From Verrucomicrobiia bacterium (lineage in GTDB: Bacteria > Verrucomicrobiota > Verrucomicrobiia > Verrucomicrobiales > DEV007): DNA of 64,000 bases. A program made the position numbers and the translations under genes. How positions within the stretch are numbered: position 1 is the stretch's first letter; each line of letters opens with the position of its first letter. Location of the stretch: positions 1 through 64,000 of the forward strand of contig JAUIAH010000016.1 in the NCBI GenBank assembly GCA_030425385.1, written 5' to 3'. The notes under the pieces were generated by a model. It did no database searches. It was not told where the DNA came from and saw only the letters and a program-made list of their open reading frames with translations. Shown in pieces: positions 1 to 64,000 of the stretch.

Positions 1-127
1 CCTTAGAGGAGCCTGCCATGCCTCCAAACTTACCTGCCGCGCCAGCGGCTTGAACCGAACCTAGAGCGACGACCAGAGTCACTTAAACTCATCCGCCAAA
101 ACATACATTCTCGCTGAACCAGTACAG

Positions 128-766
128 ATGGTGTCAGGCGATATCGTGTGGGATACCCTTGAAGACGATCAAGGGGAACAAATGATCGAGATCGAGACAA
201 TCTTTGGGCACCAGGGCGAAGTCTCGGTGAAAGACGTGCTGGCTGCCAGGAAGCCGGCAGGGAGACCCGACATGAGCGCCGAACGCGCCGAAGCGCTGGC
301 CAAGTTCAAGGCGATGCCCCCGGTGATCAGTCGCTTGTACGAGGGTTTCAATCCTCAAGCGGTTAAACTAAGGTCTCACGACGGTACGCCGAATTTGTTC
401 AGGGCAGAGGATCCTTGTGAGATCCTTTCTGTTTCGGGAGACCGCCACCTGTCAATCGTGTTGACTGTCTATGAAGATGAGAAGACCGCTCAACGGGAAC
501 TTGAACGCACGGCCTCTCCATCCTCCATTACGAAGGACATGAGTTTTGGATCCCTGGGCCACGGCTCCCTTGTTAGTATGACGGCGGGAAACCACGTGGC
601 GAAATTTCGATGTGGAGTGATCAAGTGTTACGTTTCTGGACTTTTCGCAGATCGCGACGCGTTGCTGGAGAGAGTCAAGACGATTCAAGAATTGATCGAA
701 ACGGAAGGGAGTGATCAACTTCTTGAGAAATGGAAGAATGCCCTCCCACCGGTCGCGATTGATTGA
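128..766 (+). CDS. Hypothetical protein, 212 aa, cytoplasmic
   Basis: I do not recognise this family. The product is 212 residues with no signal peptide, no membrane segment and no obvious catalytic motif. It is mixed acidic/basic, with a likely helical stretch near residues 50-70 and a helical C-terminal third. The ATG at 128 has no clear Shine-Dalgarno sequence; a second in-frame ATG at 182 is possible and would remove 18 residues. It stands alone and converges on the Maf gene with only 13 bp between stop codons. It lies at the left edge, so upstream partners are unseen. Confidence 0.6.
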   Translation: MVSGDIVWDTLEDDQGEQMIEIETIFGHQGEVSVKDVLAARKPAGRPDMSAERAEALAKFKAMPPVISRLYEGFNPQAVKLRSHDGTPNLFRAEDPCEILSVSGDRHLSIVLTVYEDEKTAQRELERTASPSSITKDMSFGSLGHGSLVSMTAGNHVAKFRCGVIKCYVSGLFADRDALLERVKTIQELIETEGSDQLLEKWKNALPPVAID

Positions 767-779
767 TGACAAAGGAAAT

Positions 780-1418
780 TCAGAACCCGTGCGCGCGGAG
801 CCGCTCAGCAGTCGCCTCCATCGGCAAGCCCACCACATTCGTCCAGGAACCCTCCACCTGAGCGATCACCAGATTCCCGTGTTCCTGCGCGGCATAACCA
901 CCCGCTTTATCTAGCGGATCGATCTTCGTGAGATAGTCACGCACCGCCTCCTCCGTCAGTGGGCGAAACGTCACCTCCGTGATGACGTGAAACGTTTCCT
1001 CGATCCCTCGCACCCGCCCCACCAACGCTACTCCGGTGCACACCTGATGCGTGCGCCCTGCCAAACGCGAAACCATGCGCACCGCCTCCTCCCTATCGGC
1101 TGGTTTTCCCAAAGGCTCGTCATCCACATACACCAAGGTATCCGCCCCCAAGACCAACGCTTCAGGATGCATCTCGGCCACATGCTGCGCCTTCAACAGC
1201 GCATTCGCACACGTCAGCTCCGGTGGCGCCAGATGGGGATCCATCGCCTCGTCGACGTCTGCTGGGATGCCACGAAAGGCGTAGCCAGCCTCCATCAGTA
1301 GGTCCACACGGCGAGGTGATTGAGATGCAAGAATGAGTTCCAAAGGAGCAAGAGAACGTTTTGCCGACAGTGTGGCCAATTCTCGCCCTAGCTCAAGTGG
1401 AAGCGCCAAAGGGCTCAC
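780..1418 (-). CDS. maf: Maf-family nucleoside triphosphate pyrophosphatase
   Basis: Maf proteins hydrolyse non-canonical or modified nucleoside triphosphates to the monophosphate and have been linked to septum formation. The sequence shows the family N-terminal motif ASQSPRR at residues 31-37, the catalytic aspartate in GADT (Asp93), the KIDPLDKAGGYAAQEHG stretch and the closing VVGLP motif. The GTG at 1418 gives 212 residues, about 25 longer than usual. An in-frame TTG at 1343 gives 187 residues starting just before LILASQSPRR and fits the family better, so the true start may be there. Neither has a strong Shine-Dalgarno. It is a single gene, convergent with the unknown gene to its left. 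Function is certain at family level; the preferred nucleotide is not known. Confidence 0.9.
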   Translation of the reverse strand: MSPLALPLELGRELATLSAKRSLAPLELILASQSPRRVDLLMEAGYAFRGIPADVDEAMDPHLAPPELTCANALLKAQHVAEMHPEALVLGADTLVYVDDEPLGKPADREEAVRMVSRLAGRTHQVCTGVALVGRVRGIEETFHVITEVTFRPLTEEAVRDYLTKIDPLDKAGGYAAQEHGNLVIAQVEGSWTNVVGLPMEATAERLRAHGF

Positions 1419-3887
<2,469 letters not shown>

Positions 3888-3923
3888 GCGAGAGCGCTCG
3901 TTCTCGTCTCAATCAACTTACTG

Positions 3924-3954
3924 AAACCCGGCCGGGCGCAGCGCGGTCGGGTTT
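3924..3954 (+). terminator. Hairpin terminator after katG
   Basis: An 11-bp stem (AAACCCGGCCG pairing with CGGTCGGGTTT, one G-U pair) with a 9-nt loop lies 37 bp after the katG stop. It is followed by a short weak T run. The shape fits an intrinsic terminator separating katG from the TonB receptor gene. Confidence 0.7.
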
Positions 3955-4088
3955 CTTGCGTCTACAGGGTGGTGGTGCGTCACAAGAACGCCACAAGGGG
4001 CGCGTGGTCGGCCTCCCATGTGACAGGATCTTCACCCAAGGCCCATTTCTTCCCGCCACACGAAATCGCATGGATGAGGGCGTCAGTT

Positions 4089-7000
4089 ATGGTCTCGCAA
4101 CGCCCCCCGGCCTATCTCTTCGTGCTCACCTTCGCGTGGCTCATTGCAAGCGTCTGGCTTCCTGCTCAAGAAGCCGACGCCCCCTCTCCCGATGAGGCGA
4201 GTCCAGCCCCAGAGACGACACCTGTCGAGCCCGAGCCCACGGTAGAAACGGCTGCGCCCGCCGCCGGGGACCTGGATCTCTATCAGGATCAACTCTCCAA
4301 GCCTATTGAATCCAGCAAAGGACGCTTTGTCGGGAAAGCGTATGACGCCAAGTCCGGGAAGCCACTTGTGGGCGTGGCCATTCAAATCCAAGAAACAGGC
4401 GACCTCACCATCACCGACGACAAAGGCCGATTCATCATCGATCAAGTCGAGCCTGGCACATACACCATCATCATCAGTCAGACGGGCTACCAGCCCATGC
4501 AGGCGGAGGGCGTCTCCATCCGATCGGGCGAACTCACCACACTCGCCAGCGTCAGCGGCGCCTTGGAACCCGCGCCTGTGGAAGAAAGCGACGAAGTCTT
4601 CGAAATGGATGAAATCGAGGTCGTCGCAGAACTGGTGGAGGAGGGTCAGGATAGCACGCTATTCGATCAACAGGAGATGCGCGAACTCGTCAGCATGATG
4701 GGGAAAGAAGAATTCTCTCGGACGGGGGCGAGCAACGTGGGCGATGCTGTGAAGAACATGGCCGGTGCCAACGTGCGCGATGGCAAATACGCGGTCATTC
4801 GGGGATTGGGGGATCGCTACTCGAATACGACCTTGAATGGCGCCTATATTCCCAGCGCGGATCCCTCCAAGAAAGCGGTGCAGCTCGATTTGATTCCGAC
4901 CCATCTGGTGGAGCGACTGGTCACTTATAAGGTGTTCACGCCGCAATTGCCGGCGGAGTTCTCCGGTGGAGCCATCGATATCCAGACCATTCGTTTCCCA
5001 GAGGAACTCACGATTAAGGTAAGTGCTGGGATCAAATACGGCGAGAACACGACGGGCAAAGACCTATTGGTCAACGCTGACCGCGAATTGGATTATCTAG
5101 GCACGACCTCGGATGGCTTTCCCAATGGCATCCCGGATCCCTTTCCATTTCCAGGCGGTGACACGCGCGCGCGCAACCCGCCTAGCGATCGGCAAACGGA
5201 AGCGCAACGAGTCTGGAGTTCCTTGCACAATGCGGGTTCTTCGCGGCCCGATGTGGAAGAAGCACTCTTGGGACGCAGTTGGAGTGTGACCTATGGAAAT
5301 AGCGTGGATACCGATGTGGGCCAATTGGGGGTCGTCTTGGCAGCCAATCATTCGAGTGATTACCAATTGATCGAAGGACGGGAAGTGAACCGGGGAGCGA
5401 AGCTGTTCGAAGGAGAGTTTGGGTTAACGCAATCACAGGTTCAGGACAGTTACGACGTGGAAGTGAGCTGGGGTGGTCTCGCCAATCTGGCGTGGAAGCC
5501 AAACGACAAGCATGACTTGGGACTCACCGTGCTCCGCTATGTGTCGGCCCAAGATAGCGTGCAACGGGGAAGGCAGATTGCTTCGAGTGAACGTGGTATC
5601 ATCGCCGATCCCCGAGATGGCTTGCCGGGCGTGCCGGTGGAATACCTTGGGGCAACAGGGCGCGGGTTTGAGGCTTATGACGAGATCGGGTATCTCTATC
5701 GTAGTCAAGACACCGTCCAATTAGACGGTTCTCACAATCTGGGAGGCATGAATAGTGGCGTGAAGCTGGATTGGATCTTTAGCACTTCCGATGCCATCGA
5801 AGACCGGCCGGACCAGCGGCACCTCCGGGGCTTTAATGTCGATTTCGCGGATGGTTCCCTGGCCGATCACCCAAATGTGGATCCCGATACGTTGAACCCG
5901 GGCCTTGGATCGGTCTTCACCGCGACGAACGTCTTGGGAGATAACCGTGACAATGGATTTCGCGAGTATTTGACGACGGAGGAAAGTCTCTGGCAGTTAA
6001 AGAGTGATCTTACTATTCCACTTTGGGAGCCCGATGAAGATCGGAAATTCGAATTGAAGATGGGCTATTCCTATAGCAGTAGGGAACGGCAAGTTCGAGG
6101 GCGTTTCTTCAGTTACAATTACGGGAATGATATTCTTCGCCAGATTAATGATAGAAATAGTGCCATAGGGATTGATTTCTTAAGGGACTTTGACAGTGAT
6201 GTTGATATTCTGGGGCTGCGTCGAGAGGGGATTCAGCTAGACGATCAAACCGCGCGAGGGAATACGGTGAGGAACGTCGACGCTTTTTCCCGCATCAATG
6301 CCGCCTATATCATGGGAAATTTCACTTGGGGTGGTTTGGAAATTGTGGCCGGAGCTCGCTTTGAACGAGAGCAACGCTCCTACAAGCTCCTGCAAGGGCT
6401 AAACCAAACGGCGTTGGTAAACGAACTGAACCCAGATGACGTTGAGAAGAATGCCTATCTATTGCCAGCGTTGTCCTTGAAGTACGCCTTCGGCGAGGAC
6501 GATAATCACATCCTGCGTTTCGGTTATGGGCGCACGTTGGCGCGTCCCACGTTCTACGAGTACGCGCCCGTGCGGACAGTTGACCAGGCGACTGGGGATG
6601 AGATTCGGGGCAACCAGGCGCTTACGGATACACTGATCGATAACTTTGATCTCAAGTATGAATACTATCCGACACCGGGTGAGTTGTTCTCGGTCAGCCT
6701 CTTCCACAAGAAGATGACAGATCCGATCGTGACGATCGTTCAGAATACTTCGGGCAGTGGCTCTTTCCGGAGTTGGCAGAATAGTCCGGGCGGTTTTATT
6801 CAGGGCGTTGAACTCGAGTATCGGAAACGCTTCTTGGACTATTTCACCCTGGCGACGAATGCGACTTATATCCGTTCTGAGATTGAAGGGGTCGTCGACG
6901 ATCAGGGGCGTTCGCTCGGATCGGGCACGGTATTTGAAGGGCAGCCCGAATGGATCTTCAATGCGCGGCTCAGCTTCGATCACGAGGATTGGGGAGTGAA

Positions 7001-7262
7001 GGCTGATTTGAATTACAACTATGTGAGTGATATTCTCACCAATGTCAGTGCGGATCCGCGCGTTTCCAACATCTTTCAAAAGGCCACCCATAGCCTCGAC
7101 TTCGTCGCGTCCAAATCATGGGAGAATGGTTGGGCAGTGAAATTCTCCGCCAAGAATCTCTTGGATACGAAGCGGGAACAGTTTTATGAAGGTGAGGGCC
7201 TCGTCTACGATGGCTATCGCACGGGCCGGACGTTTAGCCTGGGTGTGAGTTACGACTACTGA
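4089..7262 (+). CDS. TonB-dependent receptor with N-terminal carboxypeptidase-like domain
   Basis: Outer-membrane active transporter that takes up a scarce ligand with energy from TonB-ExbBD. From the ATG at 4089 it has 1057 residues: signal peptide about 1-26; an acidic, Pro-rich linker; a carboxypeptidase-regulatory-like (Ig-fold) domain about 75-150 (GRFVGKAYDAKSGKPLVGV to QTGYQPM); a possible TonB box around EMDEIEVVAEL; the plug about 195-300 (NVGDAVKNMAGANVRDG, YAVIRGLGDRYSNTTLNG, PAEFSGGAIDIQT); and a barrel ending in the aromatic tail VSYDY. A longer frame opens at GTG 3969, but its first 40 residues precede the signal peptide. ATG 4074 is also possible; 4089 is preferred because GAGGG lies about 9 nt upstream. 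The next two genes are secreted and may belong to the same uptake unit. The ligand is unknown. Confidence 0.93.
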   Translation: MVSQRPPAYLFVLTFAWLIASVWLPAQEADAPSPDEASPAPETTPVEPEPTVETAAPAAGDLDLYQDQLSKPIESSKGRFVGKAYDAKSGKPLVGVAIQIQETGDLTITDDKGRFIIDQVEPGTYTIIISQTGYQPMQAEGVSIRSGELTTLASVSGALEPAPVEESDEVFEMDEIEVVAELVEEGQDSTLFDQQEMRELVSMMGKEEFSRTGASNVGDAVKNMAGANVRDGKYAVIRGLGDRYSNTTLNGAYIPSADPSKKAVQLDLIPTHLVERLVTYKVFTPQLPAEFSGGAIDIQTIRFPEELTIKVSAGIKYGENTTGKDLLVNADRELDYLGTTSDGFPNGIPDPFPFPGGDTRARNPPSDRQTEAQRVWSSLHNAGSSRPDVEEALLGRSWSVTYGNSVDTDVGQLGVVLAANHSSDYQLIEGREVNRGAKLFEGEFGLTQSQVQDSYDVEVSWGGLANLAWKPNDKHDLGLTVLRYVSAQDSVQRGRQIASSERGIIADPRDGLPGVPVEYLGATGRGFEAYDEIGYLYRSQDTVQLDGSHNLGGMNSGVKLDWIFSTSDAIEDRPDQRHLRGFNVDFADGSLADHPNVDPDTLNPGLGSVFTATNVLGDNRDNGFREYLTTEESLWQLKSDLTIPLWEPDEDRKFELKMGYSYSSRERQVRGRFFSYNYGNDILRQINDRNSAIGIDFLRDFDSDVDILGLRREGIQLDDQTARGNTVRNVDAFSRINAAYIMGNFTWGGLEIVAGARFEREQRSYKLLQGLNQTALVNELNPDDVEKNAYLLPALSLKYAFGEDDNHILRFGYGRTLARPTFYEYAPVRTVDQATGDEIRGNQALTDTLIDNFDLKYEYYPTPGELFSVSLFHKKMTDPIVTIVQNTSGSGSFRSWQNSPGGFIQGVELEYRKRFLDYFTLATNATYIRSEIEGVVDDQGRSLGSGTVFEGQPEWIFNARLSFDHEDWGVKADLNYNYVSDILTNVSADPRVSNIFQKATHSLDFVASKSWENGWAVKFSAKNLLDTKREQFYEGEGLVYDGYRTGRTFSLGVSYDY

Positions 7263-7343
7263 CAAACTGAATTGTCGTTGGATGTCAATGTGACGATCTA
7301 GCCTTCTGGTTGCTTCAGGCACTTCCCAGTGTCAACCTTTTCG

Positions 7344-8765
7344 ATGAAATCGGTGCATGTGATGCTTCTGGCCGTGGGATGCTTGCCTTCCGCGATGATT
7401 TGGGCGAATGACTATTTGAAGCTAGAGGACTTTTCGGGCTTCCAAGGGGTCCTGAATGACCGCGATCGCTTCATTATTGCGGTAGCTTCCAATGAGAAAG
7501 GACCAGATGGCGTGTTTCGCCACAGGGTGTTTCCAGACTCGGTGGGTCGATTGGTTCCAATGGAGACGGTGCCGCTTTTGTTAGAAGCGCCCTTGAAACA
7601 GAACGCTGATCTCGGATTTCAAGAAATGCTCGTGACAGATATGAATGGGGATCGGGTGCCTGACCTGGTGGTCTCCCGAGAATTGGGCCGGTTGGTTTGG
7701 TACGAAGGGGACTTTGATGACGGCTTCTATCAGCTGGATTCGTATACGCATATCCTGGGGCGAGGTGAGGTGAGTAAGGTGACTCAACTGGCCGCCGGAG
7801 ACCTAGATGGCGATGGCGATCAAGATGTGCTCTTTAATCTCCTGGGGGAATTGGAGTGGTTAGAACAACCGGCCCATGCCTCTGATGATGGTCCCTCGTG
7901 GGCGCGTCACGCGACTGCTATTGAACACCAACGAAACGACGATGCGGTGGTGAGCGATTTAGATGGCGATGGGCTGGCTGATATCGTCACGATTCAAATG
8001 GAAGGGAATAGGGCGTCCCTTTCATGGTGGAGGAACCAAGGGAAAGAGGCAGGCTTTCAAAAGGAGGAACTGGCTACCATCACGAGCCAAGTTTATCGCC
8101 AGCCAATGACAATGACCGTGGCAGACATGGATGCTGATGGGCACCGTGATGTGGTCTTTCTGGATGGAAACGGTGTCCTCAACTGGTTAAAGAATCCAGT
8201 TGTGGCGGAGGAGACATGGGAGAGGCGGCGCATCTTTGTTCATGGTCGACCGACTTCACACCTGATTACAGCGGACCTGGATGCCGATGGTGACGTAGAC
8301 GTGCTCCCGTCAGAAAGCGGCTATTGGTATGCGAATCAAGGAGTGGGCGAGCCTTGGAAGCAACAATACCTCCCGATCTCCAAGGACGATCCAGACGAGA
8401 TGACGATGATGGCTGAGGACTGGAACGGTGATGGCTTCATGGATCTGGCCATGGTGTATGGCGATGATCACATTGAGATCGAGGTCATCGCGGGTCCCTT
8501 GACAGCAGACTCGCCTACTTTTGTCCGGCCTCTAGAACTACCTCAACCGGAGTTTGAACAGCGGGTCTTGGGCAACGAAGATTACCTCAACCTATCGTGG
8601 CAAGCTCAGGCCGACGTGATTGACATCGTGGAAATGAGTGAGGATCTTAAAACCTGGGAGATCTGGTCAACGAAGAACCCCGGGAACAGCGATCGTTCCT
8701 CGCTGACCTTTGCTAAGGCAGTTCCCGAAGGCGCTTATTTCCGGATTCGTCGTGTGCGCGAGTGA
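7344..8765 (+). CDS. Secreted FG-GAP/VCBS repeat protein
   Basis: Exported protein with a beta-propeller of FG-GAP/VCBS repeats, each carrying a calcium-type loop. At least six D-x-[ND]-x-D-G-like loops are visible: DMNGDRVPDLV, DLDGDGDQDVLF, DLDGDGLADIV, DMDADGHRDVVF, DLDADGDVDVL and DWNGDGFMDLA. Residues 1-21 (MKSVHVMLLAVGCLPSAMIWA) form a signal peptide, which argues for the ATG at 7344 over the GTG at 7329; no clear Shine-Dalgarno is present. The last ~75 residues hold the module seen in other secreted proteins here (MSEDLKTW ... AYFRIRR). It lies 81 bp after the TonB receptor and about 215 bp before the giant repeat protein, all on the same strand. Such propellers usually mediate binding; no enzyme motif is visible. 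Confidence 0.88.
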   Translation: MKSVHVMLLAVGCLPSAMIWANDYLKLEDFSGFQGVLNDRDRFIIAVASNEKGPDGVFRHRVFPDSVGRLVPMETVPLLLEAPLKQNADLGFQEMLVTDMNGDRVPDLVVSRELGRLVWYEGDFDDGFYQLDSYTHILGRGEVSKVTQLAAGDLDGDGDQDVLFNLLGELEWLEQPAHASDDGPSWARHATAIEHQRNDDAVVSDLDGDGLADIVTIQMEGNRASLSWWRNQGKEAGFQKEELATITSQVYRQPMTMTVADMDADGHRDVVFLDGNGVLNWLKNPVVAEETWERRRIFVHGRPTSHLITADLDADGDVDVLPSESGYWYANQGVGEPWKQQYLPISKDDPDEMTMMAEDWNGDGFMDLAMVYGDDHIEIEVIAGPLTADSPTFVRPLELPQPEFEQRVLGNEDYLNLSWQAQADVIDIVEMSEDLKTWEIWSTKNPGNSDRSSLTFAKAVPEGAYFRIRRVRE

Positions 8766-8982
8766 GTGTGGAAGCGTGTGACGGAATTGGCACGACAGAA
8801 CGCTCCTTTGTTGAAGTGAGTCTGTGTTAGTGGTGGCTGTTGGAGTGTGTAAGTTCTTGGGAATGAGTAGGTTGATGGGTGTTGTTGCGGGGGGTGTTAG
8901 ATGAAATCTTCGTCGTGACGGAGTTGTAACGAACTTCGAAATCACATTGTGCAAAGCCCAGGTTAGAAAGGGCGGAACCTGT
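8766..8982. other. G/T-rich leader before the giant repeat protein
   Basis: About 217 bp with a strongly G+T-biased top strand, especially 8765-8900, unlike the surrounding coding DNA. A candidate Shine-Dalgarno (AAAGGGCGGA) lies about 6-14 nt before the ATG at 8983. An in-frame TTG at 8947 would add 12 residues ahead of the signal peptide and is less likely. I see no stable hairpin. Confidence 0.35.
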
Positions 8983-11900
8983 ATGAAGATAATGAAACCA
9001 ATCCCCCTAACCCTGGCGGCGGTCCTTGCCCTTGGCACCCTTTCGGTGCGGGCAGCAGATGTGCCGGTGACCGCCAATATCACCCAAGACACGACGTGGA
9101 CGGCGGACAATGAGTATTTGCTCGGTCAGCCCATCTTCGTGACGGACGGCGCTACCCTAACCATTGAGCCTGGCACCACGGTCTATGGATTTGAAGACGT
9201 CGGAAACGGCACCTTTGGCTCCCTCATCATTACTCGTGGGAGTAAGATTATGGCTGAAGGCACCAAGGAGAACCCCATCGATTTCACGGCTTTAGATGAG
9301 CGTGATGGCGGTCTCACCCTAGAGGACAGCTCTCTCTGGGGCGGTCTCATCATCCTTGGGAATGCGGTTCTTAATGACGCCGACAACCCGGTTCTCAATC
9401 CCGACAATCCTGTGCTCAATGAGCGTGAGATTGAGGGTTTCCCTGCCGGTGGAAACAATGACTTGATCAGATACGGCGGTCTTGATGATGCGGATAATTC
9501 TGGCGTCCTTCGTTATGTATCCATTCGCTACGGCGGCTTCGAGTTCGAAACAGATGAGGAGATCAATGGTCTCACACTGGGCGCGGTTGGTTCCGGCACC
9601 ACGATCGAATATGTCGAGGTCTTCAACAACTCCGACGATGGCGTCGAATTCTTCGGTGGCACGGTAAACACCAAGTACCTGGTGATGGCCTTTAACGAAG
9701 ATGAACAATTCGACATTGACCAAGGCTACCGTGGTAAGAACCAATTCTGGTTTGGCATTGGGAAAAGCGTAGGTGCTGGCTCCAACTACGGAGGTGAGCA
9801 CGACGGCGGTGACAGCCCCGACAAAACGCTTGAGCCGTTTTCCCGGACCAACGTGTATAACGCCACCTTCCTCGGAAGTGGTGTCAAGGGCGGCAACCCA
9901 CAGACAAACACCGCCTTCCGTTTGAAGGACAACTTTGCGGGACAGTATCACAATTCCATCTTTGGTGATTTCCCAGGCCAAGCGGTTCGGATCGATGACG
10001 ATTCGACGAAAGAGCGCGCGAACACGGAAGGTGACCTCGCTTTCCGCAACAATCTCTGGTTCGATATCGGATCCTACGATGGCACGGCTGCTTCCTTGAC
10101 CCTCAACGGCAGTGCGGAGGAAATCAAAGTGGTGAGCGAGAATGGAAATGATTATGCGAATCCTTACCTTGCTGGCGTCAGTCGCCAGGCAGGTGGTGGT
10201 CTGGATCCTCGTCCGCATCCTGCTGGCCCCGCTTATTCGAATAGCCGGTCGGACATTCCAGCCGATGATTTCTACACCGCCGTGAACTACGTGGGTGCCT
10301 TCTCCGCGGAGGACAATTGGATGGAAGGATGGACGTATCTCTCTCGTGGAGGTTACCTTCCCGAAGCAGCGCCCGCTGAGCTGACGGACGTGACTGTCAC
10401 GGAGAACATTACGGCCGATACGGTCTGGACGAACGACAATGCATATCTCTTGGGGCAGCCCATCTTTGTGACGGAAGGCGCGACACTGACGATCGAAGCG
10501 GGCACCACCATTTATGGATTTGAAGATTTGGATGCTGGTACCTTCGGCTCCTTGATCGTCACGCGCGGATCCAAGCTTTACGCTGAGGGCACACGTGACC
10601 TTCCGATTGTCTTCACCGCGCTTGATGTTCGCGACGGAGCGCTCACCCTGGAAGACAGCTCTCTTTGGGGTGGGGTGATTCTTCTCGGAAACGCAGTCTT
10701 GAATGATGCTGGCAATCCTGTGATTCAAGCGGATAACCCGATCCTTAACGAGCGTGAGATCGAAGGTTTCCCCGCTGGTGGCAACAACGATTTTATCAAA
10801 TACGGTGGTCTCGACGACGAAGACAATTCCGGATCCTTGCGCTTTGTCTCCATCCGCTACGGCGGTTTCGAGTTTGAGACGGATGAAGAGATCAACGGAT
10901 TGACCTTAGGTGCGGTTGGTTCCGGCACGACCATTGAGTTCGTGGAAGTCTTCAACAACTCGGATGACGGCGTCGAATTCTTCGGCGGCACGGTGGACGT
11001 CCGTTACATGGTAATGGCGTTCAACGAAGATGAGCAATACGATATTGACCAAGGGTATCGCGGTCGGGGCCAATTCCTCTTCGCCATCGGAAAAAACGTG
11101 GGTGCTGGCTCCAATTATGGTGGCGAGCACGACGGTGGCGATAGTCCTGACAAGACGCTTGAGCCCTTTGCGCGGAACAAATTCTACAACGTGACCTATA
11201 TTGGTAGCGGCGCGGGTGACGATGGGAATCCACAGACAAACGCTGCGTTCCGTTTGAAGGACAATTATGCAGGTCAGTATCACAACTCGATCATCACGGA
11301 CTTCAAAGATTACGCGATTCGGATCGATGACGATGCCACGAAAGAGCGGGTGAATACTGAAGGTGATCTCTTCTTCGGAAACAACACTTGGTTTGGATTC
11401 GGGGCTGTAGAGGAAGGCAATTTCACTTCCTACACGCTGAATGGATCCGCCGAGGAACTCCTGGTCTTGTCGCAAGCGCGCGGCAACACGTTTGAAGATC
11501 CTCAATTGCGCGGTATCAGCCGTGCGGCCGATGGCGGGCTTGATCCACGCCCCCTGGCAAGCAGTCCAGTTTTCGGAGCGACGCTCAGCGACTTCCCAGA
11601 CGACCAATCTGGTTTCTTCACACCAGCTGATTTCCGCGGTGCCTTTGGTGCCCTCAACTGGGCAGAAGGCTGGACGGCCCTTTCGGAACAGGGTTTCGTG
11701 GCGGAAGGCGGTGCGGTGACGGATGTTGCCGTGACGGAGAACATCACGGAGGATACCACCTGGACAGCCAACAACGCCTATCTCTTGGGCCAGCCGATCT
11801 TTGTGACCAATGGTGCCACGTTAACCATTGAGCCAGGAACGACTGTTTATGGATTTGAGGATATTGAAGGCGGCACTTTCGGCTCCTTGATCATCACTCG

Positions 11901-14900
11901 TGGAGCGAAGATCATGGCTGAGGGGAGCAAGACGGATCCCATTGTCTTCACCGCGCTTGATGAGCGTGATGGCGAATTGACCTTGGAAGACAGCTCTCTC
12001 TGGGGCGGGTTGATCATTCTGGGACAGGCAATTCTCAATGATGCCGACAACCCGAACATCAATCCTGACAATCCGGTGCTCAACGAGCGCGAGATCGAAG
12101 GATTTCCCGCAGGTGGAAACAACGATTTCATCAAATACGGTGGTCTCGATGATGACGATAACTCTGGCGTCCTCAAGTATGTGTCGATCCGCTACGGTGG
12201 CTTCGAATTTGAGACTGATGAGGAAATCAATGGATTGACCCTCGGAGCGGTTGGACGCGGCACGACGATCGAATACGTGGAGGTCTTCAATAACTCCGAT
12301 GATGGCGTTGAGTTCTTCGGGGGAACGGTGAACACGAAGTATCTTGTGATGGCCTTCAACGAAGACGAGCAGTTCGACATCGATCAAGGTTATCGCGGCA
12401 TGAACCAATTCTGGTTCGGTATTGGAAAGAGCGTGGGTGCCGGCTCTAACTACGGCGGCGAGCACGATGGCGGCGACAGCCCTGATAAGACGCTTGAGCC
12501 TTTTGCACGTTCTCAGGTCTACAATGCTACCTATCTTGGTAGTGGAGTGAAAGGCGGCAATCCTCAGACGAACACAGCATTCCGTTTGAAAGATAACTTT
12601 GCGGGCCAATACCACAATTCCATCTTTGGTGACTTCCCCAACCAAGCCGTTCGAATCGATGATGATTCCACCAAGGAGCGGGCAAACACGGAGGGTGACC
12701 TTTCGTTTGAGAATAACCTCTGGTTTGACTTCGGTTCCTATGACGGTACCGCAGAATCGCTGACCCTCAATGGCAGTGCAGAGGAAATTGCGGTAGTCAG
12801 CAGCAATGGCAATAATTACGCCAACCCATACCTCGGTGGTATCAGCCGCCGTCCACACGGCGGTCTTGACCCTCGCCCGGTTGCTGGTGGTCCCGCGTAT
12901 TCCAACGGTCGCTCCGGAGTGCCTGACAATGGCTTCTATGACCAAGTGAACTATGTGGGTGCCTTCTCAGCTAATGATAACTGGATGGAAGGTTGGACCT
13001 ACCTTTCTCAGAAAGGATATTTGTCCAAGCCCGCGCCGACGACCACAACAGACGTGGCAGTGACGGAGAATGTCACTGAAGACACTACCTGGACGAATGA
13101 TAAGACCTATCTTCTCGGTGCGCCGATCTTTGTCACCAATAATGCGACGCTCACGATCGAGGCTGGCACGGAAGTGCTCGGTTTTGAGGATCTCGACGCT
13201 GGGACCTTTGGATCCCTGGTTGTCACTCGCGGCGCTAAGATCTACGCGGAGGGCACACGGAGCAATCCCATCGTCTTCTCCGCCTTGGATGCGCGCGCGG
13301 GCGGCTTGACGCTGGAAGATAGTTCCCTCTGGGGCGGCCTGATTGTTCTCGGGAATGCCGTTCTCAATGATGCGGGTAACCCCATCATTCAGCCGGATAA
13401 TCCTGTTCTCAATGAACGCGAAATCGAAGGCTTCCCTGCTGGCGGAAACAACGACTTCATCAAATATGGTGGTCTCAATGACGAAGACGATTCTGGTGTC
13501 CTTCGTTATGTCTCCATCCAATACGGTGGGTTCGAGTTTGAGACGGATGAAGAGATCAATGGATTGACGCTCGGTGCGGTTGGTTCGGGCACCACGGTCG
13601 AGTTTGTGGAGGTCTTCAACAATTCCGACGATGGCGTCGAGTTCTTCGGCGGCACCGTGGATGTTCGTTACATGGTGATGGCCTTTAACGAAGATGAACA
13701 ATACGACATTGATCAAGGATATCGGGGCCGTGGTCAGTTCCTCTTCGCCATTGGCAAGAACGTGGGAGCTGGCTCCAACTACGGTGGCGAGCACGACGGT
13801 GGCGATAGCCCTGACAAGACGCTTGAGCCTTATGCGAGGAATCAATTCTACAACGTGACCTACATCGGTAGCGGTGCGGGTGATGATGGGAATCCGCAGA
13901 CAAACGCTGCCTTCCGCTTGAAGGACAACTACGCCGGTCAGTATCACAACTCCATCATCACGGACTTCAAAGACTATGCGGTGCGTATCGATGATGATCC
14001 GACGAAAGCTCGGGTGAATGAAGGCGACCTTGCCTTCATGAACAATATCTGGCACGGCTTTGGTTCCGGTGATGGGTCCGATCTTGCAGCGTTGACGCTG
14101 AATGGTTCCGCAGAGGAACTTCTGATCCTTGCGGGTGACCGCGGAAACCAGGTGACCGATCCTTTCCTCCGCGGCATCAGCCGGACGGCAGACGGCGGTC
14201 TTGATCCACGACCCTCTCCCGGCAGCCCTGCCATCGGTGGTTCCCTCAGTGGTTTCCCTGAAGGTCAATCAGGCTTCTTTACGACGGTGAATCACAAAGG
14301 AGCGTTCCGCGACGTCAACTGGATGAACGGGTGGACGCAGATCTCACGTGATGGTTACATTGGAAATCTCCCAGGCGTGGGTGGCATCAATGATGTGACC
14401 GTGGCTGAGAACATCACGGAAGATACCACCTGGACATCCGATAAGAACTACCTCCTCGGACAACCCATCTTCGTGACGAATGGTGCGACCCTGACCATCG
14501 AGCCAGGAACGACCGTTTATGGCTTTGAAGACACGGCCTTAGGAACGTTCGGTTCGTTGATCATCACCCGTGGCTCCAAGATCATGGCCGAAGGCACGAA
14601 GGACGCTCCGATCGTCTTCACGGCCCTTGACGCACGCGACGGCGAGTTGACCTTGGAAGACAGCTCCCTCTGGGGCGGCTTGATCATCCTCGGAAACGCC
14701 ATCTTAAACGATGCGGATAATCCGATCATCAATCCTGACAACCCAGTGCTCAACGAGCGCGAGATCGAAGGGTTCCCCGCTGGCGGAAACAACGAGTTCA
14801 TCAAGTATGGTGGTCTCGATGATGACGACAACTCCGGGGTGCTTCGTTATGTGTCTATTCAATACGGTGGATTCGAGTTCGAGACGGACGAGGAAATCAA

Positions 14901-16545
14901 CGGCCTGACGCTCGGTGCGGTGGGACGTGGCACGACGATCGAATACGTCGAGGTCTTCAATAACTCGGATGACGGGGTCGAATTCTTCGGCGGCACGGTG
15001 GACGTGAAGTATCTCGTGATGGCCTTCAACGAAGACGAACAATACGACATCGACCAAGGATATCGCGGTCGTGGACAGTTCCTCTTCGCCATCGGCAAGA
15101 ACGTGGGTGCCGGTTCCAACTACGGCGGTGAGCACGACGGCGGGGATAGCCCTGACAAGACGCTTGAGCCCTATGCTAGGAGCCAATTCTACAACGTGAC
15201 CTACATCGGTAGCGGTGCGGGTGATGGTGGGAATCCACAGACGAACGCTGCCTTCCGCTTGAAGGACAACTTCGCGGGTCAGTATCACAACTCCATCATC
15301 ACGGACTTCAAAGATTACGCGGTGCGTATCGATGATGATCCGACGAAGGCTCGGGTAAACGACGGCGATCTGTTCTTTGGGAACAATACCTGGTTCGGCT
15401 TCGGATCTGGTGATGGATCGGACCTTGGGGCGCTGACCCTCAATGCCTCGGCAGAGGAACTACTCGTTCTTGCGGCCGATCGCGGCAACGCGGTGGAAGA
15501 TCCGCAGTTGCGCGGCATCAGCCGGACGACCGACGGGGGTCTCGACCCACGGCCTCTGAACGCTAGCCCCGTGATGGGCGCAGCCCTCTCCAATCTCCCA
15601 GAAGGCGACTTCTTTGAGACGGTCAGTTATCGTGGTGCCTTTGGTGCCGAGAACTGGATGGACGGGTGGACCAAGCTGTCCCAAGACGGTTACCTCGGCG
15701 ATCTCGACGGCGGGCCAGCGGCTGGTCCACAAGATGTGACCCAACCCGGCGACGCGATTGTCCTCGTCAACGGCGTGAATGATGACGATGCCGATGCCGG
15801 AGCGCCTCCGGGGGCGGAAGGGGTGGAGAATGCCATCAACAACGTGACCCAGAAGTATCTCAACTTCCTTGACCTGGGTTCCGGCTTGATCGTCACCCCA
15901 GGCGTGGGAGCGACGACTGTCGGCGGCTTGAATCTCTACACCGCTAACGACGCGGTCGAGCGTGACCCCGCTAGCTACAAGTTGGAAGGTTCGGTTGCCG
16001 GTGCCGATGGCCCGTGGAGCCTGATCTCGGAAGGACCGCTCGCATTGCCTGACGAACGGAATGACGGTGGCGACATTCCCATCACCGCTGATCTCAATCG
16101 TCAGGTGCTCGCCTTCGATAACGAATGGGCCTACCTTTCTTATCGTCTCACCTTCCCGACCTTGAAAGACGCGGCGAATGCCAACAGCATGCAGATCGCT
16201 GAGATCGAATTGACGGGTGCTGCCGGTGGCACGTTGGATCCCAATCCGCCGGTCGATCCCGAGTTGGATTCCGATGGCGACGGCACACCGGATGCCGTGG
16301 AGATTGCCAATGGCACGGATCCTAACAACCCTGCCAGCTTCTTCACCCTTGCCTCCGTGGCTGCTGGTGAGCTGAGCTGGGCCAGTGGTGAGGGAGCCAC
16401 CTATGATATCGAATACTCCGAAGATTTGGTGACCTGGAATGTGGTGGGAACAGTCCAGGGCACCGCTGGTCAGTCCAGCTTCTCCGAGACCGATGCCGGA
16501 CGTTTGGGCAAAGCGTCAGGCTACTATCGAGTGGTCTTGAAGTAA
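8983..16545 (+). CDS. Giant secreted protein with five tandem beta-helix-like units
   Basis: About 2520 residues. Signal peptide 1-25 (ends SVRAAD). Then five units of about 438-447 residues start near residues 26, 469, 914, 1357 and 1804. Each opens with a VTENIT..TTWT-like strand, then LLGQPIFVT, ATLTIEPGTTVYGFED, TRGSKIMAEG, EDSSLWGG, EREIEGFPAGGNN, GGFEFETDEEINGL, DDGVEFFGGTV and GSNYGGEHDGGDSPDKTLEP, closing with WMEGWTYLS. These glycine/asparagine-rich rungs fit a right-handed beta-helix. A single such unit is, from memory, a familiar secreted protein beside TonB receptors in Bacteroidota and Proteobacteria. After unit 5 come a discoidin-like domain (~2245-2405), a calcium-type DSDGDGTPD repeat and the YSEDLVTW...YYRV C-terminal module. 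Start ATG 8983 follows AAAGGGCGGA. A 3' hairpin ends it. Function unknown; a surface binding role beside the TonB receptor is inference. Confidence 0.9.
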   Translation: MKIMKPIPLTLAAVLALGTLSVRAADVPVTANITQDTTWTADNEYLLGQPIFVTDGATLTIEPGTTVYGFEDVGNGTFGSLIITRGSKIMAEGTKENPIDFTALDERDGGLTLEDSSLWGGLIILGNAVLNDADNPVLNPDNPVLNEREIEGFPAGGNNDLIRYGGLDDADNSGVLRYVSIRYGGFEFETDEEINGLTLGAVGSGTTIEYVEVFNNSDDGVEFFGGTVNTKYLVMAFNEDEQFDIDQGYRGKNQFWFGIGKSVGAGSNYGGEHDGGDSPDKTLEPFSRTNVYNATFLGSGVKGGNPQTNTAFRLKDNFAGQYHNSIFGDFPGQAVRIDDDSTKERANTEGDLAFRNNLWFDIGSYDGTAASLTLNGSAEEIKVVSENGNDYANPYLAGVSRQAGGGLDPRPHPAGPAYSNSRSDIPADDFYTAVNYVGAFSAEDNWMEGWTYLSRGGYLPEAAPAELTDVTVTENITADTVWTNDNAYLLGQPIFVTEGATLTIEAGTTIYGFEDLDAGTFGSLIVTRGSKLYAEGTRDLPIVFTALDVRDGALTLEDSSLWGGVILLGNAVLNDAGNPVIQADNPILNEREIEGFPAGGNNDFIKYGGLDDEDNSGSLRFVSIRYGGFEFETDEEINGLTLGAVGSGTTIEFVEVFNNSDDGVEFFGGTVDVRYMVMAFNEDEQYDIDQGYRGRGQFLFAIGKNVGAGSNYGGEHDGGDSPDKTLEPFARNKFYNVTYIGSGAGDDGNPQTNAAFRLKDNYAGQYHNSIITDFKDYAIRIDDDATKERVNTEGDLFFGNNTWFGFGAVEEGNFTSYTLNGSAEELLVLSQARGNTFEDPQLRGISRAADGGLDPRPLASSPVFGATLSDFPDDQSGFFTPADFRGAFGALNWAEGWTALSEQGFVAEGGAVTDVAVTENITEDTTWTANNAYLLGQPIFVTNGATLTIEPGTTVYGFEDIEGGTFGSLIITRGAKIMAEGSKTDPIVFTALDERDGELTLEDSSLWGGLIILGQAILNDADNPNINPDNPVLNEREIEGFPAGGNNDFIKYGGLDDDDNSGVLKYVSIRYGGFEFETDEEINGLTLGAVGRGTTIEYVEVFNNSDDGVEFFGGTVNTKYLVMAFNEDEQFDIDQGYRGMNQFWFGIGKSVGAGSNYGGEHDGGDSPDKTLEPFARSQVYNATYLGSGVKGGNPQTNTAFRLKDNFAGQYHNSIFGDFPNQAVRIDDDSTKERANTEGDLSFENNLWFDFGSYDGTAESLTLNGSAEEIAVVSSNGNNYANPYLGGISRRPHGGLDPRPVAGGPAYSNGRSGVPDNGFYDQVNYVGAFSANDNWMEGWTYLSQKGYLSKPAPTTTTDVAVTENVTEDTTWTNDKTYLLGAPIFVTNNATLTIEAGTEVLGFEDLDAGTFGSLVVTRGAKIYAEGTRSNPIVFSALDARAGGLTLEDSSLWGGLIVLGNAVLNDAGNPIIQPDNPVLNEREIEGFPAGGNNDFIKYGGLNDEDDSGVLRYVSIQYGGFEFETDEEINGLTLGAVGSGTTVEFVEVFNNSDDGVEFFGGTVDVRYMVMAFNEDEQYDIDQGYRGRGQFLFAIGKNVGAGSNYGGEHDGGDSPDKTLEPYARNQFYNVTYIGSGAGDDGNPQTNAAFRLKDNYAGQYHNSIITDFKDYAVRIDDDPTKARVNEGDLAFMNNIWHGFGSGDGSDLAALTLNGSAEELLILAGDRGNQVTDPFLRGISRTADGGLDPRPSPGSPAIGGSLSGFPEGQSGFFTTVNHKGAFRDVNWMNGWTQISRDGYIGNLPGVGGINDVTVAENITEDTTWTSDKNYLLGQPIFVTNGATLTIEPGTTVYGFEDTALGTFGSLIITRGSKIMAEGTKDAPIVFTALDARDGELTLEDSSLWGGLIILGNAILNDADNPIINPDNPVLNEREIEGFPAGGNNEFIKYGGLDDDDNSGVLRYVSIQYGGFEFETDEEINGLTLGAVGRGTTIEYVEVFNNSDDGVEFFGGTVDVKYLVMAFNEDEQYDIDQGYRGRGQFLFAIGKNVGAGSNYGGEHDGGDSPDKTLEPYARSQFYNVTYIGSGAGDGGNPQTNAAFRLKDNFAGQYHNSIITDFKDYAVRIDDDPTKARVNDGDLFFGNNTWFGFGSGDGSDLGALTLNASAEELLVLAADRGNAVEDPQLRGISRTTDGGLDPRPLNASPVMGAALSNLPEGDFFETVSYRGAFGAENWMDGWTKLSQDGYLGDLDGGPAAGPQDVTQPGDAIVLVNGVNDDDADAGAPPGAEGVENAINNVTQKYLNFLDLGSGLIVTPGVGATTVGGLNLYTANDAVERDPASYKLEGSVAGADGPWSLISEGPLALPDERNDGGDIPITADLNRQVLAFDNEWAYLSYRLTFPTLKDAANANSMQIAEIELTGAAGGTLDPNPPVDPELDSDGDGTPDAVEIANGTDPNNPASFFTLASVAAGELSWASGEGATYDIEYSEDLVTWNVVGTVQGTAGQSSFSETDAGRLGKASGYYRVVLK
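9058..15705 (+). repeat. Five in-frame tandem repeats of ~1.33 kb
   Basis: Direct repeats inside the giant gene start at 9058, 10387, 11722, 13051 and 14392, with lengths about 1329, 1335, 1329, 1341 and 1314 bp. Two subtypes alternate. Units 1 and 3 (type A) carry NTKYLVMAF, QFWFGIGKSVG, FGDFP..AVRIDDDSTKE and NYANPYL. Units 2 and 4 (type B) carry DVRYMVMAF, QFLFAIGKNVG, ITDFKDYA and RGISR..DGGLDPRP. Unit 5 is type A in its first ~600 bp and type B after about 14995. Confidence 0.95.
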
Positions 16546-16566
16546 GCCGTTCTGGCCTCCAATCGC

Positions 16567-16598
16567 GAAAGGGCTGCCATGGGCATGGCAGCCCTTTC
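16567..16598. terminator. Bidirectional hairpin between convergent genes
   Basis: A perfect 14-bp stem (GAAAGGGCTGCCAT / ATGGCAGCCCTTTC) with a 4-nt GGGC loop lies between the convergent stop codons of the giant repeat gene (16545) and the CotH-type gene (16619). It is followed on the top strand by a short T run. It is well placed to terminate both transcripts. Confidence 0.85.
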
Positions 16599-16618
16599 TG
16601 CGTACGGAAGCGGTGAGG

Positions 16619-19267
16619 TCATGGTTCTGCGCGCGAACGCCAGCGATAGTAGCCTGCCCGAGTCGATGACGCATCCAGCGGGCGATCGGCACGATCGATG
16701 ATTGGCAAGGTGTCCCAATCGATGAGATTAGGTGAATGTTGGAGTTCCAGGGAAGGATCGATGTGGAGAATGAGTTGCCCATTGGCATCCACACGAATCC
16801 CTGGCGTCATGGGTGCGCTGCTTCTTCCGGGAGTGCCGCCGCGTTCGGTGCTGGCTAACCACGTGCCCGTCGCCGCATGCCACTCCAAACTTAAACCGTC
16901 GCCATCGGCGACATCGTCCTGATAGGATACTGCATGGATGAGAGCGCCTTCAGCAGAAGCTACCGCTAGCCTTTCGCCGCTGTTGCTGAGCCGGGTGTCG
17001 TTAGCGAAGGAACCTAACACCCTTGCGTTCATGGCGATCTCTTGATCTCCCACGATGAGGGCGCGTTCGCCCGGCGCCAACAGCGTGTCCTCGGCGATAG
17101 CGAAATCGATGCCGTCGATGAATCGAAGTCCTCGCAGATTCACATTCTCTTCAGACGTATTCATCAATTCAATGAACTCGTTCGCCATGGGATCGTCCTC
17201 CGCGGGATGATACATGATCTCCGTGATGCGGAGATTGGCCGCGCTGGCGGCGGTTCCGTAGACGAAGGTGTGTTCGACCTCGGGAGTCCAGCGCGTCAAT
17301 CCCTTGGCGCGTGCACGGATAGTGAGGGTTTCCGTGAAGGGGATCGCGGCGGGACCTTGCTGCGCGGAGGGATGAATCTCGCCCCCGGGCAATCGCGGAT
17401 CTGTCCCGTCGGTGGTGAAATAGAGAATGCCACTCGCAAAGATCGAGCGCTTCTTCACGCGGACCACGTCTCCTTCCTGAACGACAAGTGGGGGGCGCTG
17501 GTGATCCCAAAGACCTGCCGATTCGAGTTGTGATAGGGTGATGGCATTGCGGCCATTGCCGGCGCTATTGAAATAGTCCTCGCGCAGGCGTTGCAGTTCC
17601 CGTAGCCAATCGTCGCGATCATACGGCTGGCTGGGCCGTAAGAGATCGCCCCAACGGGCGGATTCCGCCACGATGGCGCGGTCGATCCGCCTCGCGAGCC
17701 GCATGAGTCGAGCGCTCGATTGAGTGTCTGTGAGGGCGCCATCATCGAAGAAATGGCGCGAGATGCGATCGCTGATGAGGAACTGGAACTCCTCGTTCTG
17801 TCGGAGCAATTGATAGAGTTCCGAAAGATTGCCAGGGTGTCTGACGTTGAGGCGATTCGCCTGTGGGGAGAGTAGGCATTCTTCGGAATCCCAGCAGAAG
17901 AAGCGAAACGTCTCGCCTTCCACGCGGGAACGCATCGTGTAGGCGTTATTGTCAGGCCAGTCGCCATTGCCGACGAAGAAATTAACCAGCATATAGTCGA
18001 TCAGATTCGGAAGATCGACGAGTGACGCGATTTCATCGTAGACGGCGGGGCTCTCGACATCTCCTCGAGCGAGGGTCAGGACGGATTCCCACACGTCTTC
18101 CGTCCCATTGTTGGCCAGGCGTCCGAGGCTGCGAATCCATTTGATGACGTCCATGTCATCGGCTTCCCCGGGGAAATAGCGGGCCCCAAAGTGTTCGTCG
18201 AGGCGTTCGGTGAGATTGTAGAGGCCCCAATAGAGTCCATTGATGTAGAGATGAACGAAATCGCCGTGGGCGGAGGGGTGCCCCATGTCCAGCTGCGTGG
18301 CCCTGACAAACTCATCACGCAGATAAGTCGTGCGTTCTAGCGAATTGCCTAAGCCAGAAAGCGCCCGCCACGGGCTCGGCCAGGCTTTGCCATTACCAGA
18401 ACGCAGGATCAGGGTGTCGAAGCTATCCACGGGCGTGTCCTTGAATAGGGGGGCGCGGAACTTGGCATCGCCGTATTCCTTGCGGAAATACAATCGCAAG
18501 GACTTCTTGAGCATCTCCGGGTTGCGATTCCATCCACCCTGCATTCGCAACCCGGCTTCAGCCTGTTGCAAGCGCTCTCCCGTTGCATCGAAATACTCCA
18601 CGGAAGCGCGCCGCTCCCATTCGCGTCCTTTGTTGCGAGCCTGAGCATGCAGGCCATGATCGGGATCCCATAGAACGCTGTTAGGAATGGTGATCGCCAT
18701 GCTCGGGAGCGCTTGCAGAGCTTCGGCAAGACCGAAAGCCTCGCCGTCCATGTCGACGTAGCGCGCCTCTCGAATGCGGGGATCGATCTCGTAGTCGACG
18801 TCAGCTGGTTTGCTAGCATTGATGCCACCCGCGTTGGACCAATTGGCAGGAAACCCGTCTGGCTGCTTCGGTTGGAAGAGCGTTGATTGGGAAAAGAGGT
18901 AAGTGTGCGTGTCGAGATTGGTCGGTTCCATCCCAGCCTTGGACGCTTGGGCGCGGACGACCGTGGTGCGTTCGATGGAAATGGGGCCCGAGTAGCGGCG
19001 GGTGGCCGCATTGAAGAGACTCGGTTCGGAGCCATCTAAGGTATATTCAATCGTCGCCTCGGGCGTGGCCGAACTCAGCGCCACGATGATGGGGGCCTCA
19101 TAGAAACCTCCGTTGAGAGAGAACTTCGTATCCGCTACCTGTGGTGTCGGAATGGGGTCTTCCTGAGCATCAAGACCCTGACAAACGATCACGAATGCCC
19201 CTGAGAGAGCAAATGATAGGAGAAATCCGGATTTCATGGAGACGGTGATAGCTTGAACGGAGTTCAT
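16619..19267 (-). CDS. Secreted CotH-kinase family protein with lamin-tail domain
   Basis: 882 residues from the ATG at 19267 (AGGTGATC upstream); ATG 19237 would also leave a signal peptide. Order: signal peptide 1-35 (ends GLDAQ); chitobiase/hexosaminidase C-terminal-like domain about 45-125 (IEYTLDGSEPSLF); CotH domain about 215-500, with INGLYWGLYNLTERLDEHF (342-360) and FCWDSEECLL, whose Asp460 sits where CotH kinases bind metal; a second hexosaminidase-like strand pattern (LYFTTDGTDPRLPG); a lamin-tail domain (NLRITEIMYHPAEDDP ... NEFIELMNTS); and the C-terminal ELQHSPNLIDW ... YYRWRSR module. CotH kinases phosphorylate spore-coat proteins in Bacillus; in PVC bacteria the substrate is unknown and activity is inference. 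Upstream lie two truncated copies of its own 5' end. Confidence 0.92.
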   Translation of the reverse strand: MNSVQAITVSMKSGFLLSFALSGAFVIVCQGLDAQEDPIPTPQVADTKFSLNGGFYEAPIIVALSSATPEATIEYTLDGSEPSLFNAATRRYSGPISIERTTVVRAQASKAGMEPTNLDTHTYLFSQSTLFQPKQPDGFPANWSNAGGINASKPADVDYEIDPRIREARYVDMDGEAFGLAEALQALPSMAITIPNSVLWDPDHGLHAQARNKGREWERRASVEYFDATGERLQQAEAGLRMQGGWNRNPEMLKKSLRLYFRKEYGDAKFRAPLFKDTPVDSFDTLILRSGNGKAWPSPWRALSGLGNSLERTTYLRDEFVRATQLDMGHPSAHGDFVHLYINGLYWGLYNLTERLDEHFGARYFPGEADDMDVIKWIRSLGRLANNGTEDVWESVLTLARGDVESPAVYDEIASLVDLPNLIDYMLVNFFVGNGDWPDNNAYTMRSRVEGETFRFFCWDSEECLLSPQANRLNVRHPGNLSELYQLLRQNEEFQFLISDRISRHFFDDGALTDTQSSARLMRLARRIDRAIVAESARWGDLLRPSQPYDRDDWLRELQRLREDYFNSAGNGRNAITLSQLESAGLWDHQRPPLVVQEGDVVRVKKRSIFASGILYFTTDGTDPRLPGGEIHPSAQQGPAAIPFTETLTIRARAKGLTRWTPEVEHTFVYGTAASAANLRITEIMYHPAEDDPMANEFIELMNTSEENVNLRGLRFIDGIDFAIAEDTLLAPGERALIVGDQEIAMNARVLGSFANDTRLSNSGERLAVASAEGALIHAVSYQDDVADGDGLSLEWHAATGTWLASTERGGTPGRSSAPMTPGIRVDANGQLILHIDPSLELQHSPNLIDWDTLPIIDRADRPLDASSTRAGYYRWRSRAEP

Positions 19268-19394
19268 GATGATCACCTGGCTGGGCACAAGGCACAAACA
19301 GAAAGGCTGGTCATGAGCCGTCATGCTTTGCGAGCTTGGCGGCGTTGCGTGCCTACCAACCCGTCGCCATGCCACTGGCCGGACAGGCAGATGA

Positions 19395-19511
19395 GAACAG
19401 AAGGAAGCAAAGGCAACAAAGGGTGGCGTGAGAGGCGTCACGACTTAGGAGTTCAGGAACGCCATTCAACCCTAGCAATCTCGCCTTCGGTACCTTTGAT
19501 TCCTTCTGTTC
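19395..19511. repeat. 117-bp element with 19-bp inverted ends, copy 1
   Basis: Left end GAACAGAAGGAAGCAAAGG (19395-19413) and right end CCTTTGATTCCTTCTGTTC (19493-19511) are inverted repeats with one mismatch. Inside is a short palindrome around CGTGA-GAGGCG-TCACG. It has no coding potential. The same element with the same length recurs at 19754-19870. It resembles a small non-autonomous mobile or palindromic intergenic repeat; no target-site duplication is clear. Confidence 0.75.
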
Positions 19512-19542
19512 AGTCACCGCTGCAGCCCGAAGATGGGATCGT

Positions 19543-19693
19543 GTATTAAATCGTCGCCTCGGGCGTGGTTGAACTCAGCTCCACGGAGATGGGTGCCTCA
19601 TAGAATCCTCCGTTGAGAGAGAACTTCGTATCCGCTACCTGTGGTGTCAGAATGGGGTCTTCCTGAGCATCAAGACGCTGACAAACGATCGCG
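19543..19693 (-). pseudogene. Truncated copy 1 of the CotH gene 5' end
   Basis: About 150 bp nearly identical to 19045-19195 of the CotH gene, covering the codons for the end of the leader, VADTKFSLNGGFYEAP and LSSATPEATIEYT. It is truncated at both ends: it lacks the start codon, stops at the EYT codons and runs into unrelated sequence next to element copy 1. It cannot encode a working product. Confidence 0.8.
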
Positions 19694-19753
19694 AGCCTAC
19701 CCACTCGTCGTTATGCCACTGGCCGGATTCATAATTCATAGCCGGACAGATGA

Positions 19754-19870
19754 GAACAGAAGGAAGCAAAGGCAACAAAGGGTGGCGTGAGAGGCGTCAC
19801 GACTTAGGAGATTGGGAACGCCATTCAACCCTAGCAATCTCGCCTTTGGTGCCTCTGATTCCTTCTGTTC
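19754..19870. repeat. 117-bp element with inverted ends, copy 2
   Basis: A second copy of the 19395-19511 element, same length and over 90% identical by eye. The left end is unchanged; the right end reads CCTCTGATTCCTTCTGTTC. It sits at the same position relative to a CotH 5' fragment as copy 1, so fragment plus element were probably duplicated together. Confidence 0.75.
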
Positions 19871-19894
19871 AGCCACCGATGCAGCCTGAGGGAG

Positions 19895-20037
19895 CGTGTA
19901 TTCAACCGTCGTCTCGGGCGTGGTTGAACTCAGCTCTACGGTGATGGGGGCCCTCATCGAATCCTCCGTTGAGAGAGCATTTCGTATTCGCTACCCACGT
20001 TAGGCGTATCGCGGATTTCATGGATGAGACGGTGGGA
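19895..20037 (-). pseudogene. Truncated copy 2 of the CotH gene 5' end
   Basis: A second degraded copy of the CotH gene's 5' end. It keeps an ATG and the first codons (MKSAIR versus MKSGFL), has lost most of the signal peptide by an internal deletion, keeps VANTKCSLNGGF and is then frameshifted; the adjacent frame reads MRAPITVELSSTTPETTVEYTL. Its outer boundary at about 20037 overlaps the 3' end of the neighbouring membrane-protein gene. Confidence 0.78.
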
Positions 20038-20602
20038 TCATGAGCCAAAGGGCGGTGGCGGTGCCATGGAAGAAGAGCAGCCAGGTCATCTGCAAGCGGA
20101 ATGGGGAGCCGACGCGAGCTTTCCAAAGCGTGCATAGGCCGATGAGCATGGTGGCTTCTGCGAGGACGAACCAGGTGATGGCGAGGGCGTGCGCTTGGTC
20201 CGGGGAGAGTCGATCAAGCCAGTAGAAGAGGAGGTTGAGAGCGATGCCACATTCGAAGACGGCCTCTCCAAGGGCCATCGAGGTGATGGCCATATGGACA
20301 CGGAGCCATCGCGGCGAGCCCGTCTTGGGTAAGAGAAAGATGAGGAGGAAGGCACTCCAGGCGGCACCCCATAGACCGAGTGCTTTCCCGCTCGCTGCCC
20401 AGGGTGACCAGGAGTCGATGAGGAGACCCACGGTCATGCCCCACACAGAAACACCAAGGATGACGAAGAGAACGATGAGTCGCCAGAGCCCGGTGGGATA
20501 GCCCCGATTCTCGCCAACGCGATTCTCGATGGCCTGACAGAATGCTGTGGGATAACAGAGCAATTGGAGAGCTTGCTCTGTCCGTCGTTCCGGAATCTCC
20601 AT
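20018..20602 (-). CDS. Hypothetical multi-spanning membrane protein
   Basis: 194 residues with a short cytoplasmic N-terminus and about five hydrophobic segments (roughly residues 40-65, 78-95, 105-130, 140-162 and 172-190). I do not recognise the family. It starts 4 bp after the yqgE stop codon, so the two are probably cotranscribed. The last codons and the TGA (CCACCGTCTCATCCATGA) lie inside degraded CotH copy 2, so the native C-terminus appears to have been replaced by the duplication. The protein may be slightly truncated or carry a new tail; the membrane core looks intact. Confidence 0.65.
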   Translation of the reverse strand: MEIPERRTEQALQLLCYPTAFCQAIENRVGENRGYPTGLWRLIVLFVILGVSVWGMTVGLLIDSWSPWAASGKALGLWGAAWSAFLLIFLLPKTGSPRWLRVHMAITSMALGEAVFECGIALNLLFYWLDRLSPDQAHALAITWFVLAEATMLIGLCTLWKARVGSPFRLQMTWLLFFHGTATALWLMIPPSHP

Positions 20603-20606
20603 CAGG

Positions 20607-21161
20607 TCAGTTGAGGGAAGGATCCTCGGGCGTCTTGGAGAGGAGATAGTGCCAGGGACTCATCCCTTCGAGCGTGTGCTTCCACAAGGTTTCTGAGGGC
20701 AGTGTTAGGAGTTGTTCGTCTGGCCGGGAGGCGATCCAGGCTCTCTCTTGCAACTCTCCTTCTAACTGACCAGCGGCCCAGCCTGCGTGGCCTACAAAAG
20801 CGCGCACGTCAAAGCCTTCAGCAGCCCGTGCGGCGGCTTCCGTTGCCGAAAGGCGCGTGGTGAACTGCAAGGTCTCATCATTAGGTTGCCAATGGAGGCT
20901 GGCAAACACGAGATGGTCCGTCCCAACCGGGCCGCCAATGTAGACGGGGATGTCATCGAGTGCGGGCACATCGGTGGCGAGGGAGAGTTCACCCACGCAT
21001 TTCTCCAAGGGCCGATTGAGAATAAAACCTTCGGCACCCGAATGGAGCGTGTGGTGGCAAAGATACAAGACCGTGCGTTTGAAATTGGGATCCCCAAGAG
21101 CAGGATCTGCTAAGAGGAGACTCCCATCGAGCGACAACGATGATGGATCTTCGAAATTCAT
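20607..21161 (-). CDS. YqgE/AlgH family protein
   Basis: Small cytoplasmic protein of the YqgE/AlgH (DUF179) family, whose biochemical role is not settled; the AlgH name comes from alginate regulation in Pseudomonas. From the ATG at 21161 it is 184 residues, the normal length, and shows family landmarks: LDGSLLLADPALGDPNF near the start, LNRPLEK, IYIGGPV-like VYIGGPVG, FVGHAGWAAGQLEGEL and W near the C-terminus. The frame stays open upstream to 21260, but those residues are not conserved. It is the first gene of a two-gene unit with the membrane protein and is divergent from the MFS/spermidine-synthase fusion across 97 bp. Confidence 0.92.
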   Translation of the reverse strand: MNFEDPSSLSLDGSLLLADPALGDPNFKRTVLYLCHHTLHSGAEGFILNRPLEKCVGELSLATDVPALDDIPVYIGGPVGTDHLVFASLHWQPNDETLQFTTRLSATEAAARAAEGFDVRAFVGHAGWAAGQLEGELQERAWIASRPDEQLLTLPSETLWKHTLEGMSPWHYLLSKTPEDPSLN

Positions 21162-21258
21162 GGGAAACGGGAGGCGACAGAGAGCCCTGTAGGATACGCG
21201 GACAAGAAGGCCTGGCCAAGCAATTTGTGACGTGCGTAGATGGCGCGTTGTCATTTGC

Positions 21259-23409
21259 ATGCGCCTGCTGTTCCACTTGTGCTCGTTTCTGAGCGCCTAC
21301 CTTCTCTTCGCTATCCAGCCTGTGGTGGCTAAGGCCTTGCTGCCTGCCTTGGGAGGCGGCGCCGTGGTGTGGGGAACCTGCATGGTGACTTTCCAAGGAT
21401 TGTTACTCCTTGGCTATCTTGCTAGTCACTATCTGCTGAAGCATCTGTCTGCCCAATCGTATCTTCCCTGGCACTTAGCCTTGCTCGCCCTTTCGGCGGG
21501 GTGGACGACGGCTTTTGGAGTGCTCCAGCCCGCAGTGGTGTCCGCCAGTTGGCCCTGGGTCACTGTCTTCACCGCTTGTCTGTCTCAGGTGGGCATGCCG
21601 TTCCTCCTCCTTTCATTCTCCACGCCGCTGCTCCAGCGCTGGTGTGTAGAATTGGGTGCCGATCCCTATCCGCTCTTCGGCGCCTCGAATGCAGGATCGT
21701 TGCTGGCACTGGTCTCCTATCCCTTTCTCGTAGAACCCATCCTAGCGCTTTCGCAGCAGACTCAGTGCTGGCGAATGGGGATGATGCTATTGGTGGGAAT
21801 GTTATGCGTGCTGCGAGTATCGATACGATTGCCCAAGACCACGATCATCTCGGCGGCGAAAGGGAAATCGCTTTCCTCTCGGCGCGTGCTCGCGGCCGCC
21901 GGAACGAGTGCCGCTGGGACGGCATTGTTGTTGTCAGTGACAAACGCGATCACCTTCGACATCTCCTCCGCGCCTCTGTTGTGGGTGCTGCCTCTCGCGT
22001 TGTATCTCCTGTCATTCGTCATCGTCTTTCAGGCTCGTCCTTGGATTCACGAAGGGTTTGCGCGAACCTTGCTTCCCTGGTGGCTTTCGGGAGCGCTTAT
22101 TCTCTACTTGATGGGCCGGTATCAAGTCGGCATCAGCGGCAGCGTCACCGTGGCCGGTCAATTGATCGTGTGTGGCCTGGGCTGCTGGTTAGTGCATGCG
22201 CGGCTGAGCCAATGGAAGCCTGCCGACGAGCGGGCGCTCACGAGTTATTATGTGGCCATGTCTGCGGGGGGACTTGCCGGATCGATCTTGGTAAGTTGGG
22301 TGCTCCCCGTCGTGGTCAATGACTTCTTGGAGTATCCGCTAGCGCTGGCTGCGGTGGTGGTGTGCCTTTCAAAGCGACCGCTCATGAGGGCCGGGAGATC
22401 CCCCGCAGTGTGGGCAATGTTAGGATTTGTGGTAATGAGCGTGACTTTGTGGGTGGTGCTGATGAGTCTTGGACAAGCCCACGGCCCCGTCGCTGGTTTC
22501 GTTGGCACGGCGGCGGTGATCATGGTCCTCGCATTGAGCAAACGAATGCTTTCTTGGTGGGTGGGCATGGCCCTCGCCGTTGGTGCGATGACGGGTCCTA
22601 GCAAAGCGATTCTGTGGAAGGCGCGTCATGCGGTGCACTATCGGAATCATTATGGGATCTATGAAGTTGCCGACCGAGGAGAGCGGCGCTACTTGACGCA
22701 CGGTACGACAAATCACGGGATCCAGAATCTCACCACTGAGAGCCGTTCGATTCCATTGTCCTACTACCACCGAGGTGGTCCGGCGGGCGAATTGTTAGGG
22801 CGCATGCCTTCTCGTCAACGGCGCTTTGGCATGGTGGGCCTCGGGGCTGGGGCCATGGCTGTGTATGCGCAGCCGGGGGATACGTTTGAAGTGTTTGAGA
22901 TCGATCCTCTTAATATCGCCATTGCTCGAGAGCATTTCTCCTATCTTGCCGATCGCGAGAAGGCAGGGGTGACCGTACACTTGCATCAACGGGACGGGCG
23001 CCAAGCGCTCGCGGAGAGAGAGGGGAGCTTTGATGTGCTCCTTCTGGATGCCTTCAGCAGCGGCAGCATTCCGATGCATCTGCTGACGGTTGAGGCGCTC
23101 CAAGTCTACCTGAATGCAGTGAAGCCGGAGGGAATCATCCTCATGCACATTTCCAATCGCGCCCTCAAACTGCGCCCTCAGCTTGCTAGTGGCATGGCCC
23201 AACTCGGCAATGTGGTCTATTTCAAGGATAGCGAGGACCTGCCTGACGAGGCCTTGAAATCGAGTGACTGGGCCCTCTTTGCCCCCAACCCCCAAGTGAG
23301 TGAAGCGTTGGCGACTTCTCAGCAATGGGAGACCCTAACAAATCGCGCTCCGTTGCCCGCACCGTGGACGGATGAGCGGAGCGACCTGCTTTCGGCATGG
23401 CGCTGGTGA
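21259..23409 (+). CDS. Fused MFS-like membrane protein / spermidine synthase-like domain
   Basis: 716 residues. Residues 1 to about 460 hold some 11-13 hydrophobic segments in a transporter-like arrangement, opening with FLLFAIQPVVAK-type sequence (YLLFAIQPVVAKALLPALGG), typical of fused MFS/spermidine synthases. The C-terminal ~230 residues form a Rossmann-fold SpeE-like domain: VGLGAGAMAVYAQPG (nucleotide loop), FEIDP (acidic residue binding the ribose), LLDAFSSGSIPMHLLT (catalytic loop region). Polyamine synthases move aminopropyl from decarboxylated SAM; whether this fusion does so is unproven. The ATG at 21259 starts the conserved sequence; a GTG at 21232 is in frame. No other polyamine gene is near. 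Confidence 0.85.
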   Translation: MRLLFHLCSFLSAYLLFAIQPVVAKALLPALGGGAVVWGTCMVTFQGLLLLGYLASHYLLKHLSAQSYLPWHLALLALSAGWTTAFGVLQPAVVSASWPWVTVFTACLSQVGMPFLLLSFSTPLLQRWCVELGADPYPLFGASNAGSLLALVSYPFLVEPILALSQQTQCWRMGMMLLVGMLCVLRVSIRLPKTTIISAAKGKSLSSRRVLAAAGTSAAGTALLLSVTNAITFDISSAPLLWVLPLALYLLSFVIVFQARPWIHEGFARTLLPWWLSGALILYLMGRYQVGISGSVTVAGQLIVCGLGCWLVHARLSQWKPADERALTSYYVAMSAGGLAGSILVSWVLPVVVNDFLEYPLALAAVVVCLSKRPLMRAGRSPAVWAMLGFVVMSVTLWVVLMSLGQAHGPVAGFVGTAAVIMVLALSKRMLSWWVGMALAVGAMTGPSKAILWKARHAVHYRNHYGIYEVADRGERRYLTHGTTNHGIQNLTTESRSIPLSYYHRGGPAGELLGRMPSRQRRFGMVGLGAGAMAVYAQPGDTFEVFEIDPLNIAIAREHFSYLADREKAGVTVHLHQRDGRQALAEREGSFDVLLLDAFSSGSIPMHLLTVEALQVYLNAVKPEGIILMHISNRALKLRPQLASGMAQLGNVVYFKDSEDLPDEALKSSDWALFAPNPQVSEALATSQQWETLTNRAPLPAPWTDERSDLLSAWRW

Positions 23410-23568
23410 CGGCGCCATCACTGATATTGGTTGGGCCTTCGGGAACGTCGCCATTTCCACCATTACCAGTGATCGTATTGGTCTCAGCCCGGCGAAGCAT
23501 TCGCCACCGATTCCCTTCTCCTTTAGCCTCACGATCCGGTGATGGCCGAGGGAGGTGGGCGCAGCCCT

Positions 23569-24909
23569 TCAAGTCTGATCCGGGCGCCACCAATGGTCGA
23601 GCGCCATTGTGAGCGACGTGACGATGTCAGGGTGAGAACTTGCGAGATCAACCTTCTCGTGTGGGTCGCTTGTGATGTGATAAAGTTCGGCCACCTCATC
23701 TTGATCTGGATTGCCCGAGTCTGCTTGGGGTTGGTGGAGGAGGAGTTTCCATTCGCCTTGCACGATATAACGTGTCTCCAAATTGGCGGTGCGATCTGCG
23801 ACATCAGCGATGTCGTGGTGGCCATCGTACCCGTGAATCACATTGCGTTTGGCCAATGCGGGTGTGTCCCGAAGGTCGAGTCCTTTCATGGTGTCGGGGA
23901 CGGGGACGTTGCAAGCAGTGAGAATCGTGGGAGCGATGTCGATGGCAGACGCGAGGGTGTGGTCGTTTCGTTGAGGAGTGATCTTGCCTGGCCACTTGAC
24001 CATGATGGGGGTGCGGATGCCGCCCTCGTAGGGAGCTTGCTTTGAGCGGGCGGCGTATTTGGCAGAATCGGGATCCTGGATCCAGCCATTATCGGTGACG
24101 TAAACGACCATGGTCTTCTCGGTAAGGCCGCGCTTGTCCAGTTCCCCTAACAATTCGCCACAGGTTTGGTCAAACCACTCGACCATGGCGTAGTAGCGGG
24201 AAACGAAAGGGTTCGACTCCCGCTGCTGGTATTTGAAGTACAAATCTTGAGGGGGATTATGAGGCGTGTGGGGGAGGAAGGGGGCGTGCCAGATGAAGAA
24301 CGGCTTCTCTTCATCCCGAGCGTCATCGAGAAACGTCTGAATGGGCTGGATGCCTTCACGCGATATCTTGAGACCGGCATCGCCGTGCCGCCCGCCGCGT
24401 TTCGGATCGGCGTGAGTCATGGCGTGCGTGAAGCCAGCTCTTTCCGGTTTCCCTTCCCAATACTTGCCGGTCTGCAAGCTGAGGTAGCCTGCTTCCGTTA
24501 GGGAACGAGCAATGTTAGGCCATTTCTCAAAGCCTGCGTAGAGCTGCTCGTGCTTGGGAGCCCACTCTGGATCGACGCGTGCGCGCATGCTGCGCCGTTG
24601 CCCGTCCGGACCGCGCGGTACACGAATGTCGTTTCCCGTGATGCCGTGCACAGGCGTGTGTAGGCCTGTGAGGATCGAGGCAAGGGATGGCCGGCATAGC
24701 GGTGAGGTGACATAGCCTCGTGTGTAAGTGAGAGAGTCAGCGGCTAACTGATCGAGGTGAGGAGTGTCGAGGTGAGGATGATCCATGAATCCGTAGTCCG
24801 TCCAGGCATGGTCATCGGAAATGATAAGAACAACGTTGGGGCGATCTTGACTCCAAGCGCTAACGATCGTGAGAAGGCTTCCGAGAAAGGAGAGGATGAT
24901 ACGGTGCAT
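23569..24909 (-). CDS. Secreted sulfatase, S1 family
   Basis: 446-residue hydrolase of sulfate esters, exported through an N-terminal signal peptide (about 1-20, ends VSAWS). Metal-binding aspartates occur in LIISDDHAW (D32, D33) and in VYVTDNGW. The formylglycine site is C72 in CRPSLASILTG; the usual C-x-P-S-R has Leu in place of Arg, a variant seen in PVC-group sulfatases. Histidines expected in the pocket appear in TGLHTPVHG and HAPFLPHTPHNPP. It needs Cys conversion by an FGE or anSME enzyme; none is in the window. It is monocistronic, on the opposite strand to the preceding gene. The substrate, likely a sulfated polysaccharide, cannot be read from sequence. Confidence 0.94.
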   Translation of the reverse strand: MHRIILSFLGSLLTIVSAWSQDRPNVVLIISDDHAWTDYGFMDHPHLDTPHLDQLAADSLTYTRGYVTSPLCRPSLASILTGLHTPVHGITGNDIRVPRGPDGQRRSMRARVDPEWAPKHEQLYAGFEKWPNIARSLTEAGYLSLQTGKYWEGKPERAGFTHAMTHADPKRGGRHGDAGLKISREGIQPIQTFLDDARDEEKPFFIWHAPFLPHTPHNPPQDLYFKYQQRESNPFVSRYYAMVEWFDQTCGELLGELDKRGLTEKTMVVYVTDNGWIQDPDSAKYAARSKQAPYEGGIRTPIMVKWPGKITPQRNDHTLASAIDIAPTILTACNVPVPDTMKGLDLRDTPALAKRNVIHGYDGHHDIADVADRTANLETRYIVQGEWKLLLHQPQADSGNPDQDEVAELYHITSDPHEKVDLASSHPDIVTSLTMALDHWWRPDQT

Positions 24910-24951
24910 CTGCCGAACTTGCCTCGGCTGATGGTGTCCGTCACTCCCAAA

Positions 24952-25788
24952 TCACGCCGGATCCATCTCGTCGAGGGCGTGCTGCATCTGTTTCCGGTCC
25001 CACTCTCGTTGGAACCCGAGCGCGCGCGCCGTCACGCGGAACCAGAAGGGGCGACTGGCACGGTAGCGAGCCTTCCAGTCATCGCCTCCATGATAGGCTC
25101 GAATGAAGCGGACGGCGTCGCACACGGTGAACTGAGATCCGAAGGCGGAGTAAGCAAGGGCACCTAGATCTTTGATGCGCCAGCGAGCCGGCGTGGGGCG
25201 ACGTCGGATCTGGACACGGTGAAGGTCGATGACCACGAGTGAAATAGGATCGCTTGGATGCCATTGGGCCCAATCGCGATCACGGGTGAGGAAATGACAG
25301 AGGTAGAAGTCTCGATGATTCACTCCCGCGGCGTGCATCTTGCGGGCGATCGCTCCCAACTGAGGGATGAGAGCGCGTTTCAAACGATTCCGTAGCGTGA
25401 TGGGGAGCGCGGCTGATTGCTCTAGCAGTTCCTCTAGACTAACGGAATTCTCAAATGCCTCCGTGATGACAAAGGACCCCGCTCCACGTCCTCGACCTGC
25501 CAAAGTCATGGTAGCGACGCCTGCGGTCTCAAGCGCTTGGATGCCGCGCCACTCGGGTTCGGCTCCCAGGACAGGCCACTTCAAGGAAAGCAAGCATTTC
25601 AACCACTCTGATAGAGAGGGGCGGGGGTGAGATTTGATGAAATAGCGTTTCCCGCCGCGCTCGAATCGCACCGTCCGTCGTCCTTTCACGTCGCGAAAGA
25701 CATAGCCGTCGACCGCCATGAGTTCAGCGAACCCTCGGGTGTCCTGGGAAAAGTAAGCTTGCAGGTGAGGACAGAGTTCGATGAACAT
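24952..25788 (-). CDS. LPS core heptose kinase (WaaP/RfaP-like)
   Basis: Kinase of the WaaP/RfaP family, which phosphorylates the first heptose of the lipopolysaccharide inner core on the cytoplasmic side. From the ATG at 25788 it is 278 residues (E. coli WaaP is about 265). The protein-kinase-like core is visible: Lys52 in YFIKSHP, Glu79 in EPEW, the catalytic HRDFYLCHFL (158-167) and the metal-binding DLH (188-190). A good Shine-Dalgarno (AGAGGCGG, 6 nt) precedes ATG 25788; an in-frame TTG at 25827 is less likely. It lies 42 bp upstream of the sulfatase on the same strand and could be cotranscribed with it, with no obvious functional link. Confidence 0.87.
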   Translation of the reverse strand: MFIELCPHLQAYFSQDTRGFAELMAVDGYVFRDVKGRRTVRFERGGKRYFIKSHPRPSLSEWLKCLLSLKWPVLGAEPEWRGIQALETAGVATMTLAGRGRGAGSFVITEAFENSVSLEELLEQSAALPITLRNRLKRALIPQLGAIARKMHAAGVNHRDFYLCHFLTRDRDWAQWHPSDPISLVVIDLHRVQIRRRPTPARWRIKDLGALAYSAFGSQFTVCDAVRFIRAYHGGDDWKARYRASRPFWFRVTARALGFQREWDRKQMQHALDEMDPA

Positions 25789-26063
25789 GCGCCCGCCTCT
25801 TTTAGCAGTGACAGCGCCCACTTTCAATTAGACAGCCCGCCATTTGTTTCTAGGATGTCCGCGAACACGATCCTCGATCGATGCCTCCCGTGCCGAAAGA
25901 TTTGCTTCTCACGACCCTCGGCAACCTGCGACTTACTGGCGCGGGGCGGACTCTCCTTGCCTGATCGCAAGCCCGTCCTAGGCGCAAATACCTTCGTTCG
26001 TTCGCCCCGGGAGCGTTTCCCCGGACTGTTCCCTCCACTCTTTCCTAATTCTTTCTATCTTTC
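25789..26063. other. Divergent intergenic region before leuA
   Basis: 275 bp between divergent genes. The last ~40 bp before the leuA ATG are pyrimidine-rich with no Shine-Dalgarno. A 5-bp hairpin (CCGGG/CCCGG, near 26010-26030) is too weak to call. I see no T-box features or leucine-rich leader peptide. Confidence 0.35.
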
Positions 26064-27743
26064 ATGAAACCTCATTGTTTATCCAAATACCGACCATTTC
26101 CCAAGGTGTCGTTGCCAGACCGTCGATGGCCTGAGCGGGAGATCACCCAAGCCCCTGCCTGGTGCAGCGTGGATCTTCGCGATGGCAATCAAGCGCTCGC
26201 CGTCCCCATGAGCGTTGATGAGAAGCTTGAGATGTTTCGCTTGCTTGTCGGAATTGGTTTCAAGCAGATTGAGGTAGGGTTTCCTTCGGCGTCAGATACG
26301 GAGTTTGCCTTTATGCGTAGGCTCATCGAAGACGAGCTCATCCCTGATGATGTGCACGTGCAAGTCTTGGTGCAAGCGCGAGAGCACCTCATCCGTCGAA
26401 CCTTTGAGAGTTTACAAGGAGCTAAGAACGCCATTGTCCATCTCTACAACTCGACCTCGCCACTGCAGAGACGCGTTACCTTTCGGAATGCCAGTCAAGA
26501 CGAGATCAAGAGGATTGCCGTGGATGGAACGGCCTTGGTGAAAGAGTTGGTGCCGTCGTTGCCAGAGACGAAGGTGGCCTTTCAGTATTCGCCGGAAAGT
26601 TTCTCTGACACCGAGCTAGACTTTGCATTGGATATCTGTGAGTCCGTCATGGATGTATGGGAGCCTCACAAAGAAGCTCCCATCATTCTGAATCTGCCGG
26701 CCACGGTCGAGTGGTTCACGCCTAACATCCATGCGGACCAGATTGAGTGGTTCTGCCGTCATCTCTCGCGTCGTGATCAAGCAATCATCAGCTTACATAC
26801 GCACAATGATCGGGGAACGGGTATCGCCGCGACTGAGCTGGGACTGTTGGCGGGCGCGGATCGCGTCGAGGGCACCCTCTTCGGCAATGGGGAACGCACG
26901 GGAAATCTCGATATCGTCACGGTGGCCCTCAATATGAATAGCCACGGCATCACGACCGGGCTTGATTTCTCAAATCTTCCGCATGTGCGCGAAGTGTATG
27001 AACGAACGACTCGGATGACCGTGCCTGACCGGCAACCCTATGGAGGCGAGCTGGTCTTCACGGCATTCTCAGGTAGCCATCAGGATGCCATCAAGAAGGG
27101 GATGGACTTGCGAGATCCAGAGGAGCCAGAAGCGCGCTGGGCTGTGCCCTATCTCACCATTGACCCCCAGGATATTGGTAGAACCTACGAAGCAATCATT
27201 CGCATCAATAGTCAGAGTGGAAAGGGTGGTGTAGCCTATGTGTTAGATCGTGAGCATGGCCTTGATCTTCCCAAGACGATGCATCCTGAAGTGGGACTCT
27301 TTGTGAATCAGTTAGCTGATCAGATGGGCAAGGAGTTGTCCTCTGACGAGATTGGGGAGGCATTTCACGAGGAGTTCGTCAATCGCCAGTCGCCTTTACA
27401 AGTGACTTCTTACGAGTTGGAACACCACAAAGACGCTCCTGGCAAAGTCACCTGTGCGGCGGACGTGACCTTCGAAGGAAAGACGGTGACATTGAAGGGA
27501 GATGGCAATGGACCGATCAATGCATTCGTGCAAGCCATGGACAACCAGGGCTGGAAACGCTTTCATCTAACAGACTATCGATCTCACGCCATTGGACGAG
27601 GTTCTGCCACGGATTCGGCAGCGTTCGTGCAGCTGCAGTCCGAGGAAGGTCGGCTCGTTTGGGGGTGTGGCATTGATCCGTCCATCGAGATGGCGGGTTT
27701 GCGCGCCTTGGTCTCCGCCTTTAACCGAGTGGCGTCGTCGTGA
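26064..27743 (+). CDS. leuA: 2-isopropylmalate synthase
   Basis: Condenses acetyl-CoA with 2-oxoisovalerate, the first committed step of leucine synthesis, in the cytoplasm. It is the long (559-residue) form related to the mycobacterial and yeast enzymes, including an N-terminal arm containing KYRPFPKVSLPDRRWP. The TIM barrel carries DLRDGNQ (37-43), GFPSAS and the metal-binding HTHND near residue 250; GNGERTGN follows. The C-terminal regulatory domain is present with GDGNGPI, DYRSHAIGRGSATDSAA, so feedback inhibition by leucine is expected. The ATG at 26064 has no Shine-Dalgarno. nagB overlaps its end by 4 bp (GTGA), implying coupling. No leuBCD is nearby. Confidence 0.97.
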   Translation: MKPHCLSKYRPFPKVSLPDRRWPEREITQAPAWCSVDLRDGNQALAVPMSVDEKLEMFRLLVGIGFKQIEVGFPSASDTEFAFMRRLIEDELIPDDVHVQVLVQAREHLIRRTFESLQGAKNAIVHLYNSTSPLQRRVTFRNASQDEIKRIAVDGTALVKELVPSLPETKVAFQYSPESFSDTELDFALDICESVMDVWEPHKEAPIILNLPATVEWFTPNIHADQIEWFCRHLSRRDQAIISLHTHNDRGTGIAATELGLLAGADRVEGTLFGNGERTGNLDIVTVALNMNSHGITTGLDFSNLPHVREVYERTTRMTVPDRQPYGGELVFTAFSGSHQDAIKKGMDLRDPEEPEARWAVPYLTIDPQDIGRTYEAIIRINSQSGKGGVAYVLDREHGLDLPKTMHPEVGLFVNQLADQMGKELSSDEIGEAFHEEFVNRQSPLQVTSYELEHHKDAPGKVTCAADVTFEGKTVTLKGDGNGPINAFVQAMDNQGWKRFHLTDYRSHAIGRGSATDSAAFVQLQSEEGRLVWGCGIDPSIEMAGLRALVSAFNRVASS

Positions 27744-28480
27744 AAGTCATACGCTGCGACTCAGCGGAAGCCGCAGGAACGCAAGCTGCTGAGGCGGGGG
27801 CGACACTTATCCGCGAGGCTTTGGCTGCCAAGGGGCGCGCGGTGATCGCATTGGCGGCAGGGCGTTCGCAGCTTTCCATGCTTCGTCATCTCACACAGTT
27901 GCCAGACATTGATTGGGGAAACGTGATCGTCTTTCCGCTCGATGAATACGTTGGCATTGGGCGAAGCCATGCCGCATCCTTCCGGCGGTATCTGGAGGAG
28001 CGCTTTCTATCCGTCTTGCCCACGCCGATTGGGGCCTTTCGCTACATCGCGGGTCAGGCAGATGATCCGATCATGGAAGCCCAGCGGGTGAGTCGCGAGC
28101 TGCGCAATGAGACGGTGGATGTGGGATTTCTTGGGATTGGAGAGAATGGGCACATTGCCTTCAATGACCCTCCTGCCGACTTTGACACAGACGAGCCTTA
28201 CCTTGTGGTGGACCTTGATGAGCGCTGTCGGCAGCAACAAGTGAACGAGGGCTGGTTTGGGGCCGTGAATGATGTGCCCGAAGAAGCGATCTCCATGTCG
28301 GTGAGGCAGATCCTCTCCAGCGAACATCTAGTGGTGACGGTCCCAGAGGCACGCAAAGCCGAAGCCGTGAAGGCTGCTTTGGAAGGGAAAGTCACCCCCC
28401 AAGTGCCAGCCTCCATCCTTCAGGAACACGAACAGTGTCAGATCTTTCTCGATCCCGATTCAGCCAGCATGCTAGAGTAG
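27740..28480 (+). CDS. nagB: Glucosamine-6-phosphate deaminase-like protein
   Basis: Sugar-phosphate isomerase fold of the NagB/RpiA group, 246 residues; NagB converts glucosamine-6-phosphate to fructose-6-phosphate and ammonia. FPLDEYVGIG (D68 matching E. coli D72) and GIGENGHIAFNDP (132-144) are diagnostic. Compared with E. coli GNDGHIAFNEP, the residue at the D141 position is N136 and the E148 position is D143, while H138 is kept. Such variants are common in NagB-like proteins outside the classical group, so the exact substrate should be treated with caution. The GTG start overlaps the leuA stop by 4 bp. It is convergent with the DUF2887 gene. Confidence 0.85.
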   Translation: MKVIRCDSAEAAGTQAAEAGATLIREALAAKGRAVIALAAGRSQLSMLRHLTQLPDIDWGNVIVFPLDEYVGIGRSHAASFRRYLEERFLSVLPTPIGAFRYIAGQADDPIMEAQRVSRELRNETVDVGFLGIGENGHIAFNDPPADFDTDEPYLVVDLDERCRQQQVNEGWFGAVNDVPEEAISMSVRQILSSEHLVVTVPEARKAEAVKAALEGKVTPQVPASILQEHEQCQIFLDPDSASMLE

Positions 28481-28517
28481 AAATGAATGCTGGCAGAGAC
28501 TTCTTGATTGAGCCAAG

Positions 28518-29390
28518 TCAATCTTGCTTGCCCAGTTCGCGAATGCGTTCTTCAGCTTCGGTCAGCGAGGCGACCGTGAGACATTCCCTGAGAAACTGGC
28601 GCAAGGTGGTGATGGGGAGGTCTTTTATCGAGGTGGTCAGGCCCTCATCAAGAGGGGCGCTGAAGCGTGATTCGAGAATGGTGATCACTGCCTCTTCTAA
28701 GCCTTCATCACGCCCCTTTCCAATGCCCTTCTCGATGCCTTTCTCGATGCCCTCTTCGTAGATTTCTTTGCCGGCGCGAGTGTCTTTGATACTGGGTAGG
28801 TCGAGGATCATGGCGAGGTCTTGGGCGGTTCGGTCTTGCAGGCGTTCGAGGAGCCAACTGATGAACACTTCGGAAAGCGCGGCGATCTGGGAGCCTGTCA
28901 GCTGGCTGCTCTGGATGTTACGATAGTATCTCGCAGCGTGCATTTCAAGTGCGGCGCTATCCTGCTCAAGCACGGGCTTGAAGACGGCGACGATGGGATC
29001 GTTCGGATCCCTTGCTTCGCGGTGGGCCAACACTTCGTCGAGATAGACGGCCTGAATGGCATCCGCCCAGGGTGCCACTCTGGGATCCAAAGCCCGTTCA
29101 GCGAAGAAGATGATGCCACGGACTGGACGAAGGTCATGAGTCAACTGGATCTGCGCCATGGTGAGGACCAGACGGTTGTAGATCGACGAGTCGCGTTGAA
29201 ATTGAACTTCGATCACCGTGATGGGCTCCGATGCGTCTTCGGAGAGCACCAAACCGTCAGTGATGCGCTCAAGAGCTTTGACGGAAATGGACTCCAAGCG
29301 GAACGGGCCCTTCGCCTTCAACTCGGCGAATTCGAAGATCGCCTCAGGGCAATACTTGAACAATTGATAGACTTGCTTGTCCGTGTGCAT
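28518..29390 (-). CDS. DUF2887 (Rpn/YhgA-like) nuclease-fold protein
   Basis: 290 residues. It resembles the DUF2887 group within the Rpn/YhgA-like PD-(D/E)XK families often annotated as recombination-promoting nucleases or putative transposases. Diagnostic are the start MHTDKQVYQLFKYCPEAIFE, the acidic/glutamine motif VIEVQFQRD around residue 75 (E-x-Q of the nuclease core), and the C-terminal charged repeats EEGIEKGIEKGIGKG. The frame is open to 29492, but conservation begins at ATG 29390. No partner or inverted repeats are visible, so mobility is not supported. It lies 73 bp downstream of the TolC-like gene on the same strand and is probably not functionally part of that operon. Confidence 0.8.
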   Translation of the reverse strand: MHTDKQVYQLFKYCPEAIFEFAELKAKGPFRLESISVKALERITDGLVLSEDASEPITVIEVQFQRDSSIYNRLVLTMAQIQLTHDLRPVRGIIFFAERALDPRVAPWADAIQAVYLDEVLAHREARDPNDPIVAVFKPVLEQDSAALEMHAARYYRNIQSSQLTGSQIAALSEVFISWLLERLQDRTAQDLAMILDLPSIKDTRAGKEIYEEGIEKGIEKGIGKGRDEGLEEAVITILESRFSAPLDEGLTTSIKDLPITTLRQFLRECLTVASLTEAEERIRELGKQD

Positions 29391-29463
29391 GGGGAGAGGA
29401 GCCCAGCCACCCTCACGGGTGGGGCGAGACTGGGCAAGAAGAAAGGTTGGCCACGTGAGTCTG

Positions 29464-30834
29464 CTATCCTCCCGTGGCTTTCTTGAACGCAACCCATGCT
29501 AGCATTCGTGCCTCCCGCGCTTTCACCGAAGCCCGTTCAGATGCAAGGACACTTCGCTGATCCTCTAGGACTTCTAACTGAGAGCTGAGTCCCGCCTGGA
29601 ATCTCTCCTGAGTACGGTCATAGACCTGTCGAAGGGCATTCGTGCTCGCCTGAGCGCTGGTTTCTATGGTAGCCTGTGCATGTAAGTTAGTGAGAGCTGC
29701 CTGGACTTCTTCGAGGGCTCTCAGGGTATTCTCTTGGAGAGCAATCGCGGCCAAGGAGGCTTCCCTTTGGCGGCGCTTTTGCTGAGCGAGCCGCTCAGGA
29801 TCCCAGAGGGGTACTTCCAAGGTGGGGGCGACTTGTGCGATCCATTCCTCGATGGAAGGGGTGAGACGCAGGGTGCGACCGCCAGCCAGGGCGCGAATCG
29901 TGACTTTGGGAAGAAGATCGAGCGTGGCGGCTTGGGATAAATGCCAGGCCGCAGACACGCGTGCGGCGGCCGCATGAATGTCAGGGCGATTTGCGAGAAA
30001 GGTGCTCGGCACGCTTGCAGGTGGTTTGGGTGGGTCTGGGATGTGAGGAGGTGCGGGCCAGGGGCGGATACCGGGCTCTCTTCCTAACAAACGGTCAAGC
30101 GCGAGTTCGCTAAGCCGCCGTTGCCGTCGGATCTCTTCGCTCTCGCGGCGTAACCGCTCGCTTTCAGCTTTCTGTCGTTCCACCGCACTCGCGTCGAGAA
30201 TGCCAACGCGTGCCTTCTCTTCGAGTCGGTGGGTGCTATCGTGGGTTGAGGCGAGTGCTTCGGCGACAAGGGTTTCCTCGTGGTACAGACGACGGCGGGC
30301 GACATCAAGCGTGGCGATTTCTGCGATGAGAACGAGTCTTCCGGCCGCTTCATCCGCTTGGGACGCACGGATTTGCTGTTGCGATCCCTGGCGTAGCTGC
30401 CGGATGCGCCCCCAGAAATCCATCTCCCAGGCAAACGAGGCCTCGCCCGCGTAAGGCATCACGTCTGCCGGTTGGCCGCTAGTCTCGAAATCCTGGCGTC
30501 TGCCAACGGCTCGTCGACTTCCTAGGCGAACCATCGGCGAGGCGTCTGCTAGGAGCAGCTTGGCATCCGCGCGGGCGAGCTCCACCCGCGCGGCCAACCG
30601 CTCCACCGTCGGAGAGGAGGCGAGCGCCTCACGTATCAGCCGATCGAGAGGCTGCCCGCCCACCTCACGCCACCACGGAGTGGTGCTGGCAGTCCCAAGG
30701 CGTCCACTGCCGGGAAGTGCCTCGTCCGGCGACGTGGCTTTCCACCCGCAACTCGTGAGGCTGATAGCTAGAATGATGGTGAGGAGTCGCAAAGCAACGC
30801 TGTTAGGGCTTCTCGACGTGAATGGTGTCAGCAT
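29464..30834 (-). CDS. TolC/NodT-like outer-membrane efflux lipoprotein
   Basis: Outer-membrane channel of tripartite exporters. 456 residues with a lipoprotein signal peptide (LLTIILAISLTSCG, Cys about residue 29) and two outer-membrane-efflux repeats rich in long helices with the usual Ala/Arg/Glu pattern. ANRPDIHAAAARVSAAW marks the start of the second repeat, a strong NodT/OprM signature; LEVPLWDPER and RFQAGLSSQLEVLEDQRS are also typical. Its ATG lies 32 bp inside the 3' end of the Cys-rich lipoprotein gene, so the two are translationally coupled. It completes the exporter encoded upstream: membrane fusion protein, ATPase, two permeases and this channel. Confidence 0.92.
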   Translation of the reverse strand: MLTPFTSRSPNSVALRLLTIILAISLTSCGWKATSPDEALPGSGRLGTASTTPWWREVGGQPLDRLIREALASSPTVERLAARVELARADAKLLLADASPMVRLGSRRAVGRRQDFETSGQPADVMPYAGEASFAWEMDFWGRIRQLRQGSQQQIRASQADEAAGRLVLIAEIATLDVARRRLYHEETLVAEALASTHDSTHRLEEKARVGILDASAVERQKAESERLRRESEEIRRQRRLSELALDRLLGREPGIRPWPAPPHIPDPPKPPASVPSTFLANRPDIHAAAARVSAAWHLSQAATLDLLPKVTIRALAGGRTLRLTPSIEEWIAQVAPTLEVPLWDPERLAQQKRRQREASLAAIALQENTLRALEEVQAALTNLHAQATIETSAQASTNALRQVYDRTQERFQAGLSSQLEVLEDQRSVLASERASVKAREARMLAWVAFKKATGG

Positions 30835-31330
30835 TCACGATGAGAGCGGCCTCTGTGGAGGCGGCGTCAACGGTGCCTGAGACCACGAGATGGCTGAGCT
30901 CTTTCAGACCACCCAGGCCGCGAAGCGTGGAGCGGAGAACCTTGCCGTCCGCATCACGGACTTGGATGGTTGCTGTGGAAGCGGTGATCTTGTCAGAGTC
31001 TTCACAACAGTAATCCCAAGGGGTCTCGCAAGAGTCACCCGGAATATCATCGCACGAAGTGATCGTTTCTTCATCGGCCAGGACAAGGATGGCGGCCGTC
31101 TCGGAAAGGGGAGTCATCTTGCCGCCCACCTTGCCGCGAAGCGTGATGGGTTCTCCGGGTTGAGCTTGAGTACGCGCACTTGCGACGCCGATAGCACCCG
31201 CTGGAGCGGTTGCAGTGAGGATGTCAGGAATCGTTCCCGTCGCCGTCTCGCTCTCGCCAGACTCAGGTTGGTTGCATTGACAGAGCGCGAGAGCTAGTGC
31301 TGTGGCAGGTAGGATGAGGATGTGTTTCAT
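30803..31330 (-). CDS. Cys-rich lipoprotein of an ABC exporter operon
   Basis: 175 residues. Residues 1-16 form a lipoprotein signal (ILILPATALALALCQC); two cysteines are close to the cleavage site. The mature part has a predicted beta-rich, OB-like core and the unusual segment TSCDDIPGDSCETPWDYCCE with four cysteines, a candidate metal- or redox-binding site. From memory, similar proteins with a TPWDYCCE segment occur beside exporter operons in Planctomycetota and Verrucomicrobiota, without known function. Open frame extends to 31564, but the signal peptide argues for ATG 31330. Gene order and the 32-bp overlap with the TolC-like gene tie it to export. Its role as metal or cargo binder is inference. 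Confidence 0.75.
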   Translation of the reverse strand: MKHILILPATALALALCQCNQPESGESETATGTIPDILTATAPAGAIGVASARTQAQPGEPITLRGKVGGKMTPLSETAAILVLADEETITSCDDIPGDSCETPWDYCCEDSDKITASTATIQVRDADGKVLRSTLRGLGGLKELSHLVVSGTVDAASTEAALIVNADTIHVEKP

Positions 31331-31364
31331 AATGGCTATGTTCATATAGTTGGGTTGAATTCGG

Positions 31365-32519
31365 TTAGGAGGAGCGCAAGGCGACTGGGAGGCTGGGACG
31401 AAGGCAGGTCCAAGCCGGGGGCAAGGCACCGACGAAGGCGAGCACGAGCCCGCCGAGTAGGCCGATGCCGAGCACACCGGGAGAGATATCGATGACAAAC
31501 GTGCCAATGGAGAATGGAATGGTGAGGCCATCGGCAACCGCGAGGGCAAAGAATGCCGCCACAAATGCCCCTATCATCGTCGCAAGGAGCGATTCTTGGA
31601 GTAGGCTCAGAAGGAGGGCTGGGCGCTTGAACCCGATCGCCTGCAAGGTCGCCATTTCCCGGATACGAGCGCTGAAGGCAGCGTAGAGCGTGTTGAGTCC
31701 ACCAAAGATGGCGCCAGCAGCGACCAGAATTGCCGTCACCCAGGTCATGGCGCGAAGCGGTGTGTAGAACGCCGAGAGCTTGGCGTAATAGTCACTCTCG
31801 CGCATCGCCACCAGTTCGAGATCGAGGCGCTGCAGCGTGAAGATTTCGACATCATCAAAGCTCGCCGCGCCTAGGCGTACGACCGCACACGAAAGGGTGT
31901 CGCGTTGGGTGATGGCTAACATATCGCCCAAGTCTGTCCACACCTCTGCTTCCATGACCGTGCCCGGAGCCTGAAAGATACCAGAAATGGTGAGTTCGGT
32001 ATCACCAGCGCGAATGGCTTGACCCACCCGAATGGCCTCTGGAGAAAGACGTAGTTTGTGGTGCGCTAGCCGACCGATCATCGCTTCGCCGGGACGGGGG
32101 AAGCGGCCCTCAAGGAGGCGGACATCGGGATGGACTAGTAAGGCACTCGACGTGACCCCGCGGAAGAGCGCCTGGCGTGCCTCACCTTGGCCAGCTGGAG
32201 GGGTGAGAAATCCGTTGTAGTGGATCTCGCCGGACACAGCTGTCTGGCCGAGAACGTCGGCGATCCCAGGAATCGAGGCAGCGAGGAGTCCGGGGACGTT
32301 CGCGCCGATCTCGCTGCGCTCCACACTTTCCTCGCTGCCACTCCCTAGCACGATCACGTTGCGATCGGAACCCGATGAGCGGAGGACCGCGTCCATGCCA
32401 TTGGAAAGCGCGGCCGCGAGCATGACCAAGGCGATCACTAAAGCCGCTCCCAGGATGATCTGCGCGCAACGGGCAGGGACACGGAAGAGATTGCGGACGG
32501 CATAAGAAAGGGGAAGCAT
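31365..32519 (-). CDS. ABC transporter permease, FtsX/MacB type (second)
   Basis: 384 residues from the ATG at 32519. It has the MacB-like layout: one N-terminal membrane helix (about 20-40, IILGAALVIALVMLA), a large periplasmic domain, and three C-terminal helices in an FtsX domain with the conserved IREMATLQAIGF-KRPALLLSLLQESLL stretch. It transmits ATP hydrolysis mechanically across the membrane. It begins 10 bp after the stop of the first permease; the pair probably form a heterodimer with the shared ATPase. The longer open frame to 32612 lies within the upstream gene and is unlikely to be used. Confidence 0.9.
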   Translation of the reverse strand: MLPLSYAVRNLFRVPARCAQIILGAALVIALVMLAAALSNGMDAVLRSSGSDRNVIVLGSGSEESVERSEIGANVPGLLAASIPGIADVLGQTAVSGEIHYNGFLTPPAGQGEARQALFRGVTSSALLVHPDVRLLEGRFPRPGEAMIGRLAHHKLRLSPEAIRVGQAIRAGDTELTISGIFQAPGTVMEAEVWTDLGDMLAITQRDTLSCAVVRLGAASFDDVEIFTLQRLDLELVAMRESDYYAKLSAFYTPLRAMTWVTAILVAAGAIFGGLNTLYAAFSARIREMATLQAIGFKRPALLLSLLQESLLATMIGAFVAAFFALAVADGLTIPFSIGTFVIDISPGVLGIGLLGGLVLAFVGALPPAWTCLRPSLPVALRSS

Positions 32520-32529
32520 GGCGGTAGTG

Positions 32530-33684
32530 CTAGGCGGTGCGGAGGGATTGAACGATCGGTTTCCGAGCGGCCTGCCAGGCAGGATAGAGACTCGCGAGCA
32601 AGCCAAGAGCAAAGGCGACCAGAAGGCCTCGAAGAACGATCGCCACGTCAGGCACGATGGCCATGGTCAGCCCTTCATTCCCAATGGTGAAGCTCTGCCA
32701 TTGGAGGAAGAAATAGGCGGCAGCTATTCCTAAAGCTCCACCCACCATTCCTAGCAGGATGCCTTCGGTCGCCACAAGGACGGCGATGGCTCTTTGGGGA
32801 TAACCGAGCGTTTGGAGAAGGGCATTCTCTTTCACGCGTGATCGCACTACTAACAGAACGGCGTTGGCGACGAGACCGAGGACGGCAGCGACGGCACCCA
32901 CCCCGAGCCAGCGGGTGAATCCAACGAGCTCGATGAGTTCGCTGGCAGTCTGCGCAAAGAAGGCTTTCTCAGGGCGGGTATGGGTAGGTTGTTGATCGGT
33001 CGCAAAGGTGCCATCGATTTCTTCAGAAACGCGATCCAGCTGATCTGCGGAAGCTACTCTAACATTAAACTGTGTGACCACGCCGAGTCCCGCGCGCGAG
33101 GCTTGTTGCAGGAAATCAAGATGGACGTAGGCGACGTTGTTGTCTTGCGGCTCATCACTATCAATGATGCCAGCGATGGTCACGGTGACGCCAGCCGCGT
33201 CGAAGCGATCGCCGACCTTGAGTCCTCGTCGGGTCGCAAAGTGTTTGCCGAGAAGAGCGGAATCACTCCGCTTGCGCCAGGCATCAAGCGAGCCGTCGAT
33301 GACGCTGAGCTGGGGTGCGTAGCGTGGCAGGTGGTCAGGGGGAACTCCCCGAAAGGCGATGACATCCAAGCTGGCACCGCAGTTGTTCACCACGATTTGA
33401 ATGGGAATCACCTCCGTGACCCCAGCGATCTTGCGAATCGTGTTCTCGTAGTGTTCTGGAAGGCGACTCGTAGAGGGGCAGAAGCGGTTCTCGCGGTAGA
33501 CGACGAGCGTGGTATCATTGGCGGAGATCTCAGTGGCTTCACTGAGGCTGCGCTGCATGGTTTCCACCGTGCCAAAGAGAAACATGCCCATCGCCACACC
33601 GAGAATTGTGAGGAGAGAACGGATGCGGTGACGCATGAGTTGCTTCATCGCGAGACCTATGAGAGCCAGGAGTGGACGGATCAT
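32530..33684 (-). CDS. ABC transporter permease, FtsX/MacB type (first)
   Basis: 384 residues. An N-terminal helix follows LMRHRIRSLLTILGVAMGMFLFG, a classic MacB-type permease start, then a periplasmic MacB_PCD-like domain containing two cysteines (FCPSTSR and VVNNCGASL), and a C-terminal FtsX domain with VRSRVKENALLQTLGYPQRAIAVLVATEGILLG. The ATG at 33684 overlaps the end of the ATPase gene by 14 bp, indicating translational coupling. It differs clearly from the second permease in sequence, so a heterodimeric transporter is likely. Confidence 0.92.
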   Translation of the reverse strand: MIRPLLALIGLAMKQLMRHRIRSLLTILGVAMGMFLFGTVETMQRSLSEATEISANDTTLVVYRENRFCPSTSRLPEHYENTIRKIAGVTEVIPIQIVVNNCGASLDVIAFRGVPPDHLPRYAPQLSVIDGSLDAWRKRSDSALLGKHFATRRGLKVGDRFDAAGVTVTIAGIIDSDEPQDNNVAYVHLDFLQQASRAGLGVVTQFNVRVASADQLDRVSEEIDGTFATDQQPTHTRPEKAFFAQTASELIELVGFTRWLGVGAVAAVLGLVANAVLLVVRSRVKENALLQTLGYPQRAIAVLVATEGILLGMVGGALGIAAAYFFLQWQSFTIGNEGLTMAIVPDVAIVLRGLLVAFALGLLASLYPAWQAARKPIVQSLRTA

Positions 33685-33697
33685 GATGAGGCGATTG

Positions 33698-34396
33698 TTA
33701 GACAGTTGCAAGGGACTGGGCGGTGACGAGGCGCCCTTTCTCTAAGTGCAAGGTTTCATCTGCCGCCGACGCTGCCTTGGGGTCATGCGTGACCATCACA
33801 ATCGTCTTGCCGTGGTCCGCCACGAGAGATCGTAAGAGCGTGAGGATCTGTTGTGCCGATTCCCGGTCGAGGTCGCCAGTGGGTTCATCGGCAACGAGCA
33901 ATGGAGGATCGGCAACAATGGCGCGCGCGATGGCCACCCGCTGCTCTTGCCCTCCAGAGAGTTCAGGCGGGCGATGAGAGGCGCGGTCTTGCAACCCTAC
34001 TAACTCGAGCGCTCTCTCAACGCGCTGGCGGCGTGCCGAACGGCTGCCTTGGGATAAGAGCAAGGGCAATTCCACATTCTCAAAGGCAGATAGAATCGGG
34101 ACCAGATGGTAGAGCTGAAAGATGTAGCCGACATGGCGTGCCCGCCAATCGGTGAGAGCACCGCGCGAGAGTTGCGCAATGGAGGTGCCACCGATGTGGA
34201 GGTCTCCTGAGGTAGGGCTATCAATCCCAGCGATGAGATTGAGCAAGGTGGTCTTGCCGCTCCCAGACGGCCCCATGAGCGCGAGAAAGTGCCCCTTGGA
34301 GACATCTAAATCGAGGTTTTCAAGAGGAGTGACGGTGGTGTTGCCTTTCTGATAGGATTTGGTAAGTCCTCGGCATTGAATGAATGATAGAGACAT
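33698..34396 (-). CDS. ABC transporter ATP-binding protein (MacB/LolD type)
   Basis: 232-residue nucleotide-binding subunit. Walker A GPSGSGKTT (42-50), Q-loop around FQLYHLVP, signature LSGGQEQRVAIARA (146-159), Walker B LLVADEPTGDLD (166-177) and the switch histidine in MVTHD (H204) are all intact. LSGGQ-x-QRVAIARA and EPTGDLD place it in the LolD/MacB/FtsE group that pairs with FtsX-type permeases. The frame is open further upstream (to 34690), but the conserved protein starts at ATG 34396, 7 bp after the stop of the membrane fusion gene. Confidence 0.96.
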   Translation of the reverse strand: MSLSFIQCRGLTKSYQKGNTTVTPLENLDLDVSKGHFLALMGPSGSGKTTLLNLIAGIDSPTSGDLHIGGTSIAQLSRGALTDWRARHVGYIFQLYHLVPILSAFENVELPLLLSQGSRSARRQRVERALELVGLQDRASHRPPELSGGQEQRVAIARAIVADPPLLVADEPTGDLDRESAQQILTLLRSLVADHGKTIVMVTHDPKAASAADETLHLEKGRLVTAQSLATV

Positions 34397-34403
34397 GATG
34401 GTG

Positions 34404-35849
34404 TCAGGGAGTGCTGGGGGAGGGGGTGATACGACGACCGTCTGCGAGGCCTGCGTGGGGCGGGAGAATGACCTGTTCGCCGGCAAGGAGGCCGCTCTCG
34501 AGAGCGATGTGGCCGTTGGCTTCCTGGGATCTGAGAACGACTGCCTTCCGAAGGGCCCGTCGGCCATCTGGGCTGACGGCCCACACCGCAGCCCGGTTTC
34601 CATTGCGCTCAAAGAGAGACGCAGTAGGAACGAAGAGTGTGTGCGTCGTGGTGGAAGTGGTCGTGGATGGGTTAGGTCCGCGATCCGCACGCGTCCGGAG
34701 AAACTTCACGCGACAGAGCATCTCGGGCCGAAGCCTTGGGTCTGGATCGAGCACCCGGACCTTGGCTTGGAGCGTGTTCCGTTGGAGATCGGCAGCGCCG
34801 ACTATGCGTGTCACACGGCCCCGAAACTCGGCGTTGGGCAGGAAGTCACTGGTGATCAGTGCTGCCTGACCGGGCACCAAGCCAGCAGCGTCTGTCAATG
34901 GCACATCGACTCGGGACTGCAATCTACCTGTTTCAAAGAGGACTGCGACCGTGGCGGAATCGGGATTATCCATGGCCAGCATCTTCTTCTGACCGGGCGT
35001 GGCTTTGAGTTCTAACACAACGCCGTCCACTGGAGAGGTAATCTCAAGACGTGACTGTGCGAGTTCCTTCTGGGCAATGGCGACCTTTGCCGCGGCGATT
35101 CGTGCATCGAACACGGTGCTTTGCGCATTGATGGCATCAAGCTTCGCGAGTTCGGCCGCGTGTGCCGCTTTCAGTGCCTCCACCTCGGATTGCTGGGCCT
35201 CCACTGCGAGCTTGGCTGCGGTGATTTCTTGGTCAGACACCGTTCCTGGCGATAGCTGGCCGAGGCGTTCTTCTCGATCGCGACGTTCGTTGAGCATCGA
35301 CACCGCGGCATCCATCTGGCTGCGAACGCTTTCAGCCTCGGCCTTGACGGCTGGAATCGTGGCGAGATGCATGTGGTGATCGGCCACGATCTCGTCCAGG
35401 CGACGTTTAGAGGCCGCGACTTCTAACGTGACGTCGTCGGCGATGAGGCTGGCGAGAGGTTGCCCTTTCGAAACGGTCTCTCCTTCTAACACATGCACGC
35501 GATCGATCACGCCATCGACAAGTGCAGTGGCTCGGATCGGGAGCGGGTCGGGCTCAAACCAGCCGGCGGCCTGGAAGCGCATGGGTTCGGCGAAAGCAGC
35601 TTCAGGATCAGGGGAAGCGTTGGTTTCCGCCTCTCTTCCTTCCGTTTCGCCAATACCACCTAGCAGAATGATAGGCGCCGTCGTCACTGCCTGTGAGGGC
35701 AGCAAGCGGTCACGAAGAAACCACAGAAAGAGAAGTCCGAATGCCGCTGCGAGAGAGGCAGGCAGCAGCCAGGTGGGAAATCGTTTCTTAGGAAGTGGAT
35801 GAGCTTTCGGTGAGGATTCGGGGGGTGCAAAGAGATCAGTGGACGCCAT
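34404..35849 (-). CDS. HlyD/MacA-like membrane fusion protein
   Basis: 481 residues. One membrane helix (about 27-45, LLPASLAAAFGLLFLWFL) anchors it in the inner membrane. A lipoyl-like half domain (VDGVIDRVHVLEGETVSKGQPLASL) is followed by a long coiled-coil hairpin (about 145-265), the second lipoyl half (LEITSPVDGVVLELKATPG) and beta-barrel and membrane-proximal domains. It should bridge the permease pair and the TolC-like channel. The ATG at 35849 has no strong Shine-Dalgarno. It is the second gene of the operon, about 100 bp after the Cys/His-rich peptide gene. Confidence 0.92.
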   Translation of the reverse strand: MASTDLFAPPESSPKAHPLPKKRFPTWLLPASLAAAFGLLFLWFLRDRLLPSQAVTTAPIILLGGIGETEGREAETNASPDPEAAFAEPMRFQAAGWFEPDPLPIRATALVDGVIDRVHVLEGETVSKGQPLASLIADDVTLEVAASKRRLDEIVADHHMHLATIPAVKAEAESVRSQMDAAVSMLNERRDREERLGQLSPGTVSDQEITAAKLAVEAQQSEVEALKAAHAAELAKLDAINAQSTVFDARIAAAKVAIAQKELAQSRLEITSPVDGVVLELKATPGQKKMLAMDNPDSATVAVLFETGRLQSRVDVPLTDAAGLVPGQAALITSDFLPNAEFRGRVTRIVGAADLQRNTLQAKVRVLDPDPRLRPEMLCRVKFLRTRADRGPNPSTTTSTTTHTLFVPTASLFERNGNRAAVWAVSPDGRRALRKAVVLRSQEANGHIALESGLLAGEQVILPPHAGLADGRRITPSPSTP

Positions 35850-35947
35850 GGAGCAGTCTTCGGGTAAAGAGGGAATGATAGAGCGGCGTCAGCATGTTTG
35901 CTGATGGGCACAGCTCTCCTACAAGGACCGGGAGAAGACTGAGAAGG

Positions 35948-36349
35948 TCAGATCAGGAACGTGCCATAGAGCACGTGTAGCGGCACCGAGAGATCGTCCG
36001 GTGGCCGGAGAAGCGGCGCAGGGAAAGGTGCCTGCTGGGGCGGCGCACTGTGAGCAGTGCAGGGAAGAGGATTGGCCTCGGGAGCGAGGCCAGGAAGCTC
36101 CCGGAGATCAAGAATCACTGGCTGATCGAGAGATGGAAGCGTGAGGATCACGTAACAATCGCCATTCTCACAGGGAGAAGGCGCCTCTTCCTTATTCTCC
36201 GAATCGTGACAGTGGTCGCAGGGATGAGGTGCATCGGTCGCAATGGATACGTCTCCCGAACAGAGACACCGCTGCAATGGCAGAGCCCCGAAGAGAGAAA
36301 CCGCAAGGAACAGCAAGAAGAGAGCTGTCGCCTGGAGACGCAAATTCAC
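35948..36349 (-). CDS. Small secreted Cys/His-rich protein, first gene of exporter operon
   Basis: 133 residues with a signal peptide or membrane anchor (about 6-24, ATALFLLFLAVSLFGALPL). The mature N-terminal part is dense in potential metal ligands: CLCSGD, HPCDHCHDS and SPCENGDCY, six Cys and three His within about 45 residues. The C-terminal half is Pro-rich. I do not recognise a named family. It opens the exporter operon, divergent from the split secreted protein across 224 bp. The Cys/His pattern and the Cys-rich lipoprotein further down suggest a role in metal handling or oxidative protein chemistry; this is inference. Confidence 0.7.
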   Translation of the reverse strand: MNLRLQATALFLLFLAVSLFGALPLQRCLCSGDVSIATDAPHPCDHCHDSENKEEAPSPCENGDCYVILTLPSLDQPVILDLRELPGLAPEANPLPCTAHSAPPQQAPFPAPLLRPPDDLSVPLHVLYGTFLI

Positions 36350-36573
36350 GAGTTTACGGTATGCCGTTCTTTGTCCGAGGCAACTTGAATCCGAGAAGCG
36401 CCGTCCAGCGCGAGCGCGCTCTTCAATGCATTGCTTTCATTCATTTGCCCAGCTGGTAGCCTCTTGGAGAAACTCAGAAATTGATGTCGCCAAAGTTTGA
36501 TGGGCGGCAACTCCAATGAAACTCGATGCTTGGATTGGATTCCGAGTGACTAACACCACAACCTAATAGATCT
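36350..36573. other. Divergent promoter region, exporter operon / split secreted protein
   Basis: 224 bp between divergent starts. It must hold both promoters, yet I find no convincing sigma-70 pair. The adjacent ECF sigma factor could recognise a non-standard promoter here, which is a guess from position. Confidence 0.3.
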
Positions 36574-37782
36574 ATGAAACAGCGCCTAAACACTTGTGCA
36601 GCTTTCTTAATGGCGGTTGCCTCTCTTTCGAGTGCCCCAGGAGCCATTCGTGCTACACTCGACGGGGAACTTGAGCCCATTTGGAATCTTGAGTTGGAGG
36701 AGTATCCCGTCACCATCCTCTACGAGAGTCGGCTCCCCATCGATCAAGCAACCCTTGGAAACGAAGATCTTCATATGGGAAATGGCCCCTACCCTCCGCA
36801 CCAGGTCCCCGATGATCTGGGGGGCTTCTTGGGCCACAATGGTTTCGGAGCGACGGCGGAGCTCCGCCAAATTCACACTCTCAATGCCGCGGGGACCAAA
36901 CTCCGGGTGGACTATGTGATCAAGCGTCCCGTGATAGGCTGGGAGAATCTATCGCACACAAGGATTAGAATTGTAGAGAAGACGGTTGCCGATGTGTCAG
37001 GGTCTGTGATTGCCCAGCATCCGTTGGGAACGGCTTACGCAGGTCTTGAAACGGTTGCCACATTGATCTCTTCCAATCTCGATGTGAGCCAAGATGCTCA
37101 CGCCTTTCAGGTCCGTTTCGTCAATCCCTCTGGAATCACCGAGGCAGAGGTGGCGGCAATCGAGATCGTCAATTATTCAAGCGCCAATAGCCTCGCTCAA
37201 TTTGTTGGCATCGAGCCGCAACTTTCTGCGGACGTCCTCGTTGCCAATTACCAATTGCAGAAGCCCAGCGGGGGGTGGAGAAGCCAAGAAACCACACAAA
37301 TCAGTTACCCAGGGAGCGTCACGAGCGTCACGCAAGTCTTCGAGTACGGGGCGCTCTTGATGAAGATCGACAATGGCGCGAGCGACGCACCCACGAGAAG
37401 CATTAATAGCATTCTTGGGGAAATCACATGGCGTCGCTTGCCTGACATTGATGTTCGTGTCGACACTTCTCCTTTACTTCACCCTGTCGAGGCTCTCAAT
37501 CGCTTCAATATCCATTTCCAAACCATCAGCCGAGCCTTCGACCTCTCCTCCTTCGGCGATGGAAACGTGGAGCTGCATACCAACCCCGCCTTCCGGAGCG
37601 GACATAGTCTCGCCACGAAACTGATTGCTCTGACGGAAACGCCAGGAGAGATCATCGCCACCTACGAAGCTGTCCCTCCCTCTCAAGGCTGGGATGAAAC
37701 GTATCGGGATCATTCGGACACGGTTACCCTCCGAGTCTGGCACCAGCACCAAGCCATTCATGTCGTCTTGTTAGAGAATTAG
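36574..37782 (+). CDS. Secreted protein, 5' part of a gene split by in-frame TAG
   Basis: 402 residues with a signal peptide (about 1-24, ends SSAPGA). The rest is beta-rich and looks like three related blocks of about 115 residues, each ending with a pattern like P..GW followed by polar strands (KRPVIGWENLSHTRIRI, KPSGGWRSQETTQISY, PPSQGWDETYRDHSDTVTL). I do not recognise the fold. It stops at TAG (37780-37782) and the same reading frame reopens 6 bp later and codes for a C-terminal module typical of these secreted proteins. So this is probably the 5' part of one ~575-residue gene with a nonsense mutation or readthrough site. The sigma factor gene follows. Confidence 0.7.
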   Translation: MKQRLNTCAAFLMAVASLSSAPGAIRATLDGELEPIWNLELEEYPVTILYESRLPIDQATLGNEDLHMGNGPYPPHQVPDDLGGFLGHNGFGATAELRQIHTLNAAGTKLRVDYVIKRPVIGWENLSHTRIRIVEKTVADVSGSVIAQHPLGTAYAGLETVATLISSNLDVSQDAHAFQVRFVNPSGITEAEVAAIEIVNYSSANSLAQFVGIEPQLSADVLVANYQLQKPSGGWRSQETTQISYPGSVTSVTQVFEYGALLMKIDNGASDAPTRSINSILGEITWRRLPDIDVRVDTSPLLHPVEALNRFNIHFQTISRAFDLSSFGDGNVELHTNPAFRSGHSLATKLIALTETPGEIIATYEAVPPSQGWDETYRDHSDTVTLRVWHQHQAIHVVLLEN

Positions 37783-37788
37783 ATTTTT

Positions 37789-38301
37789 ATGGATGATGGA
37801 ACAGCCGTGCCCTCTACGGTCTTCAGCGAGGAGCTGACGCTTGACCACACCAGTGATACAAGCCCCCTCCAGTCAGATTTCGATGCCTGGACACGGAACC
37901 TGATAGGCGCTCTTGGAGTGACGCAGGAAGAAGCATTCCATCTCGACTCTGACCGAGATGGAATGACCGTCGCGATGGAGTATGCCCTGGCAAGGAATCC
38001 TCTCAAAGCGGACCAGACGGCACCCTTGACCCCCAAACGCGTTCAGATCGGTGGTACGGTCTATTTGGAGCTCAAGTATCGCCAGCGTAAGGAAGCCAAG
38101 GGAGTCCTGACGCAACTGCAAGGATCCCCCAGTGGAAAGACGTGGCACCTCGCTGAAGAACACTTTGAGATTATCGCCCGTGATAAGATCCCCTATGAAC
38201 AGGCGGAGATTCTCACTTTGCGCTCGAAGCGTCCCGTGACAGAATTGACAGATAAGCTTTACAGGCTGCATGTCACACTTGATGATTCTACGAACGACTA
38301 A
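37789..38301 (+). CDS. C-terminal module of the split secreted protein
   Basis: 170 residues without a signal peptide, in the same frame as the preceding gene and separated from it by one TAG and two codons. It carries a calcium-type/dockerin-like segment (DSDRDGMTVAMEYALARNP), the usual linker to C-terminal modules of verrucomicrobial secreted proteins, then a beta-rich tail (YRQRKEAKGVLTQLQGS ... KLYRLHVTL). On its own it would stay in the cytoplasm and makes little sense, which supports a broken or readthrough gene. The ATG at 37789 could still allow separate translation. It ends 16 bp before the sigma factor gene. Confidence 0.65.
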   Translation: MDDGTAVPSTVFSEELTLDHTSDTSPLQSDFDAWTRNLIGALGVTQEEAFHLDSDRDGMTVAMEYALARNPLKADQTAPLTPKRVQIGGTVYLELKYRQRKEAKGVLTQLQGSPSGKTWHLAEEHFEIIARDKIPYEQAEILTLRSKRPVTELTDKLYRLHVTLDDSTND

Positions 38302-38317
38302 CTAGCAGAATCCTTTC

Positions 38318-40738
38318 ATGGATGATCATTCCTTGATCCTGGCCTACAGCCGCTGGGGCGATGAGTCTGCTTTTGCCCAATTGGTTGAGCGTCACTTGCC
38401 GCTGATCTATGGAACCGCTTACCGCGATCTAAGGGATCATCACCTGACGCAAGATCTTTGTCAGAATGTCTTCATCGCCCTTGGTCGAGCCGCTCAGAAG
38501 GACAGGTTCATCCATTCGGTCCCTGCCTGGCTTTACGGAACCACTCGCAAACAAGTTGCCCTCATGATTCGCGCTGAACGTCGTCGCCACGATCGAGAAC
38601 GTCGTTTGGCTGAATATGCCGTCGCTGCGCAAGAGGATGCCCCAGCTTCTCAAGTCGATCTCATCGCCTTCGTCCAAGAGGACCTGGCCACACTCTCTCC
38701 CAATGATCAGCAATTGCTCTTTCTCCGATTCTACGAAGGCCGTTCTCTGCGAGATGTCGGCCAGCATCTCGGAGTCAAAGAGAAGACGGCTCAGAAGCGC
38801 GTCGAACGCGCAGTCCAACGGCTCAGCACACTCCTTTCGCGCCGCAAACTCACGCTCACAGCGAGTCTGTTAGTGCCCCAAGTGTTCACGGCGGGCGCGG
38901 TCTCGCCTCCTACACACCTTGCCACCTCCGTGACCGGATCTGCTCTTGCGATTCTCGCGGCCCCCACGCCGGCGTGGAGCCTAACACCACAGGGCCTTGC
39001 TAGCCTCGGGGGCGGAGCCCTCGCGGCTATAGCGACCGTGAGCATACTTGCACAACCACCAGAATGGACCGTAGAAGAGGTCTCAGTGGTGGTTGCCGAG
39101 CAGCGATCGTCGCTGCTCACTCCAAGGAGCTCTGTCAAAGATGCCTCACTGACCGATATTGAAACGATCCTTGCCTTGGTGAAATCCAATCGAGCCAAGG
39201 CACTTTCGCGTCTCTCCAAGCTCCTTTACGAGGACCGAGTGGACTTCCGCCAGCTGACCGAATGCACCCGAGCTTACGCTCAGGAGGAACCCCTTCGTAT
39301 CGCTCAGTTTCTGGTGGAACTTTACCGTCTCCATCAGGAATCCCACCACGCGGAGTCTATTGGATCATTGATAGAAATTTCCATTGAGATCGCTTTTGAG
39401 TTACAGCCGGACAATTCTGCAAACTGGGTGGAGACTCTGCCGCGAACCGATCTCGCTGAAGCCTACGCCTTCGAGGCTCTCTTGAAATGTCGGGCGCGGC
39501 AGAGCATTCCCAAAGCTCTATCAGAACTTTACGCGCGGCCTCATGCCCGTGACCGCGCCTTGCAGGTCCTCGGTGAGATCCTTACAGAGCTCCCCATGGA
39601 GCAAGCGCTCGCAACCCTAGCGCAAACACCAGAATCTCCGACGCTTCTTTCTCAATCCCACCAGGCGAGAACGGCCATCTGGCGGCAGGAAGCTGGGAGA
39701 ATTCACGAACGGTTCATGGCGCTGTGCTTTCCGCAGCTCTATGAGAAGGACGCGACGGCCCTTGCTTCATGGATTCTTGAACAAGTTCCCTCACCACAAT
39801 CCTCACAATTGATTGGTCTCCTTGTTTCGCATTGGAGTCCTGATGCTCCTGAGGCAGCGAGAATGTGGATCAGTCAACTCGACGGAAACGAGCATCGTGC
39901 AGCGACCGTCGCCCTGGCACAGGGCTGGGCGCAAACCGATCCCGAAGAGGCGCTCGCATGGAGTCGAAGTCTTGAAGGCGATGCGCTTCAAGACTATGCG
40001 ACGGAGGCTGCGTTTGCTGCTTGGTTAGACCATTCTCCGAAGCAGGCCCGCGACTGGGCTCAGCAAACTGAGGGAGGCAACCGTCAGTCACGAACGTTTG
40101 TTGCTCTCGCCGTGGAGACCTTGCCTGCAGAAGAGGCCTATCAATGGGCTTCGTCCTTGTCTCCGGGCGAACACCGCGACGAAGCGCTGCGGCGCGCCTT
40201 CTACAAACTTGGACAATCCGCGCCCAAGTTCGGGCGCGTGCATCTCGAACGTCTCCCTAACTCGGCTCTCTATCCATCTGCACACACCTTTGCTCTGGGC
40301 AGATTGGTCAACGGTGGCCGCCAAGAAGTCGCGGCGTGGAAAGCTAGCCTGACACCAGACTCCTTGCTCCACCATGCCATTGCCAGCGCCGAGGTGAATC
40401 TATTAGCATCCATCAGTCCTCAGCTAGGCGCGAAGGTTGCGTTTGCTCTGCCTGCGAGCACCCTTCGAGATCCTGTGGTGATCCAGCTGATCGAGCGGAC
40501 GGCTCATCGTTCGATGGCAGACTTGGCCCAGGCACGCGCGTGGACCAGCGAGATTTACGAGGTGGCGATTCGAACAGAGACGATTGCTCGCCTGGACGAA
40601 ATTGCGGCCGTTCTTGAGAAACGCCCGATGGGAGCCGTTCTTCCAGAGAGCACCCCATCGGATTTCCGCTCACAGCCGCTCGACACCTTGCTAGAGCACC
40701 TCGAAACGCTTGCCTCCATCCCAACCTCGCGCCCTTAG
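38318..40738 (+). CDS. ECF sigma factor with membrane segment and long helical C-terminal extension
   Basis: 806 residues. Sigma-70 region 2 lies at about 8-78 (DLCQNVFIALGRAA 46-59, WLYGTTRKQV 71-80) and region 4 at about 120-175 (LSPNDQQLLFLRFYEGRSLRDVG and a helix-turn-helix LGVKEKTAQKRVERA), like group ECF factors of PVC bacteria. Two hydrophobic stretches follow (about 180-196 and 224-245), the second a likely transmembrane helix. The remaining ~560 residues are helical repeats with patterns such as WAQTDPEEALAWSRSLEGD and WASSLSPGEHRDEALRRAF, resembling TPR/HEAT-type solenoids. If the helix spans the membrane, the tail is periplasmic and may sense a signal and control the sigma domain. 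No anti-sigma factor is adjacent. The ATG is 16 bp after the split gene. Confidence 0.88.
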   Translation: MDDHSLILAYSRWGDESAFAQLVERHLPLIYGTAYRDLRDHHLTQDLCQNVFIALGRAAQKDRFIHSVPAWLYGTTRKQVALMIRAERRRHDRERRLAEYAVAAQEDAPASQVDLIAFVQEDLATLSPNDQQLLFLRFYEGRSLRDVGQHLGVKEKTAQKRVERAVQRLSTLLSRRKLTLTASLLVPQVFTAGAVSPPTHLATSVTGSALAILAAPTPAWSLTPQGLASLGGGALAAIATVSILAQPPEWTVEEVSVVVAEQRSSLLTPRSSVKDASLTDIETILALVKSNRAKALSRLSKLLYEDRVDFRQLTECTRAYAQEEPLRIAQFLVELYRLHQESHHAESIGSLIEISIEIAFELQPDNSANWVETLPRTDLAEAYAFEALLKCRARQSIPKALSELYARPHARDRALQVLGEILTELPMEQALATLAQTPESPTLLSQSHQARTAIWRQEAGRIHERFMALCFPQLYEKDATALASWILEQVPSPQSSQLIGLLVSHWSPDAPEAARMWISQLDGNEHRAATVALAQGWAQTDPEEALAWSRSLEGDALQDYATEAAFAAWLDHSPKQARDWAQQTEGGNRQSRTFVALAVETLPAEEAYQWASSLSPGEHRDEALRRAFYKLGQSAPKFGRVHLERLPNSALYPSAHTFALGRLVNGGRQEVAAWKASLTPDSLLHHAIASAEVNLLASISPQLGAKVAFALPASTLRDPVVIQLIERTAHRSMADLAQARAWTSEIYEVAIRTETIARLDEIAAVLEKRPMGAVLPESTPSDFRSQPLDTLLEHLETLASIPTSRP

Positions 40739-40745
40739 AGTGAAC

Positions 40746-41822
40746 CTAGCGCTTATCCATAAGTGTCTGGATGGAGCGTGCAGGATCAGTCTGACCACAG
40801 GCAGCTGCTTTGATAGCGGCCGCCATTTCTCGAGCGGTGACATAATAAAGAGCGATGCCCATTTCCCCTAACAGAGTGCGGAGGCGCTGATGGAAGTGGC
40901 GCATCACGCCATCGAGAAACATGGTGCTGGTGCGCGGGATGGCCCCATGGGTATGCAACTTTACAAAGGCCCAGTCAGGGCGTTGTGACACGCGAGGTGC
41001 CAAGCGGAGCCAATCGTGGAGGCGCGTTGTACTGGGGGGATGGACTCCCGTGAGATCACCGTTCTCCACCTTGGGAACAAGGCCCCACTTCCGACGCTGC
41101 CACGCCCAGCCGAGCGGCCCTTGGACCATGAGTAAGCCCGATCTCTCCGCTTCAGCAAAGGCATGCGCCCCCACGTCGGGTCCCATGGCCACCGCGCGAC
41201 CACTCGCACTGAGAGGGGCATGATAGAGCGCATTCACGCGGGGCAACTGAGTGACGTCCGGGGCGGAGGGCATGGTGAAATCCGCATAGCAACCTGTCCG
41301 CTTGAGAATTGCCAGCTCTTCCTGCACGCCGCATTTCGCGCCCTTGGGATGACAATTCCCGATCGCCCAATTGCCATGGATGAAGCCATAGCGCACCTGT
41401 CCCTCGGCATCACGGTGGAGGAAACCGTGCTCGACGAAGCGCGCCTTTCCTTCTTCTAACACAGCTTCTAAATGCGTCGCGTTGTCATCGGCGTGATGCA
41501 AATGCACCTCCACTTCGGACCCGGTCCCTTCGCAAATGCCGCCTAACTCCTTCAGCACTTCTCCATCAACCTGCTCAATCGGGTAGAAGAATGTGTGGCG
41601 AGGCTCGCGACCCGCATCGTCCGTGAGTCCCTGGATGCTTCGTGGATAGTCTTTGCGCCATCGGCGCACGCGCTTCAAGGCGCCAGCGGCGTCTGTTTGA
41701 TGATGCGGCTCATAATGATCGCAAACGGCAAGGAAGACGGCCTTGAGAGCGTTCACATCGTGACGGGGTCGCCGCCAATACGGCAGCAGCCATTGATCCA
41801 TGGCGCGCGGCAATCGCATCAT
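40746..41822 (-). CDS. Polysaccharide deacetylase-like conserved protein
   Basis: 358 residues, no signal peptide. Landmarks are VCDHYEPHH near the start, HTFFYPIEQ, EVEVHLHHADDNATHL, YGFIHGNWAIGN, CGVQEELAILKRTGCYADFTMPS and FVKLHTHG. The histidine- and aspartate-rich TIM-barrel pattern resembles polysaccharide deacetylases (NodB-like), though classical motif order is not clear, so I call it only deacetylase-like. The ATG at 41822 overlaps the sulfotransferase stop (ATGA), indicating coupled translation and a shared pathway, probably modification of a surface glycan. Frame extends to 41909 inside the sulfotransferase gene and is unlikely to be used. Confidence 0.65.
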   Translation of the reverse strand: MMRLPRAMDQWLLPYWRRPRHDVNALKAVFLAVCDHYEPHHQTDAAGALKRVRRWRKDYPRSIQGLTDDAGREPRHTFFYPIEQVDGEVLKELGGICEGTGSEVEVHLHHADDNATHLEAVLEEGKARFVEHGFLHRDAEGQVRYGFIHGNWAIGNCHPKGAKCGVQEELAILKRTGCYADFTMPSAPDVTQLPRVNALYHAPLSASGRAVAMGPDVGAHAFAEAERSGLLMVQGPLGWAWQRRKWGLVPKVENGDLTGVHPPSTTRLHDWLRLAPRVSQRPDWAFVKLHTHGAIPRTSTMFLDGVMRHFHQRLRTLLGEMGIALYYVTAREMAAAIKAAACGQTDPARSIQTLMDKR

Positions 41823-42688
41823 GCTTTCGGATAACCGTGTTCTGCTGGTGCGTCTCCTAACACTGATTCCAAGATCGCTCGCTGACTTCTGGAGAGATCC
41901 CTTTTCCATTTCGACGACACGTCCTTGACTGGAAATTGCCGGAAGCGATCCCAGAAGATATCGACTTCTTCCAAAGCCACAAACTTCAAGACGGCTCGCA
42001 TCGTGGCTTCGGGATCCTGACAGTAATCTTCAAATCGAACGTCCATGACGCGATCCGCCCCCACTGCATCTTTCGCCGCTGCCACGGCCTCCATGTAGAG
42101 TTTCCATTGAATTCCTGCCAAAGCCACGAATGACCGGTCGTGTCGTAGCCATTCTTCTTCCTGTTCTTCTGTTAGAAGTCCCCATCGCCAATTAGAGGGG
42201 CCTTGCCACCCTTCCCACCACGAGACATTGAGGAAGGAATTGGCGACCGCACGTCCGTCCCGCACCAAGTGGACGAAGCGCGCCTCAGGGAAGCAAGCCG
42301 CAAGGAAAGCCAAGCGTGGCCAACCCGTGATCTTGAGCGAGAGCCTTGAACGGCTTGCTGTCACAACGGGTTGCAAACACTGTTGCAACCGCGTCTTGGA
42401 GCGCTCTGATAGATCCCCCGCTACAAGATCACGACACGGTCGACGGAATCCCGGGCAATGGTGCTCGAGAAACGTGTAACATTCTGATGGATACACGCGG
42501 TTGGCTAAGCGTCCGATTCCTGGCAAATCGACCAACCGCATCAACGCGCCGTTGATCCATGGATGCGTCGGAAAACGATCGGCGAGATCGGTCAGCCAGG
42601 CGACGTGGGGATGTTCACACAGCACCCGATGAAAGAACGTCGATCCTGTTCTTCCAATTCCGAAGATGACCATGGGTTTCTCTAGCAT
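41819..42688 (-). CDS. Sulfotransferase family protein
   Basis: 289 residues. Transfers sulfate from PAPS to a hydroxyl or amine, in the cytoplasm. The 5'-phosphosulfate loop FGIGRTGSTFFHRVL (about residues 9-23) and the 3'-phosphate site FVHLVRDGRAVANSFL are both clear. The ATG at 42688 is used; GTG 42691 and ATG 42673 are alternatives. It is the first of two coupled genes (with the deacetylase-like gene) and diverges from the acyltransferase pair. The acceptor is unknown; a surface polysaccharide or lipid is inference from context. Confidence 0.9.
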   Translation of the reverse strand: MLEKPMVIFGIGRTGSTFFHRVLCEHPHVAWLTDLADRFPTHPWINGALMRLVDLPGIGRLANRVYPSECYTFLEHHCPGFRRPCRDLVAGDLSERSKTRLQQCLQPVVTASRSRLSLKITGWPRLAFLAACFPEARFVHLVRDGRAVANSFLNVSWWEGWQGPSNWRWGLLTEEQEEEWLRHDRSFVALAGIQWKLYMEAVAAAKDAVGADRVMDVRFEDYCQDPEATMRAVLKFVALEEVDIFWDRFRQFPVKDVSSKWKRDLSRSQRAILESVLGDAPAEHGYPKA

Positions 42689-42772
42689 CACAAAACCGCT
42701 CTCTTACTTCGCCGAACCCTCACCGATCGCAACTTGAATACCATCCCTTCACACCTAGCTTCCTCCAACCTC

Positions 42773-43483
42773 ATGCTCGCCACTCTTCGAGAAGTTCTCG
42801 CGCTACCCCAGCTCACGGTCGACCTTCAATGGCGGCATACGGAGCGGAATGCTCCCTTCTTTCGAAACTACACGCGGCAATTCTATGAGGAAGCGCGGCA
42901 ACGGCACCCTCGCTTCCCTCTGGTTCGACGCTATAGCATTGGATTTGCCATTCACGCCCTTGAGAAGGATTTCGAAGCGTATTTCATGGCAATTGAAGCC
43001 GCGGCTCGGCGCAATTGGAAGAAGGCACAACGCCATCAATTCAGGTTTCAAGCGATTGATTTCAATGAACGGCTTCCTGAGATCCGCGAGATCGTTTCTT
43101 CCACCGAGGTGCGCCAGGGCAAGGTTCCCGATCGGCTCCTGAAAGGCGAGATCCACGAGAATACGAATCCGCCTTCACTTGATTCTCATCACGACTATCC
43201 CTTCTTTGGTGTCCTGAATGCCGATGGTAAACTCTGCGCTTATGCGGGATGCTTTCTTTGTGGAGATATCTGCTTAATCGAGACGATCTATGGTCATGCT
43301 GACTACCAGCAATTCGGCATTGTTCCGCTTCTTATCATCGAAATCGCTCGGCAACTGATCGATCATCATCCCGAGGTGCCGTATTACGCCTACGGCACTT
43401 ATTACGGTGCGAGTGAAAGCCTGCGCCGCTTCAAAAGGAAATTTGGATTTCATCCCGCGCGCGTCCAATGGAAACTCGGATGA
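42773..43483 (+). CDS. GNAT/FemAB-like acyltransferase protein
   Basis: 236 residues, cytoplasmic. The fold is suggested by a C-terminal GNAT-like layout: beta strands around FFGVLNADGKLCAYAGC, FGIVPLLIIEIA (181-192) where the acyl-CoA helix starts, and YGASESLRRFKRKFGFHP (210-227), a pattern seen in peptidoglycan- and glycan-modifying acyltransferases. The classical R-x-x-G-x-G/A loop is not evident, so the assignment is moderate. ATG 42773 is chosen; a TTG at 42734 is in frame. The stop overlaps the next gene's start (ATGA), a coupled pair. Confidence 0.6.
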   Translation: MLATLREVLALPQLTVDLQWRHTERNAPFFRNYTRQFYEEARQRHPRFPLVRRYSIGFAIHALEKDFEAYFMAIEAAARRNWKKAQRHQFRFQAIDFNERLPEIREIVSSTEVRQGKVPDRLLKGEIHENTNPPSLDSHHDYPFFGVLNADGKLCAYAGCFLCGDICLIETIYGHADYQQFGIVPLLIIEIARQLIDHHPEVPYYAYGTYYGASESLRRFKRKFGFHPARVQWKLG

Positions 43484-44037
43484 ATGATTCTCGCCACGCC
43501 GTCGATATCCGGGTTCCCGATGATCAGCGGTATCAGTTGGTTTACCAGGCGACCTTTACGCTTGCGGATATCAGCCCGGAAGATCTGGAGGTGCCCTTTG
43601 TGAAGATCTCCAGTGCTCTGGGCACTCTCCGACACCTTCCCCTGCTAAAGAAGACTTTCGGATGGGGAGGTACTCTTAAAATCCTTTTAAAAACGCTGAC
43701 GGGGAAACGCCATCTTTATGGCAGTCCTCAGAGTGGGAGAATGGTGCATCATGGGTGGCTATCGCTTGGTTTCTGTAGGCACTATCATGTCCATCAAGAC
43801 GATATCGTCATCGGATCCATATGGACAGATCCAGCGGCCCGTGGCCAGCGTCTCGCCACCCGTGCCATTTCCCAAGCCATGCGGGAGGGTCTTCGGGATC
43901 GCGCTCATCGCACGTTTCATATCGATACCGCTTCTGACAATTTCCCCTGTCAGAAAGTTATCAGCCACCTTGGTTTCGGAGCGCCCGTGGCTCTTTATCT
44001 TCGTGGGCGCAAGCGATCAACGTCCAATCAAGGCTAG
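43480..44037 (+). CDS. GNAT family acetyltransferase
   Basis: 185 residues. The GNAT core is visible: SIWTDPAARGQRLATRAIS (113-131) includes the acyl-CoA pyrophosphate loop R-G-Q-R-L-A, and DNFPCQKVISHLGFG (153-167) is the motif B region after which a strand continues. The ATG at 43480 forms an ATGA overlap with the previous gene; an upstream in-frame ATG at 43468 would overlap by 16 bp. It is convergent with the next gene, sharing a 4-bp stop overlap. Substrate unknown; with the sulfotransferase and deacetylase-like genes across the divergent gap, it may acylate the same glycan. Confidence 0.75.
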   Translation: MNDSRHAVDIRVPDDQRYQLVYQATFTLADISPEDLEVPFVKISSALGTLRHLPLLKKTFGWGGTLKILLKTLTGKRHLYGSPQSGRMVHHGWLSLGFCRHYHVHQDDIVIGSIWTDPAARGQRLATRAISQAMREGLRDRAHRTFHIDTASDNFPCQKVISHLGFGAPVALYLRGRKRSTSNQG

Positions 44038-44603
44038 CGGCCTTCGCCATAAGCGTAGGCGGCCTCGCGCCAAGCATTCAAACCATCTCCCGCGTCTTCA
44101 AAGTAGGTGCGTAGGGAGGAGAAGGCCTCTCGGTAAGCGGGATGTTCAGGATCCTCACTGATCTTCGCCAAGGTGGGTAACTTGATGGTCGCATCACGCA
44201 GATGGAGATCCGCTAGGAGCACATCGAGCGCCGCGGACTCCAGGTCTTCGTGCGCGAGGATCACGGCCGTGACTTGATCGTAGTCCTCTTCCTCAATCAC
44301 ATTCGCCAGATGGGACGTGAGTTCATATTGATATCCTGTGCCCTTCGCCTCAGGAAGGCGTCGGATCAATTCTATCGCTACCGAGGCGTCGGGCGCGTCG
44401 GCGGCAATCAAATCTCCCAATTCCATCGACGTGAGGTCAGGAATCTCAGAAGTCTCTTTCGAGGATTCTGCGGGCGAGGCGATCACGGACTGCCATGTGC
44501 GCCCCTTCTTGGTATCGACTTCCGATTTCTGCGTGCCCACCCACCACCAAAGCGTCGCGGTGAGCAGCCCAACCAATAGGAGTCCGAGTGAGATTCGCTT
44601 CAT
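44034..44603 (-). CDS. Small membrane-anchored hypothetical protein
   Basis: 189 residues. One N-terminal helix (about 4-22, LGLLLVGLLTATLWWWVG) anchors or exports it; the rest is acidic and helical, with HEAT-like helix pairs (IELIRRLPEA, LDVLLADLHL, YREAFSSLRTYFE). No known family is recognised. The ATG at 44603 is used. It begins 13 bp after the stop of the first tandem paralogue, so it may be the last gene of that three-gene unit. Confidence 0.65.
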   Translation of the reverse strand: MKRISLGLLLVGLLTATLWWWVGTQKSEVDTKKGRTWQSVIASPAESSKETSEIPDLTSMELGDLIAADAPDASVAIELIRRLPEAKGTGYQYELTSHLANVIEEEDYDQVTAVILAHEDLESAALDVLLADLHLRDATIKLPTLAKISEDPEHPAYREAFSSLRTYFEDAGDGLNAWREAAYAYGEGR

Positions 44604-44615
44604 CACGGATATCAA

Positions 44616-46268
44616 TTATTCGGCAATGAGTGGCCCAACTTCGTCCATGCCGATCCCCATGCCGACGGCGATGTCTTGCTTCTGGAAAGACACGCCATAA
44701 CAGAGCGACCAAACTGATTTGCCTCTGGGCGTCTCCATCCCTGGATGGATGAAGCGTCCGCTGAACCATCCCGTCTGTGGATACCATTTCCGCATTTGAA
44801 TCGTTTCCCCACCGAAAGACGACGCGGCCGGGGCAAATGACGCGGTGTCTGAAACGGCCGCGTCCAGATTCGCGCCATCAATAGACACTTTGGTTGCGCC
44901 AATGGCTCTTGTGGAATCATAGCGGCTACCCAGCATTGTCACGCCCCGCAGGGTGAATCCTTTGGCATAGTATTCGCGGTAGTGGCGGAAACGGAAGGAA
45001 TGGGCACCCTCCGGCTTATACCAATCAATTTCGCCATCGAAATCGCTTACCCCTGCTTGGTTGCGGAAGGCCAAAGTGCCGGTCATGGAAGCCCGTTGCC
45101 CCTTGGCACCGTCTACGAAATAGTTGGTGTTCATGAAGAAGGGAACGGTCTTGTCAGGGATCATGTAGACGCTCGCCGTGCCGCGACCGATCGTCATGGC
45201 ATCGCCAGCGCGTCCGGTGAGGTGGAGGCGACCGTGACTCGTGACATCGCCGATCAAGTAGCCATACCCACCAGGCGTCTCGGTGTCGGGGGACGTGGCG
45301 GCTTCGGTCAGGGCGGTGTATTGGCCGGCCTCCGCAGCAGGCAATGCGGAATCCAAATGAGGCGCTACAGGGGCGGAAAAGGTTGATTGACCGTCTGGGC
45401 CCACAATGGTTCCTTGGATTTCTTTATAGTTCTTGGCGGAATTGAAGACGAGGGCAAAGTTGACATCGATATCGGGGTAGCCCGCGCGTCCACTCACCGT
45501 ACCGGAATACTCCCAGTTGAGATCGAAGCGGCCTCGCAATTTGTAATAGCGGCCATGGAAGTAGAAGAGCGCACTAAACGATGGTTGCGCGCGATTCACC
45601 GTGATGCGCGCCAATCCCGTATTCAAGGTCGTGGGAGACGGGTGGGTGATGAGGCCGTTGAAGTATCCATAAGGCGTTTGTCGAACAGCGATGATGCGCA
45701 TTTCATCCATGGCTCCGGAATTCGCACGCGCATTGACGACCAGGCGGTATTTGTTGCCCCCAAGATTGGTGACGGTCGGCAATTCGCCAACTCCTTCCAT
45801 GCCGCGCGCGCTCCCTGTCCAGAACGTCCCAGGCGACATGAAGTCCGTGTCGCGGAGATCATTCGTGGTTGGGGCCGTTCCAAATCCGGCCTGCCACCAT
45901 CCGGCGGGCACTTCGACGTCGAATTGGATATTCGCTCTTCGGGATCCTGACTGTGGTTCGAAGTGATAGAGTAAAGAGAGCACCTGGCTGCCTTCTTCAA
46001 TAACGAGGTCCGTCCCATCGTAGTTGGTCACCGTGATGGTGTTAGGGAGAGTGAAGACACTCGTTTGTTCGTAGAGCAAGTGGAGCTTTTCGTCGCTGTG
46101 AACATTGTCCACGGAGAAGTCTTCGCCGGCAAGCATGTTGCGGACTTCGATCGTGTTGTAGGTGTTGGTAGTGCCAGGGAGAAATTGCTCGTTGGTAACG
46201 ATCAATTGGCCATGGACAATAGTCGCCATGCAGGTGGTGGCAGCGAGGCCGGTGATGAGGTTTTTCAT
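44616..46268 (-). CDS. Secreted hypothetical protein, tandem paralogue B
   Basis: 550 residues with a signal peptide (about 1-20, ends IVHGQ). Beta-rich, aromatic and glycine-rich; no recognised family. Landmarks: QFLPGTTNTYNT, NIQFDVEVP, GLARITVN, FHGRYYKLRGRFDLNW, GPDGQSTFSAP, YGYLIGDVTSHGRLHLTG and a C-terminal FQKQDIAVGMGIG. It lies 24 bp after a close paralogue (46293-47969). The last ~343 residues differ at only 26 positions (about 92% identical), while the first ~205 residues are much more divergent, suggesting recent gene conversion or strong constraint on the C-terminal part. Confidence 0.75.
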   Translation of the reverse strand: MKNLITGLAATTCMATIVHGQLIVTNEQFLPGTTNTYNTIEVRNMLAGEDFSVDNVHSDEKLHLLYEQTSVFTLPNTITVTNYDGTDLVIEEGSQVLSLLYHFEPQSGSRRANIQFDVEVPAGWWQAGFGTAPTTNDLRDTDFMSPGTFWTGSARGMEGVGELPTVTNLGGNKYRLVVNARANSGAMDEMRIIAVRQTPYGYFNGLITHPSPTTLNTGLARITVNRAQPSFSALFYFHGRYYKLRGRFDLNWEYSGTVSGRAGYPDIDVNFALVFNSAKNYKEIQGTIVGPDGQSTFSAPVAPHLDSALPAAEAGQYTALTEAATSPDTETPGGYGYLIGDVTSHGRLHLTGRAGDAMTIGRGTASVYMIPDKTVPFFMNTNYFVDGAKGQRASMTGTLAFRNQAGVSDFDGEIDWYKPEGAHSFRFRHYREYYAKGFTLRGVTMLGSRYDSTRAIGATKVSIDGANLDAAVSDTASFAPAASSFGGETIQMRKWYPQTGWFSGRFIHPGMETPRGKSVWSLCYGVSFQKQDIAVGMGIGMDEVGPLIAE

Positions 46269-46292
46269 AAGGGGGGCTTGTGTTGAATCTAG

Positions 46293-47969
46293 TTACTCGG
46301 CGAGTAGGGGACCGACTTCGTCCATGCCGATACCCATGCCGACGGCGATGTCTTGTTTCTGAAACGACACGCCATAACAGAGTGACCACACGGCTTTCCC
46401 GCGAGGCGTTTCCATCCCAGGATGGATGTAGCGTCCGCTGAACCATCCTGTCTGTGGATACCACTTCCGCATTTGGACCGTGTCCCCACCGAAGGAAGAC
46501 GCTGCTGGGGCAAAGGACGCGGTGTCGGAAACAGCCGAATCCAAATTCGCGCCATCAATAGAGACCTTCGTGGCGCCAATGGCTCTTGTGGAATCATAGC
46601 GACTCCCCAACATTGTCACGCCGCGCATGGTGAATCCTTTGGCGTAATATTCGCGGTAGTGACGGAAGCGGAAGGAACGAGCGCTTTCAGGCTTATACCA
46701 ATCAATCTTACCATCGAAATCGCTTACTCCTGCTTGGTTGCGGAAGGTCAAAGTGCCGGTCATGGAAGCCCGTTGCCCCTTGGCGCCGTCTACGAAATAG
46801 TTGGTGTTCATAAAGAAGGGGACCGTCTTGTCTGGAATCATATAGACGCTCGCTGTGCCCCGGCCGATCGTCATGGCATCGCCAGCGCGTCCGGTGAGGT
46901 GGAGCCGGCCGTGGCTCGTGACGTCGCCAATCAAATATCCATATCCGCCGGGTGTGTTCGTGTCAGGGGACGTGGCGGCTTCGGTCAGGGCAGTGTATTG
47001 CCCCGCTTCAGCAGCGGGCAGATCGGGATCAAGATGGGGCGCAATGGGGGCGGAGAAGGTTGATTGACCGTCAGGGCCGACAATGGATCCTTGGATTTCC
47101 TTATAGTTCTTGGCGGAATTGAAGGTAAGGCCGAATTTCACCTCAACATCGGGATACCCCGCACGGCCACTCACGGTCCCAGAATAGGTCCAATTGGCGT
47201 CGAAACGGCCGCGCACCTTGTAATAGCGGCCGTGGAAGTAGAATAAGGCACTGAAAGAGGGCTGCGCTTGATTCACCGTGATCCGTGCCAGTCCGGTATT
47301 CAAGGTCGTGGGACTAGGGTGCTCGATCAATCCATTGTAATAGCCCCCTGGATACTGACGGACGGCGATGATGCGCATTTCATCCATGCAACAGGAACTC
47401 GCGCGTGCATTGACGACCAGGCGGTATTTGCCGCCGCCCAGGTTGGTGACGATGGGCAATTCGCTCACGCCTTCCATTCCTCGAGAGCCGTCACCCCAGA
47501 AGTTCCCGGGCGAGACAAAGTCCGTTTCGAGCAACTCCGCCGTCGTGGCGGAGGATCCGAAGCCGGCAGCGGCACCCGATCCGGCACCCCACCAGTGTGC
47601 GGGAACCTCCACATCAAACTGGATGTTCGCGTTGCGTGAGCTTGATGCGGGCTCAAAGTGATAGAGGAGAGAGAGGATATCGCTCCCAGCTTTGATTTCC
47701 AGCGGGCTCCCATCGTAGTTCTGGACGGTGATCGGCGTGGGAAGCGTGAACTCAGTCGTCTGCTCGTTGAGGAGGTAGATGTGCGTATCGCTGTGAGACT
47801 GATTCAGGGTAAAATCCTCTCCAGGCACGATGTTTCGATTCTCAATCGTGGTGTAGCTGGCATTCGTCCCGGGGAGAAATTGCTCGTTGGTGACGACAAG
47901 CTGCCCATGGGCAATCATCGTCATCCCAATGAGGGTCGCACCCGTGAGGCGTAGAGAGAGGTTTTCCAT
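46293..47969 (-). CDS. Secreted hypothetical protein, tandem paralogue A
   Basis: 558 residues with a signal peptide (ends MIAHGQ). Same architecture as paralogue B. Its N-terminal part has an extra GAGSGAAAGFGSS stretch and a CCMDEM motif where B has GAMDEM, so this copy has two adjacent cysteines. The ATG at 47969 is used; a TTG at 47978 is in frame. It is probably the first gene of a minus-strand unit with paralogue B and the small membrane-anchored protein. I cannot assign a function; an extracellular structural or binding role is inference. Confidence 0.75.
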   Translation of the reverse strand: MENLSLRLTGATLIGMTMIAHGQLVVTNEQFLPGTNASYTTIENRNIVPGEDFTLNQSHSDTHIYLLNEQTTEFTLPTPITVQNYDGSPLEIKAGSDILSLLYHFEPASSSRNANIQFDVEVPAHWWGAGSGAAAGFGSSATTAELLETDFVSPGNFWGDGSRGMEGVSELPIVTNLGGGKYRLVVNARASSCCMDEMRIIAVRQYPGGYYNGLIEHPSPTTLNTGLARITVNQAQPSFSALFYFHGRYYKVRGRFDANWTYSGTVSGRAGYPDVEVKFGLTFNSAKNYKEIQGSIVGPDGQSTFSAPIAPHLDPDLPAAEAGQYTALTEAATSPDTNTPGGYGYLIGDVTSHGRLHLTGRAGDAMTIGRGTASVYMIPDKTVPFFMNTNYFVDGAKGQRASMTGTLTFRNQAGVSDFDGKIDWYKPESARSFRFRHYREYYAKGFTMRGVTMLGSRYDSTRAIGATKVSIDGANLDSAVSDTASFAPAASSFGGDTVQMRKWYPQTGWFSGRYIHPGMETPRGKAVWSLCYGVSFQKQDIAVGMGIGMDEVGPLLAE

Positions 47970-48010
47970 AAGATCCAAGAGATTCGCTAGTTGGTGGTAT
48001 AGAAATTATG

Positions 48011-48028
48011 GCATTTCTTGAGAAATGC
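48011..48028. terminator. Hairpin between endonuclease-fold gene and tandem paralogues
   Basis: GCATTTCT pairs with AGAAATGC (7-8 bp stem, short loop) in an AT-rich 80-bp gap. On the top strand it is followed by AATAATTTTTAC, on the bottom strand by a weaker T-rich stretch. The minus-strand gene ending at 48050 is the only transcript it could stop. Confidence 0.45.
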
Positions 48029-48049
48029 AATAATTTTTACAAGCAGTTG

Positions 48050-49180
48050 CTAAGGTTTCAACTCAAGAGCCGCGAAGACGCCTAAATGCTGAGACTTCCG
48101 TTTCCGTTCGGTCACGCTTGCGCGCGGGAGCCAATCAGCATCGACGAACACATGATCCAGTCGCATCCAAGGACCCCTCAAGCTCAGGGGGTTACGTGTT
48201 TTCCCAGGAAATGAGTAGCCGCAGCCAGTGCCCACTTCGCGGTGTGCTTCCTTCCAGGTGGCGCACAGTTGCCGGTAGATCCATCCGCCGACGGGGACAT
48301 TGAAATCCCCCGCAATCACGCATGGGTGAGGGTCAGCCGCCACCTTGGCGGCTAGCTCTTCGAGCTGTGCCCAGCGGGCTTCCCAATAGGCCGATTCCTC
48401 TCGGTGTGCCGCGCTCCAAGGGCCTCCGGGCACTCCCAGGATCCCAAGGAGCCCTCTGCCTCTAAGGTAACGGCGCAGGCGCTCGCGCACCGTCATGGTG
48501 TGGACGTTGTAGAGGGAGATGCGTTTCCCCCCCGGCAGTTGGACCACGAATCGTGCAGCCATGGGGGCCGGTCCTGTGTGGGATAGCGCCAGCCGCTTGC
48601 GTGCTCGCTTGCGTGTGGCTCCGGGAAGGGCGCTCGTTGGGACGATGAGCTCTCTTTCCAGGATGGGGAACCGGCTCAGGATCAGAAATTCGCCCAAGTC
48701 TTCGATGTGGGGGAAATGGGCGTAGGCTTCCGCTTCCCGATAGCCTTTGCCTCGCCGGGCGGCGTCCTGCATGAGAACGACATCGGGTTGCACCGTCTTA
48801 AGAAAGGGCTGGAAGCTTTGGTTGCCGTGCTGGCCTCTGTTGTAACTCGCCAGACGGAGGAGCGCTCCCGTCGAACCCGCATCGGACGCCTGTCCAAAGC
48901 GCATTCCCATGGCTGAGGGAAAGATGGCGATCGCGATGATTCCTCCCGTCAGCCCCTGTCGCCACCCTTTCATGGCCCACAGCATGGGGATCATCCCGAG
49001 GAGGGGCAGGAAGAAGATGATCCTCGGCATGTAGAGGAAGAGCGCGACGAGCGCGTTCCGCTCACCGATGAACGGAAAGATGACCCCAACCAGGGTCACT
49101 AAGCAGGCAATGTAAGCCCAGCAGCCTCGCGCGAGCCATCGACGGAGCCATTCCCAGAGGAACTCACTCGTCCTCTTCAT
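48050..49180 (-). CDS. Membrane-anchored endonuclease/exonuclease/phosphatase-fold protein
   Basis: 376 residues. Three N-terminal membrane helices (about 20-38, 42-58, 60-90) precede an extracytoplasmic EEP domain. Seen are the metal/catalytic motifs LMQDAARR (usually QE; here Asp replaces the metal-binding Glu), YNVHT, GDFNVP (the GD-x-N motif), RLDHVFVD and SQHLGVFAAL with the catalytic His. EEP enzymes cleave phosphodiesters, including DNA and lipids; the membrane anchor fits a surface or periplasmic phosphodiesterase. The substitution may alter activity. Its ATG overlaps the small membrane-protein gene by 17 bp. Confidence 0.85.
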   Translation of the reverse strand: MKRTSEFLWEWLRRWLARGCWAYIACLVTLVGVIFPFIGERNALVALFLYMPRIIFFLPLLGMIPMLWAMKGWRQGLTGGIIAIAIFPSAMGMRFGQASDAGSTGALLRLASYNRGQHGNQSFQPFLKTVQPDVVLMQDAARRGKGYREAEAYAHFPHIEDLGEFLILSRFPILERELIVPTSALPGATRKRARKRLALSHTGPAPMAARFVVQLPGGKRISLYNVHTMTVRERLRRYLRGRGLLGILGVPGGPWSAAHREESAYWEARWAQLEELAAKVAADPHPCVIAGDFNVPVGGWIYRQLCATWKEAHREVGTGCGYSFPGKTRNPLSLRGPWMRLDHVFVDADWLPRASVTERKRKSQHLGVFAALELKP

Positions 49181-49361
49181 CGGTCACCACCACTTCGGTC
49201 ACGGGCGACGGCTTGGGAGGCTCTTCTTCACCATCGGCTTGGCTGCGTAGGACGAGCCCTGCCACCACCCAAGTGAAACCGGCCAGGACGAGCAGCATCA
49301 CGAAGCTCTCAATGGCTCCGAACCCCCCATGGCGTTGACTCAGCGTGATTCCCAGTTTCAC
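49164..49361 (-). CDS. Small single-pass membrane protein
   Basis: 65 residues with one membrane helix (about 17-39, AIESFVMLLVLAGFTWVVAGL) and a short acidic/proline C-terminal tail (EEEPPKPSPVTEVVVTDEEDE region). No family recognised. Its 3' end overlaps the start of the EEP gene by 17 bp in another frame, suggesting translational coupling. It starts in an AT-rich divergent region opposite the exopolysaccharide genes. Confidence 0.55.
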   Translation of the reverse strand: MKLGITLSQRHGGFGAIESFVMLLVLAGFTWVVAGLVLRSQADGEEEPPKPSPVTEVVVTDEEDE

Positions 49362-49385
49362 TTAATTCTTGATATTTGGTATAAT
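49357..49385 (+). promoter_or_regulatory. Sigma-70-like promoter for the exopolysaccharide plus-strand genes
   Basis: A perfect TATAAT (49380-49385) is spaced 17 bp from TTCACT (49357-49362, four matches to TTGACA), in the most AT-rich stretch of the window. It lies just upstream of the small PLDc_N-like membrane gene and reads toward wza/wzc. The -35 region overlaps the start codon of the divergent small membrane-protein gene. Confidence 0.5.
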
Positions 49386-49422
49386 TACTATTTATATATT
49401 AGAAACCAAGTCCAGTCAATAT

Positions 49423-49704
49423 TTGAGAACAACGATCTTCCAGTTCCTTCAACTGCAGCCCCGTAACATCACCACGGAGGTCTATGTGGGCTTGGTAGTC
49501 ATCTACTTAGGCATGGTCGCGGCTACCCTCCATAGCGTCTTGCAAGAGCCGTTCACCCCTCGACAAAAGCTTGTTTGGAGCGTGATCACGCTTGTGCTCC
49601 CGATCATCGGGATGGCTCTCTACTGCCTCGACTCTCTGCGCCGGGCCGACTTCTCATTCCTCCACAACACCGGGCTTCTCAGACGCCCCAAACAGCGTTT
49701 CTAG
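49423..49704 (+). CDS. Small membrane protein, PLDc_N-like
   Basis: About 93 residues from the TTG at 49423 with two membrane helices (VGLVVIYLGMVAATLHSVL; LVWSVITLVLPIIGMALYCL). The second helix pattern with W...PIIG..LY resembles the PLDc_N domain of small membrane proteins. The frame is open from a TTG at 49369, but that lies on the promoter, so the downstream start is preferred; the start is uncertain. The gene lies 12 bp before the outer-membrane barrel gene and probably shares its transcript. Confidence 0.55.
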   Translation: MRTTIFQFLQLQPRNITTEVYVGLVVIYLGMVAATLHSVLQEPFTPRQKLVWSVITLVLPIIGMALYCLDSLRRADFSFLHNTGLLRRPKQRF

Positions 49705-49715
49705 CCGTCGATCAA

Positions 49716-51287
49716 ATGGTGTCTGATAATTACAAGGGATGGATCGTTGCTGCGGTGACGTGGTTGGGAATGGTCCACGCATGGAGTGATCCCCATGGCC
49801 AGTGGTCGCCAGTCTTTCAACCGCCACCCGCCGGCTTTCACCAAGGGCGCTTTCTCGGCACTCAATTTGCCCCTCGTGGTCTCCGTAATCGCCCCGTTCA
49901 GCAGGGGCTCATGTGGCGGACGGAGTCGAATGCCTTCGCGCCGACGCGCGGTCAACTCAGTGGCCTCAGCGGCGAGCGCTTCACGACGCCGACAGCTCAA
50001 GCTCGGCTTAAACTCGGGGTGCCACTCACGCAGAATGATCCGGGTCTCTCAGCGCTCAAGGCAGGGCCCGTCTTCTTGAAGCTCGACGACATTCGGACCC
50101 GAGTCGCTTTCACTGATTTCGACTCCGCTTTCATCGATCCCCCTGAGGACGATGGATGGATCAGCATCTGGGAACTCTCTGGACGCGCATTTCTGGAGTT
50201 CTCCGATGATTTCTACCTCACCGTGGCTGGTTCTCTCTACTATCTTCCATTGGAGGGAGAGGTTGGCATCGATCTAGGAGCGGCCTCTCGCAGCTTTGCG
50301 CGCCTTGATTGGTTCGGTCACTTGGGCTCGTGGGATCTGCACGCATTCGATGAATTTCGTGTGTATCACCGTGCGACCGATCTTCTGGATCCCTTTGAGG
50401 TCGATGAAATCGATCGTGCGGGACGCTATCGCTTTGGTCAACGAGACGATACCTTCCGCAGCAACCAATTCTTAGATGATGAGTTCCTGGTCTTTAGCAA
50501 TTTGCTTTCCGCCCAGGCCAGCACGCTTGTTTCCTCACGCAACCGTCTCTCATTGACCTATCAACGCGAGGACTATTGGCAGTCCATGGACTTTGGCGAT
50601 CACCGTGAACGTGATCGTTTTGAGATTCGCTTAGAGAATGAGGGCTCGATTCCTTTCTCTCCTTACCTGTCCTACCTCGCCACGACTAGTGATCGCTGGG
50701 GCGCTGCCCGCCATCGTCTCTGGCATGGGGGGCACGGGCGTCTGACCGAAAGTTTACGAGTGTCTGGCCGCGTTGGCTATCAATGGTACACGGGTGATAG
50801 CAAGCATGACGGCCAGCGCTTCCTTTACGAAGCGGGCCTCGTACATGACATCAACGCCACGACCAAGCACTCCCTCTACGGCGGACACATTGTGGCTGAG
50901 AACCGCTTTGGCGATGAGGGACTCTTCAAATACCTGCGCTACACCCTGGCACATGAGGCTCTGAACGGGATTTCGTTACGTGCCTTTGCGAGTGTCTATG
51001 ATCGTGACGAGCCCACGGAGGATAGCGATCACACGCGTTGGCTTTTCGGAGCGGGGGCACGCATCCCTTTAGGCGACCGCACCAACCTCCGGGTGTATTC
51101 ACGTCATGAGATCACCGAGCGCCCGAAGGAGCGGGATGCCAATCGGTGGATCCACGGAGCCATTCTTTCCCGCCAGCTCACCTCTCGTCTTCATGCCGAT
51201 CTCCACTATCGCTATGAGGACTATCGACGCCCCGGAGGGAGCTTTAGCGAACATTACGCGGGCCTCGGTCTCACCTTCACCTTCTAA
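49716..51287 (+). CDS. Outer-membrane beta-barrel protein of the exopolysaccharide locus
   Basis: 523 residues from ATG 49716, signal peptide about 1-22 (IVAAVTWLGMVHAWS). The rest alternates strands rich in aromatic and charged residues (DDGWISIWELSGRAFLEF, LRVSGRVGYQWY, RLHADLHYRYEDYR) and ends with LTFTF, a barrel-type C-terminal Phe. A longer frame opens at 49575 overlapping the preceding gene and is unlikely. It is followed after 4 bp by an unknown secreted protein and then wza-like. An outer-membrane channel or assembly role in polysaccharide export is inference from position; similar barrels occur in other verrucomicrobial polysaccharide loci. Confidence 0.78.
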   Translation: MVSDNYKGWIVAAVTWLGMVHAWSDPHGQWSPVFQPPPAGFHQGRFLGTQFAPRGLRNRPVQQGLMWRTESNAFAPTRGQLSGLSGERFTTPTAQARLKLGVPLTQNDPGLSALKAGPVFLKLDDIRTRVAFTDFDSAFIDPPEDDGWISIWELSGRAFLEFSDDFYLTVAGSLYYLPLEGEVGIDLGAASRSFARLDWFGHLGSWDLHAFDEFRVYHRATDLLDPFEVDEIDRAGRYRFGQRDDTFRSNQFLDDEFLVFSNLLSAQASTLVSSRNRLSLTYQREDYWQSMDFGDHRERDRFEIRLENEGSIPFSPYLSYLATTSDRWGAARHRLWHGGHGRLTESLRVSGRVGYQWYTGDSKHDGQRFLYEAGLVHDINATTKHSLYGGHIVAENRFGDEGLFKYLRYTLAHEALNGISLRAFASVYDRDEPTEDSDHTRWLFGAGARIPLGDRTNLRVYSRHEITERPKERDANRWIHGAILSRQLTSRLHADLHYRYEDYRRPGGSFSEHYAGLGLTFTF

Positions 51288-51291
51288 CATC

Positions 51292-52152
51292 ATGCGCTTC
51301 TTCACCATCACCTTTACAGGGCTCTTCTTGGCAATCCCCCCTATCCAGGGCCAGGACTTGCAAGGCACGGCGTCGCCCACCCAACTCGACAATCCAAGTG
51401 CCGCCTTTCAAACCGAAAGCGAACGCCTCCGCGAACAACGCAAATTGCAGCGCAAGGCACGTGGACGTCTTGCCAAGATCGACCTTGATGGAGATTTCAA
51501 TTATGACGGCACCATCCAAGATGATGATCCCGAGGATAATGGTGAGTATCAGCGCACGCCTCCTGGACTCATCATCGGCAAGGACGAACTGAGTAAACTC
51601 GTGCTCCGCCTCACTCCCTACGGTATCGACTTCACGGGGAGCGCGGTCGTCTCCATGGAGATTGCAGGCATCAATCGCCACGCTGTTTCTGGCGAATTTG
51701 AATCCTTTCAGGACGAAGTCAGCCGCGTCGGGCGCGTGCGGATTTGGACGGATGCTAGTCGGAAGACGCTCTTGCTTGATTCCGCAGATCCCCAGCGCCG
51801 CTACATTGAATGGGTACTCGATTCGGAGCTCTTCCCAGCGAACATCGCGCACACGATTCCGAAAACGGTGTATGCAGAAGGCGTTAAGTCATCGGACGAA
51901 TTCTTGGGTGATCTTCGCGTGCTGCTCACCATTTCACGGCGTGCGCCGCAGAATGAAACGGAACGGAAGGGGTTTCTCTCACGATTCAGGGGTGCTGAAG
52001 AGACTCCCGAGTATCGGACCGTCTTTGATCACATCCTCCTCACGGTTGCCGACAAGCCTCACAAGAAAGACTACGTAAACGATAACCGCGAAAACGTGTG
52101 GCTCATTGCCAAGGGCCCTATCAATCATCCGACCCCCTCAGGAAAGAAATGA
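51292..52152 (+). CDS. Secreted hypothetical protein between barrel and Wza-like genes
   Basis: 286 residues, signal peptide about 1-20 (ends PIQGQ). Acidic calcium-like segment DLDGDFNYDGTIQDDDPEDNG near residue 60, then a beta-rich domain; no named family recognised. Four bp separate it from the barrel gene, and its stop overlaps the wza-like start (ATGA), so translation is tightly coupled. Position suggests a periplasmic or surface factor in polysaccharide export, but the sequence alone does not show it. A long frame from 51106 lies inside the barrel gene and is not used. Confidence 0.72.
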   Translation: MRFFTITFTGLFLAIPPIQGQDLQGTASPTQLDNPSAAFQTESERLREQRKLQRKARGRLAKIDLDGDFNYDGTIQDDDPEDNGEYQRTPPGLIIGKDELSKLVLRLTPYGIDFTGSAVVSMEIAGINRHAVSGEFESFQDEVSRVGRVRIWTDASRKTLLLDSADPQRRYIEWVLDSELFPANIAHTIPKTVYAEGVKSSDEFLGDLRVLLTISRRAPQNETERKGFLSRFRGAEETPEYRTVFDHILLTVADKPHKKDYVNDNRENVWLIAKGPINHPTPSGKK

Positions 52153-52847
52153 AACGATGCCCTCACATCTTCCTTACATTCGGCGCCTTGGTCTTCCTAG
52201 GCGCCTGCACGACAACGGACATCACAAGCATGCGCCAGGACGCCCCGCGCGTCGGCCCCATTACGCCGTCTGGTGAGGAGCCTGCCCCTGTGGAGTCCTC
52301 GGGGAAACGCCTGATCCCTGGAGAGCGGATTGAAATCTTTGTGAAAGAGGATCCGTCGTTTGACGGCATCTATCCCGTGAGAAAAGGGGGCGATATCATT
52401 ATCCCTAAAGTTGGTCGGATCAATGTGGACCGCATGACACCGAGCGAAGCGGAAGCCAAGATCAAATCGACGCTTGAGGTGAGTCAATTGAACACGGCGA
52501 CAGTCATCGTCGATCATCTTGCGTCGACCAAGCCAGCCGCTGCCCGCACGCAGACAGAGGATCATCACCTCAATCTCTATTTCACCGGACTCGTCAATCA
52601 ACCTGGCCCACACCGCATTCCCCAACGAGCTACGAGCACGATCGGTGCCTACGAATCGCTCCTCATCAGCGGCGGAATCAGCCGGTTTGCTGACGAACGC
52701 AAATCCTACATTCTGCGGCTGCAAGAAGACGGGAGTCGGGAGAAACTTCACCTGAATCTCGAAGCCATCAAACTGGGGAATCAAGCCGACGTGGCTGTGC
52801 AGGATCACGACATCCTGGTTGTCCCCGAACGTATCTTTGGATTCTAA
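52149..52847 (+). CDS. Wza-like polysaccharide export lipoprotein
   Basis: 232 residues. Lipoprotein signal with LVFLGAC (Cys about 20) and a polysaccharide biosynthesis/export domain (PF02563 type, PGERIEIFVKEDPSFDG ... GDIIIPKVGRINVDRMTPSEAEAKI), followed by one SLBB-like domain (FTGLVNQPGPHRIP). Forms the outer-membrane or periplasmic channel for capsular/extracellular polysaccharide. Shorter than E. coli Wza (379), which is normal for single-SLBB forms that may need a separate barrel, matching the adjacent barrel gene. The start overlaps the preceding stop. Confidence 0.88.
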   Translation: MKRCPHIFLTFGALVFLGACTTTDITSMRQDAPRVGPITPSGEEPAPVESSGKRLIPGERIEIFVKEDPSFDGIYPVRKGGDIIIPKVGRINVDRMTPSEAEAKIKSTLEVSQLNTATVIVDHLASTKPAAARTQTEDHHLNLYFTGLVNQPGPHRIPQRATSTIGAYESLLISGGISRFADERKSYILRLQEDGSREKLHLNLEAIKLGNQADVAVQDHDILVVPERIFGF

Positions 52848-52862
52848 CAAACCTGCGATCGC

Positions 52863-55070
52863 GTGCCATCCCCCTCAAAGAGCATCGATACCCAAGAAAT
52901 CCTCGGTAGAGTCCTTGCCTTCAGCAAGTACCTGCGGTTGTCCTTCATCCTGCTACTTGCCGGACTTCTTTGTGGCGTCATCTATTACCTCTACAGCGAC
53001 GCCCTCTACTTCTCGCGTGGACTGATCAATGTGCGTGTCTATTCCTATGCGGTGGACTCACAAAGTGGCGAAGAAGGACGTCAACCTGTCGCCAAAGCCA
53101 AGCGTAGTCTTGCCGCACAGCTCCGTTCCAATCACCTTCTCAAGCTGGTTGCGATTCGCATGGGGCTAGCGGACGATTCTAACAGTGCGGCGGCCATTCG
53201 CGAGCGTCTGCTTCCCAAGGTGCAGGTGCGCTTTGAGGATAATGATCACCTCCAATTGGATGTCTATTCCTCCCTTCCTCACGTTGTCCGCGATTTCCCC
53301 GCTGCCCTTGTGGCGACCTATCAAGACACGCAAGCCGAGATGCGTCGCGAGTACCGCGAGCAGGCCGTTGCCAAGTACATGGAAGAGCTGGAGGGCATCA
53401 AGCGGAAGTTGGCCAATCGGATGCAGGCCAAGTCTGAGTTCGAAGAAGAGAATGCGCTCGTGGATGTCTTCGTTGCTCAGAAGCAGTTGAGCCAAGTCCC
53501 TGTCGAAACCGTCTGGATCCGGCACCGTCTCACCCAGATGGACGGGCTTCGGAAGACCCTCGCATCGAAGGAGACGGACCGTCTTGGCCAACTCACTCTG
53601 CTCTCTACCTTCGCCGAAGACATTCCCGACACCGTGGGACGTGTTGTTCGCCCTGAACGGGAAGGCGCAAGCCCGATCGCTGTCAAGGAAGCCACGGAGA
53701 ACATCTTCCAACCCTCACGGATCACCCTTCGCAGCGACTGGGAAAAGCTCGAACGCGAACGTCGCGTGGTGGAAGGACAACTCGCCGAACTGCGGCAAAC
53801 CTACGGACCTGCTCACGAAAAGATTCGTCAAGGTGAGGAAAGCTTGAGCAACCTCAACGCCAAGATCGACCTCGAACTCGAAGCCGCTCTCCAGCAATTT
53901 GATCGCGAATACGAGGCTTTGAAAGCACGCGAGGACGCGCTAGCGAAGCAACTCCCAAACTATCATGACATCACGCGGAAATATGAGCAGTTCCGCCTCG
54001 ACTACGAATTGCTCACCAAAGGCGAACTCGCCTGGGGGAAAGCGCATGAGGAGATTTCGAAACGCATCGCCGCCTTGGAATTTGGTGCCGACAAGGAACG
54101 TGTCGAGCTTCAATTGTTGAGTCCCACCAACCTGCGCGACGAGATTCCGGTATCGCCTAACAAAGTCAAACTCATTCTCATTTCGCTCATCGTCGGCATT
54201 GGTCTCGCCATCGCCGTTCCCATGGTTCTGCAGATGCTCGATACCACCGCGTCGCGCATCCAACAGATTGAGACGGCCACTGGGCTCACGGGGATTGGGG
54301 TGGTGCCGCTTTGCAAGCGGGAGAACCTTGAGAACGTGTCCCGCTCACCGAGCCTTGGAGCCAAAGTCCCTAACCAATTGCTAGAGAACTTCCGCATCAT
54401 CCGGAGCAACATTTGCCTGCATCCCGGAGTCAATGGTGAAAGCCAGGTCGTGATGATCACGAGCGCGCGCCCCTCAGAGGGGAAGACGACTCAGGCGGCG
54501 AACATTGCTTGGGCTTTCAATTCCATTGGCGAACGCACCCTGCTCGTCGATGCCGACCTTCGGCGTGGGCGTGTCCATGATGTCCTTGGGATTGAGAACG
54601 AGAAGGGCATGTCGAATCTCCTGATCGAGGACGCGAGCGAGGCGGATGTCATTCAGAAGTCTGTCCTCACCCATCTCGATGTCATTCCCCGCGGTGAGAT
54701 CATCGCCGGTTCGACTGAAGTGTTAGCGCAAAGACGATTTGAGGAACTCGTCCTCTCCTGGCGTCGGCGCTATGATCGGGTCATCATCGATACGCCTCCT
54801 GTCCTTGGCTTGAGTGAAACGGGAACCGTCCAGCGAGTGGCCGACGGCGTGACTCTCGTCATTCGCGCCGAAGCCACCCCCACTAAGGACATCCTTGATG
54901 CCATTACACTCTTGCAGAAGTCTGGCGCTCATTTCTTCGGATTCGTTCTGAATCGCATCGATCTGAACAAGATTGCCAACTACTACCAGTATCAGTATTA
55001 CTCAGCGGATTACTACGCTGACTTCGAGCCCGGAGATCCGCCGTCGAGTATCGCGGCGACAACCAAATAA
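52863..55070 (+). CDS. Wzc-like polysaccharide co-polymerase / tyrosine autokinase
   Basis: 735 residues. N-terminal membrane helix about 26-44, Wzz-type periplasmic domain with coiled coils to about 430, second helix about 436-456, then a cytoplasmic BY-kinase: Walker A SARPSEGKTT (534-543), Walker A' LVDADLRRG (561-569), Walker B VIIDTPPVLG (640-649). The C-terminus has a tyrosine cluster NYYQYQYYSADYY (about 706-718), the phosphorylation site in this family. It sets chain length and couples polymerisation to export. GTG start at 52863, 15 bp after the Wza-like gene. Confidence 0.95.
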   Translation: MPSPSKSIDTQEILGRVLAFSKYLRLSFILLLAGLLCGVIYYLYSDALYFSRGLINVRVYSYAVDSQSGEEGRQPVAKAKRSLAAQLRSNHLLKLVAIRMGLADDSNSAAAIRERLLPKVQVRFEDNDHLQLDVYSSLPHVVRDFPAALVATYQDTQAEMRREYREQAVAKYMEELEGIKRKLANRMQAKSEFEEENALVDVFVAQKQLSQVPVETVWIRHRLTQMDGLRKTLASKETDRLGQLTLLSTFAEDIPDTVGRVVRPEREGASPIAVKEATENIFQPSRITLRSDWEKLERERRVVEGQLAELRQTYGPAHEKIRQGEESLSNLNAKIDLELEAALQQFDREYEALKAREDALAKQLPNYHDITRKYEQFRLDYELLTKGELAWGKAHEEISKRIAALEFGADKERVELQLLSPTNLRDEIPVSPNKVKLILISLIVGIGLAIAVPMVLQMLDTTASRIQQIETATGLTGIGVVPLCKRENLENVSRSPSLGAKVPNQLLENFRIIRSNICLHPGVNGESQVVMITSARPSEGKTTQAANIAWAFNSIGERTLLVDADLRRGRVHDVLGIENEKGMSNLLIEDASEADVIQKSVLTHLDVIPRGEIIAGSTEVLAQRRFEELVLSWRRRYDRVIIDTPPVLGLSETGTVQRVADGVTLVIRAEATPTKDILDAITLLQKSGAHFFGFVLNRIDLNKIANYYQYQYYSADYYADFEPGDPPSSIAATTK

Positions 55071-55082
55071 CGTGTTTCCTTG

Positions 55083-56189
55083 ATGCCTTCCACTACTCGG
55101 CGCATTCTTCATGTCGTCGATTCGTTAGAGCCTGGAGGCATGGAGAATGGCGTCACCAATGTCGCCAACGCGCTTCATGGAGAAGCTTGGCACGTGCACG
55201 CGTGTTGCTTACGAGCCACTGGAGCCTTTGCGCAACGCCTGCCGGACCCTTCGCTTGTCCGGTGCCTTCACAAGAAACCAGGCCTATCCTTGACCTGCGC
55301 TCGGCAGCTTGCCCGCGTTCTCACCGAGTTGCAGCCGGCCGTGGTGCACACCCACAATCTGGGTCCTCTCATTTATACTGTCGCCGCGCGGAGACTCTCA
55401 AGGTGCCAGCCTGCAATCGTTCACGGAGAACACGCTGAGTTCCATGCGGGAGAATTGACGACGAAGCGGCTCGCGCTGCGTCGCTTCCTTTATCGGTCAT
55501 GCCATACGATTCACACGGTGTCCGATAGCCTCACTCAGCATCTGTCTGAGGTCGGCATGCCCATGGCTCGAGTCATCACGATCCGCAATGGGGTTGATAC
55601 TCAACGCTTCACTCCCAACGGAGAGGCAGCGACCCTCCCCTTTCCCTCCCAACGGATGGTCCTTGGGATCGTCGGCCGGTTTGGTGCCTTCAAAGGGCAT
55701 GACCGCCTCATCGACGCCTTCGCGATCCTCATGTCTGAGCATCCAGCGCTCCGGTTGCTTGTGGTGGGGGATCAAGGTCCTCGCAAAGATGCCATTCTCT
55801 CACAGATGTCGCAGATCGCCGAACCCGACCGCATCCACTGGGCCGGCTTTCAAGAAGATCCTGCTCCGTTCTATCGTGCTATGAATCTGTTAGTCATTCC
55901 CTCATCTAACGAGGGGCTTCCCAATGCTGCGTTGGAAGCCATGGCCTGCGGCACCCCCGTCCTTGCCAATGCTAGCTGTGGGTGCGGTGAAGCGCTCGGA
56001 TCGTCACCGGCGGGCACGCTGGTGGCGATGGACACGCCTGAGGAGATCGCCCGCGCGATTCAGACGCATTGCCACCGTGACGATCTCCAGGAACTGCCCG
56101 GGCAAGCGCTCGCGCACGTCCTTGAGCACTTTTCCATCTCCCAGATGATCGAGGGCTATCGAGCGCTCTACACCAGGGCCATGATGTAG
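55083..56189 (+). CDS. Glycosyltransferase family 4 protein
   Basis: 368 residues with a GT-B fold. N-terminal domain begins LHVVDSLEPGGMENGVTNVA, the C-terminal donor domain holds GIVGRFGAFKGHDRL, WAGFQEDPAPFYRAMN and EX7E-type EGLPNAALEAMACGTPVLAN. It is a retaining glycosyltransferase adding a sugar to a lipid-linked repeat unit. ATG 55083 follows an in-frame TTG. It is last in the plus-strand group; its 3' end overlaps the Wzy-like gene by 22 bp on the opposite strand. Confidence 0.93.
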   Translation: MPSTTRRILHVVDSLEPGGMENGVTNVANALHGEAWHVHACCLRATGAFAQRLPDPSLVRCLHKKPGLSLTCARQLARVLTELQPAVVHTHNLGPLIYTVAARRLSRCQPAIVHGEHAEFHAGELTTKRLALRRFLYRSCHTIHTVSDSLTQHLSEVGMPMARVITIRNGVDTQRFTPNGEAATLPFPSQRMVLGIVGRFGAFKGHDRLIDAFAILMSEHPALRLLVVGDQGPRKDAILSQMSQIAEPDRIHWAGFQEDPAPFYRAMNLLVIPSSNEGLPNAALEAMACGTPVLANASCGCGEALGSSPAGTLVAMDTPEEIARAIQTHCHRDDLQELPGQALAHVLEHFSISQMIEGYRALYTRAMM

Positions 56190-57490
56190 TCCCAGACTCC
56201 AAACGTCGCCAAGACAAGGGCGTAGGCGATTCCTGCATCAAGAAATCCAAAGCGCGCCCAGATCGGTCCTGGAACTGCCTCCGTCTCTGACTCTGACTCT
56301 TGAGCGCTCTCCACCGCACTATCGGGCGCTTCCAACATGGCAAACCGATAGGCCGCGGCGACTGCCGCCGCCATGAGGAAGAATTCCATGTGGTAGGAAC
56401 GATCGATCATCCACCCAGAAACGACATAACCTGCCAAGAGGACAAAGAGCATTCGCCGACACCGTTCCATCCGTTCGCTTTCGGCGCTGCGTTTGGCCAA
56501 ATGAAACAGCGCACGCGCGCAACACCACAAGATTCCCAGATAAAGGAACAACCCCGGATACCCCAAATCTGCAGCCACCCGCACATAACAACTATGCGTG
56601 GCTTTCGGATAAAGCTTCCCTTCGTATTCGATGTAAGCCTCGAATTCCTTCCACCCATCACCATACGGTTTGGATTCCGCGGCGTTCCGCGCAATTTCCC
56701 ATACCAACATCCTGCCCTGCACGCCTTCGTCGGAGCGGAGTGATTCCATTCCTTCCATTCTCGGCAGCATGGCCAGGATAGAGGTGGCGCAGATGGCTAC
56801 CAAAGCCACCAAGAATAATTGAAAGACTTTCGGTCGACCAATGGCCAAGGCAAATGTTAGTACAATGAGGCCAGCCACAAAGCTCCCTCGAGATTTGGTG
56901 AGATACACACCATAACTGACTATGACGATCGCCAAGATGACCGCGAGGCGTTTCATCCAAGGCGATTTCCAGAACCATGCAAGATACAAGAGAGGCAAGG
57001 CAAGAATGGACGAATGCCCAAGGGAATTGGGATTGTTGTGGATCCACGTTCCGAGAGCCAATCGTCCGCCGAATGTCTCGGTCATTTCCCGAGCACCCGT
57101 CACATCTATCCCGAATCGCGAGCCAACGCCGAAGAGCGCGATGACAACGAGTAAGATGGTCCAGCAGCACAGATAGCGCCATAGCCGCTCTTCGCTATCA
57201 ATCGCCATGCGTGTGACCATATAAAACACGACCAATGGCAACACGCCGCTCAGCGCTCCGAAGAACGCGGTCGCCGTGAAGACGATGTAGGCCGCGTAGC
57301 TCACGACCAACCAATCAATGGGCGATGCCAAGAAATCACGCCACGAGAATGACTGGCGCTTCACCACCATGGCCAAGACCGCAAACAACGCTACCGGTTG
57401 CATGAGATTGGCGCCTGCCAGTCCAGGCACCCAATCCTGAGGACGGATGAAATAGATGATCAAAACGAGGAGTGCGGAAACGAAGTCCAT
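56168..57490 (-). CDS. O-antigen polymerase/ligase-like membrane protein
   Basis: 440 residues with about 10-12 membrane helices and a large periplasmic loop (about 265-320, from SLRSDEGVQGRMLVWEIARN). The Wzy_C-like loop and LTKSRGSFVAGLIVL match O-antigen ligase/polymerase family proteins. It would polymerise the repeat units in the periplasm. An Asp/Glu-rich tail precedes the final helix. It starts 5 bp after the sugar-transferase gene stops and faces the last plus-strand glycosyltransferase tail to tail. Confidence 0.85.
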   Translation of the reverse strand: MDFVSALLVLIIYFIRPQDWVPGLAGANLMQPVALFAVLAMVVKRQSFSWRDFLASPIDWLVVSYAAYIVFTATAFFGALSGVLPLVVFYMVTRMAIDSEERLWRYLCCWTILLVVIALFGVGSRFGIDVTGAREMTETFGGRLALGTWIHNNPNSLGHSSILALPLLYLAWFWKSPWMKRLAVILAIVIVSYGVYLTKSRGSFVAGLIVLTFALAIGRPKVFQLFLVALVAICATSILAMLPRMEGMESLRSDEGVQGRMLVWEIARNAAESKPYGDGWKEFEAYIEYEGKLYPKATHSCYVRVAADLGYPGLFLYLGILWCCARALFHLAKRSAESERMERCRRMLFVLLAGYVVSGWMIDRSYHMEFFLMAAAVAAAYRFAMLEAPDSAVESAQESESETEAVPGPIWARFGFLDAGIAYALVLATFGVWDYIMALV

Positions 57491-57495
57491 GCCCG

Positions 57496-58986
57496 TTACG
57501 AGACGCTCACGGGTTTGCCCAAGTCGCGAGCGCCAGAGCGGAGACGCTTCCGACTCGGAACCTGGAAGGGTTCGGCTAAGAGGCGACTGAATTCGCCTAA
57601 CTGTTTGCCAGGTCCTTTCGCGGCTCCTCCCAGAAACACAATCCGAATCGTGTCCAATAGGATAAAGAAATCCAAGAACACGCTCATGTGCTTCATGTAA
57701 TAGAGATCGTATTCGAGTTTCCGTTTGGCATCATCCACAGAAGCCCCATAGGGAAAGTTTACCTGTGCCCATCCTGTCAATCCTGGTTGCACCATCAGGC
57801 GCTCCGAAAACAGGGGGATGTCGTCGGCAATTTGTTGGATGATCTCGGCCCGTTCAGGTCGTGGCCCGACAAAAGACATTTGGCCGCATAGCACGAGCCA
57901 CAGTTGTGGGATCTCATCAATACGAAACTTGCGAAAGAACCCGCCCACGGGAGTCAATCGGTGATCGCCTTTCCGTGCGGCCCATTGTGGGCCATCGGCT
58001 TCGGCGTCTTCGCGCATGGTGCGCAGTTTGATCACCTCGATTGGTTTTCCAAAGCGACCACAGCGCTGTTGCCGATAGAATACCTTGCCAGGGGACGTGC
58101 ATTTCACTGCCAGGACCGCGAGGAGAAATGGCAGAGCCAAGGCGAGGAGACAGAGGATGGACACACCCACATCAAAGACGCGCTTCACTTTATGCACATA
58201 AAACACGCGCGTCTGTCCAGAAGCGCGCAATAACCATTCGGCTGATGCGAGCTTCAGGGGGATGGCTTGAAAGAATTCCTCGCACAGATCCGTCAGCGAT
58301 AGGACGGCCACCCCGCGATAGCGTAGTTCGCGGACGGTTCGCGCCAGATCCCCATCTCCCAGAAGCTCCGATGGACACAGGAGAGTGTCCACTTGATCCC
58401 GCTCGACGATCCGAAAGACATCTTCAAAGCTTCCCAGACAATGCCCGGCGCGTGATCGATACCCGCCCACTTCAATCACGCCTACGAGTTCCGTGTGGGT
58501 TTGCTGCACTTTCTCGAACAACTCAGCCTCACGTTCGTGAAAGGGGCGGCCTACCAGAACGGCCAGTCGCTCGCGGTAGTCTAAACTCTTCCGCCAGAGG
58601 GCCACGTGGTGCAACACCAGCCCGATCGTGACTATAGGAACGGAGAGCGCCATGACGCCTCGTCCCACGCGTCCGTCGAAATCAATCGATCCGTAGGCCA
58701 GGATTGCCAGATAGCCCAAACCCACGCCAGCACCCACCGCAATCATCCGTTGGAAGAGATCTCGCCGCGTCTGGAAGAGGGAATAGAGTCCCACGATATA
58801 ACCCAAGGCGGCAAAGACCAGCGATCCCACCACTGAGGCTGGTAGATAACCGACTCCGGCGAGAGGGGACCATAGGCCGAATCGGAGCATCGCTGCCACT
58901 TGGAAACCAAGCACAATGAGGCAGAAGTCCAGGAGAAGATGCCTGGAGACATGAGCCCAATGCTTGGATCCTATTGAACGATTCAC
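57496..58986 (-). CDS. Undecaprenyl-phosphate sugar phosphotransferase (WcaJ/WbaP type)
   Basis: 496 residues. Four N-terminal helices (about 15-120), a Rossmann-like CoA-binding-type region (RLAVLVGRPFHEREAE ...), and a C-terminal bacterial sugar transferase domain: KRVFDVGVSI, FYRQQRCGRFGKPIEVIKLRTM, FRKFRIDEIPQLW, SFVGPRPE and QPGLTGWAQVN-F-YG. It starts repeat-unit assembly by moving a hexose-1-phosphate to undecaprenyl phosphate. It is the first gene of a pair with the polymerase-like gene and follows a ~70-bp AT-rich gap after the glycosyltransferase gene. Confidence 0.95.
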   Translation of the reverse strand: MNRSIGSKHWAHVSRHLLLDFCLIVLGFQVAAMLRFGLWSPLAGVGYLPASVVGSLVFAALGYIVGLYSLFQTRRDLFQRMIAVGAGVGLGYLAILAYGSIDFDGRVGRGVMALSVPIVTIGLVLHHVALWRKSLDYRERLAVLVGRPFHEREAELFEKVQQTHTELVGVIEVGGYRSRAGHCLGSFEDVFRIVERDQVDTLLCPSELLGDGDLARTVRELRYRGVAVLSLTDLCEEFFQAIPLKLASAEWLLRASGQTRVFYVHKVKRVFDVGVSILCLLALALPFLLAVLAVKCTSPGKVFYRQQRCGRFGKPIEVIKLRTMREDAEADGPQWAARKGDHRLTPVGGFFRKFRIDEIPQLWLVLCGQMSFVGPRPERAEIIQQIADDIPLFSERLMVQPGLTGWAQVNFPYGASVDDAKRKLEYDLYYMKHMSVFLDFFILLDTIRIVFLGGAAKGPGKQLGEFSRLLAEPFQVPSRKRLRSGARDLGKPVSVS

Positions 58987-59056
58987 TAATTATCATCATA
59001 ACGGTAATTCGGCGACGTTCCGGTAAATTCGTGAAACAATTGAATTGTGCGGAATG

Positions 59057-60193
59057 CTAAGTATATTTCCGATCTTCCAGCGTCTCTTGTAACAATTCTG
59101 CGTATTCATTTGTGCAACGAGTCCACGAAAAGTCACCGAAAGCGCTGGTGGAGGGCGTGGCTTGAAGGAAATCGGCAATGGCCTCTCGTATGTCTGCGAG
59201 CGTGCGACTCACCAAGCGACCGCGCTCAGGCCGATCAACCAGTTCGTGGATGCCACCCACGTCGGTCGCCACCACCGGCAATCCACTAGCCATCGCCTCG
59301 ATCACGACATTGGGCAGTCCCTCATTGTGGCTGGTCAGGCACAGGAGATTGGCCGCGTTCATCCAGCGTGCGATCGCGTCGGATGGCTGTGATCCTAGGA
59401 ATCGCACGCGCGTCGCCATCCCCAGATCCTGAGCCTGCCGTTTGAGGGCACCTTCAAGAGGTCCCGCGCCGATCATTACCAGCTCCGCCGACATCCCGGA
59501 CACGGCATCCAGGAGGAGCGTCGGATCCTTCACCGGGAGAAGATTTCCCACAAACAGCACGACCGATGCCTTTGGATCCACGCCCAATTGCCGCCGGACC
59601 TCTAATCGATCGCGAGGATGGAACGAGTCGGTGTCCGTCCCGTTCCAAATCGTGCGGATGCAGGAGGCATCACATCCCGCATCGACTAACAAGCGCCGCA
59701 AACTCTCGCTACGAGTGATTGTGGCTACGGAGCCCTCCACGGCTTCGACCACTTTGGCGCGCCTGCCCCGCATCGTGAGATACACGTGCACATCCGTTCC
59801 TTGAGCAATCGTCACCACAGGAAGATTCATCTCCGCGGCTACTTGGGAGACTGCCCAACCATCGGGATAGAGCCAGGATGCTAACACAAACTCGAATTTG
59901 TAATCCGCATGCAGGCGCATCATTGCCTTGCGGAGAGTTCGGTGCATCAGGTGATGATTGGCCAAGCTGCCGATCTTGGGCAGGTAAGGCACCGGAAGAT
60001 ACTCAGGCCTGCACCAGGCTTCCGCATCGCGGCTCTGCCAATGCTGCTTCTGCCAGGGCAGACAGGGGCGCGGTACGAGGGCCCGAAACGTGAAACGATC
60101 AGCAAGTAGCCCTAACACCGTTGCATTATCGAGTCCCCGATAGTCCTCCACGGCATCAGGGAACAGGTTTGAAACGAACAAACCCTTTGTCAT
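59057..60193 (-). CDS. Glycosyltransferase family 4 protein
   Basis: 378 residues. Begins KGLFVSNLFPDAVEDYRG and holds the GT-B donor domain VVLFVGNLLPVKDPTLLLDA, VRFLGSQPSDAIARWMNAA and HNEGLPNVVIEAMASGLPVVATDVGG. The ATG at 60193 overlaps the methyltransferase stop (ATGA). Open frame to 60319 is inside that gene. Probably adds a sugar to the repeat unit. Confidence 0.92.
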   Translation of the reverse strand: MTKGLFVSNLFPDAVEDYRGLDNATVLGLLADRFTFRALVPRPCLPWQKQHWQSRDAEAWCRPEYLPVPYLPKIGSLANHHLMHRTLRKAMMRLHADYKFEFVLASWLYPDGWAVSQVAAEMNLPVVTIAQGTDVHVYLTMRGRRAKVVEAVEGSVATITRSESLRRLLVDAGCDASCIRTIWNGTDTDSFHPRDRLEVRRQLGVDPKASVVLFVGNLLPVKDPTLLLDAVSGMSAELVMIGAGPLEGALKRQAQDLGMATRVRFLGSQPSDAIARWMNAANLLCLTSHNEGLPNVVIEAMASGLPVVATDVGGIHELVDRPERGRLVSRTLADIREAIADFLQATPSTSAFGDFSWTRCTNEYAELLQETLEDRKYT

Positions 60194-61026
60194 GGATGGT
60201 CTCCACGCGTCGCGACCATGGAGACGCTTTGGAAGAGGCGATCGCTCACAGCCTTCCGCAGGCGACGAGGTAGCATTCCCACCGCGCGTTCCACTCCCTC
60301 GTGGGCGGCATTGGCCCATCGGCTTTCAAGCGCTGTGCCGCGACGCAGCGCCGTGCATCTGGCGAATCCGTGCCTTTCTAACAGTATTCGCATCTCTCGA
60401 AAGGTCCACTCCTGGAAGTGGAAACACTCTAACGTGTCTCCAAAGAATCGAGAAACGTCATGGGGCCCCGAGTAACGATGCGGCGTGTCGAACACGTAGA
60501 CGCCGCCGGGACGCAGCAATCGGGCCGCCATCTCCATGTGCGCATCCACGTCCTCGGGATGCAGGTGCTCTAGAAATTGATAGCTGAAGGCCACATCCAC
60601 ACTATTTGGTTCCAGATCGAGCGAGTAGCCATCATAGACCACCAGATCAAAGTTGGCCGGAGCGGTGTCGTCTTGGGCGCGTTGATCGGAAATGTCCGCC
60701 GCGACCACCGTGCGCACGCGTTTAGCCACTTCGTAAGCCAGGCGGCAATCGCCTGGCGCAAACTCCAGGAAGCGCGTCTCCGGCGTGAGCACGTGTTCTA
60801 ACAAACGCATGCGTACCGCGACCGAACGGCGGCTGGCTTCTGGAGTGTCTCTCCGTGTCAACCGCGGATGATGCGGGACACGTTCGAAGAGTTCTTGATA
60901 GAGCACGCCATAAAGCGCGGTCCGCTCGGCACGGGTGGAGGCGCGCAGACGGGCTGCAAGCTCGCGTTCCACCTCAAAGTGCTCACGAAGTTGTTCCCGG
61001 CTGCGAGTGGCGTGCATAGCGTCCAT
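60190..61026 (-). CDS. SAM-dependent methyltransferase, class I
   Basis: 278 residues. Motif I FLEFAPGDCRLAYEVA (86-101) and the later DVAFSYQFLEHLHPEDVD and LRPGGVYVFDTPHRY place it in the Methyltransf_11/25 group. The N-terminal ~80 residues are helical. Likely methylates a sugar of the repeat unit. The start codon at 61026 lies 17 bp after the flippase stop; the stop overlaps the next glycosyltransferase start. Confidence 0.88.
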   Translation of the reverse strand: MDAMHATRSREQLREHFEVERELAARLRASTRAERTALYGVLYQELFERVPHHPRLTRRDTPEASRRSVAVRMRLLEHVLTPETRFLEFAPGDCRLAYEVAKRVRTVVAADISDQRAQDDTAPANFDLVVYDGYSLDLEPNSVDVAFSYQFLEHLHPEDVDAHMEMAARLLRPGGVYVFDTPHRYSGPHDVSRFFGDTLECFHFQEWTFREMRILLERHGFARCTALRRGTALESRWANAAHEGVERAVGMLPRRLRKAVSDRLFQSVSMVATRGDHP

Positions 61027-61043
61027 TCACCCCACAGCGCCAT

Positions 61044-62507
61044 TCAAACCCTGTCAACCTGCTTCCACGATCGCCCCAGCATCGTCACCAACCCTACCAC
61101 CCCCACCAAACCCATGCCGAGCACCCACACAGCACCGTAGTCAGGGCGGATTTGGTCGCGCACCAGCCGCCAATAGAGCAGCCCTGGAAGGAGAACCATA
61201 CTCGTGCTTCGAATCAAGGCCCACAGGTACGTCCGGACGCTTCCTCCCACGACGCGCACCACCAGTATCGGAAAGACGCCGCCATAGATCAGGGTCAGAT
61301 CAATGACGGTGGCCCAGACCACACCCATCAGCCCGAACCACCACCCGAGCAGGATACTCAACGAGAGATTCACCCCGCTCCCCCACCAAGCCGCGCGCCC
61401 CAAGGCTCCGTGCTCGCCGACCGCGAACATCATGCCAAAGGCCGGATACTGCATCAGAAACAGGACATAAGGGATTACCAAGAGCTCCAAGACATGCCCA
61501 GCCTGGGCGAATCCTGGGCCCATCCATCTTTCCATGAATGCCGGCCCTAGCATCCCCATGCCCAATCCTAACAACGTGGCAAACGGCGCACTCCAGCCAA
61601 GCGCGCGAAAGAGATCCGAGCGCACTTTGGCCCGTCCATCTGCGGCCTCCGTCCGACTGAAGGATGCTAGGAAGGGGCCTCCAAATAACGCATTCACCAA
61701 GTCTCTGGCAATGCCCAGAAATCGGGTTCCAACCACCAACTGGGGCACAGCGATGGACCCCGCGAGCGCTCCCACCACAAAGGGATCAATCTTATCTTTC
61801 AAATTGATCCCCAATCGCGCGACGAAAGTCTTCATCGAGTAGGCCCAGAGTTCCCGCTGCAAGGGCCTGGTCCATTGCCCTCTCGGCACCGTCTTCCGAT
61901 GCGCCCAAGCATGGACCGCAACTTGTTGCAGCACATCACAACTGCCTAACACCCATGCTAATCCGACCAAGCCCCAGCCCTGGTGCAAGCACCACAGAGT
62001 GAGCGCTGCTTGCGCTGCCGTTCGTACGACTGATACCCACACGATGGGGGCGTAGTCGACCCGGCTCTTCAGCAGCACCGGTCCCATCATCAGCCAGAAA
62101 CGCACCGCTACCCCTGTACCACAAACGCCTAACACCATCCATACCTGACTTCGCAGGGTGAGATCGCTGACAAATAGTGAGGCCCCCAATAGGCCTAACA
62201 TCGTCAAGAACACGGAGAGCACCGCTATCCTGCGGAAGATCCGTTGGCAGGTGACGACCACATCGCCAAAGCGCGTCTCTTCAGTAGACTTCCCCATTTC
62301 TCGCGCGAGGTAGCGCACGCCAGCCAGCCCCATGCCGGCGTCGAGAAACGTATAGTAGGAGAAGAAGGCCATCACTAACAGCCACACCCCATAGAGATGC
62401 TCTCCCAATCCCGAAGCCAGGGCAGGCGTGACAAAGAAGACCGCCGCGAATTTCACCACGTGGTCGAGCACGTTCAGAAGGGAACTCTTGGCAAGCCGGC
62501 GATTCAT
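61044..62507 (-). CDS. Polysaccharide flippase (Wzx-like)
   Basis: 487 residues with about 12-14 membrane helices and the MATE/polysaccharide-flippase pattern: N-terminal RLAKSSLLNVLDHVVKFAAVF, GLGEHLYGVWLLVMAFFSYYTFLDAGMGLAGVRYLARE and MGPVLLKSRVDYAPI. It would flip lipid-linked repeat units across the inner membrane. Start ATG 62507; 1 bp separates it from the stop of the upstream glycosyltransferase gene. Confidence 0.92.
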   Translation of the reverse strand: MNRRLAKSSLLNVLDHVVKFAAVFFVTPALASGLGEHLYGVWLLVMAFFSYYTFLDAGMGLAGVRYLAREMGKSTEETRFGDVVVTCQRIFRRIAVLSVFLTMLGLLGASLFVSDLTLRSQVWMVLGVCGTGVAVRFWLMMGPVLLKSRVDYAPIVWVSVVRTAAQAALTLWCLHQGWGLVGLAWVLGSCDVLQQVAVHAWAHRKTVPRGQWTRPLQRELWAYSMKTFVARLGINLKDKIDPFVVGALAGSIAVPQLVVGTRFLGIARDLVNALFGGPFLASFSRTEAADGRAKVRSDLFRALGWSAPFATLLGLGMGMLGPAFMERWMGPGFAQAGHVLELLVIPYVLFLMQYPAFGMMFAVGEHGALGRAAWWGSGVNLSLSILLGWWFGLMGVVWATVIDLTLIYGGVFPILVVRVVGGSVRTYLWALIRSTSMVLLPGLLYWRLVRDQIRPDYGAVWVLGMGLVGVVGLVTMLGRSWKQVDRV

Positions 62508-62508
62508 C

Positions 62509-63726
62509 TCAGCCTTTCATCACCTTCAGACAGTGCTCCATGAAGATGTTCGTGCAGTGCTCCCAGCTTCCTCTGCGCTTGGCCGCTATGAGGGCCGCGT
62601 GCGCCAGGTCTTCTCGGCGCTCTGGACGCTCACACAACTGCAACACCGCTTCGGCGAACGTTTGCGGGTCGTCCGCAATCTCGATCTCCTTGCCAGCTTC
62701 CAATTCCAAGCCCTCCGCGCCCACTGTCGTGGAAACCACCGGCAACCCTGCCGCCACGGCTTCCATGATCTTGATGCGTGTTCCCCCACCCGAGAGCAAG
62801 GGTACCGCTAGGACATCACACTTTCCCAAGAAGGGTCGGACGTCATCCACGGTGCCGGTGACGTCGATCGCTGGATCGGTCTCTGCGAGAGCGCGGACCC
62901 GCGCAGTGGGGTTTCGGCCGATGATGACGAGCTGAGCTCCCGGCAACCGATCCTTGATGTGCGGAAAGATCTTCTCTGTAAAGAACGTCACCGCTTCAAT
63001 GTTAGGCATCCAATCCATCGATCCCAGGAAACCGATGACCCGTCCATCGCCCCCCACGCGCGTGGGGTGGTGAAAGTAGTCGAAGTCCACTCCCGTCGGC
63101 ACGGAGCCGAGCACATTGCCGAGGCGATACTCTCTCTGGGCATAGGCCGTGTCATCCTCAGAAACGGTGATCACACCGTCAAAGCGTTCCGACAACACGC
63201 GTTCCCAGCGCCGCATGCGATGATACTGGCGTCTGAAATACCATCTAACCAACGGATTGGAATGGGCCGCGGCCAGGCGATCCCATATCTGTGCCTCCAT
63301 GTTGTGCTGAAAGAGCACCCTAGGCGTGCCTCCATCGCGTTTCGGAGCAAACGATGGTGCCAGTGTGAGGAAGTCACACACGATTAGATCGAATGCCTGT
63401 GCGTCGTCCAGCGCTTGGATCTTCGCCCTCAGCGGCGCATGCAGGTACTTTTCCAGGACAAATGGATAGGAAGATAGAAAGCCATTCTTCAGGGCGGTCC
63501 ACGCTGTGTTGGGCGCTTTCCAATCGATCCAAATCTGTTTCGAAGAGTAATTGGAGGCGTCTGCTAGGGCGGATGTAGGCGTGTCCTTGGGACAAAGTGA
63601 TAGGAAAGTGACCTCGTATTGGCGGTGCAGTTCACGCACCATATGGTAGGTGCGCTTCTTGCCTCCCGTATCGAGCGGGTGCAGCGGCCCGCTCTTGACC
63701 CACAGTATCTTAAGCCTCGGGTTCAT
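62509..63726 (-). CDS. Glycosyltransferase, GT4-like
   Basis: 405 residues. Starts KILWVKSGPLHPLDTGGKKRTYHMV and contains VIGFLGSMDWMPNIEAVTFF and GGTRIKIMEAVAAGLPVVSTTVGAEG, the common GT4 subgroup seen in exopolysaccharide loci (sugar transferase, PEP-CTERM/EpsH-like clusters). ATG 63726 overlaps the C-terminus of the partial upstream gene by 17 bp. It completes the fourth sugar-adding step visible in the locus, counting the priming enzyme. Confidence 0.92.
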   Translation of the reverse strand: MNPRLKILWVKSGPLHPLDTGGKKRTYHMVRELHRQYEVTFLSLCPKDTPTSALADASNYSSKQIWIDWKAPNTAWTALKNGFLSSYPFVLEKYLHAPLRAKIQALDDAQAFDLIVCDFLTLAPSFAPKRDGGTPRVLFQHNMEAQIWDRLAAAHSNPLVRWYFRRQYHRMRRWERVLSERFDGVITVSEDDTAYAQREYRLGNVLGSVPTGVDFDYFHHPTRVGGDGRVIGFLGSMDWMPNIEAVTFFTEKIFPHIKDRLPGAQLVIIGRNPTARVRALAETDPAIDVTGTVDDVRPFLGKCDVLAVPLLSGGGTRIKIMEAVAAGLPVVSTTVGAEGLELEAGKEIEIADDPQTFAEAVLQLCERPERREDLAHAALIAAKRRGSWEHCTNIFMEHCLKVMKG

Positions 63727-64000
63727 CTGCCATGGGGTGGATGCGATAGACGTTCAAGATCCCTTCACGGCCCTTCGCACGTGTGGATGGCACACTTGCC
63801 ACCTGTTCGAAGACGTTGGGATAGGTCGCCACGGTGTGCTCGACCAGATCGTGATCGGGGCGTCGTCGGGTTGAGGGGATCCCATGATCGACGATCAGGT
63901 AATCGATGCCGTCTAACAACGCGCGCACACCATCGGGATCGGTCGCCTTGAGCGCGAAGTTCTGCCCTAACCATTCCACATCAGCGAGCCGCTTGCTCCC
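63710..64000 (-). CDS. Partial gene, C-terminus of a membrane glycosyltransferase-like protein
   Basis: Only the last ~96 residues are inside the window and the frame stays open to the right edge, so the start is outside. The visible part contains VRALLDGIDYLIVDHG, HDLVEHTVATYPNVFEQV and GILNVYRIHP. This pattern resembles the soluble C-terminal domain of ArnT/dolichyl-phosphate-mannose-type glycosyltransferases that act on the periplasmic side. No membrane segment is visible here, so the call is tentative. Confidence 0.5.
   Translation of the reverse strand, partial: GSKRLADVEWLGQNFALKATDPDGVRALLDGIDYLIVDHGIPSTRRRPDHDLVEHTVATYPNVFEQVASVPSTRAKGREGILNVYRIHPMADEPEA

Follow-up and report, generated by a model that had tools for sequence, protein, structure and literature searches.

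Within the window, the 64,000-nucleotide stretch of DNA analyzed here, one gene encodes a secreted protein in which five homologous units follow each other in a single reading frame. The features of the locus are listed below.

3969–7262, plus strand: TonB-dependent receptor with an N-terminal CarboxypepD_reg domain, the presumed partner of the five-unit protein
7329–8765, plus strand: FG-GAP protein gene, between the receptor gene and the five-unit gene
8983–16545, plus strand: coding sequence of the five-unit secreted protein, 2520 amino acids counted from the ATG (the ORF listing opens at TTG 8947)
8983–9054, plus strand: Sec-type signal peptide MKIMKPIPLTLAAVLALGTLSVRA, read directly; a four-unit ortholog (L006) has a comparable one
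9055–10383, plus strand: unit 1, type A (AlphaFold2 model pLDDT 90.6, right-handed beta-helix)
10384–11718, plus strand: unit 2, type B
11719–13047, plus strand: unit 3, type A
13048–14388, plus strand: unit 4, type B
14389–15702, plus strand: unit 5, A/B hybrid, type A to about residue 205 and type B beyond
15703–16260, plus strand: module of about 180 amino acids, lectin-like by eye (model pLDDT below 50 there)
16261–16542, plus strand: TSP3_bac repeat and strand-rich tail ending in YYRVVLK, present again in numerous large ORFs of the genome

Organization of the five-unit gene

All five units are contained in the single frame of ORF 8947–16545 (+), for which ATG 8983 is the likely start, since the protein of the L006 ortholog begins with MKKMKRLPLTLAAILAL at the equivalent place. 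The signal peptide contains no cysteine, and a lipobox is absent. The sequence-only reading of this DNA had described a secreted protein with five in-frame units of about 1.33 kb in one ORF; the Sec signal supports the first point, and repeat finding with protein-level comparison confirms the second. Its coordinates (9058–15705) hold for the array to within 3 nt, but stop short of the signal peptide (from 8983) on one side and of the C-terminal region of 280 amino acids (to 16545) on the other.

The units, each of approximately 440 amino acids, start 1329, 1335, 1329, and 1341 nt apart according to repeat finding and are 71–86% identical in pairwise protein comparisons. Every one of the five is under purifying selection, with dN/dS between units of approximately 0.04–0.10 (NG86, pairs where dS was computable), and dS is near or at saturation in several pairs. 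Exact nucleotide matches between units extend to at most 43 nt, so collapse or expansion of the array from short reads is unlikely. Considered together, the level of identity, the short maximum repeat, the low dN/dS, and the near-saturated dS indicate that the array is old and has been maintained by selection in each unit. An assembly artifact is very unlikely and is rejected on the basis of the 43-nt longest repeat, the 71–86% unit identity, and the existence of an A-B-A-B ortholog in the same genus.

Comparison of the window protein with the four-unit L006 ortholog separates the units into two types, A and B, which alternate as A-B-A-B, an organization overlooked in the sequence-only reading along with the hybrid nature of unit 5. 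Upstream of residue 205, this last unit has type A states at both diagnostic sites, and from 205 onward nearly all diagnostic sites are of type B. Trees built separately for the two halves agree: its C-terminal half groups with the B units (support 98/96), and its N-terminal half falls outside the B group (94/95). From these patterns we infer an ancestor with A-B pairs, the third of which would have been merged by recombination to give the hybrid unit. G011, from a different genus of the same family, has two units that are most similar to each other (79.6%), pointing to a separate duplication or homogenization in that lineage.

The L006 ortholog shares the tail of the window protein, its best unit is 82% identical, and it too is preceded by a TonB receptor, 86% identical over 246 amino acids. 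It differs in having four units, in lacking the 180-residue module and the FG-GAP gene between receptor and unit gene, and in being followed directly by DUF3450-TtpC-ExbB-ExbD genes.

The C-terminal region gives 56 matches across the genome that encodes it. Several further large ORFs of the same genome contain copies of the 180-residue module at 44–68% identity, and a 1761-aa frame on contig C58 (G000:C58:67542-69476) has four of them in tandem. The TSP3 and YYRV-type tail is found in dozens of large ORFs, with the Pfam match limited to the short TSP3 part, and may serve in sorting or anchoring in a lineage-specific manner.

Fold of the unit and its conserved acidic site

The AlphaFold2 model of unit 1, built on an alignment of 37 units, reached a pLDDT of 90.6 and a pTM of 0.93, and the unit is modeled with high confidence as a right-handed parallel beta-helix. 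The best Foldseek match to this model was chondroitinase B (E = 2.9e-3), with nothing below E = 1e-3, and a second structural aligner gave Z scores of about 18–22 against pectate lyase 9A, AlgE4, NosD, and phage tailspikes. The earlier description of the unit as beta-helix-like is thus supported by the single-unit model and the structural alignments. At the sequence level, a PDB search with the unit returned no match, and Pfam and NCBIfam gave no significant match for the window's units, the weak tapirin and Beta_helix matches lying below cut-off. A model of units 4–5 with the tail has strands in its last approximately 70 residues and no predicted structure in the rest of the tail; its pTM of 0.47 is too low to define the inter-unit geometry or the tail fold.

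Among 125 non-redundant, diverse units, the acidic positions E127, E169, D194, D195, E198, D216, D/E217, D220, D222, and E248 are 98–100% conserved, as are N171, Q230, and N269. The acidic residues are retained in all five window units. No Lys, Arg, or His reaches 90% conservation among the 125 units. The acidic cluster is read as a putative site for binding metal and/or ligand, and not as the active site of a lyase.

The fold is that of pectate lyase-type enzymes (PL1/PL6/PL9, GH28), and it could be argued that the protein is a tandem enzyme, each unit being a polysaccharide lyase, hydrolase, or phosphodiesterase with the near-invariant D194, D195, E198, D216, D220, D222, and E248 as its active site. 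However, no counterpart of the conserved catalytic Lys/Arg of the PL1/PL6/PL9 and GH28 enzymes is found among the columns conserved at 90% in the 125 units, and the probably related protein ElpS, discussed below, showed no alkaline phosphatase activity when refolded or immunoprecipitated (PMC2996285), which makes an enzymatic role improbable.

Copy number and gene neighborhood in other genomes

Searches for the unit covered 38 relatives, 388 genomes from the phylum, 387 from the order, and 75 from the family, as well as 248 and 295 Bacteroidota genomes and 320 genomes from another verrucomicrobial order; altogether, 1,766 partly overlapping genome searches were made. It is present in 221 of 295 Bacteroidia genomes and in many Verrucomicrobiota. 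One unit is the rule. Two-unit forms are frequent, including in Verrucomicrobiota and Bacteroidota, and also occur in the Proteobacteria Pseudoalteromonas and Indioceanicola; three-unit forms were found in several Verrucomicrobiota and Bacteroidota. Four units are present in the same genus as the window (L006, identical in contig and coordinates to G003) and in a 2027-aa frame of G1572, and at least four in L012, where the ORF is cut by the contig end. Five units were found in the window protein only. The genomes are samples, the larger scans scored 4–7 candidates per genome, and units are often interrupted by contig ends; the number of long forms is therefore a lower bound and probably an underestimate. 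Within that bound, the survey revealed no second five-unit ORF, and the view that five units are common is rejected. According to the sequence-only reading, a five-unit form is not known to have been described, and none came to light here; its picture of an isolated tandem form gives way to a series, since two to four units occur elsewhere. The window protein is the longest member seen of a widespread domain family, not a new kind of protein, and no description of multi-unit forms was found in the literature searched.

Some two-unit proteins carry further domains. In a single ORF of 2178 amino acids (L017:7570-14103), the two units are joined to a Phytase-like domain (PF13449) and to Ig domains, and another two-unit protein is fused to a BNR/Vps10-like propeller and cadherin-like repeats (L019:8854-14391).

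The earlier statement that relatives adjoin TonB receptors was borne out in 58 of 60 unit loci: a receptor was present at 40/40 loci from diverse genomes and at 18/20 further Bacteroidia loci, vs. 0/40 control regions chosen at random from ten closed genomes. At the first 40 loci, DUF3450 was found at 18 (0/40 controls), TtpC/ExbB at 19 (1/40 controls), and ExbD at 16 (0/40 controls). The order DUF3450-TtpC-ExbB-ExbD-TonB-TPR resembles the six-gene TonB2 operon of Vibrio, in which DUF3450 corresponds to TtpB2 (PMC6957404). In the window organism, TonB2 genes are not linked to the five-unit gene and lie on contig C48, their relatives in L006 being linked. This cluster, of the DUF3450-TtpC-ExbB-TonB-TPR type, adjoins an OmpR/PhoB-type response regulator (L107, G000:C48:164000-171100).

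The receptor pairing also bears on the possibility that the protein is a structural surface fiber, as suggested earlier, or an adhesin, in which tandem beta-helices simply extend reach. Tandem repetition and a C-terminal tail common to many other large ORFs would fit such a role, but the near-constant TonB-receptor pairing, the invariant acidic site, and the existence of single-unit relatives, which cannot be fibers, count against it and leave it very improbable.

In five loci from Kiritimatiellae, Verrucomicrobia, and Phycisphaerae (L021, L023, L024, L033, and L034), the unit gene and the receptor gene are separated by the gene for a conserved protein of approximately 420–460 amino acids (cluster C6); the one tested, from L033, has no Pfam match.

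Probable relation to ElpS and proposed role

In a tblastn search, unit 3 matched a Sphingomonas protein (36% identity, E = 6e-24) and an Indioceanicola protein (E = 4e-35), both alphaproteobacterial and encoded in loci comprising a unit gene, a TonB receptor, type II secretion protein N, gspD, gspE, and others. In Caulobacter, the layout elpS-cc0171-gsp has been described and is said to be common to Sphingomonas (PMC2996285). The unit-receptor-gsp order in Sphingomonas and Indioceanicola equals elpS-cc0171-gsp, and a putative membership in the ElpS/FI–FIII family of TonB-partner beta-helix domains (about 430 amino acids) goes by way of homologs in the same gene order. By this route, the domain of the five-unit protein is probably homologous to ElpS of Caulobacter and to FI, FII, and FIII of Flavobacterium. 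No gsp genes were recognized adjoining the five-unit gene. In PMC12872454, "ElpS" matched nothing more than the abbreviated title of a journal in the reference list.

ElpS (CC0170) of Caulobacter crescentus is an extracellular protein with a TonB receptor nearby (PMC2996285), and the window protein is likewise secreted and near a receptor. ElpS is about 50 kDa, the equivalent of one unit, and has a lipobox, whereas the window protein has five units, a TSP3 tail, and no lipobox. Because MKIMKPIPLTLAAVLALGTLSVRA contains no cysteine, the window protein is classed as a carrier of a related domain and not as an ElpS lipoprotein. FI, FII, and FIII of Flavobacterium johnsoniae (Fjoh_3856, 0546, and 4889) are lipoproteins with polygalacturonase homology, two of the three adjoining TonB receptors and one lying in the phoBR operon (PMC8115612). 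They differ from the window protein in being lipoproteins of another phylum, and the likeness is one of gene arrangement and description. As in this family, the window gene stands beside a TonB receptor on the same strand (3969–7262), with the one FG-GAP gene between.

This probable relationship, missed in the sequence-only reading, suggests a functional setting. Phosphate-starved Caulobacter produces ElpS as a surface lipoprotein, which is repressed by phosphate and not induced by iron depletion; it is apparently no phosphatase itself, and its TonB receptor neighbor is thought to act with it (PMC2996285). FI–FIII are among the proteins most strongly induced under phosphate depletion and are reported to be related to ElpS (PMC8115612). 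Pst, PhoU, or PhoB-type genes occur within about 9 kb at 14/60 unit loci (23%) vs. 0/40 controls (p = 4e-4), an enrichment that is only suggestive since the controls come from ten genomes and the loci are not phylogenetically independent, and PhoB/PhoR BLAST matches at 32–39% may represent other OmpR-type regulators. The receptor-unit pair has a PhoB-type gene next to it at three Bacteroidia loci (L232, L233, and L236), and the PhoR/PhoB genes beside receptor and unit in some Bacteroidia resemble the Fjoh_0543-0546 arrangement. The Phytase-like fusion in L017 is also counted in favor of phosphorus. No pho genes were recognized in the parts of the window examined, and Pho boxes near genes (8 sites vs. 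5.5 expected by chance) were not significant. A phosphate role is the best-supported reading, and one we hold with somewhat better than even confidence.

Two other ligands have to be weighed. The first is a glycan: the protein could capture oligosaccharides for a carbohydrate TonB receptor, in a SusD-like role within a polysaccharide system unrelated to phosphorus. SusC/SusD-type pairing is a precedent, the closest structural matches are to polysaccharide lyases, epimerases, and tailspikes, sulfatase and CotH/chitobiase-domain genes are present in the window, and glycan binding has also been proposed for FI–FIII by the Flavobacterium authors (PMC8115612). Nonetheless, no carbohydrate-active gene cluster was recognized among the neighbors examined, Pho/Pst markers recur at unit loci, and the reported induction of ElpS and FI–FIII is by low phosphate. 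The unit itself has no SusD Pfam match (PF07980/PF14322) and is a beta-helix rather than the helical SusD fold. A glycan ligand is thus considered rather unlikely.

The second is iron or heme. HxuA, a hemopexin-binding surface beta-helix protein reportedly paired with the TonB receptor HxuC (PMC4873976), offers a parallel, although it has a heme ligand and two-partner secretion and is likened by description. Iron uptake is the function most often associated with TonB2 systems, those of the TonB2/TtpC type in Vibrio import siderophores (PMC6957404), and siderophore genes lie near the Pseudoalteromonas homolog. Against this, ElpS responds to phosphate and not to iron depletion, as noted above, and the phosphate-responsive loci of Flavobacterium are reportedly repressed under iron limitation (PMC8115612). 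Iron or heme acquisition is therefore improbable.

Returning to phosphorus, the five-unit protein is most likely, though only moderately so, held at the surface and multivalent, acting as a scavenger or as a docking protein for the receptor, with acquisition of phosphorus as the probable purpose. Export would be through Sec, and the C-terminal tail probably retains the protein at the cell surface. There, the conserved acidic site of each domain would probably bind metal and/or ligand, and the domains would capture or position a nutrient, most likely phosphorus-containing, for the neighboring TonB-dependent receptor. The receptor is probably energized by a TtpC-type TonB2 system, the genes of which are neighbors in the closest relative and lie on a different contig here. 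Having several units may provide more capture sites per molecule or a longer reach from the cell, and multivalent binding by five units is plausible. Regulation by phosphate in the window organism would be expected by extension from the homologous loci.

More tentatively, and with less than even confidence, tandem multiplication of an ElpS-type domain may be a recurrent, independently evolved route to multivalent surface proteins that capture phosphorus compounds for a single TonB receptor. The present extreme would be the five-unit form, with its A-B pairs and recombined last unit. For a widespread domain whose scanned units have no significant Pfam or NCBIfam match, a link to ElpS, FI–FIII, TonB2 machinery, and a near-invariant acidic site makes the function directly testable, and the series from one to five copies offers natural constructs for determining what multivalency adds to TonB-dependent uptake.

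Two further genes of the window may be mentioned. A catalase-peroxidase (KatG) is encoded at 1680–3887, just upstream of the TonB receptor, and positions 38318–40738 encode a protein of 806 amino acids with sigma-70 regions 2 and 4 at its N-terminus and a long C-terminal extension.
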